This document shows, piece after piece, positions 1-64,000 of a stretch of 64,000 nucleotides of DNA (positions within the stretch are counted from its first letter, which is position 1; each line of letters starts with the position of its first letter). This DNA comes from Terriglobus roseus (GTDB taxonomy: Bacteria > Acidobacteriota > Terriglobia > Terriglobales > Acidobacteriaceae): contig NZ_FNSD01000001.1 of NCBI RefSeq assembly GCF_900105625.1, forward strand, positions 2,480,001 through 2,544,000, in the 5' to 3' direction. The position numbers and the translations under genes are program-made. Under the pieces are notes generated by a model. It was given only the letters and a program-made list of their open reading frames with translations. It was not told the origin of the DNA and did no database searches.

Positions 1-584
1 CGTACATCGGGACTCGCACGGCACGCATACCCGCCCGGGCCGCAGCCTCCATCCCCTCTTCAGAATCCTCAAAGACGACGCAGTCCTCCGGACTAACACC
101 GATCTTGCGCGCGGCAGCGAGGAAGAGGTCTGGAGCAGGCTTGCCCTCCTTCACGTCCTCAATGGCCGCCACCGCGTCGAACAGAGACAGAAGACCGACG
201 GCATGCAGCGTCGCTTCGACATTGCTGCGCTGACCATTAGAAGCCACCGCCATGGGCACTCGGCCACGCCACTGCCGTGCGATATCGCATACGGGCGTGA
301 TCTGCTCCAGCAGGTGCAGATTTCGCCCGTAGTTCATCGCCCAGGTCCGAAGGACTTCGCGATGCGGCACCGGGATCCTGCCCACTTCATTGTCCAGCGC
401 AAGCAGCACGGTAGCCGGCGTCTGCCCGTACTTTGATCGAGCCCACTCAATGGTCGGCCGCAGGCCGAAGGGCTCCAGCGCGTCCTTCAGAGCCTGCACG
501 TGAGCTGGCAGCGTCTCCACCAGCGTGCCATCGCAATCGAAAATCAGACCGCGAAAGCCTTCGGGCAGCGGAGGAAGATTCATA
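1..584 (-). CDS. HAD-superfamily phosphatase, beta-phosphoglucomutase-like (partial)
   Basis: The left edge of the window cuts the C-terminal end. The protein starts at an ATG (582-584) and reads MNLPPLPEGFRGLIFDCDGT, with the HAD motif I (DCDGTLVET) near residues 16-24. Further on come an ASNGQ segment (motif II region), then KEGKPAPDLFL and EDSEEGMEAAARAGM, which match motifs III and IV of the HAD-IA/beta-phosphoglucomutase group. Such enzymes remove phosphate from, or isomerise, small sugar phosphates in the cytoplasm. It is divergent from the cupin gene at 839, so the two may share the intergenic control region. The exact substrate cannot be read from the sequence. Confidence 0.85.
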
Positions 585-697
585 GCGTTGATCGTAAGCC
601 AGAGGTCGTCTGCACAAGTTTCAGTGCGGCCATCAATGCGTTTCAAAACGCGTTGCGGATGACGCAACACCCCTGCGTTCGCGGCTTCGAACGAGTA

Positions 698-727
698 TTG
701 ACACGTGCGCCGCCCATCCCATACGCT
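698..727 (+). promoter_or_regulatory. Candidate sigma70-type promoter of the sugar cluster
   Basis: TTGACA at 698-703 is a consensus -35 box. A weak -10 match (TACGCT, 722-727) follows after 18 bases. The palindrome at 736-747 would then lie over or just after the transcription start, as expected for a repressor site. This is an inference from spacing. Confidence 0.4.
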
Positions 728-735
728 TCCCTGAC

Positions 736-747
736 TGAGACGTCTCA
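736..747. promoter_or_regulatory. LacI-type operator, site 1
   Basis: TGAGACGTCTCA is a perfect 12-base palindrome with a central CG, typical of LacI-family operators. It lies 91 bases before the cupin gene start and matches the sites at 14370-14383, 32604-32617 and 49721-49734. Confidence 0.6.
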
Positions 748-838
748 ACGGAAGTGGCGCCGACCGGTTTACCCTTCGCTTCCCGACGGGTTCCGCCCCG
801 CAACTCACGCAATTCGAGACACAGTAAGAGGACGGTAC

Positions 839-2071
839 ATGGCATTGGATCGTACGAAAGTCCAGCAGGCAATCGAAGCTGGCAATGGCATTCTCAAGCT
901 TGCTCCCTCCTGGGTTCCGCGCTCCTTCATGATCCCGGGACGCCGGCTGAAGCTTCATCCCGATGACATCTACGCTTTTGGCGGGTCGCGCGGCGGCATC
1001 AACGAACGCTGGTTCTCTTCGACCACCAAGGCCGCAAACGGCCCGGACACCACGGAGTTCGAAGGCCTCTCCTTCGTCGTCACAACCAACGGAGAAAAGT
1101 TCCTGCTGAAGGATGCCGTCGAAGTGGCCGGCGACCTGCTGCTGAGCAAGGAAGTCTTTGATCGCGAGCAGGGCTGGAATATCCTCTGCAAGTTCTTCGA
1201 CAACGAAGGCCCCATTCCGCACCACATGCACCAGAACGACGAGCATGCATCCGCGGTCGGCTTCAAGGGCAAGCCGGAGGCATACTACTTCCCGCCGCAG
1301 TACAACCAGACCTTTAATAACTTCCCCTTCACCTTCATGGGCCTGACGCCCGGCACCACGAAGGAACAGATTCGCGCATGCCTCGAGAAGTGGGAGCAGG
1401 GCGACAACGGCATCACCTTCCTGACCAGCGCCTATCGCCTGGAGCCGGGCGCCGGCTGGCAGATCAACCCCGGCATCCTGCATGCACCGGGCTCGCTCTG
1501 CACCTATGAGCCACAGGTAAACTCCGATGTCTTCGGCATGTTCCAGTCGGAGGTCGAAGGCCGCATCGTGCCGTGGGAACTGCTGGTCAAGGACGTACCC
1601 GAAGGCAAGAAGCACGACATCGACTACATCATCTCCATGCTCGACTGGGACGCGAACCTCGATCCCAACTTCGCCGAGAACAACAAGGTTTTCCCCATCG
1701 TTGCCAGCAGCGGCGAAGGCTATGAAGAGAAGTGGATCGTCTACGGTACGAAGTTCTACTCTGCAAAAGAGCTGACCGTGAAGCCGGGCGCAACCGTCAC
1801 CATCAAGGACGCGGAAGCCTACGGCCTCATCGTCGTGCAGGGTTACGGCGACTTCGGCGGTACACCTGTCTCAACACCCAGCATGATCCGCTTCGGCGAC
1901 CTGACAGAGGACGAACTCTTCGTCACAGCCGCGGCCGCGCAGAAGGGTGTCGTCATCAAGAACCCCAGCACGACCGATCCACTGGTTATCCTGAAGCACT
2001 TCGGCCCCGGCAATCCGGATGCGAAGCCGCTCATCAAGGAAAAGACCGGCCCTTCAAGCTGGAAAAAGTAA
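839..2071 (+). CDS. Cupin-superfamily sugar isomerase-like protein
   Basis: This protein has 410 residues from the ATG at 839, which is preceded by AAGAGGA. The frame stays open upstream to about 500, but that part overlaps the HAD gene and the promoter and operator, so the inner start is preferred. A metal-site pattern PIPHHMHQNDEHA and a later GILHAPG resemble the HxH/E/H ligands of cupin and type I phosphomannose-isomerase folds. A second jelly-roll-like region follows (residues about 290-390). There is no signal peptide, so it should act in the cytoplasm. It is the first gene of a co-directional sugar cluster and sits behind a LacI-type palindrome. An aldose-ketose isomerase role is likely but unproven. 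Confidence 0.7.
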   Translation: MALDRTKVQQAIEAGNGILKLAPSWVPRSFMIPGRRLKLHPDDIYAFGGSRGGINERWFSSTTKAANGPDTTEFEGLSFVVTTNGEKFLLKDAVEVAGDLLLSKEVFDREQGWNILCKFFDNEGPIPHHMHQNDEHASAVGFKGKPEAYYFPPQYNQTFNNFPFTFMGLTPGTTKEQIRACLEKWEQGDNGITFLTSAYRLEPGAGWQINPGILHAPGSLCTYEPQVNSDVFGMFQSEVEGRIVPWELLVKDVPEGKKHDIDYIISMLDWDANLDPNFAENNKVFPIVASSGEGYEEKWIVYGTKFYSAKELTVKPGATVTIKDAEAYGLIVVQGYGDFGGTPVSTPSMIRFGDLTEDELFVTAAAAQKGVVIKNPSTTDPLVILKHFGPGNPDAKPLIKEKTGPSSWKK

Positions 2072-2153
2072 GTACGCATCGCGTAGAGTGGGCCGGCTTG
2101 TAGAGCGGCCCATTCTTACGCCGTGTAACTAGTTTTTGGTTTCGTAGTTTCTG

Positions 2154-2202
2154 GTTTCTTGTTGCGCTGTCAAACGACGCGCAATAACTAGCAACAAGAA
2201 AC
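2154..2202. repeat. Inverted repeat between cupin and TIM-barrel genes
   Basis: GTTTCTTGTTGC (2154-2165) and GCAACAAGAAAC (2191-2202) are perfect 12-base arms around a 25-base spacer. Looser GTTTC/GAAAC repeats extend the symmetry outward on both sides. It lies in a 169-base gap inside the cluster and could attenuate or process the transcript. No T-tract follows. Confidence 0.6.
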
Positions 2203-2240
2203 GGGAAACAAGAAGCTCGCAACACCACTCGAGGGACACC

Positions 2241-3278
2241 ATGGCAACCACACACACCAAGCCCCGCCTTCACAATGCGATGTGGCCGGGCATCGTCGGC
2301 AAAGGTCCGGACACGCCCGAGCCATTCATCGATCTCGACACCATGCTCGACCTGACCGCTGCCGCGGAAGTCGATGGCGTGAAGTTCGATGGCGTCGATC
2401 TCTTCATGTCCGCGCCGCACACCTCGATTGACTCCACCGACGACGACCTGAAGGTGCTCGCCGAAAAGCTCGCAGCACGCAACCTCGTCTGCGGCTCGTT
2501 CGTTGCACCGGTGTGGGCGCCCCTCGGCGGTGGCTCTGCCATGGGCGGCGAGATGGAAGTCCGCAGATTTCTGGAGCAGGTGCGCAAGGCCTCGGTCATC
2601 GGCCGCAAGATGACCGCGCTTGGCGTGCGTCCGTCTGGTGTCATTCGTATCGACTCGGCAGTCGGTCCGGACGAATGGTACAAAGACCCCAAGGCAGGCA
2701 CGGCAAAGATCGCGAAGACCTTCCGCGAAGCTGGCGAGATCGCCGCCGGTGAAGGTCAGCGACTAGCCGCAGAGGGAGAAATCTGTTGGGCCGGCATGCA
2801 TGGCTGGGACCACATGGTTCACCTGCTGGAAGCAGTGAATATGCCGAACGTTGTTGGCTTCCAGGCGGACATGGCACACACCATGCTCTACACACTCGGC
2901 TATAACTCGCCCGAGAGCCGCCTTGCAAAAGAGACGGACAAGGCCCAGATCTTCGAAGCACTCAAGAAGGTGACAAACGCTCTGCGTCCGTGGACCTTCG
3001 ACTTCCATGTTGCGCAGAATGATGGCACCGTGAAGGGCCAGGGCTCACACGATAAGACGGGTCGCCACTGCGCTGCGGACGATCCCAACGGACTGATGAA
3101 CATTGTGGAAGTCGCCGGCCTGTGGATGCGCGACGAGAAGGGTGAACCCACCCGCAAGTTCGAGCACATCTGCTGGGACGGCTGCATGTTCAGCAATGAG
3201 ACCATGACCAGCCCGCAGACGTGGAACAAGATCCTCGCAACCATGATCGAAGTCCGCAACGCGCACGGCTGGAATTAA
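2241..3278 (+). CDS. Sugar phosphate isomerase/epimerase (xylose-isomerase-like TIM barrel)
   Basis: This protein has 345 residues and starts at an ATG behind GAGGGA. Its order of segments fits the AP-endonuclease-2/xylose-isomerase-like TIM barrel: VKFDGVDLF near the N-terminus, then EGEICWAGMHGWD, GFQADMAHTML and WTFDFHVAQND, which carry Glu, Asp/His and His as likely metal ligands, then HICWDGCMF. These enzymes isomerise or epimerise sugars or keto-sugars in the cytoplasm, and this family often sits beside Gfo/Idh/MocA oxidoreductases, as it does here. There is no signal peptide. The exact sugar is unknown. Confidence 0.8.
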   Translation: MATTHTKPRLHNAMWPGIVGKGPDTPEPFIDLDTMLDLTAAAEVDGVKFDGVDLFMSAPHTSIDSTDDDLKVLAEKLAARNLVCGSFVAPVWAPLGGGSAMGGEMEVRRFLEQVRKASVIGRKMTALGVRPSGVIRIDSAVGPDEWYKDPKAGTAKIAKTFREAGEIAAGEGQRLAAEGEICWAGMHGWDHMVHLLEAVNMPNVVGFQADMAHTMLYTLGYNSPESRLAKETDKAQIFEALKKVTNALRPWTFDFHVAQNDGTVKGQGSHDKTGRHCAADDPNGLMNIVEVAGLWMRDEKGEPTRKFEHICWDGCMFSNETMTSPQTWNKILATMIEVRNAHGWN

Positions 3279-3380
3279 GTAAGTCGACTTAGTAGGTCGT
3301 CAGGCTGGAAAGAGCCGAGTTGGTTCGTCGAATCGAGATGCTGCCACGTCGGCAGATCCGAATGGCAACAAAGGGTTATT

Positions 3381-3517
3381 GATCGGAAGGGCACAGCTTC
3401 AGCTGTGCCGACAACCGAAAGAATCGCGAAACGGCTTTAGCCACTGAGGTTAGTTCGCCATCTGACCCCAGCCGCAAGAGCCAGAAGCAATATCGGCACG
3501 GCTAAGGCCATGCCCTT
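3381..3517. repeat. Dispersed palindromic repeat, family A, copy 1
   Basis: The element starts with the near-palindrome GGCACAGCTTCAGCTGTGCC (3390-3409). It continues with GGCTTTAGCC (3433-3442), then CTGACCCCAG and a GGCACGGCTAAGG...TGCCCTT block (3495-3517). The same parts, in the same order, occur at 11653-11815. It ends before the ribosome site of the next gene, which supports the start chosen there. Confidence 0.8.
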
Positions 3518-3566
3518 TCGAATCGCAGTCTCCACAAGGAGATCGGTTCCCAGGAGAGATCAGATC

Positions 3567-4712
3567 GTGTCCAAGAAAGAACTCAACATCGGCCTGGTTG
3601 GTTACGGCTTTATGGGCCGCACCCACTCCAACGCCTTCCGCCAGGCGCCGCAATTCTTTGAGCTGCCCTACAAGCCCGTCATGAAAGCCGTCTCCGCGCG
3701 CAACGCGGACAAGGCGCAGAAGTTCGCGGACAACTGGGGATGGGAGACCGTCGAGACCGATTGGAAGAAGCTGATCGAGCGCGACGACATCGACCTGATC
3801 GACATTGCCAGCCCCAATGACACGCACGCCGAGATTGCCATCGCCGCTGCGAAGGCCGGCAAGATGGTCATGTGCGAAAAGCCACTGGGCCGCACCGCCG
3901 AAGAAGCGAAGAAGATGGTCGACGCCGTGGAAGACGCCGGTGTGGCCAACATGGTCTGGTACAACTACCGCCGCGTGCCCGCGGTCACCATGCTGAAGGA
4001 CCTGATCGACGAAGGTCGCTTCGGCCGCATCTTCCACTACCGTTCCCAGTTCCTGCAGGACTGGACCATCTCGACCGAGCTGCCCGTGGGCGGTGAAGGC
4101 CTGTGGCGTCTTGATGCTGCGATATCGGGTTCGGGAGTAACGGGTGATCTGCTGGCGCACAACATCGACATGGCGCTATGGCTCAACGGTCCCATTGTCG
4201 AAGTCAGCGCGGCGACTGAGACTTTTATCAAGGAGCGCAAGGACACCGCGACCGGCGAGAAGAAGACCATCACCATCGACGATGCCAGCGCCTTCATTGG
4301 CCGGTTTGAGAATGGCTCGCTCGCACTCTTTGAAGCGACGCGTTACGCCCGTGGACACAAGGCTCTCTTCACGCTGGAGATCAACGGCGAGAAGGCCTCC
4401 GCATCCTGGGATCTGCATGACCTGCATCACCTGCAGTACTTCGACTACAAGACCGAAGGCAAGCTGCGCGGGTGGACTGACATCCACATGACCGACGGCG
4501 ACCACCCCTACATGAAGAACTGGTGGGTGCCCGGCCTGCAGATCGGCTACGAGCACACCTTCATTCACCAGGTAGCCGACTTCCTTACGGGTCTCGGCAC
4601 CGGCACACCCGCGGCACCCAGCTTCCGCGACGGACTCGCAACGGAGTATGTCACCGACGCCGTGCTGAAGTCGGCACAGACGAAGAAGTGGGAACCGGTC
4701 GCAACGGCATAG
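3567..4712 (+). CDS. Gfo/Idh/MocA-family NAD(P)-dependent oxidoreductase
   Basis: A GTG start at 3567 with AGGAGA nine bases before it gives 381 residues; an upstream ATG at 3510 lies at the edge of a dispersed repeat and is less likely. The N-terminal Rossmann motif [16 protein letters not shown] binds NAD(P). CEKPLGRT carries the conserved Lys, and the later [14 protein letters not shown] has the Asp/His pair typical of the catalytic domain. Family members oxidise or reduce sugars and inositols, often at C3. No Tat signal is visible, so it looks cytoplasmic. Together with the two DUF1080 genes that follow, it fits a pathway that oxidises a glycoside to a 3-keto sugar before cleavage. Substrate inferred only. 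Confidence 0.85.
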
Positions 4713-4740
4713 CAACACGATATTTCTGGAGGCACGCACG

Positions 4741-5667
4741 ATGTTCCGCAAGAACCGCATCACCTTCGCACTCTCCGCTGCCCTGCTCGCGACCTCTGCC
4801 GCCGCAGTGGCACAGGCGCCGCCCGCCGCGGCCGCTCCCAACCCGTTGCAGGCTGGCTTCCAGCGCATTGGCACGCCGCCGCCAATGAACAATTTCGCGG
4901 ACAACACTGGCTTCACACCGCTCTTCGACGGCACGTTGAAGGGTTGGAGCTACGACGCAAATCTATGGAACATTGCGGATGGCTCCATTCACCTCACCGC
5001 GACGTGCGAGAAGCCTACGGGCACCGTCTATGCCGTATCGACCGCCGGTGAGTTCGGCGACTTCGTTCTGAAGTATGAGATGAAGGGCACCGGCAACATC
5101 AACGGCGGCATGCAGTTTCGCAGCTACGTTACATCGGACTCCAATGTGACGGGCGGCCCCAAGATGGTGCCGGCACCGCGTCCTGCGATGCCTCCCCGGC
5201 CGCCATCTGCAGCAGGAGCCGCGGCAACACCGCGTCCGCCGCGCCCCGCAGCATGCGCCAGTCCCGGCACAGCCCCAAGCAAGGAATCCCAGGCCAAGTG
5301 GGACATGGCCGGCCCGCAGGCTGACTTCGACGAGGCGAATCACTACAGCGGCATGTTTTATGAGCAGAGCGGTCGCGCCGTCATTGCAACACCGGGCTAC
5401 AGCATGTACGCCGACGCAACGGGGAGCTGGGCCCTGGCGCAGATCGCGGACAAGGCAACACATGACTCCTGGTTCCACAAGGATGACTGGAACCAGTTCG
5501 TCGTCGTCGCCATCGGTCACTCGGTATCGATCTACATGAACAATCACCTTGTCACCCAGATCGTCGATACTGACCCGAAGTACTTCCGCAGCGCCGGCAA
5601 GATCGGCGTTGAGTCCGAGTCACTCGGCGATCTGTGGGTTCGCAACATCTCGATCAAGAAGCTGTAG
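4741..5667 (+). CDS. Secreted DUF1080 protein (3-keto-disaccharide hydrolase family)
   Basis: This protein has 308 residues; a GGAGG ribosome site precedes the ATG and the gene starts 28 bases after the oxidoreductase. A signal peptide (residues about 1-25, ending AVAQA) points to export. The DUF1080 signature reads TPLFDGTLKGWSYD near residue 60, followed by INGGMQFRSYV and the C-terminal WNQFVVVAIGHSVSIYMN and SAGKIGVESES strands of the concanavalin-like beta-sandwich. A Pro/Ala-rich loop (about residues 145-180) replaces the usual short linker. Family members cleave 3-keto-glycosides. A second DUF1080 gene follows directly. Confidence 0.8.
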   Translation: MFRKNRITFALSAALLATSAAAVAQAPPAAAAPNPLQAGFQRIGTPPPMNNFADNTGFTPLFDGTLKGWSYDANLWNIADGSIHLTATCEKPTGTVYAVSTAGEFGDFVLKYEMKGTGNINGGMQFRSYVTSDSNVTGGPKMVPAPRPAMPPRPPSAAGAAATPRPPRPAACASPGTAPSKESQAKWDMAGPQADFDEANHYSGMFYEQSGRAVIATPGYSMYADATGSWALAQIADKATHDSWFHKDDWNQFVVVAIGHSVSIYMNNHLVTQIVDTDPKYFRSAGKIGVESESLGDLWVRNISIKKL

Positions 5668-5760
5668 CGACTTCGTGCACCGAATGGATCGACATGGATA
5701 GGATGGGCCGGGCCAAAGTTGGTTCGGCCCATCGTCTGTAACTCGCACGGGAGAAGCATC

Positions 5761-6642
5761 ATGATCCGCAACCCACGCAAGATGATCTTCGCTGCAGCGA
5801 TGGCTGCGGCAACAACACTCGCAACGTCCGCGCAGCAACCGACGCCCACAGGTGCCCCTCGCACGGGCGGCGGGGGCTTCGGCTTCACCCATCCGGCAAT
5901 GGTGGACTGGAACGACCACACAGGCTGGACGCCGATCTTCGATGGCAAGACACTCAACGGATGGAACTACATTCCGGACCACTGGAAGGTTGAAGACGGC
6001 GCGATCGTCGGTTACTCCAGCGATGCCGATCCGGCAGGCACGACGAACATCATCTGGCGCGGCGGTACGCCCGCGAACTTCCGCATCCGCTTCGAGTTCA
6101 AGCTGGAGGGCGCAGCAGCTAACGGCGGCTTCCAGTACCGCGGCAGGAACGAGCCGCTGCCCGCGCGCACCATGGATCCCGCTCGCCTGGCAGCCATGAC
6201 GCCTGAGATGAAGGAGCGTATGGCCAAAGCGCAGGAGTTGAACAGGAAGAATGAGAAGTGGGCCATGGTGGGCTATCAAGCCGACTTCGATGCGGCCAAT
6301 CGCTATACCGGTCAGCTCTACGATGCAGGCAGCACCCGCGGCATCGTGGCATGGCGCGGCGATGCGGTGGAAGCAGGCGACGGCAAAGTCACGAAGCTGG
6401 CCAGCCTGGGCGACTCTGAAGCGATGAAGTCCTTCATCAAGCCACTCGGCGAATGGAACCAGATGGAAGTCATCGCTGATGGCAACGTGATGACGCACCT
6501 CCTCAACGGCCACGTCATGTCCGTCACGGTCGACACAGACCCGAGGCGTTTTGCCGCGAAGGGTGTCATTGCCTTTGAGCTTGAGGGAACCGGCGATGTG
6601 AAGATCAGCCACCGCAACATCTACCTGAAGGCGCTCCCGTAA
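5761..6642 (+). CDS. Secreted DUF1080 protein, second copy
   Basis: The ATG at 5761 follows GGGAGAAGC and begins a clear signal peptide (MIRNPRKMIFAAAMAAATTL, cut after TSAQ). An ATG 42 bases earlier would spoil the signal. The mature part has TPIFDGKTLNGWNYI, then TNIIWRGGTPANFRIRFEFK, NGGFQYRGRNE, QADFDAANRYTGQLYD and a C-terminal WNQMEVIADGNVMTHLLNGH. This is the full DUF1080 beta-sandwich, 293 residues with signal. It is a diverged paralogue of the gene before it; paired DUF1080 proteins may act on different linkages or anomers of keto-sugars. Confidence 0.8.
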   Translation: MIRNPRKMIFAAAMAAATTLATSAQQPTPTGAPRTGGGGFGFTHPAMVDWNDHTGWTPIFDGKTLNGWNYIPDHWKVEDGAIVGYSSDADPAGTTNIIWRGGTPANFRIRFEFKLEGAAANGGFQYRGRNEPLPARTMDPARLAAMTPEMKERMAKAQELNRKNEKWAMVGYQADFDAANRYTGQLYDAGSTRGIVAWRGDAVEAGDGKVTKLASLGDSEAMKSFIKPLGEWNQMEVIADGNVMTHLLNGHVMSVTVDTDPRRFAAKGVIAFELEGTGDVKISHRNIYLKALP

Positions 6643-6685
6643 ACCTCCGAAGCCCTGCAGCGATAAGGAAAGCTAGACTCAACGC

Positions 6686-7738
6686 ATGCCAAAGACGACC
6701 TACCTGAACCGCAAAGCATTCTGCATCGAGAATGACGATCTCCGCGTCACCGTCTCTGTTGAAGGCGGCCACATCGCCGAAGTTTTCAGCAAAGCTGCGG
6801 GTGTAAATCCGCTGTGGACGCCACACTGGACAAGTAGCGAGCCGAGCGAGTTTGGACCCGCGCAGGCAGCGCTCTTCGGCAACGGCGTAGAAGCCAGGCT
6901 GCTCTGCGGCATACTCGGCCAAAACCTTTGTCTCGACCTCTTCGGAGGCCCCAGCGAGGCAGAAGCCGCCGCTGGCATGACCGCCCACGGAGAAGGCTCG
7001 GTGCTGCCGTACGAGATCACGGAATACGGCAATTCCCTGCACTGCCGCCTTCACATGCCGCTGGCACAGCTGGATTTCGAGCGGACCATCACGCTGCACG
7101 GCGCGGATGTTCAAGTACACGAGAAGGTGACCAACCTTACGGCAATGGAGCGACCACTGGCATGGACGCAACACGTCACTCTGAGCCCTCCCTTCCTCGA
7201 TCCAGCGACCACGCAGTTCCGCATGAACGCAGATCGTGGCATGGTCATCGAAGCCGATCTTGGTGAGGCACCATACCTCGAGGCGGGCAAGAAGTTCGCG
7301 TACCCCCATGCTCCGATGGCTGACGGCAAGGGCACACAAAATCTGCAGAGCATGAAGCCGGACGCCCCGGCCAGCAGCTACACGGCTCTGCGCATGATCC
7401 CGACCGCCAGGGCCGTAGGGTGGACGGCATGGTCGCCTGCGTGGAACCTGGCATTCTCGTATGTCTGGCAGCCCGCGGACTTCCCATGGCTCGGCATCTG
7501 GGAAGAAAATCGCAGCCGGTCGTTCTCCCCATGGAACAACGCCGGCGTGGCGCGCGGTATGGAGTTCGGGACATCGCCCTTCCCCGAGTCGCGACGCGCG
7601 ATGGTCGAACGCGGACGCCTGCTGGACACGCCCACCTTCAAGTGGCTCCCTGCCCGCGGCAAGCTCACAGCGACGTACTGGATCCGCACGGCCGTAACGG
7701 AGAGCATTCCGGAGACGGTCCCGCTCCCGTCACACTGA
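6686..7738 (+). CDS. Aldose-1-epimerase-like (galactose mutarotase fold) protein
   Basis: This protein of 350 residues has no signal peptide. The N-terminus reads CIENDDLRVTVSVEGGHIAEV, the opening strand pattern of the galactose-mutarotase-like beta-sandwich. Later segments WTQHVTLSPPFLD and FPWLGIWEENRSRSF resemble the conserved substrate face of DUF4432/aldose-epimerase proteins, with His and Glu candidates for acid-base catalysis. It is the last gene of the cluster, 43 bases after the second DUF1080 gene. It may interconvert anomers of the released sugar. A hairpin at 7774 ends the unit. Confidence 0.65.
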   Translation: MPKTTYLNRKAFCIENDDLRVTVSVEGGHIAEVFSKAAGVNPLWTPHWTSSEPSEFGPAQAALFGNGVEARLLCGILGQNLCLDLFGGPSEAEAAAGMTAHGEGSVLPYEITEYGNSLHCRLHMPLAQLDFERTITLHGADVQVHEKVTNLTAMERPLAWTQHVTLSPPFLDPATTQFRMNADRGMVIEADLGEAPYLEAGKKFAYPHAPMADGKGTQNLQSMKPDAPASSYTALRMIPTARAVGWTAWSPAWNLAFSYVWQPADFPWLGIWEENRSRSFSPWNNAGVARGMEFGTSPFPESRRAMVERGRLLDTPTFKWLPARGKLTATYWIRTAVTESIPETVPLPSH

Positions 7739-7773
7739 CGCCTCTCCATGCCCGTCAGCATAGACGCAAGACA

Positions 7774-7801
7774 AAGCGGATGCATCGAAATGCATCCGCT
7801 T
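7774..7801. terminator. Bidirectional hairpin between convergent genes
   Basis: Perfect 12-base arms, AAGCGGATGCAT and ATGCATCCGCTT, close a CGAA tetraloop. It lies between the convergent ends at 7738 and 7828 and can serve both strands, although T-tracts are short. Confidence 0.75.
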
Positions 7802-7802
7802 C

Positions 7803-7826
7803 GTTGACTCGTTGACTCGTTGACTC
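7803..7826. repeat. Three tandem copies of GTTGACTC
   Basis: An 8-base unit is repeated exactly three times directly after the hairpin and abuts the stop codon of the cytochrome gene. It looks like a slippage tract; no function is evident. Confidence 0.8.
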
Positions 7827-7827
7827 G

Positions 7828-8391
7828 CTACGAGAAGAGCAGATCGTCCTTCTTCGCGTCGAACTTCTTCGCATCGACATTCGGCACCTTCTTCAGGTCG
7901 TCGATGGTCTTGTAGTCGCCGTTCTTTTCGCGATAGCTCACCACGGCCTTTGCCTCGTCGTCGGTCAGGCCCAGATCGGTAGTGAGCTGCGCGGCAGTCT
8001 CCTTGTTGACGACGATCTTCGCGTGCGCATCCGCAGCGCCGGCAGCCGGTGCAGCCGGCGGCGAATCGAGGCCGAAGTTCTTCGTCACATAGTCCAGGAT
8101 CAGGCCGAAATCGTCATCGGTACCCGTCGCGCCATAGCCGACCATCTTCGTGATCGTGGCGGTCCATCCGTCGCGATCCTTGTGCTGGCCGGTGACATTG
8201 CTGATGGCGTGGCACTTGGTGCAGGTGGCCAGCGTGACGTCGCGGCCAGGGCCGGGCGGCAGCTCCGGGTGCGCATCCTGCGCATAGGCTGCGGGAGCAG
8301 CTGCGGCGACCGCGCTACCTGCCGAAACACCCCAGACCAGCATGGGGAGACCAATCGTAAGAGAAGCCAGAAGCTGTTTTGCGTGTCTCAT
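7828..8391 (-). CDS. Exported c-type cytochrome with C-terminal helix-hairpin-helix domain
   Basis: The ATG at 8389-8391 (AAAGAG upstream) gives 187 residues; the frame remains open upstream but has no better start. A signal peptide (about 1-38, ending AYAQ) is followed by one haem site, CTKCH at residues 57-61. After an Ala/Pro linker, residues about 125-187 form a ComEA-like helix-hairpin-helix unit (VNKETAAQLTTDLGL, AVVSYREKNGDYKTIDDLKK). The cytochrome part would accept electrons in the periplasm, perhaps from a sugar or alcohol dehydrogenase. The role of the HhH part, normally a DNA- or protein-binding fold, is unclear. The gene converges on the sugar cluster. Confidence 0.75.
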   Translation of the reverse strand: MRHAKQLLASLTIGLPMLVWGVSAGSAVAAAAPAAYAQDAHPELPPGPGRDVTLATCTKCHAISNVTGQHKDRDGWTATITKMVGYGATGTDDDFGLILDYVTKNFGLDSPPAAPAAGAADAHAKIVVNKETAAQLTTDLGLTDDEAKAVVSYREKNGDYKTIDDLKKVPNVDAKKFDAKKDDLLFS

Positions 8392-8573
8392 GTGCTCTTT
8401 CGTCACCCGTGGTGTGCGCCTGTCGAATAAGACCCTGGAGAGCGGCGGTAGTTGCTGCACCCTGAGGTCGAACGAAGGCTGCGATTCCGGCCGCTGCAGC
8501 GTAGCACTCTGCCTGTGCGCACGGTCAAAACCACGCGTCGGCGGAAGCGGCGTCCGTACCAAAGTATATCGTG

Positions 8574-9638
8574 TCAGGTTCGCTTTTTTGCTCGGGGCCG
8601 TGCGGTATGCGACCCTGCGGAAACTGGCTCACTCGACGATTCACGCACCACAAGTGTCGCTGGAAGACGTACCGTTTCCAGGGGTGCCGCGTCACTTTTA
8701 CCCCGGATGCGCCGCAGCAGAACCTGCACTGCGCGCGACCCGATCTCGAACGCCGGTTGCACCACCGTGGTGATGCCGGGCCGGAAGAATTCCTCGCCAT
8801 TCAGCTCATCGAAGCAGACGACGGCAACGTCACGCGGCGTCTCAAGCCCAAGGGCATACAAACTCTTCAACATGTGCAGGCCGGTGACACCGTTGGTGGC
8901 GAACACGGCCGTAGGACGATCGCGACCGCCCAGCATGCCTTCCTGGCAGACACGCGCAATCTCTGCCGGCTGGAAGCCCGCCTGCCACACCAGCCGCTCG
9001 CGAACCTGCAGACCATGGTGCTGCATTGCAGTGCGATACCCGCGAAGCCGTGCCTGCTCATTGCGCAGGGTCAGCGGACCGGTCACAACGGCAATCTCGC
9101 GATGACCGCGCTCAACCAGATGCGACACGGCCATTGCCGCAGCCCGTGGATCATCCACGCACACTGAATCCACTGCAAGTCCTTCGGGCAGCCGATCAAG
9201 ACACACCAGCGGCGCCTGTGCCGTCACAGAAGCGGCACTCTCTTTCGTCCAGCCGTGGCCGCCGGCAGCGACCAGCAGCGTGCCTTCGCTGCGTTGCGAG
9301 CGAAGGAGTTCCAGCATGGCGGCCTCGCGGCTCTGGTCGTTCTCACTGTCGAGAACCATCAGGTAGTAGCCGGCCTCACGTGCCGCCGACTCCGCACCGC
9401 GAATGATCTTGGGGAAGAACGGAACGGTGATGTCCGGCACGACAATGCCCAGTGTCTGCGTGCGATTCGTGCGAAGGCTGCGTGCGATCAGGTTCGGCTG
9501 ATAGTTCAAGGTGCGGATTGCCGTCAGCACCTTCTGCCGCGCGGCATCGCTCACGCCCGGTACGCCGTTCACAACATTCGACACCGTACCCGCAGAGACG
9601 CCGGCGAGTTTCGCGAGTTCTTTCTGGGTTGGTGCCAT
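8574..9638 (-). CDS. LacI-family transcriptional regulator
   Basis: This protein of 354 residues has a classical LacI helix-turn-helix at the N-terminus (TQKELAKLAGVSAGTVSNVV). The hinge region (NLIARSLRTNRTQTLGIVVP) follows, then the periplasmic-binding-protein-like sensor domain (TVPFFPKIIRGAESAAREAG through VVCFDELNGEEFF). It should bind a palindromic operator with a central CG and respond to a sugar or sugar phosphate. It lies between the sugar cluster and the rhamnulokinase gene. TTGARACGWYTCAA-like sites before four units in this window are its natural candidate targets. No such site was found before its own gene. Confidence 0.9.
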   Translation of the reverse strand: MAPTQKELAKLAGVSAGTVSNVVNGVPGVSDAARQKVLTAIRTLNYQPNLIARSLRTNRTQTLGIVVPDITVPFFPKIIRGAESAAREAGYYLMVLDSENDQSREAAMLELLRSQRSEGTLLVAAGGHGWTKESAASVTAQAPLVCLDRLPEGLAVDSVCVDDPRAAAMAVSHLVERGHREIAVVTGPLTLRNEQARLRGYRTAMQHHGLQVRERLVWQAGFQPAEIARVCQEGMLGGRDRPTAVFATNGVTGLHMLKSLYALGLETPRDVAVVCFDELNGEEFFRPGITTVVQPAFEIGSRAVQVLLRRIRGKSDAAPLETVRLPATLVVRESSSEPVSAGSHTARPRAKKRT

Positions 9639-9726
9639 GGTGCAGATGATTGTAGCGGCAAGCAGCAGTAAACCCGCAACTCACCCCTTTCCATCCTGCG
9701 CCTGAGGCAGGTAAGAGGAACAGGGT

Positions 9727-9863
9727 GCCCCATTCTTTGCGAAGCAAAGGGCGGGCTATCGCGCGCAGCGCGACCCTCCGCGTCTATTGCGTTTAGCGTT
9801 GGCGATGGTTCGCCGTTTCTGCGAATGCCCACCTTATGCGAGGAAGCGGCGAAAGAATGGGCA
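9727..9863. repeat. Dispersed palindromic repeat, family B, copy 1 (paired)
   Basis: CCCCATTCTTTGCGAAGCAA with following GGGCGGG forms a hairpin around TTTGC-GAA-GCAAA (9736-9748). An oppositely oriented partner lies at 9826-9863 (TGCCCA ... TGGGCA). The first half is almost identical to 18071-18090. It lies in the 264-base gap between the LacI and rhamnulokinase genes, which holds no gene. Confidence 0.75.
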
Positions 9864-9902
9864 TCCGATCCTGTGGCGATCGCGGTTCAATCCCAATCAA
9901 CC

Positions 9903-11321
9903 CTAGAATGCCGAGCGCAGCGCTCCGGCCCACTCCGCAATCGTCTCGGCATCGGCGCTGCTCTCCACCGCCGCCATCTGCACGGCGAAGTTGCCGAGCG
10001 TCGATGACTCCGTCGCACCGCACACCACTTCAAGTCCGGTGGCCTTTGCAGTCAGCCGGTTCAAGACCTCGTTGCGGCTGCCGCCACCCACGATGTACAG
10101 CTTCTTGAGCCGCTTTCCCGTGATATCCGCAATCGCACCCAGCACCTGAGCATAACGCGCGGCCAGGCTGTGAAGGATCAACGCGGTCATCGCGGGAGCA
10201 TCTTCCGGCTTTGTTGAGAGCTCTCCGAAGCCACGCTCCAGCAACTGGCGGTTGATGCGATTGGGCATGTCGCCCGGCAGCAGAAGATCCGGGTCATCCA
10301 CATCGAGCAGATGATGGGGCGTATGCTGCGCATCGGCCAGCGGCAACAGCTCTTCGAAGCTCCAATCCTTGCCCGCCGCTCGCCACACATCCAGGCAGCC
10401 GCGCAGCAGCCACATGCCGTTGACGTTCTTGTGGAAGAGGATGCGGCCGCCCGCGCCGCCAAAGTTCGTCAGGTTCTCTTCGCGCGCCGGCTGCGTGTTG
10501 ATCGCTTCCGTCAGCAACGTACCCACCAGCGACCACGTACCGCTGCTGATATAAGCCCAGTCGTCCGCAGCGTCGGGAATACCAGCGATGGCTGATGCCG
10601 TGTCATGGCAGCACGGCGCAACAAGTTGCGTATCTGCGAAGGCCGGCAGCTTCGCAAGCTCGCCCGTTACCTTACCAACAATGGAACCCGGCAGCACCAG
10701 CGGCGCGGCCATTTCAGGATCAAGCTCCAGCCGCTCGAAGATGCCTGTCGCCCACGTTCCCGTATGCATATCGATCAGCTGCGTGTGCGTGGCGTTCGTA
10801 TACTCACTGACGCGGCGACCGCCGAGGCGTTCCAGGATGTATTCCGGCAGATTCAGCCAAGGCGCCTGCGGCCGTCCTGCGAGCTTGTCCGCATAGAGCT
10901 GGTAGAGCGTGTTGATCCGCATGATGCCGATGGCGGTCAGTACGCGCATCTGCGCGGCAGGGATGATCTCGTGCACACGCTCTTCGCTGGTGATGTTGCG
11001 CACATCGCGATAGCAGTACGGATCTTCAATAGCCTTGCCGCTCTCGTCCAGGCGAGCGTAATCGACAGCCCAGCCATCCACGGCGATGGAGCGAATGCCC
11101 TCGGTCGCAATCTCCGCACACTTGTGCAGACCTTCCGTCAGGCCGGCTTCGATGCTGACGATGGGCCAGCGAAGACCATTCTCTGTCTCCGCGGCGTTGT
11201 TCAGAAAGCGATACACCAGCGTGCAATGCGGGCCAGTGGGCAACCAGCGCAGCAGCGAGACGCGGCAGCTCTCCGCACCCAGATCGATGGCTACCAGCGC
11301 GCGTGTGTCAGTCGGTGTCAA
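9903..11321 (-). CDS. rhaB: L-rhamnulokinase (FGGY family)
   Basis: Phosphorylates L-rhamnulose to L-rhamnulose-1-phosphate with ATP. A TTG start at 11319-11321 with AGGGAG nine bases before it gives about 472 residues; no ATG lies near the conserved N-terminus, and a longer frame (to 11474) runs through repeats. The motifs are VAIDLGAESCRVSLLRW (first phosphate loop), DGWAVDYARLD, INTLYQLYA, SSGTWSLVGTLL (second ATP site) and GGGSRNEVLNRLTAKATG near the end, all typical of RhaB. It lies downstream of, and in line with, the aldolase/dehydrogenase gene, separated by a repeat-rich gap. No rhamnose isomerase gene is present in the window. Confidence 0.88.
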   Translation of the reverse strand: MTPTDTRALVAIDLGAESCRVSLLRWLPTGPHCTLVYRFLNNAAETENGLRWPIVSIEAGLTEGLHKCAEIATEGIRSIAVDGWAVDYARLDESGKAIEDPYCYRDVRNITSEERVHEIIPAAQMRVLTAIGIMRINTLYQLYADKLAGRPQAPWLNLPEYILERLGGRRVSEYTNATHTQLIDMHTGTWATGIFERLELDPEMAAPLVLPGSIVGKVTGELAKLPAFADTQLVAPCCHDTASAIAGIPDAADDWAYISSGTWSLVGTLLTEAINTQPAREENLTNFGGAGGRILFHKNVNGMWLLRGCLDVWRAAGKDWSFEELLPLADAQHTPHHLLDVDDPDLLLPGDMPNRINRQLLERGFGELSTKPEDAPAMTALILHSLAARYAQVLGAIADITGKRLKKLYIVGGGSRNEVLNRLTAKATGLEVVCGATESSTLGNFAVQMAAVESSADAETIAEWAGALRSAF

Positions 11322-11355
11322 AGCTTGTTTCTCCCTCGTTGATGCAGGCTGGTGT

Positions 11356-11471
11356 TCAGCCTTCGATTCTGTAAGTCTGGAACTCACAGCCAGCCTTTGA
11401 TTCGGTCCCGATCTCTGGAACCGATGTTTCGCTATGGTCCTGTAAATCTCAGCCTTCGATTCTGCAAGTCT
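11356..11471. repeat. Two 23-base direct repeats upstream of rhaB
   Basis: The sequence starting TCAGCCTTCGATTCTG occurs at 11356-11378 and 11449-11471 with one mismatch in 23 bases. A weaker third copy lies near 11390-11414. They sit 35-150 bases before the rhaB start and could bind a regulator, or be repeat debris. Confidence 0.65.
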
Positions 11472-11494
11472 CAAATCAAGATCAGGAGCTTTCG

Positions 11495-11522
11495 GAGGTA
11501 CATGGCTTCAGCCATGTACCTC
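11495..11522. repeat. Perfect 28-base hairpin, family A-like
   Basis: GAGGTACATGGCT and AGCCATGTACCTC are perfect 13-base arms around a TC loop. The TC-loop design matches the GGCACAGCTTCAGCTGTGCC elements nearby. It lies in the 709-base gap 11322-12030, which holds only repeats and stem-loops and no gene that I can support. Confidence 0.8.
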
Positions 11523-11652
11523 ACCGCACCCGCCAGAATTCCGGCCTTAGCCTCTGAGAAATTTCCTCTCGAACTGCATGGCAAAAGATGTGCCTCTCCG
11601 GAAGACCAACCCTATGCGCCTGACGACGGCCGGCTAAGTGAAGATGCCGGTT

Positions 11653-11815
11653 GATCGGAAGGGCACAGCTTCAGCTGTGCCGATAAAGCGTCACCTCTGG
11701 CTTGCGGCTTTAGCCGCTGAGGTCAGCTCTCTTCTCAGCAATCGAGAAAGCTGACCCCAGGGTCTAAAGCCCAGTTGTTACCGAACAGGTTTGGCCCAGC
11801 TAAAGCTGTGCCCTT
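11653..11815. repeat. Dispersed palindromic repeat, family A, copy 2
   Basis: The copy contains GGCACAGCTTCAGCTGTGCC (11662-11681), GCGGCTTTAGCCGC (11704-11717), a GGTCAGCT/AGCTGACC stem (11721-11756) and GGCCCAGCTAAAGCTGTGCCCTT (11793-11815). The order equals that of copy 1 at 3381-3517, but this copy keeps better base pairing. Confidence 0.85.
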
Positions 11816-11980
11816 CCTCTCCGTCTGACTTCGTGCACACTCTCTATCTGGCTTCGTACAAGCTCTCTATCTGCGTTCATGCAAGTTCAGGGAAAAGGCC
11901 GATCGCATCGATCAATCCCGCTCTTACGACTCACCGGCATAACAAACCGCAGTGAGGACTCTTGCGCCGTCATGAATCAA

Positions 11981-12010
11981 CGATGGGCGCAGCTTGCGCC
12001 GCGCCCATCG
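11981..12010 (-). terminator. Hairpin after the aldolase/dehydrogenase gene
   Basis: CGATGGGCGC and GCGCCCATCG are perfect 10-base arms with a 10-base loop, 20 bases past the stop codon of the leftward gene. On the minus strand it is followed by TTGATT. It probably separates this gene's transcript from rhaB. Confidence 0.65.
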
Positions 12011-12030
12011 CCGAATGGTTAACCGGCAAC

Positions 12031-14241
12031 CTACCGGAGATACGCCTCGGGCAAACCACCGTCCACCGGGATCAGATGGCCGCTGGTGACCGGCGCCTTC
12101 GGTCCACCGATAAACAGGATGGCCTCCGCGTTGTCTTTCGGATCGATGGGAATGTGCGTCAGCGTGCGCTTCGCGTAGAAGTGCGCCAGCTTGTTGCGCA
12201 GCTCGTCGTCCGTCTCGCTCTCTTCGAATGCCAGGTTGTACTTGCTCAGCGAAGCCTTCACGCGGTCGCGCGGGAACATCGTCGAACCCTTGACCACGGT
12301 CGCCGGGCTGATGCCGTTGACACGCACATCGGGCGAGAAGGTGATGGCAAGTTCGCGCACCAGGTGGCTGAGCGCCGCCTTCGAGATGTCGTATACCTCG
12401 GTGCCCTTCTTGGGCACAACGGCGTTCGCAGAACTCGTCAGCACAATGGACGAACCAGGCAACGCCTGAGCGGCGAAGATCTTGTTCGCTTCATCGCTCA
12501 GGAGCCAGTTGGCCGTCACGTTGATCTCAAGCGTGGTGCCCCACTGTGCGTCGCTGATCTCGCCGGTTGGCGACGTCGGGAAGATGGCAGCCGTGTTGAT
12601 CAGGATGTCGAGACCACCAAAGGCCGCAACACACTTATCAAGAGCAGCCTTGATCTTCTCGCGGCTACGGATGTCGATGGAAGTGCCGACCGCGCACTCC
12701 TTGCCACCGATCGCCTGCGCCTCGGCGACAACACCATCGATCGCGGCCTGGTTGAGATCGGCGACCACGATGTGCGCGCCGCGGTGGGCAGCCAGCAGGA
12801 CGGTCTCACGACCGATGCCAGAGGCTCCACCGACGACCATGACGATGCGGCGGCTCAGCTCCTTCTCAGGCGGCTGACGCTGAATCTTGGCCTCTTCAAG
12901 AGCCCAGTACTCAATGCGGAATGCTTCGGATGGCGGCAATGCAACGTAGTTCTCTTCTGTCGCGAATGCTGAGGTCGGAGCAGCGGGACCAGCCTGCGGC
13001 AGCTCTGCCGGGCAGGTGCCTTCGCCGAGCTGGCCGGCGCCATTCATCACGTGGATCGCGTTCGTGTAGAACTCGCCCGTGATGCGGCTCTCTGCCTTGT
13101 TCTTGCCGAACGAGAACATGCCGACGCCGGGGATTAGAACGACGGTCGGGTTTGCATCGCGCATCTTCGGCGAAGCCGGTAGTGCGTGGTTGCCGTAGTA
13201 GGTCGCGTACTCCTCGCGATAGGTTTTGAGCGAGGACGTGATCGCCGCCTTCAGCGCTGAGACATCGGTCTTCGGATCCCACTCGACATACATGGGGCGA
13301 ATCTTGGTACGGATGAAATGATCCGGGCAGCTGGTGCCCAGGTGCGCCAGCTTCTTCGCATACTGGGAGTTCACGAACTCGAGCACGTCCTCGTGATCGC
13401 TGAAGGTGCCTATCAGGCGCTGCTTCTGCGACACGCCGCCGCGAATAACGGGCATCAGTTGTGCTGCCAGCGTCTCGCGCTCCGCGTGGTTCGTATGTTT
13501 CACACCACCGAAGGCAGGCAGAGCCTTCTTCAGGTTGTGCGCTTCAATGAATTGACCGATCTGGTCGATGATGGTGACGGTGTTCAGGTAGCTCTCGCGC
13601 TGCGTCTCGCCCCACGTGAAGAGGCCGTGGCCGCCGAGGACGATGCCATCGCAACCGGGGTTCGCTGCCACTGCGCGCTGCAACATCATGCCGAGCTCAA
13701 AACCGGGACGCTGCCACGGAACCCAGACAATCTTGTGTCCGAACTCCTTGTTGAATTGCTCCATCTTCTCCAGGCCATTGGCCGAGGCAGCCAAAGCAAT
13801 GCCCCAGTCCGGGTGGAGGTGGTCGACGTGAGGGAAGGGCAGGTAGCCGTGCAGCGGCGTGTCGATCGAGGCAGCCGTCGGGTTGTTGTTGAACGTGCAG
13901 AGAGGGTACATGGCGACCATCTCGTCTTCGTTCTCAACACCGCGGTAACGCTTGGTCAGCGACAGCACCTTGTCGAGGTACAGCGTCGCAAAACCACTGC
14001 GCTTGATAGAACCCAGATCGCCGCCCGAACCTTTGACCCACAGCACCTTGACGGTCTCGCCGGTGAGGGGATCGATCTCGTCGAGCTTGGAGGAGGTGTT
14101 GCCGCCGCCGAAGTTGGTCAGACGCAGGTCCGAACCCAGCAGGTTCGAGCGGTAACGGAGCAGCTCCGGAGCGTCCAGCTTGGAGGCGACAGCGTCGTCC
14201 CAGCGATCTTCCAGAAACTTGAGCTTTGCAGTGCTTGCCAT
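12031..14241 (-). CDS. rhaEW: Bifunctional rhamnulose-1-phosphate aldolase / L-lactaldehyde dehydrogenase (SDR)
   Basis: Splits L-rhamnulose-1-phosphate into dihydroxyacetone phosphate and L-lactaldehyde and is expected to oxidise the latter to L-lactate. The ATG at 14239-14241, behind AAGGGA, gives 736 residues. Residues 1 to about 430 are a class II aldolase domain with FGGGNTSSKL, VKGSGGDLGSI, the histidine-rich SIDTPLHGYLPFPHVDHLHP and GGHGLFTWG. Residues about 470-736 are a short-chain dehydrogenase with GGASGIGRE, DILINTAA and the catalytic YDISK. This fused layout is the known TIGR02632 type. A LacI-type palindrome lies 129 bases upstream. Confidence 0.92.
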   Translation of the reverse strand: MASTAKLKFLEDRWDDAVASKLDAPELLRYRSNLLGSDLRLTNFGGGNTSSKLDEIDPLTGETVKVLWVKGSGGDLGSIKRSGFATLYLDKVLSLTKRYRGVENEDEMVAMYPLCTFNNNPTAASIDTPLHGYLPFPHVDHLHPDWGIALAASANGLEKMEQFNKEFGHKIVWVPWQRPGFELGMMLQRAVAANPGCDGIVLGGHGLFTWGETQRESYLNTVTIIDQIGQFIEAHNLKKALPAFGGVKHTNHAERETLAAQLMPVIRGGVSQKQRLIGTFSDHEDVLEFVNSQYAKKLAHLGTSCPDHFIRTKIRPMYVEWDPKTDVSALKAAITSSLKTYREEYATYYGNHALPASPKMRDANPTVVLIPGVGMFSFGKNKAESRITGEFYTNAIHVMNGAGQLGEGTCPAELPQAGPAAPTSAFATEENYVALPPSEAFRIEYWALEEAKIQRQPPEKELSRRIVMVVGGASGIGRETVLLAAHRGAHIVVADLNQAAIDGVVAEAQAIGGKECAVGTSIDIRSREKIKAALDKCVAAFGGLDILINTAAIFPTSPTGEISDAQWGTTLEINVTANWLLSDEANKIFAAQALPGSSIVLTSSANAVVPKKGTEVYDISKAALSHLVRELAITFSPDVRVNGISPATVVKGSTMFPRDRVKASLSKYNLAFEESETDDELRNKLAHFYAKRTLTHIPIDPKDNAEAILFIGGPKAPVTSGHLIPVDGGLPEAYLR

Positions 14242-14369
14242 GGAATCCCTTCTGAATTGGAGCCAGCCGGCGCGAAGACTTGCCGAGCGGGTCGGGTTTT
14301 GCCTCGGGTACGGTTCGCCGGAATTATTGCATAGCAACCATGCGTCTGGCCGCGCCGCGGGACGAAATT

Positions 14370-14383
14370 ATGAGACGTCTCAT
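14370..14383. promoter_or_regulatory. LacI-type operator, site 2
   Basis: ATGAGACGTCTCAT is a perfect 14-base palindrome. On the minus strand a TAGAAT hexamer, a good -10 box, overlaps its upstream edge by two bases, so binding would block transcription of the aldolase/dehydrogenase gene. It also lies 169 bases before the divergent FAH gene. Confidence 0.65.
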
Positions 14384-14416
14384 TCTAAGCGCAAAACCGC
14401 CGCTGTGGCTCCCCGC

Positions 14417-14438
14417 AACAAACACTTAATTGTTTGTT
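14417..14438. promoter_or_regulatory. AT-rich inverted repeat in divergent promoter region
   Basis: AACAAACA and TGTTTGTT are perfect 8-base arms around CTTAAT. The site sits in the 310-base gap between the divergent aldolase and FAH genes and may be a second regulator site. Apart from this repeat and the palindrome at 14370, the gap shows nothing else. Confidence 0.4.
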
Positions 14439-14551
14439 CGCGACAGGTCGCTTAGCAACGGAAAAGTCGCGCCCAGAGCGGACGCGCGGCCCCCCTGGCG
14501 CGCTACAGTGGTGACGAGATTGATCTGCCAGATTCAGGGAGGATTTCAACT

Positions 14552-15406
14552 GTGAAACTGTTTCGATATGGACCAACAGGCGGGGAGCGACCCGGTTTAG
14601 TGGCTGCCGACGGCACTCTCCGCGACCTGTCCGGCATCGTGCCGGACATCGCCGGCGCCACCCTCCTGCCGGAGTCGCTGGCAATGATCGCCGCTCTGGA
14701 TCACAAGGCCCTGCCTGCCGCCCCGGAAGGCACGCGCATCGGCGCGTGTGTCGGCGGTGTGGGCAAGGTGATCTGCATCGGCCTGAACTATGCCGACCAT
14801 GCCGCAGAGGCTGGTGCGTCCGTGCCGGTGGAGCCCATCGTCTTTATGAAGGCCACCTCCGCACTCTGCGGCCCGAACGACGGCATCATCATCCCGAAGA
14901 ACTCCCAGAAGACCGACTGGGAGGTGGAACTGGCCGTAGTCATCGGTCGCGAAGCGCGCTACGTGGATGAGGCCAGTGCCATGGACCACGTGGCAGGCTA
15001 TTGCGTGACCAATGACGTCTCCGAGCGTGCCTTCCAGATGGAGGGTACGGGCCAGTGGGTCAAGGGTAAGAGCGCGGACAGCTTCGGCCCGATCGGACCA
15101 TGGATGGTCACGAAGGACGAGGTGCCTGACCCGCAGAATCTGCGACTGTGGCTGGAAGTCGATGGCCACCGCTATCAGGACGGATCCACGAAGACGATGG
15201 TCTTCGGCGTCGCCTATCTCGTCGCCTATCTCAGCAAGTTCATGACGCTGCAGCCCGGCGATATCATCAGCACCGGCACACCGCCGGGTGTAGGCCTGGG
15301 CCAGAAGCCACCTGTCTACCTGAAGCCCGGGCAGGTCGTCCGCCTCGGCATCGATGGTCTCGGCGAGCAGACGCAGAAGGTTGTCGCCTACGAAAGCACT
15401 CTCTAA
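14552..15406 (+). CDS. Fumarylacetoacetate hydrolase-family protein (2,4-diketo-3-deoxy acid hydrolase-like)
   Basis: A GTG start behind AGGGAGG gives 284 residues. The C-terminal FAH domain starts with KVICIGLNYADHAAEAG, has the metal-binding WEVELAVVIGRE, then GYCVTNDVSERAFQ, GPIGPWMVTKDEV and DIISTGTPPGVGLGQ. FAH members of this size cleave diketo-deoxy sugar acids in non-phosphorylative L-rhamnose or L-fucose routes. The dead SDR gene that follows 14 bases later would have been the dehydrogenase making that substrate. It is divergent from the rhamnulose-1-phosphate aldolase gene, which supports a deoxysugar role. Other FAH activities cannot be ruled out. Confidence 0.82.
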   Translation: MKLFRYGPTGGERPGLVAADGTLRDLSGIVPDIAGATLLPESLAMIAALDHKALPAAPEGTRIGACVGGVGKVICIGLNYADHAAEAGASVPVEPIVFMKATSALCGPNDGIIIPKNSQKTDWEVELAVVIGREARYVDEASAMDHVAGYCVTNDVSERAFQMEGTGQWVKGKSADSFGPIGPWMVTKDEVPDPQNLRLWLEVDGHRYQDGSTKTMVFGVAYLVAYLSKFMTLQPGDIISTGTPPGVGLGQKPPVYLKPGQVVRLGIDGLGEQTQKVVAYESTL

Positions 15407-15420
15407 CAGGAGCCACGCCG

Positions 15421-15603
15421 ATGCCCTATCGTCTCGACGGCAAGACCGCAGTCATCACCGGAGCGGCACAGGCATCGGCCGCGCCTCCGCACTTCTCTTT
15501 GCTGAAGCAGGCGCAACCGTCTGGGCCACCGACCGCAATCCAGCGACGAGTCACGCTTCGCGACCGCACGTGCGTTCTCATCAACGGTGGTATGAGCCTA
15601 TGA
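15421..15603 (+). pseudogene. Short-chain dehydrogenase remnant with internal deletion and frameshifts
   Basis: The start MPYRLDGKTAVITGA is a normal SDR N-terminus behind a good ribosome site (AGGAGCCACGCC). One base is missing inside the glycine motif; in the shifted frame GTGIGRASALLFAEAGATVW and ATDRNPA continue the Rossmann fold. The sequence then jumps directly to an SDR tail (DESRFATG, then VLINGGMSL and stop at 15603), which needs another frame change. About 200 internal residues, including the catalytic Ser-Tyr-Lys, are gone. It was most likely a 2-keto-3-deoxy-L-rhamnonate or L-fuconate 4-dehydrogenase partner of the FAH gene. Confidence 0.82.
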
Positions 15604-15713
15604 GCGAATCAGAATAAGCTTGACACGCTCAAGCACCCCTCCCTAAGCTCGTCGACACACGATCAGGATCGGTTGGGACATCAGATTCCACCGCTCGGAA
15701 CGTGCCTTTTACG

Positions 15714-15773
15714 GCCCTTGCTGAAAGCCACAGGCTTCCCTCACCGAGGCATGCTCCGGCTTTCAGCAAGGGC
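15714..15773. repeat. 16-base perfect inverted repeat before the protease module
   Basis: GCCCTTGCTGAAAGCC (15714-15729) and GGCTTTCAGCAAGGGC (15758-15773) flank a 28-base spacer. It lies between the SDR remnant and the protease gene, 64 bases before that gene's start. It could be a terminator, a repeat of the dispersed type, or mark a junction. Confidence 0.8.
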
Positions 15774-15837
15774 TAAATGAAGAAGCGCATGCTGCGCGGA
15801 CCTCAATGGTTGTTGTATCCCCGGCGGGGTAAAAATA

Positions 15838-17559
15838 ATGCTGGTCGTCTTTCAGATACCTCTGGCAGATTTGCGGGCGTTTCGAGCTACGTCGTCGCGA
15901 CGAGATCGGCCACACTGGCCGACACCAGATGCAGGCGTTGAGTTCATCCGTTTCTTCGGCCCGGTGCGCGAGCGCAGAACGGGTAAACGAACGCCACTGG
16001 CATGGGCGGATGAGATGTACTTCGTCGATGCCTCACGCGCTCTTCGTGTTCAACCGTTTCCACACACTCAAAAGCGATGGACCTGCGCGTTTCGCCGTAT
16101 CCTCAGCGATGGCGGAGCAGTCGTCCGCTTTGAGATCGGCTTTCATATTCCGCCAAGCAGCGTTGACCCGCCAACTCCGCTGCTTGAGACCATCGGCAAG
16201 ATCCTTGACCTGCCCTGTACGGTTCGCGGTGAGAAGACCGCGATCAAGCTTCTCCTTGTGGGGAAGAGGCTCGCCACGCTCTACGCGAAGTCAACGGCAC
16301 CTCGCGGAACAGAACTTAGAGGTGACGAGGTTGTCGCGGGACAGCCGACTGTTCTTGTCCAATTAGACGATCTTGATCGACCGGGCATGCCAAGGTTTGT
16401 CGACTTCGATAGCGACCATCTTGCCTTCCTAAAGACCACGCGGAATGGCATCCCGATGAATGTGTGGATGACTAATTCAGGTTTCGGTGATCCTCGGAAC
16501 ACTCGCGCCGCCCTGTTGCGCCTGAGTGCGGAACATCAATCGTTGAAGTACGTTCTTCGGGATATCACCAGCGGCAACGTTGTGCTGGAGGGCGAAACCC
16601 CGCAAACAGCGGCACTACAGACATACCTGAACAATGCGAGCCGCACACTCAGTAAGGAGAGCCGCTTCGGCATTGACCAGACTGCCCTCATCGGACTCAC
16701 GCAAAAATACGAAACGCTATGCGGTGGCGCGGAACTCCAGATGTTACGAAATAACCTCGACCAGATCCGTCCGCAGATCAGGACGAAAGTAATGGTTCTG
16801 GTGAACGCTGCCAACAGCAATCAAGCGCCGTTGAATTCCAACGGTCCCGAGTTCCAGTGGCAGGGAGGCTTTGACCAAGTTGAACTGCAGGCATTCTTAC
16901 GGAGTCCACGGCCCCTCATCAACGTAGCGTGGATGGCCGACGTAACGGCTCGACTTTGCCCGGCGGTGTGCCGAATTGATTTCCCTGCGATCGGTCGGAA
17001 AGCCACTGGCTTTCTTGTCGCGAAAGACCTCATCCTGACGAACTGGCATGTGATCGAAGAGTTTCCCGGCGACCCACGCGACGCAAACCTGGCCGGCATG
17101 GAACTCTGCTTCACACAAAGCTCGCAGCCCACCCGCGTCTTCAAGCTTGTAAGGAACAGCCCGGGACAGGCTCTTATCAAGGGCAGCGCCGTCGCCCAAC
17201 AGGATTACGTTCTGCTGCGGGTCAGCGAGGACGTGGCTGCCGTGCTGGGCGTGACGCCCTTCGGCTGCAAGGCAAACTCTCAGCCAGTGGTTCGCCAGCC
17301 GATCCACATGATCCAGCACCCGGGTGGCGGTGCCTTGCAGATCTCAGTGGATGAGGACGGCGTGACAGGCATCTACCCGGATTCCGGCAAGGTTCAATAC
17401 ATCTCGACGGCCCATGCGGGCTCCAGCGGATCGCCCTGTATCGATGGCAACAAAGACCTGGTAGCAATCCATCATGCGGAGGTTCAGCGTGCATTCGGCG
17501 CAATCCGCGAAGGCATTTTATTGAGTTCGATCTTCCCGGATATCTCGCCGTATTTGTAG
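15838..17559 (+). CDS. Trypsin-like serine protease with large unknown N-terminal region
   Basis: This protein of 573 residues has no signal peptide. Residues about 375-570 form a trypsin-fold peptidase: TNWHV gives His404, QQDYVLLRV gives Asp456 and AHAGSSGSP gives Ser530 as nucleophile. Residues 1-340 match nothing that I recognise; 1-215 look beta-rich and 220-320 helical. Cytoplasmic trypsin-like peptidases joined to sensor or adaptor domains are known parts of bacterial conflict systems, but the role here is inference. A small membrane protein follows 41 bases later in the same direction. The pair sits right after a deleted gene, between repeat elements, as an inserted module would. Confidence 0.8.
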   Translation: MLVVFQIPLADLRAFRATSSRRDRPHWPTPDAGVEFIRFFGPVRERRTGKRTPLAWADEMYFVDASRALRVQPFPHTQKRWTCAFRRILSDGGAVVRFEIGFHIPPSSVDPPTPLLETIGKILDLPCTVRGEKTAIKLLLVGKRLATLYAKSTAPRGTELRGDEVVAGQPTVLVQLDDLDRPGMPRFVDFDSDHLAFLKTTRNGIPMNVWMTNSGFGDPRNTRAALLRLSAEHQSLKYVLRDITSGNVVLEGETPQTAALQTYLNNASRTLSKESRFGIDQTALIGLTQKYETLCGGAELQMLRNNLDQIRPQIRTKVMVLVNAANSNQAPLNSNGPEFQWQGGFDQVELQAFLRSPRPLINVAWMADVTARLCPAVCRIDFPAIGRKATGFLVAKDLILTNWHVIEEFPGDPRDANLAGMELCFTQSSQPTRVFKLVRNSPGQALIKGSAVAQQDYVLLRVSEDVAAVLGVTPFGCKANSQPVVRQPIHMIQHPGGGALQISVDEDGVTGIYPDSGKVQYISTAHAGSSGSPCIDGNKDLVAIHHAEVQRAFGAIREGILLSSIFPDISPYL

Positions 17560-17600
17560 TCGAAGGTTTCGGCATAAGCAAGTTCAAGGAGAGTTCTCAC

Positions 17601-18014
17601 ATGGCCCGAAGGATCAACACAGTCTCATTGCAGGCAGCCGGCGGCGGTGGCGAAAAGCCGGATGATTACACCGACCGAATGGTTAAGTTCATCCCGGCGG
17701 ACGTGGTGGCTGCCTGGATCGCCGTGACATCTGCCATCCGATCCGCGGCGAACCCGCCCAGTGTGCGAATGCTCTGGATCATCTTTGCGATTGGTGCGGT
17801 CTTCGCCGCATTGTGGACCTGGCGCAAAGCCTCAGAGCCCGGTAAACCTCCGCCCTATATTCAGACAGTTGTATCGACCGTCGCCTTCTTCGTCTGGGCC
17901 TACGCAACGGGCGGTGTCTTACCGCAGTGGCCAGGCAGTCTGTACCAGCCGCTGAACGCCACGCTTCTGCTTGTTGGCTTCTCGTTGCTGAGCGGCCTGA
18001 TCACCAAACCCTAG
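17601..18014 (+). CDS. Small multi-pass membrane protein, partner of the protease
   Basis: This protein of 137 residues starts behind AAGGAGA, 41 bases after the protease gene, so the two are almost certainly co-transcribed. A short polar N-terminus (Gly-rich, residues 11-20) precedes a helix YTDRMVKFIPADVVAAWIAV (23-42), then three membrane segments at about 54-73, 85-107 and 118-134. I do not recognise a family. The amphipathic VKFIPADVV helix may lie on the membrane surface and bind the cytoplasmic protease. It could be a membrane anchor, a substrate or a pore-like effector released by cleavage; no evidence separates these. Confidence 0.75.
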   Translation: MARRINTVSLQAAGGGGEKPDDYTDRMVKFIPADVVAAWIAVTSAIRSAANPPSVRMLWIIFAIGAVFAALWTWRKASEPGKPPPYIQTVVSTVAFFVWAYATGGVLPQWPGSLYQPLNATLLLVGFSLLSGLITKP

Positions 18015-18069
18015 GGCAGGGGCAGCTCCGTCTGTCGTATTGACTTCCTATCCCTCCGATCAGATCGGG

Positions 18070-18224
18070 TACCCCATTCTTTGCGAAGCAATGGTGGGGT
18101 ATAGCGCTGAGCACGACTTGTGAAGATCGCCTCAGAGATCGGAAGGCCACACGCAGCGAGAACGATCGTGCCCTGCGCGAAGACCCCACCATTTCGCACA
18201 TAGCCGTGAAAATGGGACATCCCA
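18070..18224. repeat. Dispersed palindromic repeat, family B, copy 2 (paired)
   Basis: TACCCCA (18070-18076) and TGGGGTA (18095-18101) close a hairpin containing CCATTCTTTGCGAAGCAATGG-like symmetry (arms CCATT/AATGG). An inverted partner at 18183-18224 begins ACCCCACCATTTCGC. It fills the gap between the membrane protein gene and the TonB receptor, which hold convergent ends. Confidence 0.8.
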
Positions 18225-18254
18225 TCACAACACGTGAGTTCTGCGCCTGCTGAA

Positions 18255-20741
18255 TTAGAACGCGAATTGCAGCGAGCTTGCGATCGTTCGCGGTGCGCCG
18301 AAGTGAGCAGTGTTTGCGCTTGCGTTTGTGCCGGTGATGTCGCCGGCCGCAATGGTGGAGTAGTAATGCGTGTTCGATAAGTTGTTCGTCGTGAAGCGTA
18401 GCGTCGCCAGCTTATCGAAAAATACTCGCGAATATCGGAAGCCCAGGTTATAGACGTCGTAACCCGGCGTGCTGTGAAGGTTCTCGTCATCCTGCGGGCG
18501 TCGCCCGACGAACTGCCAGTCACCTGTGATCACAAGTGCCTTCACATGCGGCACGCGATATTCGCTGTACAGGTTTGACTTATAGCCTGGAATACCAACG
18601 AAGCGTTTGCCGTTGGTCGCGGCGATGCCCGTGTCATTCAGGCGCGCATTCAGTGCGGTAAATCCACCATTGATCAAAATTCGATGGAAGAGCGTTCCCT
18701 GACCGGAGAGCTCCGCGCCATAGTTCACCTGCTTACCGATGATCTGGTAAACATTCTGCGTCGAGTTCAGCGCAACCGTCTCCGCGAAGGGACGTTGCAG
18801 GCGGAAGAGTGAAGCGGTAAAGGTCACCGGCTTCATCGCCGACTTGAAGCCTGTCTCCCACTCCTTGCTGCGGTACGGTGCGAGTGCCTGTCCGGAATTG
18901 ACCAGCGTTGCATTCACTGGCGCGATGTCGCCCTGCTGCAGGCTGCTGGCATAGGTTGCATAAACCGTTGTGCCGGAAGTCGGCTTATACAGAACACTTG
19001 CTGATGGGCTGATACCGTTCTTGTTCGACCCACCAGTGCGCGCCGTTGCCGTGTAGTTGTCCACGCCGATCCAGTCCTGGCTTGTAGCGACGCGAAATCC
19101 GAAGCCCCTTGGCAGCATGACAAAGTCACCGAGATTGAAGCCCTGCTGATGCACGACCGCGGACTGGTAAAGGCCCTTGTTCTGCGGCAGTCCGGCAGCG
19201 GGCGGAGCATAGAGCACCGGCGCACCCATGCTTGCCTTCCCCAGCACCAGGCTTGCCGCGGCAGGTGCCGTGTAGGCGTACTGGTTAAAACGATAGCCCT
19301 CGCTGGCCGCAACGATGTCCTGATGGATCTTCCACTTATTCAAAACGCCGGTGATATAGCCCAGATCACTCTCAACACCAAAGCGTGGAGCAAAGCCGGA
19401 AGCGAGTGACGTGGAGTAACTGCCAGTGTTGTTCGTCAGCGTGTTGACCGGGGTATCGATGAAGCGATCGAGCCGCTGTGCCGTGCCGCCCATCATGGCG
19501 TGCCAGTTGGGTGAGACGTCATGCAGCAGACGCGTACTCGCGCTTTGTGTTGTCAGGTTCACACCGGCATACGGCTGACCATAGCCAGGGCGTGTGGGAT
19601 CCGGCGCATCGGGCAACAGCAGCGTGCGCTTCGGCCGCTGCGCGGTCGATGTTGTATCGGTCGGGTCCGCGCCATAACTGAACCAGCCGGGGTAGCCGCG
19701 CTGCACCACGTCGTACGCGCTGTAGTGCGCGTCCAGCGTCGTGCGATTGGTGATGCGAAGGTCGGGTGCGAACTCTGCAAGACGGCGGCGCAGGCGGCTT
19801 TTATCGACAAACGCGGTGCCATCGCCGAAGAGCAGATTTGTGCGGTAGCCAAAGATCTTGTGCGGTCCAAGGCGTCCGCCCGCGTCGACATACACGGTGC
19901 CGATGGAACTGCTGTCCTGTTCGAGATAGAGGTTGGTGGTGCGGCTCTCCGTGGGGCGCTTCAGCACAAAGTCGAACATGCCCGAGGGATTCGCCGGACC
20001 GTAGAGGGCGGCGCCAAGACCGCTCTGCACCTGCAGCTCCTGATACTGCTCCATGGGGTTCGCGCCTGTCACGGCCATTGCCATACCGTCGATGCGCGTG
20101 TTCTGCGCTATGCTGCCCTGCACGCCACGCGTTGCGGGTCGCAGAATCTCGCTTCCCTGCTGCTCCGTGAACGTGACGAGTGGAAGGAAGGTGAAGGCGT
20201 CGCGCAGGCTCTTGACCTGCGTGTTCTGGATGAGATCCGCAGGCATAACAGCGATGGTGAACGGCTGATCCACGATAGGCGCACTCCCCAGCACGCCCTG
20301 CTCCACGTTGGCAACGTTGTAGCCATTGGCCGCAGTGCCGGAGATGCCCGCCGTAACCGTGACAGAGGTATTCCCACCCTCAAGCGCAAGCGACACATCC
20401 ATTGCGGCGCTTCGTCCGTTCGGACCGACAACGACCTGCGTTGTCGATGCCGCAAAGCCAGCCTTTGTCACCACCAGCGTATAGCTGCCCGGCGTTACAC
20501 CGGGAAGGGTGTACTGCCCCGCATCATCGGTCATGGTGCGAAAGGATGTACGCGCCGCATTCGAGAGCGTCACGCCAGCACCGCTGACCGCGGAGTGATC
20601 GGTTGCTCGAACCGTACCGGCTACCTGCGCGGTCTGGGCTGCAGCGGCACACGATGCCAGGAGAACAGCGGCAACTGCAAGCGAAGCTTTGCCGCAGCCT
20701 GCGGGGCGCAGGCGGGAGGCATACATCAAAGTTTGAAACAT
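18255..20741 (-). CDS. TonB-dependent siderophore-type receptor with carboxypeptidase-regulatory-like domain
   Basis: The ATG at 20739-20741 with AAGGAA upstream gives 828 residues. The signal peptide ends near SCAAAAQ. Residues about 37-115 are a CarboxypepD_reg-like beta-sandwich (VAGTVRATDHSAVSGAGVTL, DDAGQYTLPGVTPGSYTLVV). The plug domain follows (SAPIVDQPFTIAVMPADLIQ, RPATRGVQG), then a FhuA-type 22-strand barrel with the C-terminal aromatic end IASSLQFAF. It should import a siderophore or similar ligand across the outer membrane, powered by TonB. No siderophore genes are nearby. It converges on the protease module. Confidence 0.88.
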   Translation of the reverse strand: MFQTLMYASRLRPAGCGKASLAVAAVLLASCAAAAQTAQVAGTVRATDHSAVSGAGVTLSNAARTSFRTMTDDAGQYTLPGVTPGSYTLVVTKAGFAASTTQVVVGPNGRSAAMDVSLALEGGNTSVTVTAGISGTAANGYNVANVEQGVLGSAPIVDQPFTIAVMPADLIQNTQVKSLRDAFTFLPLVTFTEQQGSEILRPATRGVQGSIAQNTRIDGMAMAVTGANPMEQYQELQVQSGLGAALYGPANPSGMFDFVLKRPTESRTTNLYLEQDSSSIGTVYVDAGGRLGPHKIFGYRTNLLFGDGTAFVDKSRLRRRLAEFAPDLRITNRTTLDAHYSAYDVVQRGYPGWFSYGADPTDTTSTAQRPKRTLLLPDAPDPTRPGYGQPYAGVNLTTQSASTRLLHDVSPNWHAMMGGTAQRLDRFIDTPVNTLTNNTGSYSTSLASGFAPRFGVESDLGYITGVLNKWKIHQDIVAASEGYRFNQYAYTAPAAASLVLGKASMGAPVLYAPPAAGLPQNKGLYQSAVVHQQGFNLGDFVMLPRGFGFRVATSQDWIGVDNYTATARTGGSNKNGISPSASVLYKPTSGTTVYATYASSLQQGDIAPVNATLVNSGQALAPYRSKEWETGFKSAMKPVTFTASLFRLQRPFAETVALNSTQNVYQIIGKQVNYGAELSGQGTLFHRILINGGFTALNARLNDTGIAATNGKRFVGIPGYKSNLYSEYRVPHVKALVITGDWQFVGRRPQDDENLHSTPGYDVYNLGFRYSRVFFDKLATLRFTTNNLSNTHYYSTIAAGDITGTNASANTAHFGAPRTIASSLQFAF

Positions 20742-21428
20742 GGATTTCCTTATCTGGTTCGCCTGGTCCGAGTGAAGCGTGGCCAGATCTTTCGAGAGAA
20801 TGCAGAGAGACACGCGCGCTGTCCGCGTCAGACGGAGGCCCCAAGGGTTTGTGCGACATTCACCAGCGGCTTCTACGAATTTATACAAATTGAACCGTAA
20901 TTCATGAAAACGCGACGCAGGCGGTTCAAGATGGCGTCACCTTCGCTTTGAGTCACTGAGACTTATTCGTCGAGGAAAGCTTTCGAGCCACCACGTCATC
21001 GTGACGTAGTGGCTGCGGACCGTGAATCGTCGGAGGCGTGGCCACTACTCAGCCTGGCGTTCTTGATTTTCGGTGTCAGTCACCGCGGCTGCGCGCGGTG
21101 GCCATAGGAGCAGCCTTCGGATTCTCCAATTCGACGGCGGTCGATCTCATCGTGGAAGAGGGCCCGGCGAGACGAGAGACATCGCGGCTATTTCTACGGC
21201 AATTGCTCTGTGCTCTGAACTTCACCCCCGGAGACACTCTTCACGGGGAGGTTCACCGTAATCTGTCGCAGACACATTCCGAAAAGCGGCGTTTCGGAAA
21301 CTGGCAGGAGATCAGGAACGAGAAGTCGCTCTGTCGCCAGTGGTCGGCTTCCATAGAGCAGCGCTTTCCGACTACGGCTGCTGGCTGCCAGCCATGACAC
21401 GCCGGCAGCCAGACGCCTCAGGACAGAC
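20742..21428. other. 687-base intergenic region, no supported gene
   Basis: The gap lies between two leftward genes. It holds an imperfect stem near 20988-21012 (CCACCACGTCA/TGACGTAGTGG) and a perfect 9-base stem CTGGCTGCC/GGCAGCCAG at 21381-21412, just past the DUF1080 stop, that may end that transcript. An open frame at 21038-21397 has no ribosome site and no recognisable fold, so I do not call it. Confidence 0.6.
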
Positions 21429-22391
21429 TTACTTCTTTGGAACCGAGATGGTGATGTTGCGGTACTGGATGACGCCGTGATGATCGCCCTGCAGGAAGAA
21501 TGGTCCGGGCTCGGCCTCGTTGCTATCCAGAGCACCACCCGTCGGGCCGGGGATCTCGACGTTGTCGTGATACACCTTGCCGTCGCGCAGCACAGTGACG
21601 TGGCGTCCGACGAAGGTGACGTCAAAGGTCGTCCACTTACCAAGACCCAGTTCGGAACCTGCGGGCGGCGGGTAGTGGCTGTAGATCGCGCCCATCTCAT
21701 GGGTTGGCAGCTTGCCACCTTCCGTGCCGACCTGTAGCTCGTAGCGGCCGCGCAGATAGATGCCGCTGTTGCCGCCTTCCGGGCAGTTCACTTCGATGTG
21801 CAGTTTGAAGTCCTGGAACTTTTCCGTGGTCTTGATGTTCGCGGCGCCGGGTCCCCGCTTGCCGGGTGTTTCGGGATTGTCATTGACCAGCTCGCCATTG
21901 CGGGCGATCCACTTGTTGTTCTCGACATTGCCAATCGGCTCCCAGCCGTTGAGATCCTTGCCGTCGAAGATCGGCCTTGGCTTGGTCCACGCCTTCGGCA
22001 TCGGCCGATCCAGCGAAGGTGCCTTCGCACCGGCAATGGTCAGGCCGTCAGCCGCGTCGCCACGCTTTTCGATGCCCGTGAGCTTTCCGGCGACCGGGGT
22101 GGTGAGCTCCCAGACGGTTGCCGGCCCCGTGCCTTCTCCCAGGTCCACGATCAGCTTGCCCGACTCCACGTGGGCGCCTGCGATGGGGTGCCATGCGCCG
22201 CCGCGCGGCTGGACGCGGCCTTCCACCTTGCCGCCGTTCTCTGTCAGCTCAAGCCACTGTGGATAGGGTTTGCCGGTGGCGGGGGTGGAGGTCAGATCCC
22301 AACGACCGAGGAATGCTTTGGTGTCTTGCGCGGTGACGGTCGAGACAAACGCGGCGGCCAGGAGCGATGCGAACACGATCTTATTTTTCAC
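21429..22391 (-). CDS. Secreted DUF1080 protein with extra N-terminal domain
   Basis: A GTG start at 22389-22391 gives 320 residues with a signal peptide (about 1-22, ending TVTAQ). Residues about 25-115 form a small extra beta-domain (FLGRWDLTSTPATGKPYPQW, GKVEGRVQPRGG) not found in the two copies near 5 kb. The DUF1080 part starts with RPIFDGKDLNGWEPIG and keeps NSGIYLRGRYELQV, GKWTTFDVTFVGRHVTVLRD and the C-terminal GPFFLQGDHHGVIQYRNI, including the conserved HH near the end. It should cleave 3-keto-glycosides outside the inner membrane. It is alone in its transcription unit. Confidence 0.82.
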   Translation of the reverse strand: MKNKIVFASLLAAAFVSTVTAQDTKAFLGRWDLTSTPATGKPYPQWLELTENGGKVEGRVQPRGGAWHPIAGAHVESGKLIVDLGEGTGPATVWELTTPVAGKLTGIEKRGDAADGLTIAGAKAPSLDRPMPKAWTKPRPIFDGKDLNGWEPIGNVENNKWIARNGELVNDNPETPGKRGPGAANIKTTEKFQDFKLHIEVNCPEGGNSGIYLRGRYELQVGTEGGKLPTHEMGAIYSHYPPPAGSELGLGKWTTFDVTFVGRHVTVLRDGKVYHDNVEIPGPTGGALDSNEAEPGPFFLQGDHHGVIQYRNITISVPKK

Positions 22392-22474
22392 GCGTTGAGT
22401 GTACCGGTTTTACCCCACGCTGGACGAGTGCGGGATCGTGAAGAATTCACTCAACAGGATGGACGCCGCTGGCA

Positions 22475-22584
22475 CTAGTTCTCTGAGGGCCGCTCGACGT
22501 GGTCGATGACAATCACTTCGATCAAGCTCTTGCCGGGTACGAGTCGGAGTCCGGTCTGCTCTTGCAACGCGGCGAAGAAGAATC
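22475..22584 (-). pseudogene. C-terminal fragment of a TIGR03435-family gene
   Basis: The minus strand encodes FFFAALQEQTGLRLVPGKSL followed by IEVIVIDHVERPSEN and a stop at 22475-22477. This is the tail shared by TIGR03435 proteins; compare LVIDRLERPSVN at the end of the gene at 37694 and VLVIDHIEETPTPN at the end of the gene at 26921. The reading frame upstream gives no family sequence and no start, so only about 35 residues survive. Confidence 0.75.
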
Positions 22585-22668
22585 GACACCTTCCGGGATA
22601 AGGCGACTCAATCGGAGAAAGCGTATCACGCGGATTTCGGGCTTGCCTTGCCGATCGGAAGATCCTGC

Positions 22669-24381
22669 TCAGGCGATCTCCTGTGCTGCGGACTCATCCT
22701 CACCCACTACTTCGCTGAGGCTCTGGAGGGTCTGTCCAAGGAGGATGCCCTTCGCAAGCGTTTCATGGTCTTCCGTCGCACTCTGACTACTGGCTTCGTT
22801 GGCAGCCTGCTCCTGCAATTTGCGATCATTGATGTCTTCCACGCTGCCGTACCAACGGGTGATCTCACCGTTGTCTGCGAAGCGCGCGGTTCCTCTGGAA
22901 CGCATCCAGCGCCAGCCACCCTCCACGCCCTCAATTCGATACTCCACATCGATGGGTTTGCCGGTCTGGAGCGCGTGTTTCATCGCTCGGATGGTCGGCT
23001 CCAGATCCAGAGTGTTGAGAGCTTCGAGCCAATGAAGATTGCGTGTGCGGTCCTTGCCGAGCGGTGTGGTCTGCACCCAGCGCGAGCTGACCTGCAGGTC
23101 ATTGCCTTCACTGTCCATCACCCATGGAACTTCGGGATTGACCTCAAAGGATGGCGCCTGCGAGGTCGCTCCGCGATGCCGCGCCTCGTCGACACGCCTG
23201 TGTTCCGTTACATCCAGCAAGGAGACGGAGATGCCAATGACTTCATCGGCCTCGTCCCATGCAGGCTGGTAGGAGGCGATGAGCTCCCGGTTGATCTCGC
23301 CGGGCATCAGGTTTGGGATATGCACTTCAACCCCTGAGATTGCTTCGCCCTGCAGTGCGCGCCTTAGATAAGGTTCCGAGAGCAGGAACCATTCCGGAAA
23401 CATCTCGCGCACGGTGCGTCCCAGGTGAGACTTGAGGTCGATGCCGTTCATCTCCGCGAGACGGCGGTTCAGGTTCACGTATCGGAAGTTCCTGTCGAGA
23501 AAACACAGACCAACCGGAGCGCCGTCATAGACGGCCTGCAACTGCGCCAGGCGCAGCGTGGGCAGCGCCTCCAGGCTGGAACTCGCCCAGTCGTTGCCGG
23601 GAGTCGTGAGGCCTGGCAGTGGCGTGATGGGCGGGGCAGTGATCGTTCTGGGGATCGCCTCCGCTGCTTCCGCCTTCCCATAGCGCCAGCCCTGGGCCAG
23701 TTCGCAGCCGAGCCAGATGAGCATGTCCGCCTGCTCTTCCGTCTCGACACCTTCTGCGACGGTCTCCAGTCCCAGGCTCTGGCCCAGGCCAACAATGGCT
23801 GCCACAATCTTCCGGCAGTTGCGGTCGGTGGTCATCTCCCGCACGAAGCTCTGATCGATCTTGATCTCGTCGAAGTGCATCGACTGCAGATGTCGCAGGC
23901 TCGAATAGCCCGTGCCGAAGTCATCCAGGGCGAGTCTGCAACCCATGGTTTTCAGGTCTGCGGCCACGGTTTGCGCCTGCTTCAAATCGCGGTGGAGGGC
24001 GCTCTCCGTGATCTCCACGACCAATCGCGATAACGGGAAACGGGTCTCTTCCGTATCGCGCAGGATCTGCGCTGGCAGATTTTCATCCTGCATCTGAATG
24101 GGCGAGACGTTCACGGCGAGCGTCAGATCGTCCGGCAGCAGATGCGCCGCCAGGAAAGCCTTGCGGAAGATCTGATGGGTCAGTTCGCCAATGAGGCCAT
24201 TTGCCTCAGCAAGCGCAATAAAGTTGCTGGGCAAGGTCAGACCGTGTTCCGGATGATGCCAGCGGGCAAGCACCTCGAAGCCCCTGAGTCGTCCGGTGCG
24301 CAGCTCTACAACCGGTTGGAAGAACGGGACAAGCTGGTCTTTTTCCAGCGCAAGGCGAACGTCTGGCAACTCAATCAGCAT
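22669..24381 (-). CDS. EAL-domain protein with two C-terminal PAS domains
   Basis: This protein has 570 residues. Residues about 10-240 form an EAL cyclic-di-GMP phosphodiesterase: FQPVVELRTGRLRGFEVLAR (EVL in place of EAL), NVSPIQ, EITESAL, LDDFGTGYSSL, IKIDQSFV and ETVAEGVE, so the metal and catalytic residues appear intact. Two PAS/PAC sensor units follow (about 285-400 and 410-540, with FLDRNFRYVNLNRRLAEMNG, SLLDVTEHRR and WYGSVEDINDRK). There is no GGDEF domain and no membrane segment. EAL before PAS is the reverse of the usual order. It should degrade c-di-GMP in response to a cytoplasmic signal. Confidence 0.88.
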   Translation of the reverse strand: MLIELPDVRLALEKDQLVPFFQPVVELRTGRLRGFEVLARWHHPEHGLTLPSNFIALAEANGLIGELTHQIFRKAFLAAHLLPDDLTLAVNVSPIQMQDENLPAQILRDTEETRFPLSRLVVEITESALHRDLKQAQTVAADLKTMGCRLALDDFGTGYSSLRHLQSMHFDEIKIDQSFVREMTTDRNCRKIVAAIVGLGQSLGLETVAEGVETEEQADMLIWLGCELAQGWRYGKAEAAEAIPRTITAPPITPLPGLTTPGNDWASSSLEALPTLRLAQLQAVYDGAPVGLCFLDRNFRYVNLNRRLAEMNGIDLKSHLGRTVREMFPEWFLLSEPYLRRALQGEAISGVEVHIPNLMPGEINRELIASYQPAWDEADEVIGISVSLLDVTEHRRVDEARHRGATSQAPSFEVNPEVPWVMDSEGNDLQVSSRWVQTTPLGKDRTRNLHWLEALNTLDLEPTIRAMKHALQTGKPIDVEYRIEGVEGGWRWMRSRGTARFADNGEITRWYGSVEDINDRKLQEQAANEASSQSATEDHETLAKGILLGQTLQSLSEVVGEDESAAQEIA

Positions 24382-24534
24382 GCTCGTACCATCCGTTCCG
24401 ACTGACGCCTATGCTCGCTAGCATACACACAGCAGGTTTTCCATTTGATGGGCAGCATGCAATGGAATGCTGTGAGGAACCGAAAGAGACCTCGAGTGAA
24501 ACAGTCATTCGGCCTCTTGGCACCACCCGCGGAC

Positions 24535-25287
24535 TTACTTGCCGGACAGATGCGTAGCGACTGGGGCCATAGCTGTCGGGGTCTTCGCTTTTTGCACCGC
24601 TCGAAGACTTAAACTTGCGATCTCCGGCGGGTCGGAGTTCGGCCGCACATACAGCGTGCCAAGGACTTCATTGCCATCAGGCGTCTGATCGCGCAGCCGG
24701 AAGACAAGCAGGCCGGGCTGCACCTCTCGCGCGGAGAGCAGGTTGAAGCCGCCAGTCTGCGCCCTTAAAACCATCTGCGCCACGGCCGAGTCGACCGGCG
24801 CAACATTCGGCACCGCCTTCTCCAGGGCAGTGTCCACCCCCTGGTTGAACGCGGCAAGCCAGCCGTAGAGAAGCCGGCCGGAGGGCGTGTCCGGGATCAG
24901 GCCTGATTGCGCACCGAAGCGCGGCAGATGAACGATGATGGTCGCGTGCACGGGGCTGACATGGTCGCTTCTGCGGGCAGGCACGGGGGCATCCGCCGCA
25001 TCGCCCAGCACGATCGTATCGACCTGCGACGGATCGTCGTCCTTGTCATCCTCGGCAGTGTGCGGCGTGGCCCCAGGCTTGCTATCAGGGTCGCGCGTTG
25101 CGCTTGGGCTGCCGTCTGCGAGACGTGCCGCTTTACTGTGATTCAGTCCGTAGGCCACTGCGGATGCAACAGCAGCAGCCATCACGATGGCAAGCAGAAT
25201 GGCGGCGGGCCGAGGCGGCTTGCGCTCGATGACATGGAAGTTGGGAGCGCGTCGAGCAGGAGCGCCAGTGGCCACCGTCGGCTGCAT
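24535..25287 (-). CDS. Single-pass membrane protein of unknown function
   Basis: This protein of 250 residues has a good AAGGAG site before its ATG. A cytoplasmic N-terminus of about 27 residues is followed by one membrane helix (PAAILLAIVMAAAVASAVAY). An acidic, Ser/Asp/Pro-rich linker (about 55-90) leads to a globular periplasmic part. That part has LLYGWLAAFNQGVDTALEKA and LRAQTGGFNLLSAREVQPGL, a pattern I associate with the N-terminal region of acidobacterial S41-type proteins, but no protease domain is present. Function unknown. Confidence 0.7.
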   Translation of the reverse strand: MQPTVATGAPARRAPNFHVIERKPPRPAAILLAIVMAAAVASAVAYGLNHSKAARLADGSPSATRDPDSKPGATPHTAEDDKDDDPSQVDTIVLGDAADAPVPARRSDHVSPVHATIIVHLPRFGAQSGLIPDTPSGRLLYGWLAAFNQGVDTALEKAVPNVAPVDSAVAQMVLRAQTGGFNLLSAREVQPGLLVFRLRDQTPDGNEVLGTLYVRPNSDPPEIASLSLRAVQKAKTPTAMAPVATHLSGK

Positions 25288-25483
25288 AAGCGGGCTCCTT
25301 AGAAATGCGCGGAAGAACCGGGCGAAGGACGTACGGCGGCGGCGCCACCAGATCCAGTCTAGACGGGCTGTATGCGGACGCTCAAACAGGTGTTTTGAGC
25401 AGCAACAAATTTCGCCTTGTCAGTCGCCGGGGCAACAACGATCCATCCACACTTGAGAAACGTCGGGGCAGGCCTGCCAGATC

Positions 25484-25864
25484 TTAATTTTGCTTGAGCT
25501 TTTGCCAGATGACTTCCAGGAGTTTGGATGGGTGCATCGGCTTCGGAATGATGTGGAGATTCGCATCGATCCGCTCAGCATCTTCGTGGAAGTCGACGTT
25601 CGCAGCCTCTCCCGAAAACAAAAGGATCTTGCAGGTTGGGCATAACGCTTTGATCTGCAACGCGAGTTCGATTCCCGAAAGTGCCGGCATAACAATATCG
25701 GATACCAGGAGTTCGGGTGGTTCGGATAAGGCGCTCGCTAACGCCTCGGTTGGATCCGTAAAAGACTTCACCCAAAATCCGTGCAGGCGCAGGATTGCCG
25801 CTAAGGACGACGCAACGATCACGTCGTCATCCACGACGTAGGTTCGAATTCCCGAGAACTGCAC
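25484..25864 (-). CDS. Stand-alone response regulator (receiver domain only)
   Basis: A GTG start at 25862-25864 with GAGGAA seven bases before it gives 126 residues; an earlier ATG adds 13 unlikely residues. The receiver fold has the acidic pocket VVDDD, the phospho-acceptor Asp in LVSDIVMPALSG, the switch Ser in LLFSGE and Lys in IPKP. There is no output domain, so it would act by protein-protein contact, like CheY or SpdR-type regulators. No histidine kinase is adjacent. Confidence 0.85.
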   Translation of the reverse strand: MQFSGIRTYVVDDDVIVASSLAAILRLHGFWVKSFTDPTEALASALSEPPELLVSDIVMPALSGIELALQIKALCPTCKILLFSGEAANVDFHEDAERIDANLHIIPKPMHPSKLLEVIWQKLKQN

Positions 25865-26251
25865 TGTGGTTTCCTCACCCGATTCCTGCTGGTGGCGACA
25901 CACGTCAGGCTACGCATGCACCACGAGAATAAGCGTTATGTATGCGCGGATTGGTCGCCAGGATGCCGTCCTATTGATGGCAATCGGCGAAACGCGACGC
26001 GTCCTGTTGCGAGGCTCGCCCGACACGTCCGCACCACACTGCGAAATGAAGTCGTGGCTGCATCGCGGGAACGCGCAAGCAGGTCACCTCGTCTGCGCTG
26101 CAGTTACCGCAGTGGCCTCCCGCTCCTGTCTGATAAGTCAGACCAGCATAGCCCTGCATTCCGGGAAAGAACCAACAAGCTGAGAACTTCGCGCATTGAC
26201 TTCCCTGCCATAACAATCCGTTGTTGTGACACACCTTCCTCTCTCACTGGA
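25865..26251. other. 387-base intergenic region, nothing recognised
   Basis: The gap lies between two leftward genes, upstream of the response regulator. No coding frame has a ribosome site or family signature, and no strong stem-loop was seen. Confidence 0.5.
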
Positions 26252-26824
26252 TCAAGCTGCTCGCCTTCCACGTTCCTCCACTTGACTAAGCCATTTCGTC
26301 CGTCCTGTCGGACCGACACCTTCAACGTTGCCGAGTAACAGGAAGCGAATGGGAGAGGCGCCCACCAGGCCAAGCACGTTTTTCTTCAGAGCCCGCAGGG
26401 CGTACGACCCAAACCACCATCGATAGACAAATGCCGGCATGCCCATGGTGACGATGACGAGTACTGATTTGCCTTTGAGTAGCTTCGGGAATTTTGCTGT
26501 TCTGGCTCCGGGTAACAGATCAGGCTGCAACACACGTTCCAGGAAGCCATGGAAGATGGCGGGCATCATGCCCATCCAAAGCGGAAAGATCATGACCAGC
26601 CGGTCTGCCGCCAGCATGGCATTGTGTGCTCTCTGCAGATCTGGCTCGAGCGCCTGCACCTGCTGGAATCCCTTGCGCAGGACGGGGTCGAAGTCCATCT
26701 TGCTGGTTACGAATAAATCCGCCTGGTGGCCGCCTGCATGGGCTCCACGCACATAGCTGTCGCCTAGTGCTTCGCAGTACGTGCAAGTGCGCGCATGTCC
26801 CACGATGACAGCGATTCGAGCCAT
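26252..26824 (-). CDS. NAD(P)H dehydrogenase (quinone), flavodoxin-like fold
   Basis: This protein has 190 residues. The N-terminus RIAVIVGHARTCTYCEALGD is the flavodoxin-fold FMN-binding start seen in KefF, MdaB and NQO1-like reductases. LVMIFPLWMGMMPAIFHGFLERV is the second FMN/quinone-site segment and KSVLVIVTMGMPAFVYRWWF the third. It reduces quinones or related electrophiles with two electrons from NAD(P)H in the cytoplasm. It stands alone between the response regulator and the TIGR03435 gene. Confidence 0.8.
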   Translation of the reverse strand: MARIAVIVGHARTCTYCEALGDSYVRGAHAGGHQADLFVTSKMDFDPVLRKGFQQVQALEPDLQRAHNAMLAADRLVMIFPLWMGMMPAIFHGFLERVLQPDLLPGARTAKFPKLLKGKSVLVIVTMGMPAFVYRWWFGSYALRALKKNVLGLVGASPIRFLLLGNVEGVGPTGRTKWLSQVEERGRRAA

Positions 26825-26920
26825 ACCCTATCTCCCGCAGAGTCATGAAGCGACTCTGCGAGAAACGATAGCCGTGACGAAAGACGCGGACCGTGACACC
26901 GATCACAAGAATTCAGAACT

Positions 26921-28537
26921 TTAGTTCGGTGTCGGCGTCTCTTCGATGTGGTCGATGACAAGCACGGAGACGGGACGTTTTTCTTTCACCATCTTGATGC
27001 CGATCTGCTTATCCATCGCGTCGTAGAGCGTCACGGCATCAGCCGGAATGGCCTCCTCCGGCTGGCCCGGCGGCGGCGGCGGACGCAGAACGGTTAGACT
27101 GGCCGAACTCCACGCTAGCGTCAGATCGTAGCTTCCCTGCAGGCCGGTGTCGTCCAGCACAGATGTGTAGATGTAACCGGTTGCGTACTGTGTGAGGAAG
27201 TCACCCAGCTGCTTCATTGTGATGTTCTGACAGGTAAGGAGTTGGGTGATCATTGGATTGGCCACCCGCGGATCTTTTCCGTCTGCACCGACACCCTGCT
27301 TGCAGCGTGTCCGCTTCGTCGGATCTGCCTTTGTCAGCTTCGGATGATCGGCCACCATGCGGTACGCGAAGATGGGACGCTCTTCCATGTGGACCTTCAT
27401 CTGGAACCGGTCGATCACGAGCGCCTGCAGCATCTGGTGAAACTCAAAGTCGTCGATCTGTAGCGGCGGACGACCAGGGACTGGCTCCGGCATCGCAGTC
27501 TTCGCAAAGAAATCGAACTTGTCCTTATCCAGCCAGGCAGGGGCGTTTACCAGCATCTGAGGGTCGTTGCTATTGAAGTCCCAGATAAACGGGATCAGCA
27601 TCTTCAGCGTTGCAGCGGTCAGGTTCATCTGGCCATTGGCCACGCGTCCGCTCATTTGTGCGTCGGGCTTGCTCGGCTTGATGGTGGACACTTCAAACTC
27701 TGCTGGTGGCGGCGGCGGTAGCTCCTTCGCGACTGCGGGCGAATTCGGTGTTGGCTTTTCCATCACGCTGTCCACAATCCACACCGGTCGTGGCGCGGTC
27801 TTCAGTTCCAGCTTCAGGCCAAGATCCTTCTCCACCGCACTGAAAATCGATACCGCTTCTGCTCCGGCTTTCGCGCGCTGCCGGGCGTCCGTCCACCGCA
27901 GGGTGAAGTCCCATCCCCCTTCCAGTCCCGTCTGGTTCAGAACAGGTTCCGTCAGATCACCGCTCGCCGCCTGGTTCAAGAAGGTCGCAAGCTCGTCTAC
28001 AGGCATGTTCGTGCAGCTGACCGCCATCATCGGTATCGCGCCGGGGACCGGCGGTTCGCCCTTGCAGGTCTTCGCCACGCCGTCTTCGCTTTGCTTCATC
28101 TTCGACTTGGCGCCAGCGACCGTCAGCATGTAGGCCGGCATCGTGGCCTCACCCTTATGCATTACCAGCTTGAACCGGTCTGCCAGCAAAGCCTGCAGCA
28201 TCTTCTTGAGATCTGCATCCGACGTCTTCGGATCGGCCTTTGCGATGATGTCGAAGCGCGGCAACTCCAGCCAGCTGGGGCCGCCCTGCACCATCTCCGG
28301 CTTCACTCCATAGGCCATCGCAATGATGTCCACCAGGGTGGATTGCCGAAGACTGTAGCGGTCACCGCGAAGCTGCCCACCGTTGGAGTAGGGGAAGGAC
28401 ACACGCGGACTGGCATGCACGTCCGTCAGGTTGAATGCGACCGCTGCTTTCGCGGACGACGGGGCTGCGGGCTGCTGTGCCCATGCTGCGGAACCCAGGA
28501 CACAGAGAATGCTCAGCTTCGAAAGCAAGCGCTTCAT
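26921..28537 (-). CDS. TIGR03435-family exported protein with two tandem domains
   Basis: This protein of 538 residues has a signal peptide ending AAWAQQ. Two copies of the TIGR03435 domain are joined by a proline-rich linker: residues about 32-267 (VSFPYSNGGQLRGDRYSL ... PRPVWIVDSVMEKPTPN) and about 280-538 (FEVSTIKPSKPDAQMSGR ... VSVLVIDHIEETPTPN). Each copy carries the family marks: the ADRFKLVMH or IDRFQMKVH motif, a DxTGLxGxxDxTL segment and the final VIDxxEKPTPN. The family is largely confined to Acidobacteria and has no known function; it is often beside sensor peptidases. Confidence 0.88.
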   Translation of the reverse strand: MKRLLSKLSILCVLGSAAWAQQPAAPSSAKAAVAFNLTDVHASPRVSFPYSNGGQLRGDRYSLRQSTLVDIIAMAYGVKPEMVQGGPSWLELPRFDIIAKADPKTSDADLKKMLQALLADRFKLVMHKGEATMPAYMLTVAGAKSKMKQSEDGVAKTCKGEPPVPGAIPMMAVSCTNMPVDELATFLNQAASGDLTEPVLNQTGLEGGWDFTLRWTDARQRAKAGAEAVSIFSAVEKDLGLKLELKTAPRPVWIVDSVMEKPTPNSPAVAKELPPPPPAEFEVSTIKPSKPDAQMSGRVANGQMNLTAATLKMLIPFIWDFNSNDPQMLVNAPAWLDKDKFDFFAKTAMPEPVPGRPPLQIDDFEFHQMLQALVIDRFQMKVHMEERPIFAYRMVADHPKLTKADPTKRTRCKQGVGADGKDPRVANPMITQLLTCQNITMKQLGDFLTQYATGYIYTSVLDDTGLQGSYDLTLAWSSASLTVLRPPPPPGQPEEAIPADAVTLYDAMDKQIGIKMVKEKRPVSVLVIDHIEETPTPN

Positions 28538-28684
28538 GGCGAGGTCAGCCCTCTTGGAAAAGGATGTGCGGCAATCAGAGTGACGAACGTGGAGCGATTA
28601 GGTTCACTCTGGATCGATACTAAGTTGCCGCCAACCGACTTCGCTCAACGTTTCAGGAAAATCATCCGTGTCCGCCCGAAGCGA

Positions 28685-29536
28685 TCAGTGAGCGTTGCCC
28701 TCGGACAGCGAACGCGCCTTCACATCCCACGCCAGTCCCAAAGCTCGCAGCGCGCAGATGCCGTACCAGTTGAAGTCGATCTCATACCAGGCTAGGCCGT
28801 GCCGCGACGACTGGGGATGCGCGTGGTGGTTGTTGTGCCAGCCCTCACCGAAGGTCAGCATGGCAACCCAGAAGCTATTCCGGGAGGTGTCGCCGGTAGC
28901 AAATCGGCGCGAACCCCACATGTGCGTCGCCGAATTGACCAGCCACGTGGAGTGCAGACCAAGCACCGTGCGGAAGAAAATACCCCACAGGATGAAGGGC
29001 CATCCGCCCACGGCGAGCAGGATCAATCCGAGCGTGGTCAGCGGCACCCAGTGCCAGCGGCTGATCCAGACATGAAACTTGTCCTTACGAAGGTCCGGGA
29101 CGTACGGCAACAGCTCCGCAGCATCGTTGTGCATGGTCTTGCCGGTAACGAGCCAACCCACGTGCGACCAGAACCCACCCTCGTTCGGCGAATGCGGATC
29201 GCCTTCCTTGTCGGTGTTCTGGTGATGCTTGCGATGAGTAGCCACCCAGAAGATAGGCCCGCCCTCAAGCGTGAGCGTGGCGAAGATGGTCAGCAGATAC
29301 TCCACCCACTTGGGCGTCTTGTAACCGCGGTGCGTCAGCAGACGGTGGTAACCCACGCCGATGCCAAGGCCGCCCGCCAGCCACCACAGCACCATCGCAA
29401 CGAAGAATGCCTTCCAGGTAAAGAAGAACAGAGCCGCAACAGCACCGATGTGAAAGGCAACCAGCACGATCGTGGTGGGCCATGCGATGGGTTGCGAGAA
29501 GGTACGATCGCCGGTCGAAAGCTCGGATGCTGGCAT
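28685..29536 (-). CDS. Acyl-CoA/fatty acid delta-9-type desaturase
   Basis: Membrane di-iron enzyme that inserts a double bond into a saturated acyl chain. Its 283 residues carry the three histidine boxes HRLLTH (64-69), HRKHH (101-105) and HNNHH (234-238), with the spacing of stearoyl-CoA-type desaturases. Membrane pairs lie at about 22-58 and 165-200. The family motif WVATHRKHHQNTD is complete. No ferredoxin or reductase gene is adjacent, so electrons must come from elsewhere. It may adjust membrane fluidity. Confidence 0.92.
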   Translation of the reverse strand: MPASELSTGDRTFSQPIAWPTTIVLVAFHIGAVAALFFFTWKAFFVAMVLWWLAGGLGIGVGYHRLLTHRGYKTPKWVEYLLTIFATLTLEGGPIFWVATHRKHHQNTDKEGDPHSPNEGGFWSHVGWLVTGKTMHNDAAELLPYVPDLRKDKFHVWISRWHWVPLTTLGLILLAVGGWPFILWGIFFRTVLGLHSTWLVNSATHMWGSRRFATGDTSRNSFWVAMLTFGEGWHNNHHAHPQSSRHGLAWYEIDFNWYGICALRALGLAWDVKARSLSEGNAH

Positions 29537-29681
29537 GAAGTCCTCAGTGCGTAGGACGCTCGGGCCAGGGTCAATTCGATGGACGCTCCGTAATAGTTGT
29601 GTCAGAAGGACGACAAAAGTTTTGAAACAGCGGACTTACGGGCGGATCCCACCGCTCGATCCTTCGCCCTTCTGCGGAACG

Positions 29682-31586
29682 TCAAAGGGTCGGTTTTCCA
29701 GCGACATCCGCAGGTACTTCAAAGTCCATCAATACCCCCGTCGGCAGGATCATGCGCAGCGAGTTAAGGATAGACAGGAGATCAATACCCTCTTGAGCGA
29801 TCGCGCCCTGAATCGGCGTAAGCAGACCGAGGGACGCGGCAGCCATCCCGATCACGCTCAGTCCCATGCCGCCAACAGCAGAGATCAGGGCGGTCCGCCG
29901 CATCCTTCGCCCGATGTGCAACAGCTCATCCACGCCGACCAGGGACGACTGGAGCACGATGGCGCCGGCCGCTTCCGAGGTAATGTCGCTGTTCACGCCC
30001 AACGCGATTCCAGCCGTCGCTGTCATCATCGCGGGCGCGTCGTTGATTCCATCGCCGATATAGAGCGTTCTTCGCTGAAGTGTCTCCTGGCGTACGAGTG
30101 CCACCTTTTCTTCGGGACTCTTACCGCCGTAGGCCTGGGAGATGCCCATACGCTTCGCGAAGACTGCGACCTCAGGGACACGGTCGCCGGAGAGCAGAAT
30201 GATCTTGTCGATCAAGTGCTTCCGCCCGAGATGACTCAGAAAAGACTTGCTTTCGCTGCGCGGTTCGTCCTGAAAGTGGATTGCACCCGCCAGTTTGTCG
30301 TCGACGAGAAAGACGCACTCCAGACCGGGGGAAACGGGAGGCAAGGTACTTTGATCGGAACGGGAGAGTCTGCCGCGGCTCGTGATCGCGACCTTTCGAC
30401 CATCAACCCTCCCCACAAGCCCGGCTCCAGGTGCCTCCGACACATGCTCCACGCGAAGCAGCTCCAGATGGTCTTTCGCCGCAGCGGCTAGTACAGCACT
30501 TGCAAGAGGATGCTTCGAGTAACGCTCGAGACTGGCCACATACTGCAAAGCCGCCTCGCGCGTCGTTTCGCCGAAACAATCCACGGAGGTGACCATCGGC
30601 TTGCCGTAGGTCAGCGTGCCGGTCTTGTCCACGATCAGTGTGCGGCAGGTATCCACCTTCTCGAGGATGGATGGATCCTTGATGATGATGCCAAGCCTCG
30701 CTCCCACGGAGATCGCTCCAATGATTGCGACCGGGATCGAGATCAGTAACGGACACGGTGTCGCGATGACCAGCACGGCCAGAAATCGCGCGGGCTGACC
30801 GCTGAAGTGCCAGCTTGCCAACGCGATGGAGATGGCGAGCGGTGTATACCAGGAGCCAAGCCTGTCGCCCATCCGCCGTATCTGTGGGCGATCCTCCTCC
30901 GACGCATGGAGTACCTCCACAATCTTTGCGTAGCGAGAGTCGCTCGCGACCCTGGTCGCACGAATCGTGAGAGCCACATCCCCGTTGATGGAACCCGAAA
31001 GAGCGGTCGCCCCGGGTACCTTCGCGATCAGAAAGGGCTCTCCGGTCAGATAGGACTCGTCCATGCTTCCCTGGCCTGTCACGACCATCCCATCGACCGG
31101 GCAGATCTCATGCGGATAGATGAGGAGATCATCGCCGACAGCGATGGACTCGATGGGAACATCCTTCACGGCGAGACCGGCTCGATGCGCCGTCTGCGGC
31201 ATACGTTTTGCCAGGGCGTTCAGTACCGACGAGGCGCGACGCGTGGCAAAGCCTTCAAGCGCCTGCCCGCCGGAGAGCATCAACACCACGATGGCCGCGA
31301 CCCAGTACTGATGAAGGAGCAGCGACGTCACGATCGAGAGCAACGCGAGAATATCGACGCTGAAATTTCCCCGGGAAATCTGTTGCAGGAGCGCAAGAAG
31401 CAGCGGGATACCGGCGACTGCGATGGCGATCGTCAACACAGCGTTGAGCATGCGCGGATCGTGCGACAGGAGATTGACCATCGCCGCCGCGATCATGCCT
31501 GTCACCATGAAACCGGCTGTCGCAATATGCGCGACGGGGGTATCGAACCACATCGACTTCGGAACATCTCTCTTCACTACGCGCAC
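29682..31586 (-). CDS. P1B-type heavy-metal-transporting ATPase
   Basis: A GTG start gives 634 residues. The catalytic loop has DESYLTGEP (actuator TGE), DKTGTLTYGKPMV (phosphorylated Asp), YSKHPLASAV (the HP motif specific to P1B pumps) and GDGINDAPAM. The transport helix carries ATPCPLLISIP, that is TPC instead of the CPC of copper pumps, so the metal may differ. There is no N-terminal HMA or histidine-rich metal-binding domain: the protein begins almost directly with its first membrane helices. It exports a transition metal at the expense of ATP. No metal regulator or chaperone gene is adjacent. Confidence 0.88.
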   Translation of the reverse strand: MRVVKRDVPKSMWFDTPVAHIATAGFMVTGMIAAAMVNLLSHDPRMLNAVLTIAIAVAGIPLLLALLQQISRGNFSVDILALLSIVTSLLLHQYWVAAIVVLMLSGGQALEGFATRRASSVLNALAKRMPQTAHRAGLAVKDVPIESIAVGDDLLIYPHEICPVDGMVVTGQGSMDESYLTGEPFLIAKVPGATALSGSINGDVALTIRATRVASDSRYAKIVEVLHASEEDRPQIRRMGDRLGSWYTPLAISIALASWHFSGQPARFLAVLVIATPCPLLISIPVAIIGAISVGARLGIIIKDPSILEKVDTCRTLIVDKTGTLTYGKPMVTSVDCFGETTREAALQYVASLERYSKHPLASAVLAAAAKDHLELLRVEHVSEAPGAGLVGRVDGRKVAITSRGRLSRSDQSTLPPVSPGLECVFLVDDKLAGAIHFQDEPRSESKSFLSHLGRKHLIDKIILLSGDRVPEVAVFAKRMGISQAYGGKSPEEKVALVRQETLQRRTLYIGDGINDAPAMMTATAGIALGVNSDITSEAAGAIVLQSSLVGVDELLHIGRRMRRTALISAVGGMGLSVIGMAAASLGLLTPIQGAIAQEGIDLLSILNSLRMILPTGVLMDFEVPADVAGKPTL

Positions 31587-31700
31587 CCGCTTGGGCAGCG
31601 TAGAACCGTCGCTCCTTCGGAGATGTGATCTGAGACACCACTCACTGCGTCGACGGATTATCGCGACCGTAGCTATCGATAGCCGGACGCTTCCTCGCGA

Positions 31701-32468
31701 TTAGACCCAGCCACCGTCGACCACGAAGCTTTGATTGCTGATGCCCGCGCTGTCATCTGCTGCAAGGAAGAGGATCATGCGCGCGACGTCAGCGGGTTGC
31801 AGCTCGATCTTCAGCGCCTGGCGCTCCATCATCTGCGCTGCGTATTCCGGCGTGAACCACAGCTTGCGCTGGCGCTCGGTCCAGATGCAGCCGGGTGAGA
31901 CCGAGTTCACGCGCACGCCATCCATACCAACGCGATGCGCCAGGGCGCGCGTGAGGCCGATGATCGAGGACTTGGACGTGACGTAAGCCGGCAGGTCCGT
32001 CGATGGGATCATCCACGCAATCGAACTCAGGTTGATGATGGAGCCACGCTTCTGTGCTCGCATACCCGGCAGGAGCGCCTGTGCCAGAAAGAACTGGTGC
32101 CGCACGTTCAGGTTCAGCGTGCGGTCCCACATCTCTTCGGTGACGGCTTCCAGGTCGTGCCGCGTGTCATTGCCTGCGTTGTTCACCAGCACATCGACCG
32201 TGCCAAGCTCATCGACGATCTGCGCGCAGGCCTGCTTCACCGCGCCAATATCCAGCAGATCGCAGTGGTAGAACTTTACGGACTTGCCGGCGAGGCGCTC
32301 CACCAGCGCGTTCGCCGCGTCGTCCAGGATGTCGAGAAAGGCCACTCGCGCGCCCTGCTCTGCGAAGGCTTCCACGATACCTTCGCCGATGCCGCTGGCT
32401 CCCCCGCTGATGACCACCACGCGATCGCGCAGGCTTGGATACGTACCGAACTGCATGGGCTGACTCAT
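31701..32468 (-). CDS. Short-chain dehydrogenase/reductase, sugar or sugar-acid dehydrogenase-like
   Basis: This protein has 255 residues, with ATG at 32466-32468. It is a classical SDR: GGASGIGEG (cofactor), CDLLDIG, LVNNAGNDTRHD, INLSSIAWMI and the catalytic YVTSK, ending in ISNQSFVVDGGWV. It is divergent from lutABC, and the operator at 32604-32617 lies between them, so both may respond to the same LacI regulator. That would suit a deoxysugar or aldose dehydrogenase, possibly replacing the destroyed SDR beside FAH. Substrate not determinable here. Confidence 0.85.
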   Translation of the reverse strand: MSQPMQFGTYPSLRDRVVVISGGASGIGEGIVEAFAEQGARVAFLDILDDAANALVERLAGKSVKFYHCDLLDIGAVKQACAQIVDELGTVDVLVNNAGNDTRHDLEAVTEEMWDRTLNLNVRHQFFLAQALLPGMRAQKRGSIINLSSIAWMIPSTDLPAYVTSKSSIIGLTRALAHRVGMDGVRVNSVSPGCIWTERQRKLWFTPEYAAQMMERQALKIELQPADVARMILFLAADDSAGISNQSFVVDGGWV

Positions 32469-32603
32469 GGCGAGGATTCTAAACCGGCCCGATGAGTCGG
32501 AGGTGCAAGGCCGTTTTGGCGATGTGATTTGCTCCCGTGAAAGCCGGGAATGGCGTTCGCCGGGAAGCCGGTAGTAGCATGGCAGGGACGAAAAGTTCCA
32601 GTA

Positions 32604-32617
32604 TTGAATCGTCTCAA
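32604..32617. promoter_or_regulatory. LacI-type operator, site 3
   Basis: TTGAATCGTCTCAA, with flanks ATTGAATCGTCTCAAT, keeps the central CG and the outer TTGA/TCAA arms. It ends 15 bases before the TTG start of lutA and next to its ribosome site, a placement suited to repression. Confidence 0.6.
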
Positions 32618-32632
32618 TTCAAGAGGCACCGC

Positions 32633-33427
32633 TTGCGCATACATCTGTTCATTGCCTGTTATAACGACACGCTGTTCCCGCGCACGGGCATGGCTGTGGT
32701 GAACCTGCTGGAACGTCTCGGCCACGAGGTCGTCTTCCCCATGGCGCAAACCTGCTGCGGCCAGATGCACTACAACACCGGCTACCACCAGGAGGCGATG
32801 CCGCTGGTCAAGCGGCTGATGGATGAGTTCCGCGATGCCGAGACCATCGTCGTCCCCAGCGCAAGCTGCGTCGCCATGATGCGCGATCACTATGAACTGA
32901 TGGCGCACAATGCCAACGACCTGCGCATGATGGAAGACGTCAAAGACTTCCTGCCGCGCGTCTTCGAGTTCAGTGAACTGATCACCGACAAGCTCGGTCT
33001 GACCGACGTCGGCGCGTACTTCCCGCACAAGGTCACGTATCACCCAAGCTGCCACTCGCTACGGCTGCTGCATGTGGGCGACCGTCCCATCCGCCTGCTG
33101 CAGGGCGTGGAAGGCCTGGACTACACACCTATGGAAGGCGCGGATCAATGCTGCGGCTTTGGTGGGACCTTTGCCGTGAAGAATGCAGAGGTGTCGTCGG
33201 CCATGCTTGCCGACAAGATCGGTTGTGTACGCAAGACCAGCGCAGAGTTTGTTGCTGCTCTTGATAACTCCTGTCTCATGCAGATTGATGGCGGTCTTCA
33301 TCGTGAATCGAATGGCAAGGGCGCTGAGGGCCGCATCCGGCCGGTACATCTCGCGGAGATCCTGAACAGCACGAAGGCCAATCCGCTTACCGCCGAGTCC
33401 CTGGCGTGGGAAGAGGCGACAGCATGA
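32633..33427 (+). CDS. lutA: L-lactate utilisation protein LutA (cysteine-rich Fe-S oxidoreductase)
   Basis: Part of the LutABC complex that oxidises L-lactate to pyruvate. A TTG at 32633 behind AAGAGG starts the protein MRIHLFIACYND, about 264 residues, as in LutA/YkgE; an upstream ATG at 32579 would place the operator inside the gene. Two CCG domains carry TCCGQMHYNTGY (near 40) and QCCGFGGTFAVK (near 172), with the matching PSASCVAMM and YHPSCHS cysteines. The stop overlaps the start of lutB (ATGA), so the two are translationally coupled. Confidence 0.9.
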   Translation: MRIHLFIACYNDTLFPRTGMAVVNLLERLGHEVVFPMAQTCCGQMHYNTGYHQEAMPLVKRLMDEFRDAETIVVPSASCVAMMRDHYELMAHNANDLRMMEDVKDFLPRVFEFSELITDKLGLTDVGAYFPHKVTYHPSCHSLRLLHVGDRPIRLLQGVEGLDYTPMEGADQCCGFGGTFAVKNAEVSSAMLADKIGCVRKTSAEFVAALDNSCLMQIDGGLHRESNGKGAEGRIRPVHLAEILNSTKANPLTAESLAWEEATA

Positions 33428-34899
33428 GCGTTCGCGTAGGACACACGGCTGAGAAGGCTTCCTTCCCCATCCTGGCGCATGACATTCTGCAGGACGACCA
33501 GACGCGCCGCAACGTGCGCCACGCAACGAATGTCATCCGCAACAAGCGCGCGTTGCGCGTGGAAGAGATGCCGGACTGGCAGGACCTGCGCACGGCGGGC
33601 CACGCCATCAAGACGCATACCCTGCTGCATCTGCCGCACTACCTCGAGATGTTTGAGCGCAACTGCATCGCTGCTGGCGGGCAGGTGCATTGGGCTCGCG
33701 ATGCCGATGAAGCGAACGCCATCGCCATCAAACTGATCAATGCTGCGGCGAAGCAGCAGGCGAACGCCCATCCCGAGGTCATCAAGGTCAAGACGATGAC
33801 CAGTGATGAGATCGGCATGAACGCCGCGCTGGAAAAGAACAACATCACGCCGTGGGAGACCGATCTCGCGGACATGATTGTGCAGATGGGCAACGACGAG
33901 CCATCGCACATCGTTGTTCCCGCGCTGCACAAAAACCGGCACCAGGTGCGCGAGCTGTTCCTTGAGAACATGAAGCTCACCGAGTTGGGCACCGAGGCCG
34001 AAGACCTTACGCAGGCAGCTCGTCACTATCTCCGTAAGAAGTTTCTGGAAGTCAGCATCGGCGTCAGTGGTGCAAATTTCGCCATCGCAGAGACAGGCGG
34101 CGTGGTCGTCGTGGAGTCCGAAGGCAATGGCCGCATGTGTGTCACCATGCCGAAGACGCTCATCACGCTTGTTGGCATTGAGAAGGTCATCCCAAAGTTC
34201 GACGACCTGGAAGTCTTCCTGCAACTGCTTCCCCGCTCTGCCACCGGCGAGCGCATGAATCCGTACAACAGCATCTGGACGGGCACCACGGCGAACGATG
34301 GCCCGGAAGAGTTCCACGTGATCCTGCTGGATAACGGCCGCACACGCATGATGGCCAACGTCCGCGAGCGCGAGACACTCAACTGCATTCGCTGCGGCGC
34401 ATGCCTCAACGCATGCCCCGTCTATCGCGAGACCGGCGGTCATGCCTACGGTTCCATTTACAGCGGCCCCATCGGCGCGATCCTTTCGCCGCAGTTGAAC
34501 GGTATGAAGCATTCGCGGTCGCTGCCGTATGCGTCGTCGCTGTGCGGTGCATGTTATGAGGTCTGCCCGGTGAAGATCAACATTCCGGAGACACTGATTC
34601 ACCTGCGCGGCAAGATTGTTGCAGCCGACCAGAACAGCATCACCGGCAAGTTCTCGCAGGAGAGCATGGGCATGAAGATGGCCGCACACCTCTTCGAACA
34701 CCCACGCCAGTACGAGGCCGCGCAGCGCATGGCGCGCACCGGTCAGGGCATCTTTGAGAAGGACGGCAAGCTGGTCAACCTGCCCGGCATGGCCGGCGGA
34801 TGGACGCAGTTCCGCGACCTGCGCGCGCTGCCGCATCAGACCTTCCGCGAATGGTGGAAGAAGAACCGCGCGAACGGCAAGAAAGGTGGGGACGCATGA
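33424..34899 (+). CDS. lutB: L-lactate utilisation iron-sulfur protein LutB
   Basis: This protein of 491 residues starts in an ATGA overlap with lutA. The N-terminal LUD domain includes TMTSDEIGMNAALEKN and GVSGANFAIAETGGVVVVES. The C-terminal part has two ferredoxin-type 4Fe-4S motifs, CIRCGACLNACPVY (about 320) and CGACYEVCPVKINIPE (about 373), as in LutB/LldF. It passes electrons from lactate within the LutABC complex. The next gene also overlaps by ATGA. L-lactate is the expected product of the lactaldehyde dehydrogenase half of RhaEW, which links the operon to rhamnose use. Confidence 0.93.
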   Translation: MSVRVGHTAEKASFPILAHDILQDDQTRRNVRHATNVIRNKRALRVEEMPDWQDLRTAGHAIKTHTLLHLPHYLEMFERNCIAAGGQVHWARDADEANAIAIKLINAAAKQQANAHPEVIKVKTMTSDEIGMNAALEKNNITPWETDLADMIVQMGNDEPSHIVVPALHKNRHQVRELFLENMKLTELGTEAEDLTQAARHYLRKKFLEVSIGVSGANFAIAETGGVVVVESEGNGRMCVTMPKTLITLVGIEKVIPKFDDLEVFLQLLPRSATGERMNPYNSIWTGTTANDGPEEFHVILLDNGRTRMMANVRERETLNCIRCGACLNACPVYRETGGHAYGSIYSGPIGAILSPQLNGMKHSRSLPYASSLCGACYEVCPVKINIPETLIHLRGKIVAADQNSITGKFSQESMGMKMAAHLFEHPRQYEAAQRMARTGQGIFEKDGKLVNLPGMAGGWTQFRDLRALPHQTFREWWKKNRANGKKGGDA

Positions 34900-35552
34900 G
34901 CGACGCTCGCTTCACAGTGCTCGACACCGTTCGCCGCCAGCTCGCAGCCGATCCCGACATCAAGGACCTGCTCGCCGAATCGCCGGAAGCTGCGTATGCC
35001 AGGATTCCGCGTACGTACCAGCGCACGGCCCAACTCCATCGTGAAGAGATCCTGGAGCTCTTCTACGATCGTCTGCGTGACTATGACTCGGAGTTGATCT
35101 TCACGGACGAAGCTGGCATAGCGAACGCTGTGCTGCAAGCGATGAACGAGGCGAACGAGACTTTGCTGCTGGTGCCGACCGGCGTGCCGCACGCGTGGCT
35201 TCCCTCCACCGGCATCGGCATCCTGCGCGACGAGCAGCTCACCACACCGGCGCTCGATCAACCGCGTGTGGTCCTCACGGGCTGCACGGCGTGCGTCGCG
35301 ATGAGTGGCACTATTATCCTCGAACACGGCGACGAGCAGGGCCGGCGCGCTGCGACGCTGCTACCTGATCATCACCTGTGCGTGCTGTGGCGCGACCAGG
35401 TCGTTGAGACGCTGAGCGAAGCCATGCAACGCATCACCAGGCGCACCGCGCCCATTACGACCATCGCCGGCCCATCGGCTACCAGCGACATCGAGATGAC
35501 CCGCATCCGCGGCGTCCACGGGCCGCGAAGGCTTACGGCGATCATCCTGTAA
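34896..35552 (+). CDS. lutC: L-lactate utilisation protein LutC
   Basis: This protein of 218 residues has its ATG inside an ATGA overlap with lutB; reading earlier would run far into lutB. The LUD domain has YARIPRTYQRTAQLHREEIL, VPTGVPHAWLPSTGIGIL, LTGCTACVAMSGTIILEHG and HHLCVLWRDQVVETL, ending GPRRLTAIIL, as in LutC/YkgG. It completes the lactate oxidation complex. A GC-rich hairpin at 35575 follows. Confidence 0.9.
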   Translation: MSDARFTVLDTVRRQLAADPDIKDLLAESPEAAYARIPRTYQRTAQLHREEILELFYDRLRDYDSELIFTDEAGIANAVLQAMNEANETLLLVPTGVPHAWLPSTGIGILRDEQLTTPALDQPRVVLTGCTACVAMSGTIILEHGDEQGRRAATLLPDHHLCVLWRDQVVETLSEAMQRITRRTAPITTIAGPSATSDIEMTRIRGVHGPRRLTAIIL

Positions 35553-35574
35553 GGTCGGATGCACTACCTGTCAA

Positions 35575-35594
35575 GGCCGCCTCTATGGGCGGCC
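35575..35594 (+). terminator. Hairpin after lutC
   Basis: GGCCGCC and GGCGGCC arms with a 6-base loop, 23 bases past the lutC stop. There is no T-tract, so termination may be partial and the porin gene could still be read from the lut promoter. Confidence 0.45.
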
Positions 35595-35783
35595 ATCGCT
35601 CGTACGTTCCTCAGGGACACGCGGCACCTTGCGTACGACGGGCAGCACACAGGCACCGGTGTCTGCGATCGTCGTCCGTGCGCCCGACAGAGATCATGCA
35701 AAGCTACCTTGCAGGTAGCCTTGGCGTGTAACCTGATCCCGCTTTCAACAGATCCTCATCTTCGTGTCGAAGGAAATACAAGC

Positions 35784-37250
35784 ATGCTGTCTGGCAGGAT
35801 CCGGACGCAGCCTGCGCGGTATTGCGCTTTTGCAGTTGTTCTTGCATTTGGCATGCGCGTCACGCATGCCCAGCAACCATCTCCGCAATACCGAACGCCA
35901 ACTGCCGCAAATGATCCCAGCGCAGTGCAAACGGCGATCCGCGGTAATTTTGTGGAACGCCTTGCACGCTTCTATGTTGCAGACTGGCGGGGCACGCTGC
36001 CCGTCGGGCCTGCACCCACGCGGCGGGCGTTCGATGCGCCCATCGATAGCCCGCCGTTTCCCGCGGGAGACTGGATCTACGGTGGATCGCCGACAATTGG
36101 TGTGCCGGATACGACGGTCTATCCGCTGATGACGGCGCTGAAGATGGAGAACCGCCGCACGAAGATCTACGGCTGGGCAAAGGGAACGTACAACCAGAGC
36201 ACGAGCCATGACAACAACTACCCGCTCGTCTTCGCTTCAAAGCCGAATACGGCCCGATTGCACCAGGTGGTCACCTTTATCGAGCGCCTTCCCGACACAG
36301 TACAGAACAAGCGATTTGACTGGGGATATCACGTTACTGCGCTGTACTACGGCATCGACTATCGCTTCACCACAACGAAGGGTGTTGTTAGCGGGCAGCT
36401 ACTCGTGTCCAACCGCACGTACGGCTACGACCCACTGACGGAGTATGTCGATCTGTACTTTCCGGTGAAGGATGGTTTGAATCTTCGCGTCGGCCGCTTC
36501 CTGGAACTGCCAGGACTCGATTCGCCGCTGGCACCTGCCAACTACACGATGACGCGTTCCCTCGTTTACGCGGCCGAGCCTGTGACGGAGACAGGCGCGG
36601 TCGCGACGCTGAAGCTGAACAAACAGTGGCTTGTGCAGGTAGGTCTGACGGCCGGGCATGACGTGGCGCCCTGGTCGAGCGGTCATAAACCCTCATTGAT
36701 CGCTTGCGTGGATTATTCGACTACTACGAATCACGACAACTTCTATGCCTGCGCCAACGGTATCAACGACGGGAAGTACGCGTACGACAACGTGCAGCAA
36801 TACGACATGGTGTGGGCTCATAAGTTCAACGCGAAATGGCACATGGCAACGGAGGGCTGGGTGATGTATCAGCGCGGTGTGCCAAGCGTGGCGCAGAACC
36901 TTGCGAATCCCGTACCGACGGAGGATGGCACGCTGGGCGCCATGTGCGCTCCCGGCCAGCTTCGCTGTTTCGCACCGGAATACGCGATAGTCAGCTATCT
37001 GAACCGGGAAATCAGCCCCTCACTGACCGTGGGCTTCCGCGCCGATCTGCTGAATGACAAAAAGGGCCAACGCACCGGCACGGCTACGAAATACACGGAG
37101 AACACGCTGTACCTGAACCGCTACTTCGGCAGCACCTTCCTGGTGCAGACCGACCTCCGATTTGATCACTCGTGGGACAAGCGTGGCTACAACAATGGCA
37201 GGGCCCGCAACCAGTTGGTGGGCGGCATAAGCCTGGTGCACCGCTACTAG
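35784..37250 (+). CDS. Outer-membrane beta-barrel porin (OmpL-like, bbp2 family)
   Basis: The ATG at 35784 behind AAGGAA gives 488 residues with a signal peptide ending THAQQ. A longer open frame upstream lacks a ribosome site. The mature protein has the bbp2 layout: a Pro/Asn-rich start, IYGWAKGTYNQSTSHDNNYP, then alternating amphipathic strands (GVVSGQLLVSNRTYGYDPL, LNLRVGRFLELPGLDSPLAP, NAKWHMATEGWVMYQRG) and the end LVGGISLVHRY with a terminal aromatic residue. It should form a passive channel in the outer membrane. Its place after lutABC suggests uptake of lactate or a sugar, by inference. Confidence 0.8.
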   Translation: MLSGRIRTQPARYCAFAVVLAFGMRVTHAQQPSPQYRTPTAANDPSAVQTAIRGNFVERLARFYVADWRGTLPVGPAPTRRAFDAPIDSPPFPAGDWIYGGSPTIGVPDTTVYPLMTALKMENRRTKIYGWAKGTYNQSTSHDNNYPLVFASKPNTARLHQVVTFIERLPDTVQNKRFDWGYHVTALYYGIDYRFTTTKGVVSGQLLVSNRTYGYDPLTEYVDLYFPVKDGLNLRVGRFLELPGLDSPLAPANYTMTRSLVYAAEPVTETGAVATLKLNKQWLVQVGLTAGHDVAPWSSGHKPSLIACVDYSTTTNHDNFYACANGINDGKYAYDNVQQYDMVWAHKFNAKWHMATEGWVMYQRGVPSVAQNLANPVPTEDGTLGAMCAPGQLRCFAPEYAIVSYLNREISPSLTVGFRADLLNDKKGQRTGTATKYTENTLYLNRYFGSTFLVQTDLRFDHSWDKRGYNNGRARNQLVGGISLVHRY

Positions 37251-37346
37251 GAAGTCGAGGAACGGGACACGCGGCGGCTCTTTCTTCTCTCACCGCGAAG
37301 AAATCGATGTACAAACCATCCTGTTTTCTTCTATTGTGTGGAAGAA

Positions 37347-37697
37347 ATGAGCGAACGTCTTCCGTTAAGCGACTCCGACCTTGTGACCCTGCTTGCAATC
37401 CTTCGCCTGGGCGAGGAGGCATACGGCGTCTCCCTGTGTAAGGAAATTGCGTCGATCACCGGGGGCAGCGCTGCTTTGGCTTCTGTCTACAAGGCTCTGG
37501 ATCGACTTGAGCAATCCGGTCATGTTGCAAGTCGCATGGGTCAGCCAAGCGCCGAACGTGGCGGCCGCGCCAAGCGCTTTGTCCATGTGACTGCGAAGGG
37601 GCTGCGCGCTATTGACGAGACGAGAGCCGCGCTGAATCGCCTTTGGAAGGATGTTCCCGCTTACCGTGGCGGCCTGCGGAAGGAGAGATCGCGATGA
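37347..37697 (+). CDS. PadR-family transcriptional regulator
   Basis: This protein has 116 residues from the ATG at 37347; a GTG nine bases earlier is also possible. The winged helix shows LLAILRLGEEAYGVSLCKEI and ASVYKALDRLEQSGHVASRM, the PadR signature, followed by KRFVHVTAKGLRAIDETR. In Acidobacteria such regulators commonly control the membrane protein encoded next to them. Here the next gene starts in an ATGA overlap, so the pair is translationally coupled. Confidence 0.9.
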   Translation: MSERLPLSDSDLVTLLAILRLGEEAYGVSLCKEIASITGGSAALASVYKALDRLEQSGHVASRMGQPSAERGGRAKRFVHVTAKGLRAIDETRAALNRLWKDVPAYRGGLRKERSR

Positions 37698-39304
37698 GAC
37701 AAAACCCGGTGTTGCGCGTCGCACTCTGGCTGGTGGATAAGAGTTCTTCTGGTCCGGACGCGGAAGCCTTTGCGGGCGATCTGCTGGAGTTGTTCCACGC
37801 GGGACACAGCCAATGGTGGTGCGTCACGCAGGCTCTTATGAAAAGCGCGTCTGCGACTCAGCAGGGTCTTCGGGCTTTGCTGCTTCCGCTCGGTTACAGT
37901 TTCGGTTTTGTCTTCCTGCATCCCCTGTGGCAGAAGCTCTACCTGCCCTCTGTTGCTGGTCTGCTCGCGCGGTCTCGCGGCGGAACGGTGCAGTGGCCAG
38001 GCTCAGCAGTGTTGCAGATCATTACCGGGCTGGTGCCTGCCATTCTCTTTGTATGGGTGGGCATCTTCCTTTACGCGATACTGCGTCGTCAATCCATTAC
38101 AAATCATCCGGTCACGGCATTGCTTTCCTTGAACGTTGGCGTCGGTCTTCTCTTACTGACGATGCTTGCAAGGCTGGACGCCGTGCGACACGATCTTCGG
38201 CTTCTGTCCCGCGCAGATTTCTTTTATCCGGGCACTCACGCTCGCTTCAGCGTCCTGTTGTTTCTTAGTCTTTTGGGCGCGGTTGTAATACTCCCGCGCG
38301 GGCCCCGCCGAAAGCGTCCGAGCCACCGCGTGGCGAAACTTGTAGCACGTTGGAAACTAACCCAGGTTGCGCGGAACATAGGACGCATGGCCTTGCTGGC
38401 TCCGGAAACTCGCATGATGAAGGACTGCGGGCCAGCACCTGCCCGCTGGTGGTCCGGTGCGACAGCGATACGGCAAACACGGGTATTGCTCTTGTTGGGA
38501 TCGATGATGATCGCGTGGCCGCGCAGCTCGCAGGCACAGTACACGACGCCGCGACTGATGGCATCGGACGGAAAGCCGTTGGAGTTTGAAGTGGTGTCCG
38601 TGAAGCCGAGCCAGCCCGGCGCCACCGGCATGAGGATCGGTGCGCCGCTGATGAGCGGTGGTCTCGAGATCACAAATATGCCGCCCGAAAATATCGTTCA
38701 GTGGGCCTTCGGTATCTTCCTGAGCGATCAGATTGTGGGTTTGCCGGACTGGGCGAAGCAGGAGCGCTTCGATGTGACGGCGAAGGTCGGTGACGCGGAG
38801 CTTGAGACCTATCGCAAGGTGACTGACCCCATTCGGCACGCGCCGATGTTACAGAAGATCTTGGCCGACCGCTTTGCGATGAAGTTCCACTACGAGACGA
38901 AGGAATTGCCGGTGTACGCCCTGGTGGTCGCAAAGGGCGGCAGCCGGATGACGGAGATCGAGCCCGCCATTGGTCCCAATGGCATGAAGGATGGCGGGGG
39001 CAGGGAAGTAAGGCGTGGCCAGATCCGGAGCATGGGCCAACCGATGTTGCCGTTGGTCAATCAACTGACCATCGAACTCAAGCGTGCCGTTGTCGACAGG
39101 ACCGGGCTTACCGGCTTTTATAACTTCACGCTGCGATGGACACCGGATGAGGAGGCGGCACCAACCAATCATGCTTTGGAAGAGAATGCTGCGCCTTCCA
39201 TCTTCACAGCGCTGCAGGAGCAGCTTGGATTGAAGCTGGAACGCACCAGGGCACCCATGCAGGTTCTTGTGATTGACCGTCTTGAGCGTCCCTCGGTTAA
39301 TTGA
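37694..39304 (+). CDS. Fusion: PadR-linked membrane domain plus TIGR03435 domain
   Basis: The gene starts in an ATGA overlap with padR and encodes 536 residues. The N-terminus (WLVDKSSSGPDAEAFAGDLL, WWCVTQALM) is the prefix found in PadR-associated acidobacterial permeases and is followed by four membrane segments (about 60-225). A fifth segment (about 270-290, ending SSQAQ) resembles an internal signal anchor. Residues about 300-536 are a complete TIGR03435 domain (LEFEVVSVKPSQPGATGMRI, KILADRFAMKFHYETKELPV, VDRTGLTGFYNFTLRW, MQVLVIDRLERPSVN). The usual MacB-like permease is absent. The fusion may act as a sensor of the envelope; function unknown. Confidence 0.82.
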   Translation: MRQNPVLRVALWLVDKSSSGPDAEAFAGDLLELFHAGHSQWWCVTQALMKSASATQQGLRALLLPLGYSFGFVFLHPLWQKLYLPSVAGLLARSRGGTVQWPGSAVLQIITGLVPAILFVWVGIFLYAILRRQSITNHPVTALLSLNVGVGLLLLTMLARLDAVRHDLRLLSRADFFYPGTHARFSVLLFLSLLGAVVILPRGPRRKRPSHRVAKLVARWKLTQVARNIGRMALLAPETRMMKDCGPAPARWWSGATAIRQTRVLLLLGSMMIAWPRSSQAQYTTPRLMASDGKPLEFEVVSVKPSQPGATGMRIGAPLMSGGLEITNMPPENIVQWAFGIFLSDQIVGLPDWAKQERFDVTAKVGDAELETYRKVTDPIRHAPMLQKILADRFAMKFHYETKELPVYALVVAKGGSRMTEIEPAIGPNGMKDGGGREVRRGQIRSMGQPMLPLVNQLTIELKRAVVDRTGLTGFYNFTLRWTPDEEAAPTNHALEENAAPSIFTALQEQLGLKLERTRAPMQVLVIDRLERPSVN

Positions 39305-39446
39305 TCGGGAGGGCCCTTGGCGGTTATCAGCCGGGGAGGCGTTCGCCGCGAAGTTTCCGACTTCTGCGACGCGCCCGTTGTGGGGCGCATCTTCTACTGG
39401 TCTGAGCGGGAGCGCCGACTGCTCTTCGTCTCCAGGAGCAGAACTG

Positions 39447-39761
39447 ATGCCCGTCGATCGTAAGAGGTTTTCATCGTGCCCGATTGAGCGCACTCTCGCC
39501 GTCTTGTCTGGGAGATGGAAGGCGGTTGTCGTTCTGAATCTGTTCTCGGGAAGCAAGCGATATTCCGACCTTCTTCGTCATGCCACAGGCGTCACCGAGC
39601 GCGTTCTTACGCAGGTTTTGCGTGAGTTAGAGGAGGACGGTGTTGTCCAAAAAACAGATGGGTTCTGGCGTCTGACGGAACTTGGGTTCAACCTTATCGC
39701 TGCCATGAATGGCTTGCTGGCCTGGGGCGTGCAACACGCGAATGCTCTGCCGGAGCGCTGA
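39447..39761 (+). CDS. HxlR-family transcriptional regulator
   Basis: The ATG at 39447 behind AGGAG gives 104 residues and the typical HxlR start CPIERTLAVLSGRWKAVVVL (12-31). The winged helix continues with KRYSDLLRHATGVTERVLTQ and LRELEEDGVVQKT. HxlR regulators often respond to electrophiles or quinones and control adjacent oxidoreductases. The SDR gene 141 bases downstream in the same direction is the probable target. Confidence 0.88.
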   Translation: MPVDRKRFSSCPIERTLAVLSGRWKAVVVLNLFSGSKRYSDLLRHATGVTERVLTQVLRELEEDGVVQKTDGFWRLTELGFNLIAAMNGLLAWGVQHANALPER

Positions 39762-39902
39762 GAGCGGAGTTATTACTCCGTGGATTTCATTCCAGTCGTC
39801 AGGACATACTGCCCTTGAACGAGTGGAATGTGGATAGGCGCTGCAGCAAGTGCGGGCATGCCTCCCTTCCCAAGTTGCAGACAAGATGGAAGGCTCTTAC
39901 TC

Positions 39903-40613
39903 ATGATGACTGGTCAGCAGGTTGTGATTATCGGTGGCTCGGAAGGCATCGGACTCGCTGTTGCGAAATTGGCACGTGCCCTTGGCGCTCGTGTCATGGC
40001 TGTTTCCAGAACGAAGGAAAAGCTTGAGGACGCTCGGAAAACCGTAAGCGGCTTGGAGACTCGCGTCGCGGATATCAATGACGCCGCCGCGATGGAAGAA
40101 GTCTTCTCTGAGCTTTCAGCGGTTGACCATGTCTACATCGCGGCGGGCAGCACCAAGCTTGGCGGGCCGCTGGATAACCCATTGAGCGAGTTTCGTCACA
40201 AATTCGACGAGCGTCTCTGGGGCGCGATCGACGTGGTTCGCGCCGCACATCGTCACATGCGTCCGGGCGGTTCGTTTACCTTTACCGGCGGCCTGTCTTC
40301 CGACCGCCCGGTACCTGGCGCCTGGGTTTCCGGGATAGGAACGATGGCAACGGAGCAGTTGGCGCGCGTGCTTGCGTTGGAGCTTGCGCCCCTGCGCTTC
40401 AATGCCGTAGCGCCCGGGTACACCGATACGCCGATGTGGGACAGCATCTTTCCAGGGAGCGGTGCGCTGGCGCTGAGCGACGTGGCCAGGAAGAATCCTG
40501 TGGCCCGCCTCGTGACTGCAGACGAAGTCGCGCAGGCGGTATTGCTGCTGATGCAAAACGGCGCGATCACGGGTGAGACGATCCACGTGGATTGCGGAGC
40601 GCGGCTGGTGTAA
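39903..40613 (+). CDS. Atypical short-chain dehydrogenase lacking the YxxxK motif
   Basis: This protein has 236 residues from the ATG at 39903. The Rossmann half is normal (VVIIGGSEGIGLAVAKLARA, VADINDA, YIAAGSTKLGGP), and the C-terminal NAVAPGYTDTPMW and GETIHVDCGARLV are SDR-like. Where Ser-Tyr-Lys should stand, the protein reads GGLSSDRPVPGAWVSGIGTM and then ATEQLAR, with no Tyr-xxx-Lys. It may reduce by another mechanism or act as a binding protein. It is paired with the HxlR regulator before it. Confidence 0.82.
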   Translation: MMTGQQVVIIGGSEGIGLAVAKLARALGARVMAVSRTKEKLEDARKTVSGLETRVADINDAAAMEEVFSELSAVDHVYIAAGSTKLGGPLDNPLSEFRHKFDERLWGAIDVVRAAHRHMRPGGSFTFTGGLSSDRPVPGAWVSGIGTMATEQLARVLALELAPLRFNAVAPGYTDTPMWDSIFPGSGALALSDVARKNPVARLVTADEVAQAVLLLMQNGAITGETIHVDCGARLV

Positions 40614-40717
40614 CTGCTGCGAGACCGATATCGAAGCTCGATCCCCCCGATCGTGCGACCTGTCGTGAACGATGATCGTCCGCCTTCCGTGCAGAGCGCA
40701 GGATTCGCCGCACTTCG

Positions 40718-43093
40718 CTAGAAGACGAAGGACACACCCATGGTGGCGCGTTGCTGGCGCATGACTCCGTCCATGACGGGTCCGACCACGGTCAGGCTGT
40801 AGCCGGGTAGATCGCCTGGGCTGAAGATATCGTCTTTCGACTTTGACCAGAAGTCCGGTTGCGCGGTGAGAGTTTCTTTGTAATCGGCCCGCAAAAGAAT
40901 GCGGCGCGATGCGCGATATTTCACTCCGCCACCGTACTGCAGACCCACCTGAAAGATACCGCCACCTTCAAGCGGCGGGATGGAAGCGAATCGATAGGCT
41001 GCGGTGATGGCGCCGACGGTGCTGAGGCCCAGCTTGAACCACGGTGAGGCGCGGGTGATGGGTGCTTCGGTGAGGTGCATGAGTCGCAGTGATGGGCCTG
41101 CCGAAACATAGGGGCGCCAGCGCGACTCGCGACGCAGAGGCAGATATTGCAGGTTGTAAGCGACCTCTGTCGTGGAGAGCGTGGCCTCTTCGAAGGTAAA
41201 GTCTGATTGCGTTGTTGGATCGGTGTCCGGACCGGGCACCAGGTTCAGATCTGCGAATGCCAGCATGAAACCTGTGTGGTTGTAGTCGAACGAGAACTCG
41301 TGCGAAAGGTGCTCATGCGAGTCGAGCGTGACGGAACCACCGAGGTTGAAACCGCTGTGATGCTCGTTGCCGAGAACCAACAGGTAGGGCGGATTATTGG
41401 TCGGGTCGTCTGGGAGGGCCAGGTATCCTACTGCGCCACCGTTCCCGCCGGCATAGCCAGCGAAGCCACCGTGTACGCCGATCTCGACGGAGTAAGGCGG
41501 AAGCCGTTTGGGCGGGTTCAGGTTGATGTCTGCGGTGGTGCCGACTTTGGCTGTCTCGACAATATCGCGCTTAAGCAGCTCCGGCTTGTCCTCTGCGGTA
41601 GCCTCTGCCTTCCCGATGGCATAGCGATGCGCATTGATCTCTGACGAGACCTCCAGCGGCTGCTCAGGCGGCTTCGGATGCTTGAGTCCGAGTCCCATCC
41701 GGATGCCGCCGTACGCGGTAACTGCCAGGTTGTCACGCAGGATGGTATTGCGCAGGGTCAACGTTGTCTGCCGTGTGGCCTGGACGAACTTGTTCTGGTG
41801 GATCGGCATAGCGGCCGTCTGATTGACAGCCGGAACGTTGAGCGGTGCCTCGCAATCGTTCAGACGCACCACGGCCATGCGGTCGTCTGTAACAATCTCT
41901 TCGCCGGTGCCGTTCTTAATGTCCTTCGGTAGCCAGGATCGGGCGACCAGGTTCAAGCCTGTGACACAACCGGTCAACATGAGATCGTTCACGACCTTGG
42001 CGCGTTCGTGGTCGATGTTGTGGTCGATCTGGTGAATGAAGTTCTTCTGCGATGCGGAGAAGCCGATGCCGATGTCCTGGGTGGAAGACGACAGCCATAC
42101 TCTCTGCCCCTGCCACTGATCCTGCGTCGCAAAGACGCGCAGATGATGGCGTTTTGAGAAGGTGTCGAGTGTCTTTGCCAGGCTGAGGGCCGGCTTTTGA
42201 CCTTCGAGGAGCAGTGTTGACATGGGTGCAGTTCGGTAGGCCTGCACCTCAGAGATGGCTCGGACCGTACGATAGGCGGACATTGCGTCAAGGGCGTCGA
42301 CCTCTAACCATCCAGCCGCTTCGAAGGCGCGCAGGATTGCAGACTGCTCGCCGATGAACATCAGGTTCGTCAGGTCGGACGGTATGTGCTTTGGATCGGT
42401 CACGGTGCGATAGGGCTGCCTGCGGACGAGGCCGGTCAGTGCTCGCTCTGACGCCGCGTCCTGGGCGAGTGGAGGTGCGGCAGACTCCGTGCCATGAGCG
42501 ATGGAAAGGGGCTGAGTGGTCAGCAGGATCAGCTCCGTGTTTGCGGGGAGGGAGATCTCCGGATCCGAGAAGCGAAGCAGGGAAGCAGAGGACGCCGTCG
42601 TGAAGATCAAAGCGATGGGGTTGCTGAAGGCGAGTGTGCCCACCGCGCCCGAGGTCTTATGGCTCAACGTGGAAGTGGAGCGAACACCGGCGATGCGTCC
42701 CTGTTTGTTGATCACCTCACGCGAGTTCTCAATCTGTGCGACACGCGCTGCGAGCGGGATGATGGTGCCGTCGGGCAGAATGATGCGCTCCATGTCGAGG
42801 CCGATGGAAGAGGTCTCATGGGTGAAGCCGAGGCCCACGCTGTTGACGTGAACCACCCTGCCCTCTACCTTGCTGCCCATGGGCACCACGATGCCATCCC
42901 CTGCAAAGACGGGCGCAGCGATGACAGCGTGCACCACGGAACCCTTCTTCGAGAGATGTGTGGAGACCCGCTCGGTCAGGCGGACTTCTATCGGTGTCTG
43001 TGCCGGAAGGACAAGCTGTGCTGCTGCCAACGTAGATCCCAGTGCCAGGGCGCTGATAGCCACTGCTATTTGGAACGCTGAGAAAGTTTGCAT
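40718..43093 (-). CDS. LssY_C-domain protein with C-terminal outer-membrane barrel
   Basis: This protein of 791 residues has a signal peptide ending TLAAAQ. Residues about 25-230 are a beta-rich domain (PAQTPIEVRLTERVSTHLSK, GIVVPMGSKVEGRVVHV) like those of cell-surface TrbI-type proteins. Residues about 232-420 form the LssY C-terminal domain (DPSK-like DPKHIPSDLTNLMFIGEQ, AAGWLEVDAL, VWLSSSTQDIGIGF, HQIDHNIDHERAKVVNDL). The last 250 residues alternate as barrel strands (FNLGGSVTLDSHEHLSHEFS, KYRASRRILLRADYKETL) and end in GVSFVF. The three-part layout is unusual; LssY_C normally accompanies PAP2 or DedA enzymes. Confidence 0.72.
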   Translation of the reverse strand: MQTFSAFQIAVAISALALGSTLAAAQLVLPAQTPIEVRLTERVSTHLSKKGSVVHAVIAAPVFAGDGIVVPMGSKVEGRVVHVNSVGLGFTHETSSIGLDMERIILPDGTIIPLAARVAQIENSREVINKQGRIAGVRSTSTLSHKTSGAVGTLAFSNPIALIFTTASSASLLRFSDPEISLPANTELILLTTQPLSIAHGTESAAPPLAQDAASERALTGLVRRQPYRTVTDPKHIPSDLTNLMFIGEQSAILRAFEAAGWLEVDALDAMSAYRTVRAISEVQAYRTAPMSTLLLEGQKPALSLAKTLDTFSKRHHLRVFATQDQWQGQRVWLSSSTQDIGIGFSASQKNFIHQIDHNIDHERAKVVNDLMLTGCVTGLNLVARSWLPKDIKNGTGEEIVTDDRMAVVRLNDCEAPLNVPAVNQTAAMPIHQNKFVQATRQTTLTLRNTILRDNLAVTAYGGIRMGLGLKHPKPPEQPLEVSSEINAHRYAIGKAEATAEDKPELLKRDIVETAKVGTTADINLNPPKRLPPYSVEIGVHGGFAGYAGGNGGAVGYLALPDDPTNNPPYLLVLGNEHHSGFNLGGSVTLDSHEHLSHEFSFDYNHTGFMLAFADLNLVPGPDTDPTTQSDFTFEEATLSTTEVAYNLQYLPLRRESRWRPYVSAGPSLRLMHLTEAPITRASPWFKLGLSTVGAITAAYRFASIPPLEGGGIFQVGLQYGGGVKYRASRRILLRADYKETLTAQPDFWSKSKDDIFSPGDLPGYSLTVVGPVMDGVMRQQRATMGVSFVF

Positions 43094-43317
43094 TGGTTGC
43101 TCTGCCTGCGTGCTTATGGGTATGAGGCCATACTAGCGATTGCACACGAAGCTGGGGAATCACCCGATGAGGGGACCGTCAAAGAGTTCAACGCGAAGCA
43201 CTTCTTTCGTGTTCACCGATGGCAGGGTTCCGGATGAGTCCCGTATCGGTGCAGTGTACGAATTCACCCCCTGCTATCGAGATTCGCTGGTGTAGCCTTT
43301 CTGAAACAGGGAGACAC

Positions 43318-45462
43318 ATGAAAGCGAATTGGATCGTTCTAGCGGGCACCTTGGTGCTGGCCTCGGCTTGTAGCGTCCTGATGGGACAGGAAAAAGAAGA
43401 TCGAACGCTGTTATCGCAGCAGCAGATGACGGCCATCATCAATGAAGTGTCCGGCGAGCGAGCGATGCATCATGTGCAGGAGCTGGTGCCCTACCAGTTT
43501 GTTCGGCCGACGTCGGAGTACCAGTCGCATTTCCGCGAGGCGGAGGCGATGGCGCGCATGGCCAAGGAGTATGGTTTCAGCAACGTTGCCATCGAAGACT
43601 ATCCGACCGGCCAGACGTGGCAGCCCACCGTCGGCGAACTGTGGACGTCGTCGCCGAAGAACTCGAAGATCTATGACATTCATGACATCCCCGAATCGCT
43701 TGCATCGACCAATGCCAACGGCGATATCAGCGGTGACCTGGTCAGCGTAGGCCAGGGCGCGGCTGCGGACTTCGCAGGTAAGGACGTGAAGGGCAAGTTC
43801 GTTCTGTCGCTGGCGCCCAGTGGTCTTGCCGCGATCTATGGCCGCGCGGCCGCTGCCGGCGCCATTGGCGTGGTGGGCATCAGCGCGATTGGCGCGGGCG
43901 ACCGTGCAGTGGACTACCCGAACGCCGTTGTCTGGACAACCGTGGTTGCGCAGCCGAATACAGCAGCGTGGGCCGTCTCGCCAAAGGTCGCGCGTGAGTT
44001 GGAGACGATGCTGAACCGTGGCCAGAAGGTCACGATGCGCTCCATCACCAAGAGCGAGCAGGTACCCAACAAGCAGGAGATTGTTCACGCGGAAATCCCC
44101 GGCGATGGCAGCACCACGCAGGAAGTGGCGATTGGCGGACACCTGTTTGAGTCCTACATCAAGCAGGGCGCGAATGATGACAGCTCGGGATGTGCGCTGA
44201 CGCTTGAGATCGGCCGTGCTTACCTGAAGCTGATCGCTGAGGGTAAGCTGCCGCGGCCAAAGCGCACGATCAACTTCCAATGGGTGCAGGAGATCAGCGG
44301 TACCAACGCCTGGTTCAATGCACACCCGGACAAGCAGAAGGTCATCATTGGCGATCTGAACTTTGATATGGAGGCGTTGCGCCTGAGCCAGAGCCGCAGC
44401 TTCTGGATCCTGCAGCGCACGCCCGACACCTTTCCGTCGTATATCAATGACATTGCGCAGAGCCCGATGGAGTACATCGCAGAAGTTTCGCGGGAGCGTG
44501 TTCGCTATCGCGCCACGGGCTATGGCGCATCGCAGCCGGTGGAGTCGCCCAACGGCAGCACCGATGCGTTCTACATCAAGGTCGATAAGCACTACGGCTC
44601 CAGCGATCACGTGACGTACATGCAGCATGGCATTCCTGCTGTCATGTTCATCACGTGGCCGGACATGTGGTATCACTCGTCGCAGGACACCCCGGACAAG
44701 CAGGATCCTACGCAGTACAAGCGTGCGGCTGCGGTTGGAACTGCGTCCCTCATGGCTCTCGCATCCGGCACGGATGAGATGGCGGCTCGCATTCTGAGTG
44801 AGAACATCGGCCGCGGCCTGGCGCGCATGGGCGAGTCCCATACGAAGGGCCTGGGCTACATGGCGGATGCCACGGACGCGGCCTCGCTGACCGATGGCTA
44901 TAAGGAAGCGCGCATCGCCGTTCTTCACCAGGCCGAGGTCGAGAAGGGCGTCGTCACCTCTGCGAGCGTGCTATGGACGAACGCCGATAGCGGCAAGCAG
45001 AAGACGTCGGCCTTCCTGCCACTTATCGACCAGCGCGCCACAGAACTATTGAGCGAGGTGAAGGCAGCGTACCAACTGCAGGCTTTGCAGCGCGGCGTGC
45101 CCGCTGCAGAACCGGTCATGACGGCGCAGGAGAAGGAAGCAGCCAATCTTATGGTCGAAGGGGTCGCCCGCCCCGGCGGCCTGGGTGGACCCGGTGGGGG
45201 TGGTGGTGGCGGACAACGCGGCGCTGCGCCTACCGGTCCTCAACTGCCGCAGGAGATGAACGCGGAGTTCGCGATTCTGCTGGGGAAGCATAAGACAGCC
45301 CTGGAAATTCGAGACTTCCTATCCGGAGAATTCACGCCGCTGCCTCTCGCCGATCTGATGGCCGTGCTGCATGCGCGCGAGACCGCCGGTACAGTGAAGC
45401 TGACCGTGAAGGCAGAGACTCCTGCGAAGACAGGCAAGGCAGGGAAGAGGGCAAGCAAGTAA
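43318..45462 (+). CDS. M28-family zinc aminopeptidase with PA domain
   Basis: The ATG at 43318 follows CAGGGAGAC and gives 714 residues with a lipoprotein-like or Sec signal (LVLASACSVLMGQ). A protease-associated insert lies at about 130-190 (DFAGKDVKGKFVLSLAPSGL, AGAIGVVGISAIGA). The M28 zinc centre is read from GGHLFESYIKQGANDDSSG (His, Asp), VQEISGTNAW (Glu), IGDLNFDM (Asp) and DMWYHSSQDT (His). It should trim peptides in the periplasm or outside the cell. A glycine-rich tract (about 630) and a Lys-rich tail end the protein. A strong terminator follows. Confidence 0.88.
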   Translation: MKANWIVLAGTLVLASACSVLMGQEKEDRTLLSQQQMTAIINEVSGERAMHHVQELVPYQFVRPTSEYQSHFREAEAMARMAKEYGFSNVAIEDYPTGQTWQPTVGELWTSSPKNSKIYDIHDIPESLASTNANGDISGDLVSVGQGAAADFAGKDVKGKFVLSLAPSGLAAIYGRAAAAGAIGVVGISAIGAGDRAVDYPNAVVWTTVVAQPNTAAWAVSPKVARELETMLNRGQKVTMRSITKSEQVPNKQEIVHAEIPGDGSTTQEVAIGGHLFESYIKQGANDDSSGCALTLEIGRAYLKLIAEGKLPRPKRTINFQWVQEISGTNAWFNAHPDKQKVIIGDLNFDMEALRLSQSRSFWILQRTPDTFPSYINDIAQSPMEYIAEVSRERVRYRATGYGASQPVESPNGSTDAFYIKVDKHYGSSDHVTYMQHGIPAVMFITWPDMWYHSSQDTPDKQDPTQYKRAAAVGTASLMALASGTDEMAARILSENIGRGLARMGESHTKGLGYMADATDAASLTDGYKEARIAVLHQAEVEKGVVTSASVLWTNADSGKQKTSAFLPLIDQRATELLSEVKAAYQLQALQRGVPAAEPVMTAQEKEAANLMVEGVARPGGLGGPGGGGGGGQRGAAPTGPQLPQEMNAEFAILLGKHKTALEIRDFLSGEFTPLPLADLMAVLHARETAGTVKLTVKAETPAKTGKAGKRASK

Positions 45463-45496
45463 GACGCAGGTGTACCAGGCTCTTCGCTTTGTTTCA

Positions 45497-45527
45497 GGGC
45501 TCTCCTTCGTGGAGAGCCCTTTATTTT
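45497..45527 (+). terminator. Rho-independent terminator
   Basis: GGGCTCTCC and GGAGAGCCC close a TTCGT loop and are followed by TTTATTTT. It lies 34 bases past the M28 peptidase stop and is the clearest intrinsic terminator in the window. Confidence 0.9.
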
Positions 45528-45643
45528 GCGTTCGATGCTTCGGCAGTTTCGAAGATCGGTCGTGTAACAAGCTGCGCCCCAATGGGGCCTGATGCATACC
45601 CTGCATGTCAAAAGTTATGCTGAAGGTGCGAAAAGGCGGTGGC

Positions 45644-46876
45644 ATGACGGGCAGGCAAGAGAATTCAACAGCATACGGAGTGCTGGGCGCGGCCAGCCTC
45701 TGCCACATGCTGAATGACATGGTGCAGTCGCTGTTCATTGCGGCTTACCCGATTTTCAAAGGCAACTTCCATCTGTCATTCGGCCAGATTGGCGCGCTGA
45801 CGCTGGTCTTCCAGATCACCGCGTCGCTGTTACAGCCGGTGGTGGGTCTGTATACGGATCGCAAACCGCTGCCGTACTCGCTGCCCTTTGGCATGACTAT
45901 CTCTCTAGCCGGGCTGCTGACACTTGCATTCGCTCCCAGCTACGCCATGCTGCTACTGGGTGGAGCGCTGCTTGGCATTGGGTCTTCGATCTTTCATCCG
46001 GAGTCATCGCGGCTGGCGCGGCTCGCATCCGGTGGCGCGCACGGCATGGCGCAGTCAATCTTCCAGGTGGGCGGAAACTTCGGTTCGTCGCTGGGGCCGC
46101 TACTGATCGCGTTCGTGGTGCTGCCGCGTGGCCAGCAGAGCCTGGCGTGGTTCTCACTGGCGTCGCTGTTGGGCATTGTGTTGCTGTCGGGACTTGGCCG
46201 CTGGTACCAGTTGCATGGACGCACCATACACAAGAAGCAGATCGCTGCGAAGGTGCAGACCCTGACGCGCAGACAGGTGGGCCGCGCGCTCGCCGTGCTG
46301 ATTGCGCTCACCATGTCGAAGTACTTTTATCTGGCAAGCATCACCAGCTACTACGTCTTTTACCTGATGCAGCACTTCCGTCTTTCGCAGAAGGACGCGC
46401 AGCTGGACCTGTTCCTGTTTCTGGCAGCAGTGGCCGCCGGTACAGTCATTGGCGGGCCGGTGGGAGATCGCATTGGTCGCAAGAAGGTGATCTGGATCTC
46501 GATTGCCGGCGTATTGCCGCTGACGCTACTGCTGCCGTATGTGTCGCTGCCGATAACGGTGGTGCTCAGTGTGTTGATCGGGCTGGTGCTTGCGTCGGCC
46601 TTCTCGGCCATCCTGGTCTACGCGCAGGAGCTGATGCCCGGGCGTGTGGGCATGGTTTCCGGACTCTTCTTTGGTCTGGCCTTCGGTCTTGGAGGGTTGG
46701 GCGCGGCGCTGCTGGGCACGCTGGCGGATCACACAAGTATTGTGTTTGTGTACAAGGTCTGCGCGTTCCTGCCGGCGCTTGGTTTGCTGACCGTGCTGCT
46801 ACCGAATCTTGGCGGCGATGGCGGCGGTAGACCTTCGCCGACACCTTCGCTGGATGCAGAGGAATTACCCGCCTGA
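45644..46876 (+). CDS. MFS efflux transporter, fosmidomycin-resistance (Fsr) type
   Basis: This protein has about 410 residues from the ATG at 45644 (AAGGCGG upstream); an ATG at 45605 is the alternative. Twelve hydrophobic segments are visible. Fsr-type marks are HMLNDMVQSLFIAAYPIFKG near the N-terminus, GLYTDRKPLPYSLPFGM after helix 2, FHPESSRLARLASGGAHGMA and QSIFQVGGNFGSSLGPLL. The second half has GPVGDRIGRKKVIWIS. It should expel small drugs by proton antiport. It is alone; a hairpin follows at 46888. Confidence 0.85.
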   Translation: MTGRQENSTAYGVLGAASLCHMLNDMVQSLFIAAYPIFKGNFHLSFGQIGALTLVFQITASLLQPVVGLYTDRKPLPYSLPFGMTISLAGLLTLAFAPSYAMLLLGGALLGIGSSIFHPESSRLARLASGGAHGMAQSIFQVGGNFGSSLGPLLIAFVVLPRGQQSLAWFSLASLLGIVLLSGLGRWYQLHGRTIHKKQIAAKVQTLTRRQVGRALAVLIALTMSKYFYLASITSYYVFYLMQHFRLSQKDAQLDLFLFLAAVAAGTVIGGPVGDRIGRKKVIWISIAGVLPLTLLLPYVSLPITVVLSVLIGLVLASAFSAILVYAQELMPGRVGMVSGLFFGLAFGLGGLGAALLGTLADHTSIVFVYKVCAFLPALGLLTVLLPNLGGDGGGRPSPTPSLDAEELPA

Positions 46877-46887
46877 GAACTGTATGA

Positions 46888-46919
46888 CCGCGCGGGTAGC
46901 GCAGTGCCTACCCGCGCGG
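46888..46919. terminator. Bidirectional hairpin between convergent MFS and SDR genes
   Basis: CCGCGCGGGTAG and CTACCCGCGCGG are perfect 12-base arms with an 8-base loop. It fills the 56-base gap between two convergent stops. Confidence 0.8.
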
Positions 46920-46932
46920 CTCAGTTCCGCGG

Positions 46933-47766
46933 CTACTGTGGGAAGTCTGTGGACACGGAGACGCTGCGCCACTCCTCCACGTTCTTCGCGTCGCGCTGCA
47001 GACGGTCTTCCATCCACGCGATGGCGTCGCTGCCCATCAGTAGATGCAGTGGCTGTTCGGCACGACCTGCAAGATCGACCAGCACCTTCGCGAGCTTCGC
47101 CGGATCACCCTCCTGCTGGAGGCTTTTGCCGTTGAGCCACGCCTGCATCTGTTCCAGTCCCGGCCCGTACTCCGGGAGTTCATCCGCGGTGTATCGCACG
47201 GAGCCCGGTTCCAGAAACTCCGTCCGAAAGAAGCCTGGCTCCACTGCCGTCACCTGAATGCCCAGCGGCTGCAGTTCACCCGCGAGTGATTCCGACCAGC
47301 CCTCGAGCGCGAACTTGCTGGAGCAGTAGAGCGATGCCATGGGACCGCCCTTGAGACCGGCGATGGACGAGATGTTGAAGATGCGTCCGCTCTTCTGTTC
47401 GCGCATGCCGGGCAGGACGGCGCGCGTGACGTGCATGGCGCCGAAGACGTTCACGCGATACTGCGCTTCGACGTCGTCAGCCGATGCCTGCTCAAACGGG
47501 CCGAAGTGTCCGTAACCTGCGTTGTTGACGAGCAGGTCGATGCGGCCGAAGCGCTCGATGCCGGCCGCCACTGCTGCTGTTGCTTGTGCAGGCGCGGTCA
47601 CGTCGAGCGCGACGCCCAGCAGGTGTTCCTGCGTACCCAGTGCCGACGCGATCTTTGCGGCATCGCGTGCGCCTGCGATCACCTGGTCGCCTGCTGCCAG
47701 TGCTGCCTTTGCGATCTCAAGACCCAGTCCGCGGCTTGCGCCTGTGATCATCCAAACCTTGCTCAT
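46933..47766 (-). CDS. Short-chain dehydrogenase/reductase
   Basis: This protein of 277 residues is a classical SDR: VWMITGASRGLGLEIAKAAL, ALDVTAP, LLVNNAGYGHFGPFEQ, NISSIAGLKGG and catalytic YCSSKFALEGWSESL, then VTAVEPGFFRTEFL. This type (SDR_c of the retinol-dehydrogenase-like group) reduces carbonyls with NADPH. It is divergent from an AraC-type regulator with a 139-base gap, a common arrangement in which the regulator controls the SDR. Confidence 0.88.
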   Translation of the reverse strand: MSKVWMITGASRGLGLEIAKAALAAGDQVIAGARDAAKIASALGTQEHLLGVALDVTAPAQATAAVAAGIERFGRIDLLVNNAGYGHFGPFEQASADDVEAQYRVNVFGAMHVTRAVLPGMREQKSGRIFNISSIAGLKGGPMASLYCSSKFALEGWSESLAGELQPLGIQVTAVEPGFFRTEFLEPGSVRYTADELPEYGPGLEQMQAWLNGKSLQQEGDPAKLAKVLVDLAGRAEQPLHLLMGSDAIAWMEDRLQRDAKNVEEWRSVSVSTDFPQ

Positions 47767-47905
47767 TCCGTAGCTCCTTCTTGCTTACCCTGCTGAGGCT
47801 ATGGGACTTCCAGAGGCAAGCGGTAGAACGAAGCATGCGAATGCTTGCCTGATCCGCTCAGGCACTGCAGCCGACGAGAACCCTGGGCGATGTTAGCGAC
47901 GTCTG

Positions 47906-48811
47906 ATGGTTATGACTTCCCTGCAAGAGTTGCAGCGCCGCATCGTGAACCACGCAACCGCGCCCACCACGGTAACAGCGGTGCCCGGCCTGTCGCTGTA
48001 CCACGCAGACAGCGACGCGCCGCTGAGCGCGAAACTCATCTACACGCCCATGGTTTGCATCATGGCGCAGGGCGAAAAGAAAGTGCTGCTGGGCGATAAC
48101 GTCTTCCGGTACACACCGGAGAGCTATCTGATCAGTTCCATCGATTTACCCGTGACCGGGCGGGTCTGCAATGCGGCACCGGGGCACCCGTACCTGGCTC
48201 TGAGTCTTGCGATCGACACGCGCCTGCTGTCCGAACTGTTGATGACATTGCCGCCCGCACCGACAGAGACGGAGCCACGCTGCGGGCTGGCCATCGGCAA
48301 GGTGGATGATGCGTTGCTGGATTGCTTTGTGCGGCTGACGCGTCTGCTGGAGGAGCCGGGGGCGATTGCGACGGTGGCGCCGCTGATCTCACGCGAGATC
48401 CTATATCGATTGCTGCAGGGCGACCAGGCCCAGATGCTACGGCAGATTGCCACGCAGGGGAGCCGCACCGTCCAGGTGGCGCGCGCGGTGCAATGGATCC
48501 GCGAACACTACGCCGAGCCGTTCTCTGCTCAGGCGCTGGCGCAGGTTGCCAACATGAGTCCGGCGTCGCTGCATCGCCACTTTCGTGCCATCACGGCAAT
48601 GAGTCCGCTGCAGTACCAGAAGCAGGTGCGCCTGCAGGAGGCACGCCGGCTGCTGGTGACTCAGGGAGAAGATGCTGCGACTGCGGGCTTTCACGTTGGC
48701 TATGCCTCGCCGTCGCAGTTCAGCCGCGAGTACACGCGTACCTTCGGCAAACCGCCCCGGCAGGACGCAGCTTCCCTGCAGTCGAGGGCCGGTGCGGTTG
48801 CCGTCCCATAA
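47906..48811 (+). CDS. AraC-family transcriptional regulator
   Basis: This protein of 301 residues may start at this ATG or two codons later. The N-terminal AraC_N cupin-like domain has TVPGLSLYHAD-like and TPMVCIMAQGEKKVLLGDNV segments. The C-terminal two-helix-turn-helix unit reads FSAQALAQVANMSPASLHRH and PLQYQKQVRLQEARRLLV, then GFHVGYASPSQFSREYTRTF. It should activate or repress the divergent SDR gene in response to a small molecule. Confidence 0.9.
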   Translation: MVMTSLQELQRRIVNHATAPTTVTAVPGLSLYHADSDAPLSAKLIYTPMVCIMAQGEKKVLLGDNVFRYTPESYLISSIDLPVTGRVCNAAPGHPYLALSLAIDTRLLSELLMTLPPAPTETEPRCGLAIGKVDDALLDCFVRLTRLLEEPGAIATVAPLISREILYRLLQGDQAQMLRQIATQGSRTVQVARAVQWIREHYAEPFSAQALAQVANMSPASLHRHFRAITAMSPLQYQKQVRLQEARRLLVTQGEDAATAGFHVGYASPSQFSREYTRTFGKPPRQDAASLQSRAGAVAVP

Positions 48812-48814
48812 AAC

Positions 48815-49702
48815 CTACTTATCGAACTTGCGCCACCAGATGTCTTTCACACTGATCTTTGTGGGCTGTGATTCGATCTCGAAGCCGATCAATCCCATCT
48901 GGTTGTTGGCGTCGTTCGGGTCGTCATCGATGAAGGTAGCCATGAGCTGGCCGTTCATGATGTGCATCATGACGCCGCCGCGCGCGATGATCTCGTAATC
49001 GTTCCATTCGTTCGTTTTGACGTAGCCGCCGAGTGCCGCCTTGCTGCCGATATTGGCAACCAGCCGGTTGCCCTTACCGGGCAGTGCCTGCGTGACCTGG
49101 CCACGATACGCAAGGATGCCCTGCATGGTGTTCTCGGAGTACCACTGGCCCGTGTAGTCCGAAGCGGACTGACGCACAGGAAACCAGAAATCCGCTTGCG
49201 GACCTGTCAACAGCCACTTGGTCGGCGTGCCCGTGGGACCGGCGCCAGCGGGCTGCGGGCGCGTCCATGCTTCGCCGGTGTGCGAGCGATACTGGATGCC
49301 GCCACCGCCACCTTTTTCGATCTTCATTTGCAGCTTCAGGTCGAAGTCCTTCGCCTTGTCAGCGGTGTAGACGATGTAGCTGTTGCCTTTGCGGTCCTCT
49401 TCCTTCGTCTCGCCGATCATGACGCCGTCTTCAATGCGCCAGATCGCCGGGTCGCCATCCCAGCCCTTCATGGTCTTGCCATCAAAGAGTTGCGTGTAGC
49501 CAGCGTGGTCGTCGATGTCGTAGGGCAGCGGGTCATGGAACTTGGGCATGCCGGGCAGCATTTTGCCGCCGGGTCCGGCAGCGGGTGGACGGGCCGCTTC
49601 GGATTCGAGGGCGGGGGAGACGGCCTGTGCCGTCATGCTCGTAGGGGAGATGACCGCGAGGGCGGCGAAGATGATTGGCAGAGCGAGGAGCGTCTTGCGC
49701 AT
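48815..49702 (-). CDS. Secreted DUF1080 protein, fourth copy
   Basis: The ATG at 49700-49702 gives 295 residues with a clear signal peptide (MRKTLLALPIIFAALAVISP, cut near TAQA). A longer frame upstream crosses the operator and repeats. The DUF1080 domain shows TQLFDGKTMKGWDGDPAIWR, IEKGGGGGIQYRSHTGEAW, QADFWFPVRQSASDYTGQWY and WNDYEIIARGGVMMHIMNGQ. It should cleave keto-glycosides outside the cytoplasm. An operator matching those of the sugar and lactate units lies 19 bases before its start, so it likely joins the same regulon despite being 40 kb away from the main cluster. Confidence 0.85.
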   Translation of the reverse strand: MRKTLLALPIIFAALAVISPTSMTAQAVSPALESEAARPPAAGPGGKMLPGMPKFHDPLPYDIDDHAGYTQLFDGKTMKGWDGDPAIWRIEDGVMIGETKEEDRKGNSYIVYTADKAKDFDLKLQMKIEKGGGGGIQYRSHTGEAWTRPQPAGAGPTGTPTKWLLTGPQADFWFPVRQSASDYTGQWYSENTMQGILAYRGQVTQALPGKGNRLVANIGSKAALGGYVKTNEWNDYEIIARGGVMMHIMNGQLMATFIDDDPNDANNQMGLIGFEIESQPTKISVKDIWWRKFDK

Positions 49703-49720
49703 GGAGTTGAGGCCTTCCGT

Positions 49721-49734
49721 TTGAGACGATTCAA
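49721..49734. promoter_or_regulatory. LacI-type operator, site 4
   Basis: TTGAGACGATTCAA matches the reverse complement of site 3 (TTGAATCGTCTCAA) in all 14 bases. It lies 19 bases before the leftward DUF1080 start; on the minus strand a TAGACT hexamer, a possible -10 box, is close upstream. Confidence 0.65.
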
Positions 49735-49825
49735 AGACGAGCCAGTCTAGAACCGCCGGGAGTGGTTTGGCGATTGGTTTGTGGGGAAATAAGTGAAGCA
49801 CAGCGGTTCGCGCTTCGCGCAAATT

Positions 49826-49924
49826 CCCGTGTCTCAGAAGCGAGACATGGGCACCCGGTCTGGAGGCTGCGCTTGATGTTTGTGGTCGCAGTGGAACCCA
49901 CCTTTTGCTTCGCATAGGATGGGG
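49826..49924. repeat. Dispersed palindromic repeats, family B, copies 3 and 4
   Basis: CCCGTGTCTC and GAGACATGGG (49826-49851) pair with one wobble around AGAAGC. A second hairpin begins CCCACC at 49897 and ends GGATGGGG at 49924 with TTTGCTTCGC in the loop. They fill the gap between the DUF1080 and mnmG genes. The first is 19/23 identical to a stretch inside mnmG. Confidence 0.75.
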
Positions 49925-49942
49925 CGCCGGATTCGGTATTGC

Positions 49943-52030
49943 CTATGCGGGGGAGGCTGCGGATGGGTTTGGGGAGCGGGCCTGCACCTCGATAAGCATG
50001 TTGATCAGGGTCAGTGCGGCCGGTGTTACGCCTGGGATGCCGCTGGCCTGGCCGATGGTCTGGGGGCGGACGCGGTCGAGCTTTTCCTGGATTTCGCGGG
50101 AGAGGCCGCTGACGCCCTTGTACTGAAAGGATGCGGGGATCCGGCGGGACTCTGAGCGCTTGAGTTTTGCTATGGCGCGGAGTTGCTGGTCGAGGTAGCC
50201 GGCATACTTGAGCTCGGTTTCTACGGCGCGGAGTTCGTTGCGAACGCGTGAGGTCATGGGTTCGACTGCGTAACCTTCGAGGCCGGCCTTTGCGAGATGC
50301 TCGCGAAGCGCTGGGACAAGGCTTTCGATCTGGACTTCGGGACGCTTGAGGAGATGGGCGAAGGTTTGCCCCTTGAGATTGCTCAGGTCCCACATCTCAG
50401 ACGCGAGACATTTCGACAGTTGTGCAACTGTTGAAATGTCGACTCTGGTTGCGTCAAGGAGCGCTGTCAGCCTGGCCATGCGAGCCTGCCGCGCTTCGTA
50501 GCCGGCCCATGCTTCGTCGTCGATGAGGCCCAGACGGCGACCATAGGGTGTCAGGCGGCGGTCGGCGTTGTCGATGCGGAGGTGCAGGCGGAACTCCGCA
50601 CGGCTGGTGAACATGCGGTAGGGCTCGTTGGTGCCCTTGCTGATGAGGTCATCGATGAGGATGCCGGTGTAACCCTCGCTGCGGTCGAGCGTGAACGGCT
50701 CCTCGCCCTTCACGTTCAGTGCCGCATTAATGCCGGCCATCAGGCCCTGGCACGCCGCCTCTTCGTAGCCGCTGGTGCCATTGATCTGGCCTGCGAGATA
50801 GAGGCCGTCGATGCTTTTGACCTTCAGCGAACGATCGAGCTCCGTCGGGTCGATGGCGTCGTACTCGATGGCGTAGCCGGGCCGCAGCATGGTGGCATTC
50901 TCCAGACCGGGGATCGAGTGCACCATGTCGAGCTGCACTTCCGCGGGCAGCGAGGTGCTCATGCCGTTGACGTAGATCTCGTCCGTGTCGAGGCCTTCGG
51001 GTTCGAGGAAGAGCTGGTGCTGCAGCTTGTCCGGGAAGCGGACGATCTTGTCCTCGATGGACGGGCAGTAACGCGGGCCGATGGCTTCGATCTGGCCGCT
51101 GTACATCGGCGACCGATGCACGTTGTCGCGGATCAACTCGAGCGTGCGCGGCGTGGTGTTCGCGATGTGGCACGGAATCTGGCGGAGATACGGCACGTTC
51201 TGCGAGCGGAACGAGAAGGGTGTCGGATCGTCGTCGCCGGGCTGCACCTTGAACTCTGTCCAGTCGATGGTGCTTCCGTCGAGGCGCGGCGGCGTACCCG
51301 TCTTAAGGCGGCACTGGCGCAGGCCCAGCTTCTTGAGGTTCTCACCCAGATGAACGGAGGCAGGTTCGTGCGGTGTTCGGCCGGCGCTGGTCTTCTGTTC
51401 GCCGCAATGGATCAGGCCGTTGAGGAAGGTGCCGGTGGTGACGACAACGGCGCGTGCGTGGAGTTCGCGGCCATTGCGGAGTTTCAGCCCGACGCAGCGG
51501 CGCGGGGCTGCTGAAGTATTCGAATCAGACCTGGCGGCGCTGCGATCCCACACATCCGCTTCGCTTATGTATGGGGTCCCCGGATCTGTGTCAGCCGAAG
51601 GACTTGGGGGTTCGTCCCGCGATTCCAACAGGACATCCACAACCTCTGCCTGAACGAGCGTGAGGTTCGGAATGGTGTCGAGAAGTTCGCGCATGTGAAC
51701 GCGGTAGAGCGCTTTGTCGCACTGGGCGCGGGGTGACCAGACGGCGGGGCCGCGCGAGGTGTTGAGCAGACGGAACTGGATGCCGCTCTTGTCCGCGACC
51801 AGACCCATGACACCGCCCAGCGCGTCGACCTCCCGAACGAGATGGCCCTTGGCGACGCCGCCGATGGCTGGGTTGCAGCTCATCTGTGCGACCAGATCGA
51901 TGTTGAGCGTGAGCAGGGCCGTACGCAGACCCATGCGCGCGGAGGCCGCAGCGGCCTCGCAGCCGGCATGGCCTGCTCCGACGACGAGAACGTCGAAGTC
52001 CTGCGCGATCTGTCTCTGCGTATCGCTCAC
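49943..52030 (-). CDS. mnmG: tRNA uridine-5-carboxymethylaminomethyl modification enzyme MnmG (GidA)
   Basis: With MnmE it makes the cmnm5 group on wobble uridine of certain tRNAs, using FAD, NADH and methylene-tetrahydrofolate. A GTG start gives 695 residues, longer than the usual 620-640. Seen are the FAD site [20 protein letters not shown], the [20 protein letters not shown] block with a catalytic Cys, IPCHIANT with the second Cys, [15 protein letters not shown] and [17 protein letters not shown]. Residues about 137-177 are an insert absent from standard MnmG, and residues about 531-548 are encoded by a palindrome; both contain repeat-like DNA. No mnmE or rsmG is adjacent. Confidence 0.95.
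50389..50440. repeat. Palindromic element inside the mnmG coding region (C-terminal side)
   Basis: Bases 50407-50440 form a 34-base near-perfect palindrome: 16-base arms with one G-T pair and a TG loop. The adjoining 50389-50411 (CCCACATCTCAGACGCGAGA...) equals the intergenic repeat at 49826-49848 in 19 of 23 bases. It encodes residues about 531-548 without breaking the frame. Confidence 0.8.
51500..51622. repeat. Repeat-derived insertion in the mnmG coding region (N-terminal side)
   Basis: This stretch encodes about 41 extra residues rich in Ser, Asp, Pro and Arg between two strands of the FAD domain. It contains a hairpin at 51547-51576 (CCCACACAT ... ATGTATGGGG) followed by TCCCCGG, the layout of the dispersed family B repeats. 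Confidence 0.65.
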
Positions 52031-52086
52031 ATCCTTATTTTACGGGCGTGGCAGAAGGGAACTCGCGCCGGCGTTAGGAATCGTGC

Positions 52087-53247
52087 TTACCGTGCCACGT
52101 CCACGGCAGGCGTGAACTCGGGTGCAAGCTGGTCCGGGTCGGGCGGCCGTGCAACCAGCGGACCATGCTGCACGCTGGGGTCAAGCTGTGTTGGATCGGC
52201 AAGCGGCATGGATGTGCCGGCGGCGCGGATGAAGTAACGGGGCTGACCGACGCCGATGGTAAGGATGTGTTGCCCTGCGGGCAGATTGATGGGGCGGTTG
52301 AACTCGACAATGTAGCGACCGCGGACCAGTGTGACGAAGTGGCCGAGCGTGGCCGGAAGTGCGCGGGGATCTGTCTCGAGCACCATGCCGCCGCTCATCT
52401 CGCTCAACATGGTCAGATCGCTGGGGGCTCGGACAGCAGGAATGGGCGTTGCGAGGCTGCCGAGCCCCCGCCGCCCGGTACCACCGCTGGTCATCGCAAA
52501 GGGTGGGGACAGGACGGCGCCGGGCGGCACCTTGCCGCGTTCCGCTACGGAGAAGATCGCGACGCCACCGTTCGTCGCAACGTTGCGTGCCTTGTCCGCG
52601 GTGAACTCGCGGTCCGCGTCGATGCCGTCCGTTAAAGCCAGCACGATGCGGCGTCCGGGCTGATTGGATAAGGAATTTGCGACGACCGCAGCCGACTTCC
52701 AAAGGCCCCAGCGAGGGTTGCAGGAGTCCATGGGACCATTGTGCGTCTCTGCAGCAACAACCGATTCCGCGTAGGCGCGAAAGAGGGAACGTTGCACGGG
52801 GAGCAGATCACCATGTCGTCGCAGGTGACAGCCGTCCGTGACATAGAAGACGACGCGATCTCGCGCGCCCAACGGACCAGGTGTGAGCGTCGTCAGCGCG
52901 TCGGCCAGGCTGGGCAGCAGGCTGTTGCGGTGACTTCGATCGATGAGGATTGCGAGCGTGATGGGGTCTTCGCCCTCCAGCCGCACCAGCCGCGGGCGAA
53001 AGGGTTTGAGGTCGTCAAATTGAACGGTGAACCGGGCTGGATCGATTGGCTTCACCGGCTCCAGGAGCGGATCGAGGATGAGGACGGGGATCTGCAGCAG
53101 GTTGGCATAGACGCGGATCAGTGGAGCGTCTGCGTCATGCTGCGAGATGGGTGTCTCCTGCGCGCGCATGACATCTGCGTCGCACCAAAGTGCGAGCACG
53201 GCGAGCGCTAGAAACCAGCGCATGCGGCCTGTGATTTGCGGGAGCAA
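52087..53247 (-). CDS. VWFA-related (TIGR03436-type) exported protein
   Basis: A TTG start (with AGGA upstream) or the ATG eight codons later gives 378-386 residues with a signal peptide ending VMRAQ. The von Willebrand A-like fold shows LAILIDRSHRNSLLPSLADA where the metal site would read DxSxS, then RVVFYVTDG and RRIVLALTDGIDADREF. The metal-site Ser pattern is partly lost (DRSHR), so metal binding is doubtful. The C-terminal strands GRYIVEFNRPINLPAGQHIL resemble the tail of acidobacterial TIGR03436 proteins. Role unknown; probably protein contacts in the envelope. Confidence 0.75.
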   Translation of the reverse strand: MLPQITGRMRWFLALAVLALWCDADVMRAQETPISQHDADAPLIRVYANLLQIPVLILDPLLEPVKPIDPARFTVQFDDLKPFRPRLVRLEGEDPITLAILIDRSHRNSLLPSLADALTTLTPGPLGARDRVVFYVTDGCHLRRHGDLLPVQRSLFRAYAESVVAAETHNGPMDSCNPRWGLWKSAAVVANSLSNQPGRRIVLALTDGIDADREFTADKARNVATNGGVAIFSVAERGKVPPGAVLSPPFAMTSGGTGRRGLGSLATPIPAVRAPSDLTMLSEMSGGMVLETDPRALPATLGHFVTLVRGRYIVEFNRPINLPAGQHILTIGVGQPRYFIRAAGTSMPLADPTQLDPSVQHGPLVARPPDPDQLAPEFTPAVDVAR

Positions 53248-53324
53248 GGGTGTCGTCCTGACGTTCCGAGGCCGGGTGAAGTCTCACACATGCCGGGTAC
53301 CGCGGGCAAGAGCGCTGTTTGGCG

Positions 53325-54308
53325 CTACTCGAAGCGCGGCAGGTGCCGCAGTTCGCCTGCTGGAACCGGCTCCGTCGGACATCCGGACTTGACCCATGCG
53401 CGCAGGCCGCCTTCGATGACACGGACGCGGGTACCACGCGTCTCCATGGCGTGTGCAATGCGAATGCTGGTGGCGTCGCGCACGCAGGAACAATAGACGT
53501 AGATATCGCACTCCGGCGCCAGCGTTTCGCGCAATGCGTCCAGCTCCGCGCCCAGGCGGTTGGGTTCGACGCGGATGCTGTTCTTGATACGCTGCATGCC
53601 GGGGTCGTAGTAGCCGTGCGACCGGACGTCAGCGATAACGATGGGGCGCGATGGATCGGGGTTCGCCAGCCGCTCCACCACCTCGTCTGCGGAGACACGC
53701 TCCACGTTCCGGTAGCGGCGGTCGCGCATCTTGATGAAGGCCCACAGGGCTGCGTAGCCCGCGAGCGCGACGAGCACGAAACCCAACGCCACATGGCCGA
53801 CAACGGCGAGCGCCTGCGTGACGAGCTTGATGTAATGGCTGAGGAAGTAGCCGACAGCAACCCATGTGCCTACGTGGAGCATGGCGCCGCAGAAATCCAG
53901 CGTCCAGAACTTGAGTGGGCGCATGTTGAGGCTGCCTGCGAGTGGAGGCGCCATGCTGTTGAGCCCGGGAATGAAGCGAGCGACGAGCAGCACACGCGGT
54001 CCGCGCTCATAGAAGAAGTCGGCCGAACGGAAGATGCAGACCTCAGGATCGATGGTCAGGCGGCAGAGACGGCCCAGCAGCCACCAGCCGGTCATACGTC
54101 CGCCGGTATACAGCACCGACGCTCCGATGTTCTCTGCGATCACACACAAAGGCAACAGGACGAAGAGGTTCAACGTGCCGCCGTGGGCTGCGGCGCCGCC
54201 CAGGATCAGTGCAAGGCCTGCCGGCAACGGTAATCCAAGGGCCGAAATAAGAAGTAGCCCAGCGACGGATAGATACCCATGCGCTGCCACCCATGCTGCC
54301 AGACTCAT
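53325..54308 (-). CDS. DedA-family membrane protein fused to a rhodanese domain
   Basis: The ATG at 54306-54308 behind AGGGAC gives 327 residues. Residues about 1-195 are a DedA/SNARE-associated membrane domain: LISALGLPLPAGLALILGGA, GRMTGWWLLGRLCR, FFYERGPRVLLVARFIPGLN and the PPLAGSLNMRPLKFW loop with its Arg and Gly-Pro motifs. Residues about 215-320 are a rhodanese domain (VIADVRSHGYYDPGMQRIKN) with the active-site loop YVYCSCVRDATS, so the catalytic Cys is kept. DedA proteins move lipids or keep proton gradients; the fused rhodanese may carry sulfur or sense redox state. Confidence 0.85.
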   Translation of the reverse strand: MSLAAWVAAHGYLSVAGLLLISALGLPLPAGLALILGGAAAHGGTLNLFVLLPLCVIAENIGASVLYTGGRMTGWWLLGRLCRLTIDPEVCIFRSADFFYERGPRVLLVARFIPGLNSMAPPLAGSLNMRPLKFWTLDFCGAMLHVGTWVAVGYFLSHYIKLVTQALAVVGHVALGFVLVALAGYAALWAFIKMRDRRYRNVERVSADEVVERLANPDPSRPIVIADVRSHGYYDPGMQRIKNSIRVEPNRLGAELDALRETLAPECDIYVYCSCVRDATSIRIAHAMETRGTRVRVIEGGLRAWVKSGCPTEPVPAGELRHLPRFE

Positions 54309-54528
54309 GGTTGTCCCTGCGTGCGTTCGAACACATTGGATGCGAAAACGGCCGTGGGTATGGCCGGGCAACGCACAATGGAGGGAGCGCCAAACGGGGA
54401 TGAGTCCACGGCATCCACTTTGCTGCCCTGCGGCGGTTGGCCCATGCCTCGACGATACGTTGGATTCCCGTTTCTGCCCCCTACACCAAAGTCGGAGCGC
54501 AGAGCCTTGAGGATGTAGAGCCGACGCG

Positions 54529-57500
54529 TCACCATTCGTAGCGCAGACCGAACTGGAGGCGGCGCTCGCGCGTTGGGCTGGCGGCAGAACTGGTCAAGGT
54601 TCCAAAAGGTTTGCCGGTCAGGCCTTCCGAGGCGATGGTCCCGGCATCCTGAAAGATGAGCGGGAGAATGCCATCGGCACCCGCGGCGCCCACCAGGAAG
54701 GCTCGCTGTTCGACCGCCGTGGGGTTGACGTGATTCAGCAGGTTGAAGGCTTCGGCAGACAGGCGCAGGCTTGTACGATCGGACGCGGCGAGGGTCCGGG
54801 CCAGTCGCAGATCCACCGTGGCAGACCATGGCAGGCGAAGCGTGTTGCGGCCGACGCTGGGTAGGTAGGTCGCGCCGCCGGAGCCGTTGAGCGTCTCACG
54901 GCCACCGGCAAGTTCCGTGCCGCCGCTGAGGTTGTAGCTGTAAGGTCGGCCACTTTGCGCGACGAAGACCGGCGCCAGCGACCAGCCGTTGATCACGGCG
55001 CGCGCGATGTCAGATTGCGCATGCAGCAGCGGCTGCCACACCGCCGTGCTGACGACACGATGCGTGTGATTGAAGTTGGAGGCGGCGCGATCGTAGAGCG
55101 GTTGGACGGGATCGAACTGCGCGTCTTCATCGGGCGCGGCAGAGGTACTACGAAGGTTGTCGAGCGCTTTCGAATAGGTCCAGGAAGCGCGCAGGGTGAC
55201 TCCCGCAGATGCGCGGCGGTCAAACTGCAGCGCCAGTGCGTTATAGCTGCCGTTGCCGTTGGAAAGCAGCGCCGTAACAGGACCGAAGGCATCTGTGACG
55301 CGTGCCGTATATCGAGGCACATTGAAGACATCGCCGTTGCGTGCACCGGGTTCTGCGCTGCCGGCACGCAGGATGCGGAAGGCAATTTTTGCAGTGGATG
55401 GGGCGATATTCAGGTCGGTGGTATTCGGCAGTTGCCGGCTGAACGACACGACATAGGTAGCGCTGATCGTTGTGCGTGCTGCCAGCTCACGTGTGATCGA
55501 TAACTCGCCTCTCTGGATCGCGGGCAGCTGAAAGGTGCGGGAGATCATCATGGCTGCGCCCGCCGAAGCCAGCGGCCCAAAGGGCGAGCAGGTGAAGGTG
55601 GCGGGATAGCCGAAGTTGGTGCCGGCGCTGGCGCAGGCTGGATCGATGATGGTCCGTGGCGTCAGGCGCAACGAGGCCTGGCTGCCGGCCTGCGCGGTGT
55701 CTTCAAGCAGCCGCTGCAGCGTGCGGCCGGGCAGCGAACCGAAGTGAATCCCGTAGCTCACCCGCATCATCGTGCGCGTGCTGGCCGCGTAGGCGATGCC
55801 GAGATGGGGCGCGAGATCATTGGTGTCGGACGGCATGGTGGATGTTGTGGCGGCAACCCCAAATGCCGCGTCCAAAGCGGCATTCGGATGTTGTGCGGGA
55901 GGCAGGCGCAGGTACTCGTAGCGGACGCCTGCATCGATGCGCAGATGCGGGGTGACGCGCCAGCCGTCACCTGCAAAGACGCTCAGGGACGCGGTGTGGA
56001 AACGCGTCTCCGCAACCGCCCCGAAGGTCTGCGTGAAGCTGCGGAAGCAGAAGAGATGCACGGCTGCGTAGATCGACGGGCAGCCGCCGTTGGGGTAGCT
56101 GGTGGCCGAGTAGGTGTAGTCCGTGATGAAGTCCACAAGACCGCCCGCACGTCCGTTGGTAACTCCGCTGGTGTAGTCGTAAGCTCCACTACTGGCCTCG
56201 CGCGCGCCGATGCGTTCGTCGACGTCCTTGATGTTCGCGCCCAGTGTGATGGTTTGGGCGCGGCCGTTGAAGGTGCTGTGCGCGGCGAACTCGGTTGCAC
56301 GCTCGTCCGGCAGGCGACGCGCGCCCAACGCGGCAGAACTACCGAAGGTGAATGCGTCCGCAATCGAGATTTGAGGAGCCGCATCACCGGGGCCGGTTCG
56401 CGGTTCGGCTGCGAGAGGCGGCGGCAGCTGCGCAAAGCTGGCGTCGCGGCTGTAGGCGGCATGCGCCTCCATGAGCCAACGTGTCGAAAGCGCCCATGTG
56501 GCGCGTAAGAGACCAGAGTCCGTATGGATAAGAACGTCGCCGGTGCTGGCTCGGCCACGGTCCAGTACCGGCTCCGATCGTTGTCCGGAAGGCGATCGAA
56601 AGCGGACGTGTGAGAAGTGCGCAGTCAGGGTGCTCCTTGAGCCCTGTTGCCAATCGAGCCGGGGCAGCAAAGCGAACTCGTCGGCGTGGCGAGGAACCGT
56701 GCCGGTCAGGCTGTCGAGGAAGGTGAGGGCACGGGCGGTTGCGGTAGCTCCGACACCGCGGTTTGCCAGCAGCGCCGTCTGGACTGCGCTGAGGCTGTAG
56801 AAGGCAGGATCGCTAGGCGATGCGATGGCTGGGAAGCTTCGTCGCTGCCCCTCCGCCGCGACGAAGCCGAACAGATGCCGTGGCAGGAGTGGGCCACCAA
56901 CGGAGCCTCCAAACTGTTCTCGCTGGTCCCGTGGCTTGACCGCCGTGGTCGTCGGCTGGCCGCCGTTATAGCGCGTTGCCACTGCGAAGGGGTTCGCCGC
57001 ACCTGTGCCGCTGTTTCGCAGCAGGAAGAAGATGGAGCCATGCGGGTCCGCCTCGCCACGGCGCGTGACCGTCGTGACCGAGCCTCCCGCGTCACGACCG
57101 AGCGTCGTACCCGTAACGGACGCGCGCACCTGAAACTCCTGCACAGCGTCCAGCGGCACGGTGAAGGGTAAGACGCGGCCGCCCCGTGGCTCGCCATCGA
57201 AGGCCCGGGTCAGGTCTTCGCCGTCCAGCACGTAGAGGTTCTGCGATGGTGCGATGCCACGAAAGCTGAGGCGAGCATTGTCGGCGTCGGCGGCGATGCC
57301 GCTAACGTCTGCGTCATCGGGAGTTGCGTCCTCGCTGCTGACCAGCGGTGTCAGCGAAGCGAACTGCTGAAAGCGCCGGCCATCGAGCGGCAGCAGTTGC
57401 AGATCAGCGGGGGATAGGCTCGCATCCACGGGTGAATCAAAGCCTGGAAGATCCTTGCCGTAGAAGACCTCAACGGTTTCGCTTACGATGCCGTTGGTCA

Positions 57501-57828
57501 ATTCGGGATCGATCCGCAATGCCTGGCCAACCGCAATGTCAGCGCGGTCGATCTGCAGTAAGCCAAAGCCGTTCGCCGTGATCCGGATGCGGTAATGCCC
57601 CGGCGGAAGGGCGGGGAGGAAGAACTCCCCGAGGCGATCGCTGGTGGCATAACGCATGGTGCCGCTGCTGTCGGCCAGCGCGAGCGAGGCACCAACGATG
57701 ACGGCACCCGAAGCGTCATGCACCACGCCACTCAAAGCACCCGTGACGGCGTCCTGCGGGCACGCTGCGCGTGCCCCAAGCGCTATCAGACTCAGCAGCA
57801 TTACGGCGTGATAGCGAAACGGGCGCAA
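54529..57828 (-). CDS. Oar-like TonB-dependent receptor with carboxypeptidase-regulatory-like domain
   Basis: A TTG at 57826-57828 with AGGAGA six bases before it gives about 1099 residues; the ATG nine codons later is possible, and the longer frame has no ribosome site. The signal peptide ends ARAACPQ. Then come a CarboxypepD_reg-like domain (LSGVVHDASGAVIVGASLAL, ATSDRLGEFFLPALPPGHYR), a plug domain (YVLDGEDLTRAF, VQEFQVRASVTGTTLGRDAG, GGSVTTVTRRGEADPHGSIF) and a very large barrel. This acidobacterial type is thought to bind large glycans or peptides. The next gene upstream is a paralogue, so the two form a tandem pair. Confidence 0.88.
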   Translation of the reverse strand: MRPFRYHAVMLLSLIALGARAACPQDAVTGALSGVVHDASGAVIVGASLALADSSGTMRYATSDRLGEFFLPALPPGHYRIRITANGFGLLQIDRADIAVGQALRIDPELTNGIVSETVEVFYGKDLPGFDSPVDASLSPADLQLLPLDGRRFQQFASLTPLVSSEDATPDDADVSGIAADADNARLSFRGIAPSQNLYVLDGEDLTRAFDGEPRGGRVLPFTVPLDAVQEFQVRASVTGTTLGRDAGGSVTTVTRRGEADPHGSIFFLLRNSGTGAANPFAVATRYNGGQPTTTAVKPRDQREQFGGSVGGPLLPRHLFGFVAAEGQRRSFPAIASPSDPAFYSLSAVQTALLANRGVGATATARALTFLDSLTGTVPRHADEFALLPRLDWQQGSRSTLTAHFSHVRFRSPSGQRSEPVLDRGRASTGDVLIHTDSGLLRATWALSTRWLMEAHAAYSRDASFAQLPPPLAAEPRTGPGDAAPQISIADAFTFGSSAALGARRLPDERATEFAAHSTFNGRAQTITLGANIKDVDERIGAREASSGAYDYTSGVTNGRAGGLVDFITDYTYSATSYPNGGCPSIYAAVHLFCFRSFTQTFGAVAETRFHTASLSVFAGDGWRVTPHLRIDAGVRYEYLRLPPAQHPNAALDAAFGVAATTSTMPSDTNDLAPHLGIAYAASTRTMMRVSYGIHFGSLPGRTLQRLLEDTAQAGSQASLRLTPRTIIDPACASAGTNFGYPATFTCSPFGPLASAGAAMMISRTFQLPAIQRGELSITRELAARTTISATYVVSFSRQLPNTTDLNIAPSTAKIAFRILRAGSAEPGARNGDVFNVPRYTARVTDAFGPVTALLSNGNGSYNALALQFDRRASAGVTLRASWTYSKALDNLRSTSAAPDEDAQFDPVQPLYDRAASNFNHTHRVVSTAVWQPLLHAQSDIARAVINGWSLAPVFVAQSGRPYSYNLSGGTELAGGRETLNGSGGATYLPSVGRNTLRLPWSATVDLRLARTLAASDRTSLRLSAEAFNLLNHVNPTAVEQRAFLVGAAGADGILPLIFQDAGTIASEGLTGKPFGTLTSSAASPTRERRLQFGLRYEW

Positions 57829-58042
57829 GTGCGCTCTCCTGATGGCCTGTACGGAGTAATCCACAGGAGGGTCTAGGAACAGGGAAATGAAGTCGAGCAG
57901 TACGTCCGCGCATGGGCGCTGGCTGGGCGAAGTCGTTTGTGTGGAGGCAGCGTACCAGAACGTTGCTTGCCAGTCCGTCCGGCGAAGAACCCAACCGCCT
58001 CTGTTCAACACACCATGCCCAATACGGGAGAGGCGGCAAAGA

Positions 58043-58070
58043 AAGGGCGGCAGCCGAAGCCACCGCCCTT
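58043..58070 (-). terminator. Terminator-like hairpin after the second Oar-like receptor
   Basis: On the minus strand AAGGGCGG and CCGCCCTT arms enclose a 12-base loop with its own weak pairing and are followed by TCTTTG. It lies 23 bases past the stop at 58093. Confidence 0.65.
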
Positions 58071-58092
58071 CCTGTGTTGCAAGCGTAGCGCG

Positions 58093-61000
58093 TTAGAAGT
58101 GGAAGCGAGCTCCCACCTGTACCTGGCGCGGGCTATAGGACAGGTTGCTGTTGACCGACGTGCGTGTTCCAAAGGAAGGGCCGTAGGTCAACGTGTTGGC
58201 CGTCGCGCTGGTGGCCAGCGTGTACCCAGTGGTCGTGACAGCCGTGGTGTTGTAGTGGTTGGCAATGTTGAAGCTTTCGATCAGCAACTCGAAGTTCATG
58301 TTGTCGCGAAGATCGAAGCGCTTGGAGACACGCAGGTCCGCCACCATGGTGCGGGGCAGCTTGTACGTGTTGCGGCCGATGTTTGCGATGCGGAAGGCGC
58401 CGTTAGAGCCGTTGATGCCGCCGCCAATGGCGCTGAGGGTTGCGCCGTTGTCACCGAGCGCCGTGGTCGGCGTGCCGCTGGAGGCCAGCGAGTACGGCAG
58501 ACCGCTCTGACCGGCAAAGCTGGGCGAGATCTCCCACGAGTTCAACGCATAACCCACGGGGCCATGGAAGTACTTGGGCGTCTGGTAGACAGCGTAGGCA
58601 ACGATACGGTGCGGCACGTTGTTATCCGAGTTGCCGTAGTCAGCAGCCGGGTTCAACGGGTCCGTGTAGGCATTGGCGCTGGTGAACGTGGTGGCGTTCA
58701 CACCGTTATCCAGTGCGTGAGCGTAGGTATAGTTCACGTTGAAGGACAGGCCGCTGGTGAACTGGTGCTTTGCTTCCACGATCACTGCGTTATAGCTGGA
58801 GCTGGCGTTGCTGACGATGGCTGTCACCGCACCAAAGACCGGGTTGGGTCGCTGGCTGGAGGCGTACGCGTTGGGTCCGTTGACGCCCGCAGCCACGGTC
58901 GCCGCAGCGCCTTTGGCGTAGAAGCGCGTCGTGACCTTGCTGCCGTTTGCGAGTGGTCCCTTCCCCGTTGAGTCCGCAACGGTGTAGGTCACGGTCGTGG
59001 AGGGTGTGGGGAGGTTCGCGTCGACAAAGTTCGGCATCTCGCGGCCAAGCGCGCCGATATAGCTGGCGCCCAGGGTCGTGTGCCAGCCGAGATCGCGCTG
59101 GATCGAGAGATCAAACTGCTGGCTGTAAGGGTTCTGGAAGCCAGGGTTGAAGTACGTCGAAGCTGGTGCGGCGCCTGCCGTTCCAACGCTGCCGATGACC
59201 GCCGGGAAGGACGGTGCGCCAGCCTGCGTGGAGGTGTAGTTGAACGTCAACTGCGACAGCGGAATGCCGGCGGCGTTCTGCACAGCGTTGCCCGTGCTGG
59301 TGAGCGCGCTGTAGATGGTGGAGTTGCTGGTGCGGCCGAAGAAGATGCCGTAACCACCACGAACCGACGTACGGCCATTGCCGAACGGATCCCAGGCAAA
59401 CCCGACACGCGGTGCGATGTTGTTCTTATCCGAGGGCATCACGCCGGTTGCCGCAATGGCATTCGCGCCAAAGTTGCCGCCTGTAACCGGCAGACCGGGA
59501 TACGTCGGCGGGAAGAGCTGCAACTCGTAACGCAGTCCATAGGTGATGCTGAGGTTGCGGGTCGCCTTCCACTCATCCTGCGCGAAGATGCCGATATCGT
59601 GCGTGACGAAGTCGAATGCCAGCGGACCGAAAGCCTGCTGGTAAGACGAGTAGTTCTTCGCCTTAGCGACCAGCGCGGGGTTTGCGCTGGAGCCGTTCAA
59701 CAGATCGCCCAGGTATGCGCCGACGGTGGTGTAGCTGTAGCTGCCGTACTGGCTGCGCAGGTTCTGGCTCAGGTCGTAGGTATGGATGTAATCCATACCG
59801 AACTTCACGTTGTGCGAACCATGCGTCCAGTTCGCCGTTTCCGCTACCTGCCAGCGACGTTCATCGGGATACCTGGGACGCTGCAGGAACGTCTGCGTGC
59901 CGAAGTTAAAGCCGTTGGTGATGAAGACGTTGGGCGGCAGTCCGAACGGGTTGGTATACGTGCCGCCACGCGAGGTGAGGATGTTGCTCTGCTCGTATGG
60001 TGTGGCAGGTGTCTGGGCGAACTCGTACTCGAAGTCGTGACCGTACTGGTAACGGATCTGGTTGACGAGGTTGTTCGTGATGACGGTGTCGAGTTTGGCG
60101 ATGCCGAAGGTCAGCTTGACGAAGTCGTCTCCGAACGAACGCGTGCCGTAGGTGTTGGTGGCCTGCGTCTGGATGCCGGCAGGCGATGCCCAGTTGAGGC
60201 GATTGACCTCGAACGCAACGTGGTTGCGACCGTTGATCTGCCAGTCGATCTTCGGGAACAGGATGTTCTGGTCACCCGTACGGGGCACGGCGCCCAGCAT
60301 GCTGTTCAGACCGGTAAGGCCGCTGTTGTACAGGGGAACTGCCGCAGCGTATTGGCTGTAGCTCCCCAGGTAGTTAAACGCCAGGGTGCAATTGCTGGCG
60401 TCCACTGCGGATGGCGCTGCTGCGCCGGTGGATACGCCGCAGGTCTTGCCGGCGGGCAGTGCCGCGTCGGGCGTGGCGAAGAACGTTGCTGGACTGGACG
60501 CAACTCCGGTGCCCGGGAAGTTGCGCTTGAACTTATCGATGGCCAGGAAGAAGAACAGCTTGTCCTTGATGATGGGACCGCCAACGCCGCCGCCGTACTG
60601 CTTACGCCAATCCTTGGGCTTGATGACCTGTGTCGTCGGGCCTGCTGCGGTGATGGTGGTGAGCTGTGTGGTCGGGCTCTTGCTGCCCCATTCCGCGTCA
60701 CGGTCACGGAAGTACAGGTCGCCGTGGAAGGCGTTGGTGCCGCTCTTCGTGATGGAGTTCACGACACCGCCGACTGCGCGGCCATATTCCACCGTGTAGT
60801 TCGAGGTGTTGACCTGGAATTCCTGGATGGAGCTCTGCGCGGTGGAGTAACCGGCGCGCGTACGTCCGCGCTCTTCCGAGAAGAAAGCCTGATTATCGTC
60901 AGCACCGTCGATGGTGATGTTGTTCTGCAGAACGCTCTGGCCGCGGAAGCTCAACAGGCCAAAGCCGTCCGAGTTCGCGACCACGCCGGGGGTAAGCGCG

Positions 61001-61482
61001 GCATAGCTGGACCAGCGGTAGTTGTTCACTGGCAGGTTGCCGAGAATCTGACTGTCGATAACCGTGTTGAAGTCCGGTGAGGTAGTGTTAATCGCCGGGA
61101 TTTCGCTGGTGACCGTGACTTCCGTAGTCGTACCGGCAGCGGACAGGCTCGGGTCGACGTTAGTCAGCAAGCCGACCTGAACGACAACTGCCGTGGACTT
61201 GTAGGCGCCAAAACCGGGTGCACTGGTTTCAATGGTGTAGCTGCCCGGCTGCAGGTGCAGCGCGCGGAAATAGCCCTGGTCGTCGGTCTTGACCGTCTGG
61301 GAGGCGTTGGTGCCATTGTTGGTGACGGTGATCTGCGCGTTTGGCACGATGGCGCCGGTTGCGTCGTGAACCGTACCGCCGACTGCACCGTCTACGGCGC
61401 TCTGCGCCAGAGCGACTGTCGAAGCAGCACTGGCCAGGACGGCTGCCAGGGCGAGGCTTCGCATCATTTTGTTCTGCATCAT
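58093..61482 (-). CDS. Oar-like TonB-dependent receptor, second copy
   Basis: The ATG at 61480-61482 with AGGAG seven bases before it gives 1129 residues. The signal peptide ends TVALAQ. Residues about 28-115 are the regulatory-like beta-sandwich (VGGTVHDATGAIVPNAQITV, DDQGYFRALHLQPGSYTIET). The plug has TIDGADDNQAFFSEERGRTR, SIQEFQVNTSNYTVEYGRAV and GGVVNSITKSGTNAFHGDLY, closely matching the Oar pattern. The barrel ends RQVQVGARFHF with a terminal Phe. It should import or bind large ligands at the outer membrane. The gene is a paralogue of 54529-57828, and both point the same way. Confidence 0.9.
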   Translation of the reverse strand: MMQNKMMRSLALAAVLASAASTVALAQSAVDGAVGGTVHDATGAIVPNAQITVTNNGTNASQTVKTDDQGYFRALHLQPGSYTIETSAPGFGAYKSTAVVVQVGLLTNVDPSLSAAGTTTEVTVTSEIPAINTTSPDFNTVIDSQILGNLPVNNYRWSSYAALTPGVVANSDGFGLLSFRGQSVLQNNITIDGADDNQAFFSEERGRTRAGYSTAQSSIQEFQVNTSNYTVEYGRAVGGVVNSITKSGTNAFHGDLYFRDRDAEWGSKSPTTQLTTITAAGPTTQVIKPKDWRKQYGGGVGGPIIKDKLFFFLAIDKFKRNFPGTGVASSPATFFATPDAALPAGKTCGVSTGAAAPSAVDASNCTLAFNYLGSYSQYAAAVPLYNSGLTGLNSMLGAVPRTGDQNILFPKIDWQINGRNHVAFEVNRLNWASPAGIQTQATNTYGTRSFGDDFVKLTFGIAKLDTVITNNLVNQIRYQYGHDFEYEFAQTPATPYEQSNILTSRGGTYTNPFGLPPNVFITNGFNFGTQTFLQRPRYPDERRWQVAETANWTHGSHNVKFGMDYIHTYDLSQNLRSQYGSYSYTTVGAYLGDLLNGSSANPALVAKAKNYSSYQQAFGPLAFDFVTHDIGIFAQDEWKATRNLSITYGLRYELQLFPPTYPGLPVTGGNFGANAIAATGVMPSDKNNIAPRVGFAWDPFGNGRTSVRGGYGIFFGRTSNSTIYSALTSTGNAVQNAAGIPLSQLTFNYTSTQAGAPSFPAVIGSVGTAGAAPASTYFNPGFQNPYSQQFDLSIQRDLGWHTTLGASYIGALGREMPNFVDANLPTPSTTVTYTVADSTGKGPLANGSKVTTRFYAKGAAATVAAGVNGPNAYASSQRPNPVFGAVTAIVSNASSSYNAVIVEAKHQFTSGLSFNVNYTYAHALDNGVNATTFTSANAYTDPLNPAADYGNSDNNVPHRIVAYAVYQTPKYFHGPVGYALNSWEISPSFAGQSGLPYSLASSGTPTTALGDNGATLSAIGGGINGSNGAFRIANIGRNTYKLPRTMVADLRVSKRFDLRDNMNFELLIESFNIANHYNTTAVTTTGYTLATSATANTLTYGPSFGTRTSVNSNLSYSPRQVQVGARFHF

Positions 61483-61781
61483 GTAGGTCTCCTGAAGTTT
61501 CACTGCTCGTGCTCTGCGGCACTTCGAACTTTGCTTTGTATCCGGGGTATAGGGTGGTGCGCGATGCCTGCCGGTGCACTTCCAGCTTGGCATCCTTCCG
61601 TCAACGTCGCGTGAACGGAATCGGAACGGCTTACCAGCCTTTTGTAGGTATTGGCCGGATTATCTCAGGGCTCGACCACCCTTTGCAGGAAAGTTGCAGT
61701 TTTGCGAGCCATGAAGCAGTTGAAAACCTCAATTTGACCCTGCGACACCCCTTGCGGCGCTAAACTAGAGAAAGGGCCAAA
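61483..61781. other. 299-base divergent promoter region
   Basis: This gap lies between the leftward receptor and the rightward obg gene and must hold both promoters. I see no strong palindrome and no LacI-type site in it. Confidence 0.5.
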
Positions 61782-62885
61782 ATGTTCATCGACGAAGCAC
61801 GAATCCGGATCAAGGCAGGCGACGGCGGCAACGGCTGCATGGCGTTCCGCCGCGAAAAGTTTGTCCCAAGGGGCGGACCGTCAGGCGGTGACGGCGGCCA
61901 CGGCGGCGACATCCTGATGCGTTCGTCCGAAAAGCACAACACGCTGGTGCACTTCCGCTTTAACCCGGAGCATAAGGCGCAGCGCGGCATTCACGGCGAA
62001 GGCAGCAACATGAGCGGCGCCAGTGGCGAGCACACTATTCTGAGTGTGCCGCTGGGTACCGTCGTCTACGACGAAGACACCGGCGACATCGTCCATGACT
62101 TTCAGTACCCCGATGAGCAGATCGTGGTGGCACGCGGCGGCCGTGGCGGACGCGGCAACCAGCACTTTGCCACACCAACCCATCAGGCTCCGCGTGAGCA
62201 TGAGCTGGGCCGGCCCGGCGAGGCACGCAACCTGCGCCTGGAGCTGAAGCTGCTCGCCGACGTGGGTCTGCTTGGCTACCCGAATGTGGGCAAATCCACG
62301 CTGATCTCTCGCCTGAGTGCGGCCAAGCCAAAGATTGCGAACTACGCGTTCACCACGCTGGAACCGAATCTTGGCGTTGTGAAAGTTGGCGACTTCCCGC
62401 ACGAGCAGTCTTTCGTGATCGCGGACATGCCGGGACTCATCGAAGGCGCAAGCCAGGGCGCTGGCCTCGGTATCCAGTTTCTGCGGCACATTGAACGCAC
62501 GTCAGTCCTCGCGCACCTTGTGGACGTCTCCGACGGCAGCGGTCGCGAAGATCCGGTGGAAGATTTCAAAATCATCGCGGGTGAACTGAAGGAATTTGGC
62601 CACGGGCTGGACAAGAAGCCTGTGCTGGTCGTCGCGGCAAAGATGGACGCGGTGAATCCGGACAAGCTGAAGAAGCTGCAGGCATTCGCAAAGCGTCGCA
62701 AGCTACCCTTCTTCGCGCTTTCCTCCGTAACCGGCGAAGGCATTGAAGCGCTGAAGTTTGCGCTGGGAAAGGCCGTGCAGGATTATCGCAGCGGCATCCC
62801 GGTCGCACCGCCACCGCCGCCACCCGCCAAGAAGCACAAGAGTCCCTATCCGGCACCGCTGGCCAGCAAGAAATCCTCGCGCTAG
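61782..62885 (+). CDS. obg: Obg/CgtA GTPase
   Basis: Essential GTPase of the 50S ribosome-assembly and stringent-response network. Its 367 residues open with the glycine-rich Obg fold ([37 protein letters not shown]). The G domain follows: G1 [16 protein letters not shown]2 [14 protein letters not shown]3 [17 protein letters not shown]4 AAKMDAVN and G5 SSVTGEG. The C-terminal tail ([20 protein letters not shown]) is short and proline/lysine-rich, so the OCT domain of some Obg proteins is absent. The start follows GAGAAAGGG. Confidence 0.96.
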
Positions 62886-62999
62886 CTGCCGCGTCACCAG
62901 CAGGTCGCAGCGATTGAGAGAACCTCGGTTTCCCTCTTGCTGCGACAAAGCTGCACCAAACAAGGCAAGCGTGGTCCGACCTCTGGTACAAAGGTTGCC

Positions 63000-63782
63000 G
63001 TGATTCTTTTGGCTCCCAAATTGTTGTGGGTGGGGTTGGTCGCGACATGCCTGCCTGTTGCCATGCTGGCTCAGGAGAGTGCGCGAGCGACGCCTGCTGC
63101 TCTGCAAAAAGAGAACGTGGTGCGTGGGCAGGCGGTATTTGTGCAGAACTGCGCGGCCTGTCACGGTACCGGCGCCAATGGCGGCGTGGGCCCGAACCTG
63201 CTGACATCGGTCGTGGTGCGGCATGACACCGCCGGCGAAGAGATCGGCAAAGTGGTTCACGAGGGCCGTATGGATAAGGGCATGCCCGCCTTCCCGAAGA
63301 TCACCGACGCCCAGGTGAGCGACATTGCTGCATTCCTGCACGCGAAGATACTGCTTGCGTCGCGCGGCTCTGCGCTGAGCGGGGCCACCATGAATGCCAG
63401 CGGCCTGATGGGCGGCAACGCTGCGGCGGGCAAACAATTTTTTGGGGCGAAATGCGCTGCATGCCATAGCGCAACGGGCGATCTTTCCGGAGTAGCGAAG
63501 AAGCACGATCCGGCCGAGCTGCAGACCGCAATGCTGATGCCGAAGGCCGGTCCGTTGACCGGATCTGTGACGGCAGAGGGCAAGACCTTCAACGGCACCT
63601 TTGTTCATCGGGACGAGTTCACCGTGACCCTGCGTACTGCCGACGGCACACCCCACACCTGGATGACGCACCGCGTCACCATCAAGGCAGACGATCCGCT
63701 CAAGGGCCACCGTGACCTGCTGCCGACTTACACCGACAAGGACATGCATGACGTCTTCGCGTACCTGGAAACGCTGCGCTAG
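63000..63782 (+). CDS. Exported dihaem c-type cytochrome
   Basis: A GTG at 63000 behind AAAGG gives 260 residues starting with a signal peptide (MILLAPKLLWVGLVATCLPV, ending MLAQ). Two haem sites are visible: CAACHGTG at 51-55 and CAACHSATG at 152-156, each followed by a candidate Met ligand (KGMPAFPK for the first). The residues after 165 (GKTFNGTFVHRDEFTVTLRT) form a beta domain that resembles the linker in cytochromes paired with PQQ enzymes. The next gene starts two bases after its stop and encodes a PQQ dehydrogenase, its likely electron donor. Confidence 0.88.
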   Translation: MILLAPKLLWVGLVATCLPVAMLAQESARATPAALQKENVVRGQAVFVQNCAACHGTGANGGVGPNLLTSVVVRHDTAGEEIGKVVHEGRMDKGMPAFPKITDAQVSDIAAFLHAKILLASRGSALSGATMNASGLMGGNAAAGKQFFGAKCAACHSATGDLSGVAKKHDPAELQTAMLMPKAGPLTGSVTAEGKTFNGTFVHRDEFTVTLRTADGTPHTWMTHRVTIKADDPLKGHRDLLPTYTDKDMHDVFAYLETLR

Positions 63783-63783
63783 C

Positions 63784-64000
63784 GTGGCGGCTGGAGTCTC
63801 CACCTTGGCTGGAAGAAGGCACGAAGCCGGGTTCCCCGCCTTCTCGAAGCTAAGGTGGGTTTGCGGCCTTATCGTTGTCGGGACGTCGGTTGCCCTCTCC
63901 GCACAGACAAAGGCCGCTACGCCGCAGAGCATTCCCAGCGTTGGCGATCAGTGGACGACCTACAACGGTGACGCGAGTGGCCGGCGCTTCAGTACGTTGT
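63784..64000 (+). CDS. PQQ-dependent (quinoprotein) dehydrogenase, N-terminal part
   Basis: The frame is open from a GTG at 63784 to the right edge. It has a membrane-type signal (WVCGLIVVGTSVALSAQ) and then VGDQWTTYNGDASGRRFSTL, the start of the eight-bladed quinoprotein propeller seen in PQQ alcohol and sugar dehydrogenases. The true start may be one of several later codons, since no clear ribosome site was found. It would oxidise an alcohol or sugar in the periplasm and pass electrons to the cytochrome encoded directly upstream. The gene is cut by the window. Confidence 0.8.
   Translation, partial: MAAGVSTLAGRRHEAGFPAFSKLRWVCGLIVVGTSVALSAQTKAATPQSIPSVGDQWTTYNGDASGRRFSTL

What the first reader, a model, noticed from the sequence alone, without database searches (positions are those of the whole stretch)
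15838..18014. Two-gene module: cytoplasmic trypsin-like protease with unknown sensor half, plus a small membrane protein
The protease keeps a full His404/Asp456/Ser530 triad but has no signal peptide, and its first 340 residues are unrecognised. A three-helix membrane protein follows 41 bases later. The pair sits just after a gene broken by deletion and is flanked by a 16-base inverted repeat and a family B repeat, as expected of an acquired block. A trigger-activated protease plus membrane partner is the general layout of several bacterial conflict or self-killing systems. This could be an undescribed member, but that role is inference.
Basis: partly seen in the sequence, partly recalled or inferred. 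Interest (0 to 1): 0.72.

Follow-up and report, generated by a model that had tools for sequence, protein, structure and literature searches.

The report
Protease and membrane partner, likely defence
A soil-type bacterium carries two neighbouring genes, an internal protein-cutting enzyme with its own front-end domain and a small membrane protein; relatives of each part sit next to known or suspected anti-virus genes in some other bacteria, so the pair is probably an undescribed variety of a bacterial self-defence or suicide device, though nothing has been tested.

Summary
In detail: an intact 573-aa cytosolic trypsin-like protease (H404/D456/S530) is followed 41 bp later by a 137-aa membrane protein. 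The N-terminal half matched no Pfam, PADLOC or NCBIfam family but is a mobile domain: 14 proteins found, one with trypsin (window), one with a CHAT caspase-like domain, twelve with a variable tail, usually ending hydrophobic. Three of 12 other loci lie near known or candidate defence genes; only those three had neighbours scanned with PADLOC. The trypsin half is closest to EAD-trypsin effectors. The nearest, on a Fischerella plasmid, is followed by a 40%-identical membrane protein and a VMAP-C, MoxR-position AAA, FGE operon. Of 12 places holding the membrane family, 4 have a peptidase next door (trypsin twice, borderline CHAT before QatC, subtilisin). Most likely a stand-alone two-gene conflict module: the N-domain senses or assembles, the trypsin fires, the membrane partner executes or anchors; all steps of action are inference. 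EAD1 was not found in this genome, nor VMAP-C (that search's control was silent), so I call it a variant. Neither gene was found in 18 genus mates. No function has been tested.

The parts
15838..17559 (+). 573-aa cytosolic protease: unclassified N-terminal domain plus linker plus trypsin-like (S1) domain
   Evidence: ORF; triad H404/D456/S530; Trypsin_2 2e-16
15838..16842 (+). N-terminal alpha+beta domain, about residues 1-335, found in 14 proteins with three kinds of C-terminal part
   Evidence: AlphaFold2 mean pLDDT 60.2, pTM 0.67; best Foldseek PDB match E 0.56
16843..17001 (+). linker ahead of the trypsin core, similar in pattern to the Fischerella EAD1-trypsin and, more weakly, to other EAD-trypsins
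   Evidence: alignment
17002..17559 (+). trypsin-like peptidase domain; nearest solved structures by sequence are SplB and V8-type glutamyl endopeptidases
17601..18014 (+). 137-aa membrane protein with about 3-4 hydrophobic segments and motif YTD..VK.IPaDVV; no Pfam match over cut-off
15714..15773 (.). perfect 16-bp inverted repeat with 28-nt loop upstream of the pair; role unknown
15421..15603 (+). probable remnant of a short-chain dehydrogenase gene (by look)
18067..18089 (+). 23-bp repeat downstream of the pair; copy with one mismatch at 9723

Best explanation
The two genes form a stand-alone, acquired conflict (anti-invader or self-killing) module. The N-terminal 335-residue domain is a front end that senses a trigger or assembles the protein; it stands where EAD adaptor domains stand in related trypsin effectors. 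When triggered it lets the cytosolic trypsin-like domain act. The downstream small membrane protein is the working partner: most likely it is cut or engaged by the protease and so changes the inner membrane, or failing that it holds the protease at the membrane. Shown: the two genes, the intact triad, the exchange of what the N-domain is fused to, a second pairing with a related membrane protein in Fischerella, and defence genes near some relatives. Inferred: sensing, activation, membrane damage, growth arrest or death, and any anti-phage effect.
For: Domain exchange: the N-domain is fused to trypsin (window), to CHAT (G410; Pfam CHAT 5.5e-8, PADLOC chat 1.9e-26; single uninterrupted frame) and to a variable tail in 12 others. 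The trypsin half's best plasmid match is the Fischerella EAD1-trypsin (34% over 325-573, E 2e-32); 5 of 6 plasmid trypsin relatives scanned with Pfam carry an EAD (EAD1 twice, EAD8 twice, EAD11 once), with shared core motifs. Fischerella has a membrane protein 40% identical over 118 residues (E 7e-19) 100 bp after its protease, then EAD1-VMAP-C, an AAA ATPase in the MoxR place and an FGE protein. The membrane family adjoins a peptidase in 4 of 12 places: trypsin twice, CHAT once (borderline), subtilisin once (8e-13). The CHAT case is two genes ahead of QatC (8e-34). N-domain genes lie near a HamB-type helicase and a CBASS cyclase, PDC-S19 (6.5e-126) and Upx (1.4e-17). Neither gene was found in 18 of 18 genus mates; the slot is variable.
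Against: No defence gene was recognised around the pair in this window, but the window was not scanned for them. N-domain relatives had no membrane-family gene nearby (0 of 10 loci) and 11 of 12 plasmid trypsin loci examined had none. Of 12 membrane-family places 8 have no peptidase neighbour. The Bradyrhizobium CHAT match is 24.2 bits against a cut-off of 24, and PADLOC matched neither that protein nor the one I call QatB-like. The tree joining window and Fischerella trypsin domains is weak (75/61, long branches). The defence association (3 of 12 loci) has no chance control and PADLOC was run only on neighbours that looked relevant. EAD1 and VMAP-C (control silent) were not found in this genome. 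The CHAT fusion is on an 8.8-kb contig of a genome with 7% contamination. No cleavage site or trigger is known.
Confidence: 0.55

Rival explanations
1. The membrane protein is an anchor or inhibitor, not an executor: it recruits or restrains the protease at the inner membrane, and the real substrate is an essential host protein or a phage protein.
For: The family also occurs beside non-peptidase genes (TIR and type I HsdR in G391, a protein kinase in G409), which fits a general localisation partner. Trypco1, another gene that co-occurs with conflict trypsins, is called an adapter in PMC10907252 (passages).
Against: The best conserved later stretch of the family (VST.SF..W.YA.G) lies in a hydrophobic segment rather than in a soluble docking part; a weak argument.
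Confidence: 0.3
2. The protease is an effector arm of a larger NTPase conflict system encoded elsewhere in the genome, as EAD-trypsins are proposed to be arms of VMAP systems.
For: Architectural match to EAD1-trypsin plus membrane protein in the Fischerella VMAP-type operon.
Against: The N-domain was found once in this genome, so there is no second copy to pair with; EAD1 not found in G000 while the same search found both Fischerella copies; VMAP-C not found in G000 (control silent, though the same model matched Fischerella). MoxR and vWA were not searched.
Confidence: 0.15
3. A protein quality-control or envelope-stress protease with a membrane cofactor, not a conflict system.
For: A cytosolic trypsin plus membrane protein could serve a regulated cut; no defence gene was recognised beside it.
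Against: Pfam found no PDZ domain and the hydropathy scan no signal-peptide-like start; not found in 18 genus mates; close relatives are conflict effectors; rare and scattered spread.
Confidence: 0.12
4. Two independently acquired neighbours with no shared function.
For: The membrane family is often found without a peptidase (8 of 12 places), and 11 of 12 plasmid trypsin relatives examined lack it.
Against: Same strand, 41-bp gap, ribosome-binding-like AAGGAGAG before the second gene, and the same pairing on a cyanobacterial plasmid.
Confidence: 0.12

Closest known systems
EAD-trypsin effectors of MoxR-vWA/VMAP conflict systems (Kaur et al. 2020, PMC7159879)
   Same: Trypsin with intact triad behind an exchangeable N-terminal module; core motifs shared; the Fischerella example has the same kind of membrane gene next to it
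   Different: The N-terminal module is a 335-residue domain, not a small EAD; EAD1 and VMAP-C not found in this genome; two genes only
Trypco1/Trypco2, trypsin-co-occurring genes (PMC7159879)
   Same: Small gene beside a conflict trypsin
   Different: The partner here is a membrane protein and matched no Pfam family over cut-off
EACC1 two-gene membrane-associated system (PMC7159879, section 33)
   Same: Two genes, a membrane protein and a peptidase
   Different: EACC1 has one TM helix, is the first gene, and pairs with a caspase-type peptidase with variable C-terminus
Bacterial gasdermin with adjacent protease (PMC9612521, passages)
   Same: Membrane-acting partner coded next to caspase-like or other proteases; trypsin-like genes appear in that paper's figure legend
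   Different: The partner here is a 137-aa protein of 3-4 hydrophobic segments without a Pfam match over cut-off
Qat (QatABCD) systems (PMC13279940, PMC13329287, passages)
   Same: In Bradyrhizobium a membrane-family gene and a borderline CHAT protein lie directly before a glycine-rich protein and QatC
   Different: Applies to that relative only; no QatC was recognised beside the window pair

Membership tests
EAD-trypsin effector of NTPase conflict systems | trypsin domain related to that group, with complete triad | tested here: met
EAD-trypsin effector of NTPase conflict systems | small non-enzymatic EAD fused to the peptidase | tested here: not met
   no EAD match in Pfam up to E 10; the domain is about 335 residues
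EAD-trypsin effector of NTPase conflict systems | second copy of the adaptor on a core component in the same genome | tested here: not met
   one place only in the own genome by protein and by profile
EAD-trypsin effector of NTPase conflict systems | VMAP/MoxR/vWA core in the genome | tested here: inconclusive
   no VMAP-C in G000 but the control genomes were silent; MoxR and vWA not searched
Trypco1/Trypco2 | match to the Trypco domain | tested here: inconclusive
   membrane protein has no Pfam match over cut-off; I did not verify that Pfam holds both Trypco models
EACC1 two-gene system | 5' single-TM EACC1 gene and 3' caspase-type gene | tested here: not met
   order reversed, several hydrophobic segments, trypsin instead
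Bacterial gasdermin | gasdermin fold in the partner | tested here: inconclusive
   no significant Pfam, PADLOC or PDB-sequence match; I did not verify which gasdermin models the libraries hold; the structure job on the partner was unfinished
RT-Protease XI (PADLOC) | reverse transcriptase fused to the protease | tested here: not met
   match covers only the protease end, profile positions 336-485 of 506; no RT match in Pfam
Anti-phage defence system | protection against phage | not testable with these tools
   needs an infection assay

The most novel reading that the evidence does not exclude
A protease-gated membrane executor distinct from gasdermins: one small integral membrane protein family serves as the shared partner or substrate of three unrelated peptidase folds (trypsin, CHAT, subtilisin), with exchangeable front ends, among them a new sensor or assembly domain that is itself shared between trypsin, CHAT and a hydrophobic-tailed effector.
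Probability: 0.2. Interest if true: 0.85.

Novelty: new variant of a known kind. Interest (0 to 1): 0.62.

Why it matters
If right, it adds two undescribed building blocks to bacterial conflict systems: a front-end domain fused to at least two peptidase folds, and a small membrane protein that recurs with trypsin, subtilisin and possibly CHAT. It also gives a two-gene system, small enough to test in a laboratory strain, for the question of what EAD-type trypsin effectors actually cut.

Tried and rejected
Known families for the N-terminal half: Pfam, PADLOC, NCBIfam and PHROGs gave nothing significant there; a profile search of PDB sequences gave five matches, best E 0.061, taken as chance. The AlphaFold2 model from a six-row alignment is mediocre (mean pLDDT 60.2, pTM 0.67) and the best Foldseek PDB match has E 0.56, so no fold is named. 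Viral contigs gave no relatives for protease, N-domain or membrane family; phages gave three weak trypsin-domain matches, E 6e-3 to 8e-3.

Plain EAD1/VMAP membership was rejected, inconclusive. Trypco, EACC1, gasdermin and RT-Protease XI were considered (membership table). A two-repeat insertion boundary was rejected because the inverted repeat is one hairpin. A tree to test shared history of the two trypsin halves was inconclusive.

Rows dropped before counts: the marginal N-domain hit in G457 (20 bits); four weak membrane-family hits, G273, G263, G362 and G429, E 0.002-0.009. The Cupriavidus membrane-family hit is in two pieces; it is kept in the count of 12 although its neighbours are uninformative. 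Of 58 plasmid records matched, three match the N-domain only and 12 trypsin ones were fetched; the rest were not examined. A first alignment of the G285 membrane protein used wrong coordinates and was redone. On re-checking, the defence count was changed from 3 of 13 to 3 of 12 loci and the PADLOC misses in Bradyrhizobium were added; for that I lowered the best explanation from 0.58 to 0.55, the novel case from 0.22 to 0.20, and raised the 'unrelated neighbours' rival from 0.10 to 0.12.

Full report
Observation. Both genes are present as described: a 573-aa protease at 15838-17559 and a 137-aa membrane protein at 17601-18014, same strand, 41 bp apart, with AAGGAGAG before the second start. H404, D456 and S530 are in the expected motifs. 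Pfam recognises only the trypsin core, residues 389-544. A hydropathy scan shows no membrane segment in the protease and four hydrophobic segments in the partner. The 16-bp inverted repeat is real but is one hairpin upstream of the pair.

Where it sits. The window lies in a 4.8-Mb genome. In a search of 150 genomes (own and relatives) the protease matched in two: the own genome, and G046, which has a distant match to the trypsin core alone. The membrane protein matched only in the own genome of 150. All 18 listed genus mates lack both; some are incomplete (completeness from 70%). In five genus mates examined, the gene before the pair (fumarylacetoacetate-hydrolase type) is followed by other genes; in the nearest, G011 (84% identity there), a SulP-like transporter lies between it and the DUF1080-like gene (91%), where the window has the dehydrogenase remnant, the pair and a TonB-receptor-like gene. 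So the slot is variable. G+C of the protease gene is 57.5%, of the membrane gene 60.1%, of the window 60.8%. Gene names in this paragraph are by look and recalled.

The N-terminal half is a mobile domain. tblastn of the whole protease against plasmids found three records that match residues 1-311 or less without a protease (Rhizobium, Nitrosomonas, Streptomyces). A scan of genome contigs gave six loci, with one further copy in L014. Profile searches matched 4 of 396 genomes of the own phylum, including the window and one marginal hit, 2 of 201 in the phylum of G528 including the seed, and only the seed among 329 (phylum of G525) and 246 (phylum of G527). Leaving out the marginal hit, that is 14 proteins at 13 loci, the window among them. 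Their C-termini differ: trypsin in the window; a CHAT caspase-like domain in G410 (Pfam CHAT 5.5e-8; PADLOC chat 1.9e-26), on an 8.8-kb contig of a genome with 7% contamination; and in twelve others a stretch of N/G-rich repeats, by eye, and a helical tail. Eight of those twelve were scanned for hydropathy, and all eight have a hydrophobic segment at the end at a lenient threshold of 1.0; one, L014b, stops before it; one, L015, is split over two frames. One front end shared by trypsin and CHAT is what adaptor or sensor domains do in conflict systems.

The trypsin half is of the conflict-effector kind. Its best plasmid match is a Fischerella protein, 34% identical over residues 325-573, E 2e-32, which Pfam reads as EAD1 plus Trypsin_2. 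Of 12 plasmid trypsin loci fetched, six were scanned with Pfam: five carry an EAD (EAD1 in Fischerella and Nostoc, EAD8 in Nostoc carneum and Aulosira, EAD11 in Tolypothrix), one, Bradyrhizobium barranii, does not. An alignment of six shows a partly shared linker and shared core motifs. In a maximum-likelihood tree of 14 trypsin domains the window joins Fischerella, but weakly (75/61) and on long branches. PDB sequence matches are mainly SplB and V8-type glutamyl endopeptidases.

The membrane protein is a family. P0002 has a relative in the Fischerella plasmid, 40% identical over 118 residues (E 7e-19), 100 bp after the EAD1-trypsin, and a weaker one in Bradyrhizobium (28%, E 8e-3). The Fischerella operon goes on with EAD1-VMAP-C, an AAA ATPase in the MoxR place and an FGE-domain protein in the vWA place; Pfam did not find vWA itself. 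A profile search in 327 genomes of the own phylum gave 12 with E up to 0.01, eight of them below 1e-7 including the window; one more is in G528 (E 1.1e-5) and one, in two pieces, in Cupriavidus. With Fischerella and Bradyrhizobium these make 12 places once the four weak hits are dropped. Four have a peptidase as direct neighbour: trypsin (window, Fischerella), CHAT (Bradyrhizobium; 24.2 bits against a cut-off of 24) and subtilisin with TPR (G285, S8 E 8e-13, membrane gene at 5427 of L054 after a stop at 5390). One more lies between a type I restriction HsdR and a TIR protein (G391) and one beside a protein kinase (G409). The other six have unrelated or unread neighbours: a metallo-beta-lactamase-fold gene in G246 and an arylsulfotransferase-like gene in G430 by Pfam, an unmatched one in G406, and G343, G528 and Cupriavidus not scanned.

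Defence context. The Bradyrhizobium operon reads membrane protein, CHAT-type protein, a glycine-rich protein starting MGSG, QatC (PADLOC 8e-34), ASCH protein. PADLOC matched only QatC of the five, and Pfam nothing in the glycine-rich one. Passages of the QatB/QatC structure paper describe a flexible QatB N-terminus with an essential MGTS motif (PMC13279940), so I call it QatB-like, by look only. The Rhizobium N-domain gene lies on a conjugative plasmid 1.8 kb from a HamB-type helicase (3e-47) and within about 14 kb of an annotated CBASS cyclase, a UvrD helicase, a restriction endonuclease (PDC-M58A 2.6e-18) and an integrase. The Nitrosomonas one is 1.2 kb from PDC-S19 (6.5e-126) and 3.3 kb from a type III-like methylase. 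The L014 one is 0.5 kb from an Upx match (1.4e-17), while its two other neighbours scanned matched nothing. That is 3 of the 12 N-domain loci outside the window. PADLOC was run on chosen neighbours at those three loci only; the other nine were judged from ORF lists or annotation, so 3 of 12 is neither a complete count nor one with a chance control.

How it probably works. By position the N-domain takes the place of an EAD, but it is large and found once in this genome; EAD1 was not found there (the same search found both Fischerella copies), nor VMAP-C (silent control). Hence it more likely senses or self-assembles than docks to a central NTPase. Activation would free the trypsin domain; the membrane partner, which recurs with more than one peptidase fold, is the natural executor or anchor. 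By analogy, bacterial gasdermins are often coded beside caspase-like and other proteases (PMC9612521, passages). Sensing, activation, cutting and membrane damage are inference.

Against. Relatives of the N-domain had no membrane-family gene nearby: 0 of 10 such loci scanned, and 0 of 11 other plasmid trypsin loci; loci L011 and L018 were not in that scan, but their genomes (G526, G483) gave no match. In that search of 14 genomes or records, 3 matched: the Fischerella and Bradyrhizobium seeds, and G528, on another contig than its N-domain gene. Tolypothrix has an unrelated 115-aa protein with hydrophobic stretches after its EAD11-trypsin, which hints at a recurring layout but not at this family. 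So the strict pairing rests on two loci, window and Fischerella, and more loosely on two other peptidase classes, one of them borderline.

Literature. PMC7159879 was read in sections 9 (part 1 of 2), 30, 32 and 33, its outline and passages; PMC8195603, PMC10907252, PMC9612521, PMC13329287 and PMC13279940 in passages. The listings of searches showed no paper on such a membrane partner or N-domain by title or abstract start; the papers not named here were not opened, and the library holds open-licence papers only, so this does not exclude a description elsewhere.

Noticed in passing
L008:7980-14202 (Bradyrhizobium japonicum USDA 123 plasmid): Qat-like operon: membrane-family protein and borderline CHAT protein ahead of a glycine-rich protein, QatC (PADLOC 8e-34) and an ASCH protein; a possible CHAT-bearing Qat variant.
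   Followed up: partly
L024:3106-4749 (G410): The N-domain fused to a CHAT caspase-like domain; no membrane-family match on the contig or in the genome; a transposase-like gene is on the same short contig.
   Followed up: partly
L014:7001-8542 and 12214-13584 (Eremiobacterota MAG): Two N-domain proteins in one locus near an Upx match; the second lacks the hydrophobic C-terminal tail.
   Followed up: no
L054:3939-5882 (G285): Subtilisin with TPR followed about 36 bp later by a membrane-family protein.
   Followed up: partly
L041:3827-5317 (Tolypothrix plasmid): EAD11-trypsin followed by an unrelated 115-aa protein with hydrophobic stretches: the same layout with another partner.
   Followed up: no
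window 9723-9745 and 18067-18089: Two copies of a 23-bp repeat, one mismatch apart; none of 100 shuffles had two matches at up to 3 mismatches. Some inner symmetry by eye, not listed by the repeat finder at 12 bp.
   Followed up: no
window 15714-15773: Only perfect 16-bp hairpin with a loop up to 60 bases in the window, predicted -38.9 kcal/mol as RNA, with no T run after it.
   Followed up: partly
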